13,946 bases of DNA from Myxococcales bacterium (GTDB lineage Bacteria > Myxococcota > Myxococcia > Myxococcales > Myxococcaceae): NCBI GenBank assembly GCA_003153055.1, contig PMBV01000326.1:1-13946 (forward strand). The letters run 5' to 3'. A program made the translations under genes and the position numbers. Positions 1 through 13,946 of the stretch are shown piece after piece. Each line of letters begins with the position of its first letter. Positions within the stretch are counted from its first letter, which is position 1. Below the pieces are notes generated by a model. It ran no database searches, was not told where the DNA came from, and worked only from the letters and a program-made list of their open reading frames with translations.

Positions 1-2
1 TC

Positions 3-1100
<1,098 letters not shown>

Positions 1101-1110
1101 GCTCCTTCCG

Positions 1111-1803
1111 ATGCTGGCCCGCCGCCCACGAATCCTCCCCCGCCGCGCCGCCTCCGCCACCTCGGTGGTGGTGAAGGAGATCTACCTCTCGCTGCAGGGC
1201 GAGTCGACGCACCAGGGGCTCTTGTGCACCTTCGTGCGGCTGACCGGCTGTCACCTGCGGTGCACCTACTGCGACAGCGCCTTCGCCTTTCGTGGAGGTG
1301 AGCGCCTCGAGAACGAGGCGGTCGTGACTCGCGTGCTGGCCTTGGGCGCGAAGATGGTCGAGGTGACGGGAGGCGAGCCGTTGCTCCAGCCCGGGGTTTA
1401 CCCGCTGATGGAGGCGCTCCTGGGCCGGGGCCTCACCGTGCTCCTCGAGACCTCGGGTGCCATCGACGTCAGTGAAGTGCCGGCGGCGGTGCATAAAATC
1501 GTCGATCTCAAGACGCCGTCATCGGGCGAGGCCGATCGCCATGACCCGCGCGTCTTCGACTCGATGAACGAGCATGATGAGCTCAAGGTGGTGATCGGCA
1601 GCCGCGCCGACTACGAGTGGGCGGTGGAGCGCCTCCGCGAGCACCAGCTCGATCGCCGGCCCTTCTCGCTGCTCTTCTCCACGGTGTTCGGAGCCCTCGA
1701 GCCTCGGCAGCTCGCCGAGTGGATCATCGCCGACCGGCTGCCGGTGCGGTTCCAGCTCCAGCAGCACAAGTACCTGTGGGCGCCTGACGCGAGAGGGGTC
1801 TAG
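1111..1803 (+). CDS. queE: 7-carboxy-7-deazaguanine synthase QueE (radical SAM)
   Basis: Radical SAM enzyme that converts 6-carboxy-5,6,7,8-tetrahydropterin to 7-carboxy-7-deazaguanine on the route to queuosine. Seen: family opening EIYLSLQGES (23-32); the cluster-binding cysteines C47, C51 and C54 in CHLRCTYC; the SAM-contact motif TGGEP (86-90); ETSG (113-116); DLKTPSSG (132-139); and a C-terminal RFQLQQHKYLW. At 230 residues it has about 18 extra N-terminal residues rich in Arg and Pro. Start choice: the ATG at 1111 has only a weak AGG (1099-1101) upstream; an in-frame GTG at 1165 would give 212 residues and begin right before the conserved core, so the extension may not be translated. The partner genes queC, queD and queF are not in the window. 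The stop is two bases before the next ATG. Confidence 0.93.
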   Translation: MLARRPRILPRRAASATSVVVKEIYLSLQGESTHQGLLCTFVRLTGCHLRCTYCDSAFAFRGGERLENEAVVTRVLALGAKMVEVTGGEPLLQPGVYPLMEALLGRGLTVLLETSGAIDVSEVPAAVHKIVDLKTPSSGEADRHDPRVFDSMNEHDELKVVIGSRADYEWAVERLREHQLDRRPFSLLFSTVFGALEPRQLAEWIIADRLPVRFQLQQHKYLWAPDARGV

Positions 1804-1805
1804 CG

Positions 1806-3212
1806 ATGCGGCTTCATGCGCGGTACCTCGAGCCCGAGCCCCTGCGCGCGCAGCTTCGCACGGGGGTGCTCCAACCGGGGAAACTGTACACCTCGCAGTA
1901 CGCCAAGGAGGGGTACGGGAACGCGCTGGTACGAACCAACGAGACGGGTGCCCTCGACGAGGAGGCAGCCTGCGCCCTGCTCGATGCCGTGCTCCAGACC
2001 GGCGGGCAGGGAGGCTCGCTCGAGGTCGCCGACGAGGCCGAGTTTCTTCCGCGGTTCCTCTCAGTGGCCGGGGCCGCGCTCGATGATGTGGGCCTGGCTT
2101 CCCAGCTCCTCAACGGTGGTTTCCTCGGTCGGCTGGGCCAGGGGCCGTTCACCTTCGGCTCGTTGCCGCTGAGGGTCATTCGGCGACAGGTCACACCGAC
2201 AACGCTGCGGAGCGCCCGAACCCGGGTGGAGCTCGGCTGGGACTCGGATCTGGTCAACCTGCTCGAGAGCGCGGCGCTGCTCGCCGAGCGGGAGCCCGAA
2301 CAGCACCTGGTCGTGCTCAACGCGCCGATGGTGCGCTTGCCGTCGACGCCGGTGGACTCCGCGCCGCCGATGGCCAGGCCCAAGCCGCTGGACATCGACC
2401 GGCTGTTGGCCGAGGCCATGGGGCTGGGGGCGCAAGATGTGTTCCTCCAGAGTGGGCGACCGCCGTCGTTCCATGGGCCGAGAGGCAGCGCCACGCGCGG
2501 AGAACCGCTGAGCCGCGAGACGCTGTTCATGGTCGCCGCGCGGCTGGGGACCTCGGTCGACAGCGACGTGGTGCAGGTCGGGGCGATGCAGGTCGAGGCC
2601 GTGGGGCGAGTGCGGGTCAGCGCCTCGAAGGCGGGCATCGCCTTGCGGGTGCTGGGGCCCTCGGCGTTCCTCGCCCCGGGCCTCGACAGCCTGTTGGGTC
2701 TCAAACGTGGGTTGGTGGTGATTGGCGGGCCACCCGCGAGCGGGCGGTCGACGAGCTTCTCGGCGATGTTGCACGCCTCCTTCGACGCTGGCCACGTCAT
2801 CGCCTCGCTGGAAGAACCGGTGAGCTTCCCCCGGTGCGACTTCCAGTGGAACGCCGAGCCCACCAAGGTCGAGCCATTCTTCCGCGCGGTGCGAACGTCG
2901 GCGGCGTCGGTGGTCGGCTTCGACTTCATCGACGACGCGGTGTCGGTGGACCTCGCGCTCCGCGCCGCGCAGGAGGGCCGGCTGGCCGTGTGCACGATGC
3001 TCGGGTTGTCGCTCGGCGCCCTCGTGGAGCGCCTCGCGGTCCTCGACGCTCCGGCCCAGCGGCGCCGGGTGGCGGAGCACCTGGTGGCGGTGGCCTGCCT
3101 CACCCCGGGGAGCAGCGCGCGGATACTCCTGCCCTCGGACGCGCTGCGACGTCACCTGGCCCAGGAGGTGAGCCCTCCACCTCCGGAGTTGCTCGGCCGG
3201 ACCGACGGCTGA
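1806..3212 (+). CDS. Degenerate PilT/GspE-type secretion ATPase homologue with novel N-terminal region
   Basis: 468 residues in two parts. Residues 1-190 match nothing I recognise. Residues about 195-450 follow the plan of type IV pilus retraction and type II secretion ATPases. LDIDRLLAEAMGLGAQDVFLQ resembles the PilT N-terminal segment that reads like LLxxAVxxGASDLHL. GLVVIGGPPASGRSTSF is at the P-loop position; SLEEPVSF (334-341) sits where PilT has the EDPIE Asp box; VVGFDFIDD (369-377) sits where PilT has VGEMRD; and LALRAAQEGRLAVCTM is at the LALTAAETGHLVFGTLHT position. The key residues are changed: the Walker A lysine is Arg314 (codon CGG at 2745-2747), the catalytic glutamate of VGEMRD is not kept, and the His box is lost. 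It is probably a non-hydrolysing or regulatory paralogue. It lies two bases after queE, so it is translationally coupled, although no functional link to queuosine is evident. Confidence 0.7.
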   Translation: MRLHARYLEPEPLRAQLRTGVLQPGKLYTSQYAKEGYGNALVRTNETGALDEEAACALLDAVLQTGGQGGSLEVADEAEFLPRFLSVAGAALDDVGLASQLLNGGFLGRLGQGPFTFGSLPLRVIRRQVTPTTLRSARTRVELGWDSDLVNLLESAALLAEREPEQHLVVLNAPMVRLPSTPVDSAPPMARPKPLDIDRLLAEAMGLGAQDVFLQSGRPPSFHGPRGSATRGEPLSRETLFMVAARLGTSVDSDVVQVGAMQVEAVGRVRVSASKAGIALRVLGPSAFLAPGLDSLLGLKRGLVVIGGPPASGRSTSFSAMLHASFDAGHVIASLEEPVSFPRCDFQWNAEPTKVEPFFRAVRTSAASVVGFDFIDDAVSVDLALRAAQEGRLAVCTMLGLSLGALVERLAVLDAPAQRRRVAEHLVAVACLTPGSSARILLPSDALRRHLAQEVSPPPPELLGRTDG

Positions 3213-3223
3213 GTCTCGGTCGA

Positions 3224-3242
3224 CACCGGGAGCGCTCCGGTG
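3224..3242. repeat. Near-perfect palindrome between the PilT-like gene and the next gene
   Basis: CACCG (3224-3228), one unpaired G, the palindrome GAGCGCTC (3230-3237), then CGGTG (3238-3242). It lies 12 bases after the stop at 3212 and 43 bases before the ATG at 3286. No T-run follows. It could be a weak terminator stem or an operator for the downstream gene; the sequence does not decide between them. Confidence 0.3.
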
Positions 3243-3285
3243 GCCGTGTTATGCATTTGGCGAACGCGGCGTGGGGGGCACCAGG

Positions 3286-3795
3286 ATGACGGCAGCGGTC
3301 GACCAAAGAGAGAGCGGCCCCGGGTGGGTCCATGGCCGGGTGGGGAACGTCGTCTTTCTCATCTTCCACTCGTGCGTCTCGGAAGACGGGATTACCCACT
3401 CCTTCGAGGTCATCGGTCGAACCCTGGCGCGGCACCCGTCGGGCATCGCCCTGGTGGCGATATTCGGGGAGCGGACCCAGGTCCCGTCGGCGGCCACGCG
3501 TCGGAGGATCCTGAGCTACATGGGCGGCATCGCCAAGCAGTTGTTGATTGGCGGCACCGTCATCGAGGGTGACAGCGTTGGCGCCACGGTGAAGCGGGTG
3601 GCGACCTCGATGATGACGACCATCATCAGCCCACAGTTCGCGCACAAAACGGTGCGCTCGGTCCCCCTCGCCTGCGACTATGTCGCCCGGTGCGCCGTCG
3701 ACGACCAGGGCGCGCCGCTGTCTCAGGGGGCGCTGTTCTTGGCGGCCACCGGGCTGAGGTCGACGATGCCGTCGGAGCCCGTTCTGTCGATGTGA
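3286..3795 (+). CDS. Hypothetical protein, possible STAS/SpoIIAA-like fold
   Basis: 169 residues, no signal peptide and no membrane helix. The pattern is a beta strand (NVVFLIFHS), a helix (SFEVIGRTLARH), a beta strand (GIALVAIFGE), a helix (SAATRRRILSYMGGIAKQ), a beta strand (LIGGTVIEG) and a further helix and strand. This alternation, with a conserved-looking P-S/D-x2-R motif (PSAATRR, 67-73), resembles a lineage-specific family of STAS-like proteins seen in myxobacteria, but I infer this from pattern only. I chose the ATG at 3286, with CCAGG immediately upstream, over the in-frame GTG at 3271. The gene converges on the dioxygenase gene with only 7 bases between the stops. A 73-base gap with a palindrome separates it from the upstream operon. 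No function can be assigned. Confidence 0.7.
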   Translation: MTAAVDQRESGPGWVHGRVGNVVFLIFHSCVSEDGITHSFEVIGRTLARHPSGIALVAIFGERTQVPSAATRRRILSYMGGIAKQLLIGGTVIEGDSVGATVKRVATSMMTTIISPQFAHKTVRSVPLACDYVARCAVDDQGAPLSQGALFLAATGLRSTMPSEPVLSM

Positions 3796-3802
3796 GGTCG
3801 GC

Positions 3803-4681
3803 TCAGCTCACCCGGTCGTAGTACCGTGCCCGATACAGGAGCCGCCGGCGTGCGGGTGACTCGGTGAAGCCGCTGCGATCATGGAGCACGTTGTTGCAGA
3901 CCAGCCCCATGCCGGGCTCGAGGCGGCCCTTGAGGGTCCAAGGCGTGGGGGTCGAGAGGAGCCGCTCGAGGGCGAGGCGGGCAGCCCGCGTGGTGGCGTC
4001 GTCCTTCCACGCGATGCTGACGGTGCGGGCGGTGTAGCGCATGTGGAGGTGGCCCTGGGCGTCCACCGAGAACACCGGGCCAGGTTGCTCGGGCCGGGCG
4101 ATGCCGTGCTCGTCTGCCCTGGCGGGAACGCACATCGCGTCGGGGGCTGACAGAGCGGCGACGTGCGATGGGTCTTCGTCGCGGAGCAGGAGGTACGCGA
4201 GCTCGTGATCGAGCAGCTGGTTCTCGCCGCCCAGCTCGGCGCTCTCCACGCAGTGCAGCAGGAGGCCGCGCACGGTTCGCTGTGGAGGGTTGTAGTACCC
4301 GTCGGTGTGCCAGCGAATGGGGCGGTCGGTGTAGGGAATGAACTCGCGCCGCTCACCCCGGTCTTCGGCGCCTCGAACCGAAATGGGCGAGATGGCGTCG
4401 TCGTCGGTCAGCCAATGGTCGTCGAGCCGGAGGAGGCCGAGCTGGGCCCCGAGACTGCGGGGGATCTCCTTGTCCGGGTCGCGGCCCGTCGTGCCGGCGT
4501 AGATGGCCAGGTTGGCTCGCTCGATGAGCTCGAGGAGCCGGGCGCGCTCGGCAACGGTGAGGCGCCGGGGGTCGCTCACTTCAACGAGCACGTCCTCCAG
4601 GCGGCCCGGCGCGGTGGCGAGCTTTCGGTCTCGCCAGGCAGCGTAGGTCTGGGTCTCAGACAGATCGAAGGGAGAAGGCAT
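3803..4681 (-). CDS. TauD/TfdA-family Fe(II)/2-oxoglutarate-dependent dioxygenase
   Basis: 292 residues, the usual length for the family. The iron-binding facial triad is visible: H125 and D127 in RWHTDGYYN, and the distal H267 in NNVLHDRSGF. The 2-oxoglutarate-binding arginine is expected among R278-R284 in ARRRLLYRAR. GRLEPGMGLVCNN before the distal His and GLLLHCVESAELGGENQLLD after the HxD motif are also typical of the fold. The enzyme is a cytoplasmic oxygenase that couples 2-oxoglutarate decarboxylation to hydroxylation of a small molecule; the substrate cannot be read from the sequence. The ATG at 4679-4681 is supported by GAAGG seven bases upstream on the coding strand. It is divergent from the DUF6463-type gene across 118 bases that contain two palindromes. 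No sulfonate-transport genes are adjacent, so taurine use is not supported. Confidence 0.85.
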   Translation of the reverse strand: MPSPFDLSETQTYAAWRDRKLATAPGRLEDVLVEVSDPRRLTVAERARLLELIERANLAIYAGTTGRDPDKEIPRSLGAQLGLLRLDDHWLTDDDAISPISVRGAEDRGERREFIPYTDRPIRWHTDGYYNPPQRTVRGLLLHCVESAELGGENQLLDHELAYLLLRDEDPSHVAALSAPDAMCVPARADEHGIARPEQPGPVFSVDAQGHLHMRYTARTVSIAWKDDATTRAARLALERLLSTPTPWTLKGRLEPGMGLVCNNVLHDRSGFTESPARRRLLYRARYYDRVS

Positions 4682-4738
4682 GAGCGGCCTTCAGGGTAGC
4701 AGGTGCGAGGCCCAGGCGCGCAGGGAGCGTACTCTTTG

Positions 4739-4753
4739 GAGCGCCAGGCGCTC
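4739..4753. promoter_or_regulatory. Perfect 15-base palindrome in a divergent intergenic region
   Basis: GAGCGCC A GGCGCTC: two 7-base arms that are exact reverse complements around one base. It lies between the divergent starts of the dioxygenase gene (4681) and the DUF6463-type gene (4800), followed three bases later by a second palindrome. The position fits a regulator-binding site, but the regulator is not in the window. Confidence 0.4.
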
Positions 4754-4756
4754 GAA

Positions 4757-4772
4757 CATACGCTAGAGTATG
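4757..4772. promoter_or_regulatory. Inverted repeat CATAC-N6-GTATG, candidate operator
   Basis: CATAC (4757-4761), GCTAGA, GTATG (4768-4772): perfect 5-base arms with a 6-base spacer, unusually AT-rich for this genome. It ends 27 bases before the ATG at 4800. A second AGTATGG follows at 4786-4792, giving a directly repeated half-site. The size and spacing suit a TetR-, PadR- or MarR-type repressor site; this is inference. Confidence 0.4.
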
Positions 4773-4799
4773 GCAAGTACCACTCAGTATGGAGGCGCC

Positions 4800-5216
4800 A
4801 TGAATCTCACCCCAGGGAAGACGATGTTCGCCACCGGGCTCGTGCACCAAACCGTCGGGGTCCTCGCCGGCGTCGGCCTCCTGACCACCGGCAGCGGCCC
4901 TCCGCGAAACCTGTTCGCCGAGCTCGTGCGCGGTGGCGTGGTCGGCGCGGTGGAGCCCGACCCTCAGCGGCAGGTGCTCTTCTGGTTCCTCTTCTTCGGC
5001 TTCCTGGTGCTCTCACTGGGGTGGGTGATGGATCGCCTCGAGACCCCCGAGCGGCCGCTCCCCAGCGCCGTGGGGTGGCAGTTGCTCGCCATCGCCTTCG
5101 CCGGGGGGCTGCTCATTCCCGCCTCGGGCTTCTGGCTGGTCGTCCCTCAGGGGCTCTGGGTGCTCTGGCGCGCCAAGAAGAGCCGGGCGAGCCTCAGCGC
5201 TTCAGCGCCCGCTTGA
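4800..5216 (+). CDS. Small membrane protein, DUF6463-like
   Basis: 138 residues with about four hydrophobic segments: 9-29, 58-78, 93-107 and 108-123. Characteristic pieces are AVEPDPQRQVLFWFLFFG (50-67), a tryptophan-containing loop GWVMDRLE, and PASGFWLVVPQG near the C-terminus; these fit the DUF6463 family of inner-membrane proteins with no established function. Start: the ATG at 4800 is preceded by GGAGG (4791-4795); the in-frame ATG at 4770 would run through the candidate operator and has a poorer ribosome site, so it was not used. The last 23 bases overlap the 3' end of the convergent acyl-CoA synthetase gene. Confidence 0.75.
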   Translation: MNLTPGKTMFATGLVHQTVGVLAGVGLLTTGSGPPRNLFAELVRGGVVGAVEPDPQRQVLFWFLFFGFLVLSLGWVMDRLETPERPLPSAVGWQLLAIAFAGGLLIPASGFWLVVPQGLWVLWRAKKSRASLSASAPA

Positions 5217-6669
5217 GGATCTTCCCCGAGTCGCCCTTGGGAAGCTCGGCCAGCACCTCCACGTGCTTGGGAATCTTGTACCGGGCGAGCTGCCCCTGAC
5301 AGAAGGCCAGCACCTCGTCGGCCGTCAGCGACGCACCGGCGACCGGGGCCACGAAGACCTTGCCGACCTCGCCCCACGTCTCGTCGGGCACCCCGATGAC
5401 GGCCACCTCCCTCACCTTGGGGTGCGTCGAGAGGAAGCGCTCGATCTCCACCGGGTACACGTTCTCGCCGCCGCTGATGAACATGTCTTTCTTCCGACCC
5501 GCCACGTAGAAGAAGCCCTCGCTGTCACGGCGCACCAGGTCGCCGGTGGCGAACCACCCGTCGTGAATCGCCTGGCGCGTCGCCGTGGGGTTCTCCCAGT
5601 AGCCCTTGGTGCACGCCGGGCCCTTGAGCCAGAGCTCACCCACCGCCTCGCCCTCGACCTCGTGCCCGTCGTCGCTCACCACCCGGGTCTCGATGTAGAA
5701 GTTGGGAAAGCCGATGGAGCCCATCTTGCGTTGGGAGTCCTCGGCGTTGAGCGAGAAGACGTTGGGCCCGAACTCCGTCAACCCGAAGCCCTGCCTGATG
5801 GGCACGTGGCGGGCTTCCCAGGTGCGAATGAGCTCGAGGGGCATCGGCTCTCCGCCCACGATGGCGTAGCGCACTGTCGCCAGCGTCACCTCGGAGAACG
5901 CCGTGGTGCGCGCCATCATGTCCAGCGTGGTGGGCACTCCGAAGAGAATCGTCACCCCTTCTTGGTCGCACAGCCGCAGCACCCGCTCGGCCTCGAACTT
6001 CTTCACGAAGACGACCCGGGCCCCGCGGTGGAACAGCGGCGTGTTCAGCACGTGCCAGCCGCTGGTGTGGAAGAAGGGCAGAAACGAGAGCGCCACGTCG
6101 TCGTGGGTGAGGTCCAACCGGAGCCCGGTGCTGACCGAGTTCCAGAACATCATCTTCGGGGTGATGATGGCGCCCTTGGCCGCCCCGGTGGTGCCCGAGG
6201 TGTACAGCACCATGGAGGCGTCTTCGAAGCCGGTCGCGAAGGCCCGCCGTCGTGTCGGGCGCGCCTCGTCGGCCAGCACCGCCCTCACGGCCTCGAAGTC
6301 GACCCGCACCACAGGGGCTCGGGTCAGGGCCGCGGCCGCCGGAGCGAAGTCTCGGTGCACCAGCAACAGCGACGGCCGGCAGTCGGAGAGAATGTGGTCG
6401 AGCTCGCGCGGCGCCAGTCGAAAATTGAGCGGCACCAAGATGGCGCCCAGGCGCTGGAGCGCGAAGAAGAGCGGGAAGTACTCGGCCTCGCTCCCGGCCA
6501 GCACCGCGACCCGGTCACCGCGCTGAGCGCCCCAACCCTCGAGCGCGTCGGCCAGCCGGCAGCTCGCCTGGTAGAGCCAGGCGTAGGTCCACCGCTCGCC
6601 CGTCTCCGCGTTCGTCACCGCGACGGCACTCGGGCTGTAGGTGCTCCACCTCTCGAGCCAGTCGTGCAT
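5194..6669 (-). CDS. Acyl-CoA synthetase (AMP-forming), ANL superfamily
   Basis: 491 residues. Adenylates a carboxylic acid with ATP and transfers it to CoA. The core motifs are present: the ATP-binding loop YTSGTTGAAKG (156-166); LPFFHTSGW (197-205); the A5 motif QGFGLTEFGPN (293-303); ATGDL (374-378); the hinge and A8 loop GRKKDMFISGGENVYPVEIE (391-410); and the catalytic A10 lysine K483 in PKGDSGKILKR. The motif set and length fit fatty-acyl or aryl-acyl CoA ligases rather than nonribosomal peptide synthetase domains; chain length and substrate cannot be assigned. The frame stays open upstream to about 7170, but that part lies antisense to the next gene and precedes the family start, so I chose the ATG at 6667-6669. 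The ribosome site there is weak. The gene ends inside the convergent DUF6463-type gene and is divergent from the gene at 6800. Confidence 0.88.
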   Translation of the reverse strand: MHDWLERWSTYSPSAVAVTNAETGERWTYAWLYQASCRLADALEGWGAQRGDRVAVLAGSEAEYFPLFFALQRLGAILVPLNFRLAPRELDHILSDCRPSLLLVHRDFAPAAAALTRAPVVRVDFEAVRAVLADEARPTRRRAFATGFEDASMVLYTSGTTGAAKGAIITPKMMFWNSVSTGLRLDLTHDDVALSFLPFFHTSGWHVLNTPLFHRGARVVFVKKFEAERVLRLCDQEGVTILFGVPTTLDMMARTTAFSEVTLATVRYAIVGGEPMPLELIRTWEARHVPIRQGFGLTEFGPNVFSLNAEDSQRKMGSIGFPNFYIETRVVSDDGHEVEGEAVGELWLKGPACTKGYWENPTATRQAIHDGWFATGDLVRRDSEGFFYVAGRKKDMFISGGENVYPVEIERFLSTHPKVREVAVIGVPDETWGEVGKVFVAPVAGASLTADEVLAFCQGQLARYKIPKHVEVLAELPKGDSGKILKRALKR

Positions 6670-6799
6670 GCCCAGACCCAAGCACACTTGGCCGGCCCCT
6701 GGTCTCGGTCGTGGGCACCTCCGTTCTCGAAGACGAGGAAACGAAGGCTCAGGCAGTTGAATAGCTGCGCTGGGCTCGAGTGGCGCTAGACTCGGAGCA

Positions 6800-8719
6800 T
6801 TGTCTCTCCCGGGGCTCATAGACTCGGTATCAGTCGAGGCGACCCCCGACGGCCGCCAGCTCGGCGACTCGGCCACCGGAGCGGTGCTGCCGCTGAGCGA
6901 GGGTGAGCTGCGCCTGCTCGAAGCGTGGGACGGCAGAGTCAGCGCGGTCGAGCTCGCGGCCAAGGCGCTGAGCATCGGGGTCGACGTCGACGCGGGGCAG
7001 GTCGAGGCCTTCTTCTCTCGAATGTCGCGCATCGGGGTGCTCGGGCGGCCACCGCCGGTGGTGCCGGGCGCCGTGGTACCGCCCCTCGGAGTGAAGGGCG
7101 AGGCGGACATCGTCCCGTCGTTTCGGAGTGACTTGAAGCTCGAGCCGGCCCAGGGAACGCGGGGGGTCATTCACGTCGTCGACCCGGTGGCCCAGGTGAC
7201 CTTCACGCTCTACGACTTCGAGGTGTCGGTGGCCCGCATGCTCAACGGGCAGCGCTCGGCGAGTCAGGTGCTGGAGGCCGCGGACCGCATCGGGGTGCCG
7301 CTGACGTTGGCCTCTCTGAGGGCCTTCATCGGGCAGCTTCGGGCCTTTCGGTTCCTCGACTCCAAGCCGGTGCGGAGGCACACCACCTGGAAGCCACGGA
7401 AGGTCTGGAGTGACGAGGTGCGCGAGCTGTACCAGCAGGCGCTGAAGCTGGCTCGGCGGGGTGATCGCCACGACGCGATGTCGTGCCTGGAGTCGGTGCT
7501 CGAGCTCGACCCGATGAACGAGGACGCCATCGCCCTCAACGCCCGCCTCGGCGACACGTCGGGGCGGCCGGCCATCGGAACGTCCTTCGACCTGCTGCAC
7601 GCCAAGGCACCTCCCGAGGTCGTGGGCCCGGCGATGAAGCCCGAGTACCCGCTCGCGCAGGGCATGTTGGACCCCTTCGAGGCGCTCGAGCCAGTGGTGG
7701 ACCCAGCGGTGCCACAGCCCCAGGCACTCGGCAGCGGGCCTGCCTTGTGGCCCACCAGTGGGCCGGAGGTCACTGCTGATGACCTCTCGCTGTCCCAGCG
7801 GCAAGAGGCGATGACCCGCAAGCGGACGTTCTGGCCAATGATCACGCTCGCCAGTGTCCTCACGCTGGGGCTCGCAGGGCTGTTTTACCCGGTGGTGAGC
7901 ATCAACGAGACCAGCTGCTCCGTCGATCTCCTCGAGCTGGCTTCCCTTCGAGCGCCCTCGGCGGGCGTGGTGAGGTTCGAGGCGAAGCCGGGGCAACTGG
8001 TGTCGGTGGGCCAGGTGGTGGCGCGCATGGGTAAAGCCGGCGGCGGAGACCTCGACGTGCCGGCGCTTGAGAAGCGGCTGGCCGAGGCGAACCAGAAGAA
8101 GGCCAAGCTGTCGCCAGCTCCGGCGGCGAAGGTGTCGAAGGCACAGAAGCGATTGGCCCTCGCCAAGGCGCAGCTCGAGCCCCTGGCGGCCCAGCGCGAG
8201 AAGCTGGCTGCCCAGAAGGGGCCGGCCGCGGCGAAGAAGCTGGCCGCCTTCGACAAGACCCTCAGGGCGAAGGAGGCGGCGGTGGCCAAGGAGCGGGCGG
8301 AGGTTGAGGACCTGACCCACGCGCAGGCGCTGGCGGCGATCGAGAAGACCATCGCTGATACCAAGCGAGACCTCGAGGCGGCGCCTTCGGGGAGCGAGCC
8401 CGCGGACATCGTGGCCACGCAGGCTGGGCAGCTGGTGGTCGAGCCGACGCCCGTGGGCTCCCTGGCCGGAGGCACTGACGTGGTGCCCAAGGGCACGGTG
8501 GTGGGGCGGTTGGTGTCGCCCACGCTGAAGGTGACGCCGAAGCAGGGAGCGCCGCGGGCGTCAGGGCGCATCACCGTGATGGTGGGAAGCGAGCAATTGG
8601 AGGCGAGGGTCGACGGCTCGCGGCTCTTCATCGAGGGAGACGCGAGCCTGGCGGGCAAGCCGTGCATGGTGACGATGCCGGAAGGTCGGCGGCCGTGGGT
8701 GTTGACGCTCCTGCGGTAG
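6800..8719 (+). CDS. Composite protein: two PqqD-like modules, TPR-like segment, membrane helix and HlyD-type adaptor region
   Basis: 639 residues. Residues about 28-82 and 123-188 each look like a PqqD-type winged-helix module, the second clearest: VDPVAQVTFTLYDFEVSVARM, then LNGQRSASQVLEAA, then FIGQLRAFRFLD. Residues 205-250 (EVRELYQQALKLARRGD, then AMSCLESVLELDP) read as one TPR-like helical pair. A Pro-rich linker leads to one membrane helix (344-366). After it come a first biotinyl/lipoyl-like half (LRAPSAGVVRFEAKPGQLVSVGQVVARMG, 383-411), a long Ala/Lys/Glu-rich coiled-coil hairpin (420-526) and the second lipoyl half (538-570). This is the plan of HlyD-type membrane fusion proteins with a cytoplasmic PqqD-like N-terminal region. 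Known PqqD domains bind peptide substrates; that this one does is inference. No exporter or peptide gene is nearby. The start is uncertain: TTG at 6800 with GGAG only two bases upstream. Confidence 0.72.
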   Translation: MSLPGLIDSVSVEATPDGRQLGDSATGAVLPLSEGELRLLEAWDGRVSAVELAAKALSIGVDVDAGQVEAFFSRMSRIGVLGRPPPVVPGAVVPPLGVKGEADIVPSFRSDLKLEPAQGTRGVIHVVDPVAQVTFTLYDFEVSVARMLNGQRSASQVLEAADRIGVPLTLASLRAFIGQLRAFRFLDSKPVRRHTTWKPRKVWSDEVRELYQQALKLARRGDRHDAMSCLESVLELDPMNEDAIALNARLGDTSGRPAIGTSFDLLHAKAPPEVVGPAMKPEYPLAQGMLDPFEALEPVVDPAVPQPQALGSGPALWPTSGPEVTADDLSLSQRQEAMTRKRTFWPMITLASVLTLGLAGLFYPVVSINETSCSVDLLELASLRAPSAGVVRFEAKPGQLVSVGQVVARMGKAGGGDLDVPALEKRLAEANQKKAKLSPAPAAKVSKAQKRLALAKAQLEPLAAQREKLAAQKGPAAAKKLAAFDKTLRAKEAAVAKERAEVEDLTHAQALAAIEKTIADTKRDLEAAPSGSEPADIVATQAGQLVVEPTPVGSLAGGTDVVPKGTVVGRLVSPTLKVTPKQGAPRASGRITVMVGSEQLEARVDGSRLFIEGDASLAGKPCMVTMPEGRRPWVLTLLR

Positions 8720-8747
8720 CGGCGGAGCCTCGCTGTGCCGGAAAGCC

Positions 8748-8783
8748 GAGTGGGGCGGACCGTCCCCACGGCCCACCCCACTC
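8748..8783. terminator. Stem-loop after the PqqD/HlyD-like gene, candidate terminator
   Basis: GAGTGGGG (8748-8755) pairs exactly with CCCCACTC (8776-8783). Inside the loop, CCGT (8760-8763) can pair with ACGG (8768-8771) around CCCC. CTTCCCTT follows, a pyrimidine tract with few Ts. It lies 29 bases after the stop at 8719, between convergent genes. Confidence 0.4.
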
Positions 8784-8814
8784 TTCCCTTCCTCACTCAC
8801 CAACTGTTCCGTGG

Positions 8815-8843
8815 TTGCTCGAGGTCCCCTGCTGATCGAGCAA
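8815..8843. terminator. Perfect 8-base inverted repeat between convergent genes, candidate bidirectional terminator
   Basis: TTGCTCGA (8815-8822) and TCGAGCAA (8836-8843) are exact reverse complements around 13 bases. On the minus strand it lies about 30 bases beyond the end of the GGDEF gene; an 8-base run of C (8845-8852) adjoins it. There is no U-tract on either strand, so termination is inferred from position and symmetry only. Confidence 0.35.
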
Positions 8844-8873
8844 TCCCCCCCCGACAGTGGTGTTCCCCTACGA

Positions 8874-9467
8874 CTAAGCCGCGCTGGCGCGGTGGCCAGC
8901 CTCCAGGTGAGCGCGACGCTGGTGCAGCGCCCGCTTGTCCGAATACATTTCTTCGTCGGCCCTGGAGAGCAGGCTCACCTCATCGTCACCAGGGCGGAAG
9001 GTGGCCGAGCCGAGAGAGAGCCCGAGGTGGAGCCCGTGCTCCGAGAGGTCTCCCAGGCGGGCGCGGATGCGCTGCACCACGACGCGGCACTGGGCGGCGT
9101 CGGTGTCGGGGAGCAGCACCGCGAATTCGTCACCGCCCATGCGGCAGCAGAGATCCTCGGCGCGGGTCAGGGTCTCGAGGAACTGGCCGACGCCGACGAG
9201 GGCCGAGTCACCGGCGAGGTGGCCCTTGGTGTCGTTGAGGTGCTTGAAGCCGTTGACGTCGAGGCAGATGACCGAGACCGGCGCGTGGCGGCGCTGGTGC
9301 CGGCAGAGCTCCTCGGCCAGGCGCTCGGAGAAACAGCGCCGGTTCCGCAGGCCAGTGAGTGGGTCACGGTAGGCGAGTGCGAGGAGGCGCTCGTTTTCCT
9401 TCCGGAGGCTTTCGAGCTCCCCCTTCAGAATGTCGAGCTGCTCGGAAGTAAACCCCATGATTCCCAT
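8874..9467 (-). CDS. Diguanylate cyclase with GGDEF domain and product-inhibition site
   Basis: 197 residues. Makes cyclic di-GMP from two GTP. A short coiled-coil-like N-terminus (about 7-32, SEQLDILKGELESLRKENER) runs directly into the GGDEF domain. Seen: DPLTGLRNRR (35-44), metal-binding D70 in CLDVNGFK, the active-site GGDEF intact at 111-115, and an RxxD inhibitory site (RAED, 102-105) exactly five residues before it. The domain ends with ADEEMYSDKR. There is no sensor, receiver or membrane segment, so the input probably comes through the coiled coil or from expression level. The ATG at 9465-9467 is supported by GAGG five bases upstream on the coding strand; another ATG lies three codons in. 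The upstream region carries two TGACG palindromes. Confidence 0.93.
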   Translation of the reverse strand: MGIMGFTSEQLDILKGELESLRKENERLLALAYRDPLTGLRNRRCFSERLAEELCRHQRRHAPVSVICLDVNGFKHLNDTKGHLAGDSALVGVGQFLETLTRAEDLCCRMGGDEFAVLLPDTDAAQCRVVVQRIRARLGDLSEHGLHLGLSLGSATFRPGDDEVSLLSRADEEMYSDKRALHQRRAHLEAGHRASAA

Positions 9468-9517
9468 GATGGCCTCGTGGGGAAGCCATTGAGCAACTGC
9501 CTTGCCAACGCCCGAGT

Positions 9518-9562
9518 TGACGCGTCATGCGGATCATCGCGGGGTTGTGTGACGGCGCGTCA
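9518..9562. promoter_or_regulatory. Two TGACG/CGTCA palindromes upstream of the GGDEF gene
   Basis: TGACGCGTCA (9518-9527, no spacer) and TGACGGCGCGTCA (9550-9562, three-base spacer GCG), starting 32 bases apart, about three helical turns. Single copies of the half-site recur at 9613-9617 (CGTCA) and 9724-9728 (TGACG). They sit 51-95 bases before the GGDEF start and may be binding sites for a dimeric regulator. The rest of the 303-base stretch 9468-9770 holds a short AGGCCC-TC-GGGCCT palindrome (9573-9586), a TTGACA at 9568-9573 without a convincing -10 partner, and no open gene. Confidence 0.4.
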
Positions 9563-9572
9563 GGGTGTTGAC

Positions 9573-9586
9573 AGGCCCTCGGGCCT
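9573..9586. repeat. Short GC-rich palindrome in the GGDEF/tRNA intergenic region
   Basis: AGGCC (9573-9577), loop CTCG, GGCCT (9582-9586). A TTTTT run lies 16 bases later at 9602-9606, too far for a standard terminator. It overlaps the TTGACA hexamer at 9568-9573. Role unknown. Confidence 0.3.
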
Positions 9587-9770
9587 TCCAGGTGGGGTGT
9601 CTTTTTCTCCGGCGTCAAGACCTACCCACATGGACGGAGATCAAGAGAGAAGCCTGCGTTCTCGATCGCTTACGGCCCCTCCATCGGGACATGGGGATGT
9701 GGGTGTGAGCGAGCGATCTCACTTGACGTAGGTAGGGGCGTACGGCAGAAGTCCGCCCGCCTTTCGTTAC

Positions 9771-9843
9771 GCCCAGGTAGCTCAGTTGGTAGAGCAGGGG
9801 ACTGAAAATCCCCGTGTCGCTGGTTCGATTCCGGCCCTGGGCA
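9771..9843 (+). tRNA. tRNA-Phe (GAA)
   Basis: The full 73-base cloverleaf can be drawn. The acceptor arm pairs GCCCAGG (9771-9777) with CCTGGGC (9836-9842), with A as the discriminator base. The D arm has GCTC/GAGC around AGTTGGTA. The anticodon stem GGGGA/TCCCC (9797-9801, 9809-9813) encloses the loop CTGAAAA, with GAA at 9804-9806. The T arm is GCTGG-TTCGATT-CCGGC. The 3' CCA is not encoded (CTG follows), so it must be added enzymatically. TTGACG at 9723-9728 could be a -35 box, but I see no good -10. An accessory-looking operon begins 93 bases downstream, and tRNA genes are common integration sites, although no repeat of the tRNA 3' end was found in the window. Confidence 0.97.
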
Positions 9844-9850
9844 CTGCAAG

Positions 9851-9903
9851 TTCCTGAGTTTCTTCGGTTCGAGACGTCTCATTCGTCTCACTGGCCTCAG
9901 GAA
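9851..9903. repeat. Nested inverted repeat directly behind tRNA-Phe
   Basis: Outer arms TTCCTGAG (9851-9858) and CTCAGGAA (9896-9903) are exact reverse complements. Nested inside are GAGACG (9871-9876) and CGTCTC (9884-9889) around a 7-base loop. The whole 53-base structure starts eight bases after the tRNA and ends 33 bases before the ATG of the next gene. It could be a tRNA terminator/processing structure, a structured leader of the operon, or an operator/element end. No U-run follows the outer stem. Confidence 0.5.
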
Positions 9904-9936
9904 TGCGGCTTGTGGCCGTAACCCACTGGAGTTGCT

Positions 9937-10752
9937 ATGATCTCCATCGCTCCAATGAACCTACCGGCCGTGAAGTTCGAACGCCCACCAATTATCGAAG
10001 TCGCGTTCGGCGTGACGTTCAGGGCGATCCCCAACTTCACGTCGGCTCGTGTCGGCGAGTATTGGAAGACGGTTCAATCAGACTACCCCAAAACGGTGGA
10101 CCAACCGCCACTCGCTCAGGTCACCGAGGCCTTCGACGAGGTCCCCGCCATTGAGCTCAGCTTCGGCCCACTCCCACCGATGCGTCGTGCTCACTTCATC
10201 GCGGCTGACGAGCTGAGCCTGATTCAAGTTCAGGCCGACCGATTCCATTTCAATCGACGACGGACTCCGCCGCAGCAGTACGTTCACTTCTCGCAGACGA
10301 AACCGATGTTCGAGACCGAATTCGGCCGGTTTCAGGAGTTCATCAAGACCTCGTGTGGTGCTGAGCTCACACCAAGGCAGTTCGAGCTTACGTACGTCAA
10401 CGTGATTCCGGCCGAAGGGCCCCTTTTGGGGCTCAATGGTCTCGGCGAGGTTTTCCGAAATCTCTCCTGGAGCACGGCAGACAAGACTGTCCTAGGGACG
10501 ATGGAGAACGTGCAGTGGCAGGCGTCTTTCAGGATGCCGAATCAGCAGGGTCGACTTCACGTTCATCTCGCGAACGGCGTTCTGAACACGAAAGACGGCA
10601 CCGAAAAGCTCGGTCTCCAGTTGCAAATCACCGTTCGGGGTTATTCAAAGGCCATGTCCGAGTGGTTCGACTTGGCCCACGGATGGATCGTGAACGCCTT
10701 CGCAGACTTAACAACCGACACGATGCACAAGTACTGGGGGCGGGTGAACTGA
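9937..10752 (+). CDS. TIGR04255-like family protein (unknown function), first gene of accessory cassette
   Basis: 271 residues, soluble, no signal or membrane helix. The N-terminal pattern FERPPIIEVAFGVTF (14-28) and the C-terminal pattern with AHGWIVNAFADLTTDTMHKYWGR fit the sporadically distributed TIGR04255 family, whose members open with a PPI-x-EV motif followed by a beta strand and end with a helix before a W-G residue pair. The central part alternates beta strands and helices (IQVQADRFHFNRR, QFELTYVNVIP, HVHLANGVLN). No catalytic motif is evident and the family's function is unknown to me. The ATG at 9937 has GGAG at 9928-9931. Its stop TGA overlaps the ATG of the next gene (TGATG), so the two are translationally coupled. 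Base composition is visibly less GC-rich than in the neighbours, consistent with acquisition. Confidence 0.7.
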   Translation: MISIAPMNLPAVKFERPPIIEVAFGVTFRAIPNFTSARVGEYWKTVQSDYPKTVDQPPLAQVTEAFDEVPAIELSFGPLPPMRRAHFIAADELSLIQVQADRFHFNRRRTPPQQYVHFSQTKPMFETEFGRFQEFIKTSCGAELTPRQFELTYVNVIPAEGPLLGLNGLGEVFRNLSWSTADKTVLGTMENVQWQASFRMPNQQGRLHVHLANGVLNTKDGTEKLGLQLQITVRGYSKAMSEWFDLAHGWIVNAFADLTTDTMHKYWGRVN

Positions 10753-11174
10753 TGCAGATTCAGCATTTCACAATGGATCGAGCGGAGAAGCCCTACTTCA
10801 AGCAAGCAGAGCAGGAGAAGCCTGGTGCGGCGGCATTGCAGTCTGGGGTTGCCTTCCGGGTGATTCAGCAGAATCCGAAAGCGGAGGAGCTGCTCGGGTT
10901 GATTCGGGCCGGCGACGTCACTCCTGCCATCGATGAGCTGTACGACGTCTTCCGGTCTTCGTTTCGCGCACGGCGGCTTGACTACCTCGAGTCGTTGGTT
11001 CGGGGCCTCGTGGAGTCGGTCGACCTCTCTCCAGAGTTCGCCATCGCGGTGCTCACTGCGACGCTACCAGTACGCAAGACCCTGAGCGGTCGCTCGAAGT
11101 TTTACCAGGCGGTTTCCGAATATCTGCGGGCTCGCGGCCGTGTCCCGAGCGAAGTCCTGCATGGGCTCGAATGA
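10752..11174 (+). CDS. Hypothetical protein, mostly helical, middle gene of accessory cassette
   Basis: 140 residues that I do not recognise. After a polar start (MQIQHFTMDRAEKPYFKQAEQ) it appears almost wholly alpha-helical, with a repeated pattern of amphipathic segments: KAEELLGLIRAGD, AIDELYDVFRSS, LDYLESLVRGLVESVD, EFAIAVLTATLPVRK and FYQAVSEYLRARGR. No signal, membrane segment or nucleic-acid-binding motif is obvious. The ATG overlaps the previous stop, which decides the start; the same frame is open upstream to 10515, but that stretch lies inside the preceding gene. The stop is nine bases before the third gene. Coupling suggests its product forms a complex with, or controls, one of the flanking proteins. 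Confidence 0.65.
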   Translation: MQIQHFTMDRAEKPYFKQAEQEKPGAAALQSGVAFRVIQQNPKAEELLGLIRAGDVTPAIDELYDVFRSSFRARRLDYLESLVRGLVESVDLSPEFAIAVLTATLPVRKTLSGRSKFYQAVSEYLRARGRVPSEVLHGLE

Positions 11175-11183
11175 ACCGAGACC

Positions 11184-11822
11184 ATGAAATCGTTCGCCGA
11201 CGTCAACGGGGGTTTTGTTGCTATTTCATTTGAACGAACGGGCCCAAACCAAAACCACGCCGGTTTGTGTTTTCGACAGGGGGCAGAGCCAGCGGTCCTC
11301 GTCGAGCTCCAATGGCACCACCAACTTGTGGTAGGTCCGCTTCGAGAGCCAATCAGACTGGCTGTGTTGGGCATCGACCCGCTTCGTCTCCCGGCGGTGG
11401 TTGGGTACGTTCGTTCCGTCGGTCAAAACCCGACCGACAGAATTCCCTACGGTGTTGCACTGCCAGACGACTGTTTCGACGCAACAACCGGAGCTTGGCT
11501 CCTCGGGCCAACGGGCCGAGGCCTCACGTGCGCAACCTTCGTAGTCGCCGTTCTCAGGGCGGTGGGCCTCGACTTGCTGGACCTCGAGACCTGGCAACCA
11601 CGCGCAGACGACGAGGCATGGCGACAAAGCATCATCGCCGCACTGCGCAGGAACCCTGCCAATCGGCAGCAGGCCGATCACATCGAACGAGAAGGAACCT
11701 GCTGTCGCTTTCGACCCGAGGAGGTGGCTGGAGCAGGGCTCGTACCTGTTTCGGGGTGGCCCGTCGCTTTCGCCGAGGCCCTGCGCCGTGCGGCGACGGT
11801 AGTCGCAACAGCACCACCATGA
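11184..11822 (+). CDS. Predicted circularly permuted papain-like (NlpC/P60-type) cysteine peptidase, third gene of cassette
   Basis: 212 residues, no signal peptide. The best clue is GLTCATFVVAVLRAVGL (113-129): a cysteine (C116) at the N-terminus of a hydrophobic helix, as in NlpC/P60 and papain-like thiol enzymes. A histidine in a beta strand comes before it (NHAGLCF, H25; also H45 and H46 in LVELQWHHQLV). Histidine before cysteine is the order in circularly permuted members such as YiiX/YaeF-type proteins. A hydrolase or acyltransferase acting in the cytoplasm is therefore inferred, not shown. A second cysteine pair, TCC (172-174), lies near the C-terminus. The ATG at 11184 has only a weak GAG upstream and probably relies on translation through the preceding gene nine bases away. 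Confidence 0.6.
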   Translation: MKSFADVNGGFVAISFERTGPNQNHAGLCFRQGAEPAVLVELQWHHQLVVGPLREPIRLAVLGIDPLRLPAVVGYVRSVGQNPTDRIPYGVALPDDCFDATTGAWLLGPTGRGLTCATFVVAVLRAVGLDLLDLETWQPRADDEAWRQSIIAALRRNPANRQQADHIEREGTCCRFRPEEVAGAGLVPVSGWPVAFAEALRRAATVVATAPP

Positions 11823-11836
11823 CGGAGATGTCACGA

Positions 11837-11884
11837 CCAGGAGCGCCCGGCCGGCTCGCCTCCTGGGAACCGCTCGTAGACGAG
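11837..11884. terminator. Two adjacent stem-loops behind the three-gene cassette
   Basis: CCAGGA-GCG (11837-11845) pairs with CGC-c-TCCTGG (11857-11866) with one bulged C. A second hairpin, CTCG-TAGA-CGAG, follows at 11873-11884. They begin 15 bases after the stop at 11822. No T-tract follows, so termination is a positional guess. Confidence 0.3.
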
Positions 11885-11940
11885 AACCGCGGTCCCAATC
11901 GCTCCACCCGAAACCATGGCGCCCACGGGTCCTCGATGGC

Positions 11941-12375
11941 ATGGTGTCCTCCGTGCCGAGTTCCGGGAGAGCCAGCCGCGCGCGAAGTCTGACGCTCAGC
12001 CTGGCGGCGCTTTGCCTCGTGGCTCAGCTCTCGGGCCTCGCGCACATGGCTTTCGTGCCCCACGTGACGTGCGCCGAGCACGGTGAGCTGGTCGAAGCGA
12101 GCACACCGACGAGCCCGTGGGGGCGCCTGGTCAGCTCAGCCGCGGCCCCCGAGGTCTGGGCCGACGAGTCGACGCCGGAGGCCACTCCGGGGCATTCACA
12201 CGATCACTGCATCGTCACCTCGATGCGGCGAATGACGACCTTCCCGCTCGGCCTGAGCTCTCTGGTCCTCGCCGCGCCCATCGCGCAGCCCGCCCTCGGG
12301 AACAGTGAGCCGCGACTCCAGGCGACGCTCCCGCTCTTGGCCGTCGCCCCCAAGAGCTCGCCTCCGCGCGGCTAG
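11941..12375 (+). CDS. Small exported His/Cys-rich protein, putative metal binding
   Basis: 144 residues. Arg residues at 10-15 precede a hydrophobic segment (16-33, ending near SGLAHMAF) that reads as a signal peptide or N-terminal anchor. Possible metal ligands follow: H41, C44 and H47 in HVTCAEHGE, and the cluster GHSHDHC (84-90, with H85, H87, H89 and C90). A second hydrophobic stretch lies at 101-119, and the protein ends with a short Pro/Ser tail. It stands immediately before the ABC importer genes (93 bases), where a metal chaperone, sensor or accessory factor would fit; the ligand pattern suggests zinc or copper but does not prove it. No Zur box was recognised upstream. The start at 11941 has a poor ribosome site. 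I do not know a named family for it. Confidence 0.6.
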   Translation: MVSSVPSSGRASRARSLTLSLAALCLVAQLSGLAHMAFVPHVTCAEHGELVEASTPTSPWGRLVSSAAAPEVWADESTPEATPGHSHDHCIVTSMRRMTTFPLGLSSLVLAAPIAQPALGNSEPRLQATLPLLAVAPKSSPPRG

Positions 12376-12468
12376 CGTCCACCTCGCGCCATTTCCAACC
12401 TGCGCCCGGGTCTGTCCCGGCGTCGCGGCGTTTCCCAAGCACCTCTCCCGCCCCACCGCAGGACCCCC

Positions 12469-13296
12469 ATGTCTTCCATCGCCTCGCCCGGAGCGCCAAC
12501 CATGGCCTCGCCGGAGCACCTCATCGAGCTCGACGACGTCATCATCGGCTATCGCGCTGATCGCCCCTTCACACCCCCCGTTCGCTTCACCGTGCGCGAG
12601 AGCGACACCATCGCCATTCTGGGGCCCAACGGCGCGGGCAAGAGCACGCTCCTCAAGACCATTCTCGGCCTGGTGCCGCCCCTCGCTGGCCGGGTGCGCT
12701 ACCGGAACGACGCCACACCCAAGGTGGGCTACGTACCCCAGGGCCACCGGGTCGATCTCGCCTACCCCCTCGATGCGCTCCAGGTGGTGTTGATGGGCCG
12801 CGTTCCCCGGGTCGGCCTGGCCAGGGGCTACCGGGCTTCCGACCGCGCCGCGGCCCTCGAACAGCTCGAGGCGGTCGGCCTGGGCTCCATGGCGCACCAC
12901 CCCTTCCGCAGCCTCTCGGGCGGCCAGCGGCAGCGGGTGCTGGTCGCTCGAGCGCTGGTGGGTGAACCCGAAGTGCTGGTGCTCGACGAGCCGACCAGCG
13001 CGATGGACCCAGCCGCCGAGCACTCCCTGCTGTCTCTGGTGAGCGACCTCGTCACCGCGCGTCAGGTGGCGGTGCTGTTCGTCACCCATGAAATCTCCGC
13101 CGCCGCCGGCTTCTCCCGCACCGTGCTGCTCCTCGACGGAGCCAAGCGCTCCTTCGAGGCCGGGCCGACGGAGGCGCTGGTCACCTCGGAGCACATGAGC
13201 CGCCTCTACGGGCGCCCGGTGGAGGTGCGGCGGGAGCACGGCCGCGCGCTCGTCTGGCTGTCCGCCCACGAGACCCCGACCGAGGGCGCGCCATGA
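12469..13296 (+). CDS. Metal (zinc/manganese-type) ABC transporter ATP-binding protein
   Basis: 275 residues; the cytoplasmic ATPase of a divalent-metal importer. Seen: Walker A GPNGAGKST (52-60), Q-loop Q91 in GYVPQ, signature LSGGQRQR (149-156), Walker B with DEPTSAMD (173-180), and H-loop H207 in FVTHE. The order and the YVPQ followed by Asp and aromatic residues before the helical domain fit the ZnuC/MntB/SitB group; metal specificity cannot be read from the ATPase alone. The ATG at 12469 has AGGA five bases upstream; a second ATG at 12502 is possible. The C-terminus (EVRREHGRALVWLSAHE) extends past the usual end. The stop overlaps the permease start as ATGA, so the two are translationally coupled. 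Confidence 0.9.
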   Translation: MSSIASPGAPTMASPEHLIELDDVIIGYRADRPFTPPVRFTVRESDTIAILGPNGAGKSTLLKTILGLVPPLAGRVRYRNDATPKVGYVPQGHRVDLAYPLDALQVVLMGRVPRVGLARGYRASDRAAALEQLEAVGLGSMAHHPFRSLSGGQRQRVLVARALVGEPEVLVLDEPTSAMDPAAEHSLLSLVSDLVTARQVAVLFVTHEISAAAGFSRTVLLLDGAKRSFEAGPTEALVTSEHMSRLYGRPVEVRREHGRALVWLSAHETPTEGAP

Positions 13297-13946
13297 GCTT
13301 CTGGGAAGCGAGCTTCCTCTGGAAGGAGCCGATGTTCGCCTCGCTGGTAGGCGCGGGGCTCCTCGGCTACCTCGGCTTCTTCGTGGTGCTACGGCGGGTC
13401 GCCTTCATGAGCGCGGCCCTCTCGCAGGTCTCGGGGCTCGGCGTGGCCACGGCGTTCTGGGTCGGCAGCTTCTTCGGGGTCTCCCCCCATGAGGACTCGC
13501 CGCTCTGGTTCTCGCCAGTGGCCTACGCCCTCGCCTTCGCCCTGGTGGGAGCCGCGACGTTCACGTTGCCGTCGCGGTCTCGTCGGGTCGCCCCGGAGAG
13601 CGTGGTAGCCCTGGCCTACCTCATGGCCAGCGCGCTCGTCATCGTGGTGCTGAGCAGCCCACGCATCGCCCAGGAGGCCCACGAGATTGGCGACCTCTTG
13701 TTCGGCAACGCGGTGGTGGTGCGGCGCGAGCACCTGGTGCAGATGTGCGTCGCCGCCGTGCTGGTGCTGGGGCTCCACGGAGCCTTCTTCAAGGACTTCC
13801 TCTTCACCTCCTTCGACCCGGAGACCGCCAGCGCGCTGGGCGTGCCGGTGCGCGCCCTCGACCTCGCGCTCCATGCCAGCCTCGCCATCTCGGTGGCGGT
13901 GTGTACGAGGGCGTTGGGGGCCTTGCCGGTGTTCGCCTTCCTGGTG
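13293..13946 (+). CDS. Metal ABC transporter permease, ABC-3 (ZnuB/MntC) family (3' truncated by window edge)
   Basis: First 218 residues of a permease that runs off the right edge. Hydrophobic segments lie near 14-34, 37-62, 73-92, 100-121, 148-166 and 188-218. GLLGYLGFFVVLRRVAFMSAALSQVSGLG (22-50) is the standard first helix pair of ABC-3 permeases, with the R-R-x-x-F-M-x-x-A-L-S motif. ESVVALAYLMASALVIVVLS and EIGDLLFGNAVVV (131-143) are also typical of ZnuB. The start ATG at 13293 overlaps the stop of the ATPase gene. Together they would form the membrane core and motor of a Zn/Mn importer; the solute-binding protein is not in the window. Confidence 0.9.
   Translation, partial: MSFWEASFLWKEPMFASLVGAGLLGYLGFFVVLRRVAFMSAALSQVSGLGVATAFWVGSFFGVSPHEDSPLWFSPVAYALAFALVGAATFTLPSRSRRVAPESVVALAYLMASALVIVVLSSPRIAQEAHEIGDLLFGNAVVVRREHLVQMCVAAVLVLGLHGAFFKDFLFTSFDPETASALGVPVRALDLALHASLAISVAVCTRALGALPVFAFLV

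Follow-up and report, generated by a model that had tools for sequence, protein, structure and literature searches.

A TIGR04255 gene, a small partner gene and a predicted thiol hydrolase gene behind tRNA-Phe in a Myxococcales contig: a candidate example of a conflict system that is modular and mobile

The locus and its three genes

The window, by which is meant the whole stretch of 13,946 nucleotides analysed here from a Myxococcales bacterium (contig PMBV01000326.1), contains a tRNA-Phe (GAA) gene at positions 9771 to 9844, located with ARAGORN and a possible landmark for integration, which is followed on the same forward strand by a cassette of three open reading frames: gene A (9937 to 10752, 271 amino acids), gene B (10752 to 11174, 140 amino acids) and gene C (11184 to 11822, 212 amino acids). 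The three genes are coupled, as a preliminary description of this DNA had stated, A and B overlapping in the string TGATG and B and C being separated by 9 bases. The same description was right to place the cassette behind the tRNA gene and wrong by one base about the spacing, which it set at 93 bases and which measures 92 from the tRNA end to the first ATG of gene A. Its G+C counts for four lines of 60 bases (29 and 33 of 60 within the cassette, 41 of 60 in each of two lines outside it) were exact, and when whole spans are compared the cassette has a G+C content of 59.5%, against 68.3% for positions 1 to 9770 and 70.6% for positions 11823 to 13946. The third-position G+C fraction is 0.61 to 0.72 in genes A to C and 0.86 to 0.94 in the nine other window reading frames that were measured. 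It is in this relative sense only that the cassette is low in G+C.

Homologues were retrieved for all three genes (79 proteins for gene C, 5 for gene B and 11 for gene A, the last two counts including the window's own proteins), so they are to be regarded as real genes rather than chance reading frames. In PADLOC-DB 2.0.0 none of the three matches any family at E ≤ 1, and neither gene B nor gene C has an entry in Pfam, NCBIfam or PADLOC that gives it a name.

Gene A, the predicted input or sensor module, matches NCBIfam TIGR04255 with 72.5 bits against a cut-off of 30, over positions 1 to 252 of a profile of 252, a score which bears out the family assignment made earlier from the sequence. The description in the NCBIfam entry gives no function, and gene A belongs to the family by score. 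An AlphaFold2 model of gene A (pLDDT 88.9), made with an alignment from which the Rhizobium row and locus L037 were excluded, predicts a duplicated beta-alpha-beta4-alpha saddle, and a Foldseek search with this model gave E ≤ 0.001 for only four chains, all of them in TBP-containing entries.

Gene B, which appears from its sequence to be helical and is predicted to act as an adaptor or regulator of gene C, exceeds the cut-off of no Pfam, NCBIfam or PADLOC family, the sole Pfam match being PAS_8 below its cut-off (13.7 against 21.8 bits). It is built from a variable N-terminal part and a conserved C-terminal domain of about 110 residues (10836 to 11171), referred to here as the B domain, which ends at a Gly-Leu tail. 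In the alignment of 58 sequences of this domain (A11) the glycine near the end is kept in 53, and in 49 the chain ends 1 to 3 residues past the conserved glycine column. A search by eye of the N-terminal parts for motifs specific to the type of gene A found sharing among close relatives only.

Gene C, the predicted effector, exceeds the cut-off of no NCBIfam or PADLOC family and has no Pfam match at E ≤ 1, and it can therefore be placed at the level of the fold only, in no named Pfam family. Two residues are kept in all 45 aligned sequences, namely His25 (codon 11256 to 11258), which is predicted to be catalytic, and Cys116 (codon 11529 to 11531), the predicted nucleophile, which lies in the motif GLTCATFV; a further putative catalytic position, His45 (codon 11316 to 11318), is histidine in 42 of the 45. 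In the structure model (pLDDT 91.5) His25 lies in strand 23-31, His45 lies in the turn that joins strands 38-43 and 47-52, and Cys116 is the start of helix 116-126, the modelled order thus being the permuted one in which a His-bearing strand comes ahead of a Cys at the start of a helix. The model and the three residues agree with the permuted NlpC/P60 (LRAT-like) class of thiol hydrolases, and the candidate cysteine hydrolase proposed previously is upheld, as a prediction, by the invariant Cys and His together with the modelled fold. Among the proteins with the permuted NlpC/P60 fold are lipid acyl hydrolases, transferases, peptidases and peptidoglycan enzymes, and we take LRAT/PLAAT, YiiX-like proteins (3kw0), picornavirus 2A and TseH to be grouped in this superfamily. 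As judged from the model and the structures listed first for it, gene C may resemble these members in having its His-bearing part before the Cys-bearing helix and an invariant His and Cys; it is unlike them in its extra C-terminal part, in which W..R..D..W and RFRPEEV are conserved, and in its lack of a Pfam family.

The constant pair and its exchangeable partners

The conservation of the cassette was evaluated over 65 loci, comprising 50 from species genomes and 14 from IMG/VR contigs, all found by a scan with the gene C alignment, and the window. Four near-duplicate pairs were retained (L051/L015, L062/L030, L063/L035 and L053/L018), so that about 61 of the 65 loci are independent. According to their record titles, the 50 genome loci come from Planctomycetota, Verrucomicrobium, Proteobacteria, Myxococcota, Desulfuromonadales, Bacteroidota and Acidobacteria. 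A B-type reading frame stands directly upstream of gene C in 63 of the 65 loci, at a distance of -101 to 38 bases, and in both exceptions gene C begins at base 16 or 43 of a contig, the locus being cut by the contig end. Because the profile for B-type reading frames had been grown on the upstream reading frames themselves, it was rechecked over all reading frames of the loci: the B-domain model gave 63 matches among 5319 reading frames, all in the one just before gene C, and 0 matches on reversed sequences.

Since this model was made from the same 65 loci, a search that starts from B is a fairer test. Such a search was made in 377 genomes of the phylum (taken as Myxococcota) to which the Polyangiaceae genome record containing locus L039 belongs; scoring was limited to 12 candidates in any one genome, and the resulting counts are lower bounds. 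At least 24 matches in at least 22 genomes were obtained, and gene C adjoins 21 of the 24. Coordinates show that 6 of the 24 had already contributed to the model; gene C is present in 15 of the 18 others.

Gene A, by comparison, varies over the 65 loci. With profiles built largely from these same loci, it was assigned to TIGR04255 in 20, to a second family in 23 and to a third in 8, the remaining 14 having another gene or none. The candidate unit of three conserved genes was for this reason rejected, and the constant unit is B with C rather than A, B and C together; recurrence across distant genomes, which the preliminary description had set as a check, holds for B and C, and the TIGR04255 gene is one of several partners that can be exchanged. 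Homology of all gene A families was also considered and rejected, the hhalign probability between alignments A5, A6 and A7 being 0.2-0.3, and the joining of two gene A families by single linkage, which depended on one weak pair (E 5.1e-5, 14.5 bits), was not counted as evidence. At one locus, in Hankyongella ginsenosidimutans (L031, 8732 to 10616), genes A and C are present in overlapping pieces, which is to be read as decay or as sequencing error.

The B domain is also found at the end of much larger proteins. At locus L033 a restriction-modification protein of type IIG (MmeI-like), 1301 residues long, has it at its C-terminus; this protein matches the PADLOC type IIG model over nearly the whole profile (1406.8 bits, residues 17 to 1161 of 1301), contains the Pfam MmeI domains, and differs from type IIG systems in the extra domain and in the gene C that comes next. 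At locus L039 it ends a Res-like protein of 1286 residues (PADLOC type III REase 53.4 bits; Pfam ResIII 21.3 bits, slightly under the cut-off of 22.5), the gene for which sits behind a type III methyltransferase (Mod) gene (250 bits in PADLOC, 153.8 bits in Pfam); a Mod and a Res-like protein are what a type III system has, the B domain on the latter is additional, and gene C again follows directly. Both of these fusions come from one Polyangiaceae metagenome-assembled genome, which is a genuine limit on their weight. In five more genomes (L106, L110, L112, L114 and L116) an ImmA/IrrE-type protein carries the B domain as its tail, the Pfam M78 match being over its cut-off in four of the five and a gene C match following each; an N-terminal HTH is over the Pfam cut-off in three of these proteins, gives a weak match in L106 and is missing from the matches listed for L112. 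A role in defence is best supported by the restriction enzymes that carry the B domain, an arrangement which the preliminary description did not foresee.

A partial TIGR04255 stretch and the B domain are joined in a single reading frame at locus L101, where no gene C was recognised. About 380 bases past this reading frame lies another of 148 amino acids (222 to 668), with the pattern H...NCEHF and a C-terminal hydrophobic stretch, which by eye looks LRAT/PLAAT-like and is perhaps a substitute effector.

Distribution and mobile setting

The sporadic distribution that had been suggested for the cassette agrees with the searches, in which B was found in at least 22 of the 377 genomes of the phylum taken as Myxococcota and gene C in 6 of 298 genomes of Pseudomonas, the genus of locus L018, at E ≤ 1e-10. 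Gene C is also present in 3 of 72,556 plasmid records, these being a Rhizobium plasmid typed as conjugative, a 6.9-kb Acinetobacter plasmid and a 6.6-kb Psychrobacter plasmid; each of them has matches to the B and C profiles, and two have a match to a gene A profile, the Psychrobacter plasmid being the exception. On the Rhizobium plasmid (L065, 5334 to 12924) a multiubiquitin/ThiF/DUF6527 set precedes the cassette by 0.5 kb, and a gene of the anti-phage-associated DUF4297 type is some 8 kb away. Further upstream on the same plasmid are dgt and a 7-cyano-7-deazaguanine synthase gene.

A mobile setting is supported by related copies found behind tRNA genes, beside integrases, within a repeat-flanked element and on plasmids. 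At locus L011 of Candidatus Competibacter (2991 to 16278) an exact 46-bp repeat of a tRNA-Phe end flanks a stretch of 13.2 kb that carries a TIGR04255-B-C operon and a reading frame of 845 amino acids, together with an apparent integrase broken into two frames, whose identity is suggested by coordinates that fit a match. Tyrosine integrases are convergent with gene C at four loci (L015, L018, L022 and L036), and at 7 of the 50 genome loci (L015, L017, L018, L025, L027, L032 and L046) the operon has a tRNA gene less than 1 kb upstream, which in L032 is on the opposite strand. A tRNA end repeat of at least 13 bases was not found in L015, L017, L018, L025, L032 or L046, and the repeat in L027 is the 5' part of the tRNA.

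For the window itself, a search downstream found no repeat of the tRNA-Phe 3' end (att) above shuffled controls, and inspection by eye of the reading frames after gene C revealed no integrase. The window's first, ABC-ATPase-like gene has a best match of 68% identity in sets of 377 and 183 Myxococcota genomes, and another core reading frame reaches at most 35% identity in Myxococcota genomes; among the Myxococcota genomes searched there was no relative near enough to the window's host for a comparison with an empty site. The cassette was probably acquired horizontally. The reading frame at 12469 to 13296, which lies after the cassette, is by eye an ABC-transporter ATPase with the look of ZnuC, and matches at E ≤ 1e-40 were found for it in 2 of 15 genomes, at 38-40% identity, so that none of those 15 is closely related to the window's host.

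The preliminary description had also asked whether the module lies near other defence genes; a scan did not show PADLOC families to be denser near it than far from it. The scan (E ≤ 1e-10) compared 140 near reading frames of 415, taken as the nearest three per locus at 48 loci, with 150 far ones of 200, and matched 121 families in the near set and 58 in the far set, with 1-2 and 1-4 members per family respectively among the matches listed (25 of 121 and 25 of 58). Several PADLOC models match one and the same restriction-modification protein, so that distinct genes cannot be counted from these figures and no enrichment is claimed. In Pfam, the 140 near reading frames include many ordinary neighbours (gyrB, mutS, aconitase) and 6 integrases.

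Proposed mechanism and alternative readings

The constancy of B and C, the changeable gene A, the fusions of the B domain and the patchy, mobile spread are covered most simply by a reading in which a sensor, an adaptor and an effector are combined, and on balance the cassette is considered to be one version of a conflict system built in this way, both modular and mobile. We infer that its role is probably anti-phage. The association of B and C with interchangeable partners that include restriction enzymes points to a previously undescribed anti-virus or self-killing module; TIGR04255 is named in no paper of the literature searched, and the titles and abstract openings among the matches listed contain no description of the module.

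In the proposed mechanism gene A would supply the input, here as a TIGR04255 protein whose predicted TBP-like saddle may detect a nucleic acid or else a factor of phage or host origin; at other loci the input would come from other proteins, or from restriction enzymes or ImmA/IrrE-type proteins fused straight to B. Gene B would be the dedicated partner of gene C, with its variable N-terminal part turned toward the input module and its C-terminal domain, with the nearly fixed Gly-Leu tail, holding C. The effector would be gene C, a putative enzyme of the permuted NlpC/P60 (LRAT-like) type that would work in the cytoplasm as a thiol hydrolase or transferase. Firing of the input, or its disabling by an invader, would free C to attack a lipid or a protein, and C would then stop the infection or the cell. 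A more far-reaching version, which is put forward tentatively, regards B with C as a general plug-in effector for different detectors of foreign DNA or stress (TIGR04255, type IIG and type III, ImmA/IrrE), such that detection, or sabotage by a phage, would unleash an LRAT-like lipid or protein hydrolase, the whole amounting to restriction with a suicide arm.

The logic of such a module resembles that of the systems built on effector-associated domains (EADs). As described in two papers (PMC7159879, PMC8195603), EADs are small non-catalytic domains that occur on diverse sensor and enzyme modules and are paired with effectors, and B with C is like these EADs and like bacterial Death-like domains in that a small domain is placed on varied modules and paired with an effector. 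The same domain is there described as being carried by several partners and as extending the system through homotypic interactions (PMC7159879). This homotypic pairing is absent here, since none of the 63 B-domain matches among 5319 reading frames lies inside gene C, which follows as a separate gene, and the module is in these respects set apart from EADs as there described.

Genes B and C can also be read as a toxin-antitoxin pair in which B blocks C, so that fusion of B to a partner (a restriction enzyme, an ImmA/IrrE-type protein or one of TIGR04255 type) would turn C into a guard, freed when that partner is lost or disabled. The resemblance to type II systems lies in the small regulator gene placed directly before the enzyme gene, as it is in 63 of 65 loci, and in carriage on plasmids, two of which are small and bear little else that is annotated, namely genes for replication and mobilisation, a RelE/ParE toxin, a tautomerase and hypotheticals; the conserved C-terminal tail of B could moreover plug the active site. 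Gene C was never found without B where upstream sequence exists in the 65 loci and B lacks a recognised C in 3 of 24, an asymmetry which stems in part from the seeds, the 65 loci having been found via C and the 24 via B. Most loci, however, have a coupled third gene, with an exchangeable input, which is unusual for a simple pair, and the toxicity of C is itself a prediction. This reading is considered rather unlikely.

It is improbable that the module is accessory cargo which serves prophages, satellites or plasmids through superinfection exclusion or by helping transfer or lysis. The 14 copies in IMG/VR contigs, the integrases that adjoin gene C at four loci and the repeat-flanked element would suit such cargo, but the window's gene C has no match at E ≤ 1e-5 among 50,697 phage records, many neighbours are ordinary chromosomal genes, and the restriction-modification and ImmA/IrrE fusions suit host defence equally well. 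An ordinary metabolic role, in which C would remodel lipid or peptidoglycan under regulation by A and B, is suggested by the lipid and peptidoglycan enzymes of the permuted NlpC/P60 fold and is made very improbable by the sporadic occurrence (2-6% of genomes in the searches of one genus and one phylum), the swapped partners, the restriction-modification fusions, the plasmid carriage and the atypical composition.

If the sensor-adaptor-effector reading is true, then prokaryotic immunity gains an unnamed adaptor domain and an unnamed family of thiol enzymes, restriction enzymes are found to be wired to a second effector, and TIGR04255 acquires a testable role as an input module. The parts of the module are small and self-contained, so that simple expression and phage challenge can test the idea.

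TIGR04255 is one among several types of gene A in the module, and the family occurs mostly without B and beside other downstream reading frames, just 7 of 55 TIGR04255 matches adjoining a B match; it may serve more widely as an input module whose partners change. In gene A of the planctomycete type (L002, L004, L008-L010, L012 and L013) the C-terminal part bears, by eye, some likeness to a COMM domain. The TIGR04255 genes that stand without B and C (L123-L152) mostly have a small reading frame close behind them, which in L123, L124, L127, L128 and L130 has, by eye, the look of an Xre-type HTH protein.
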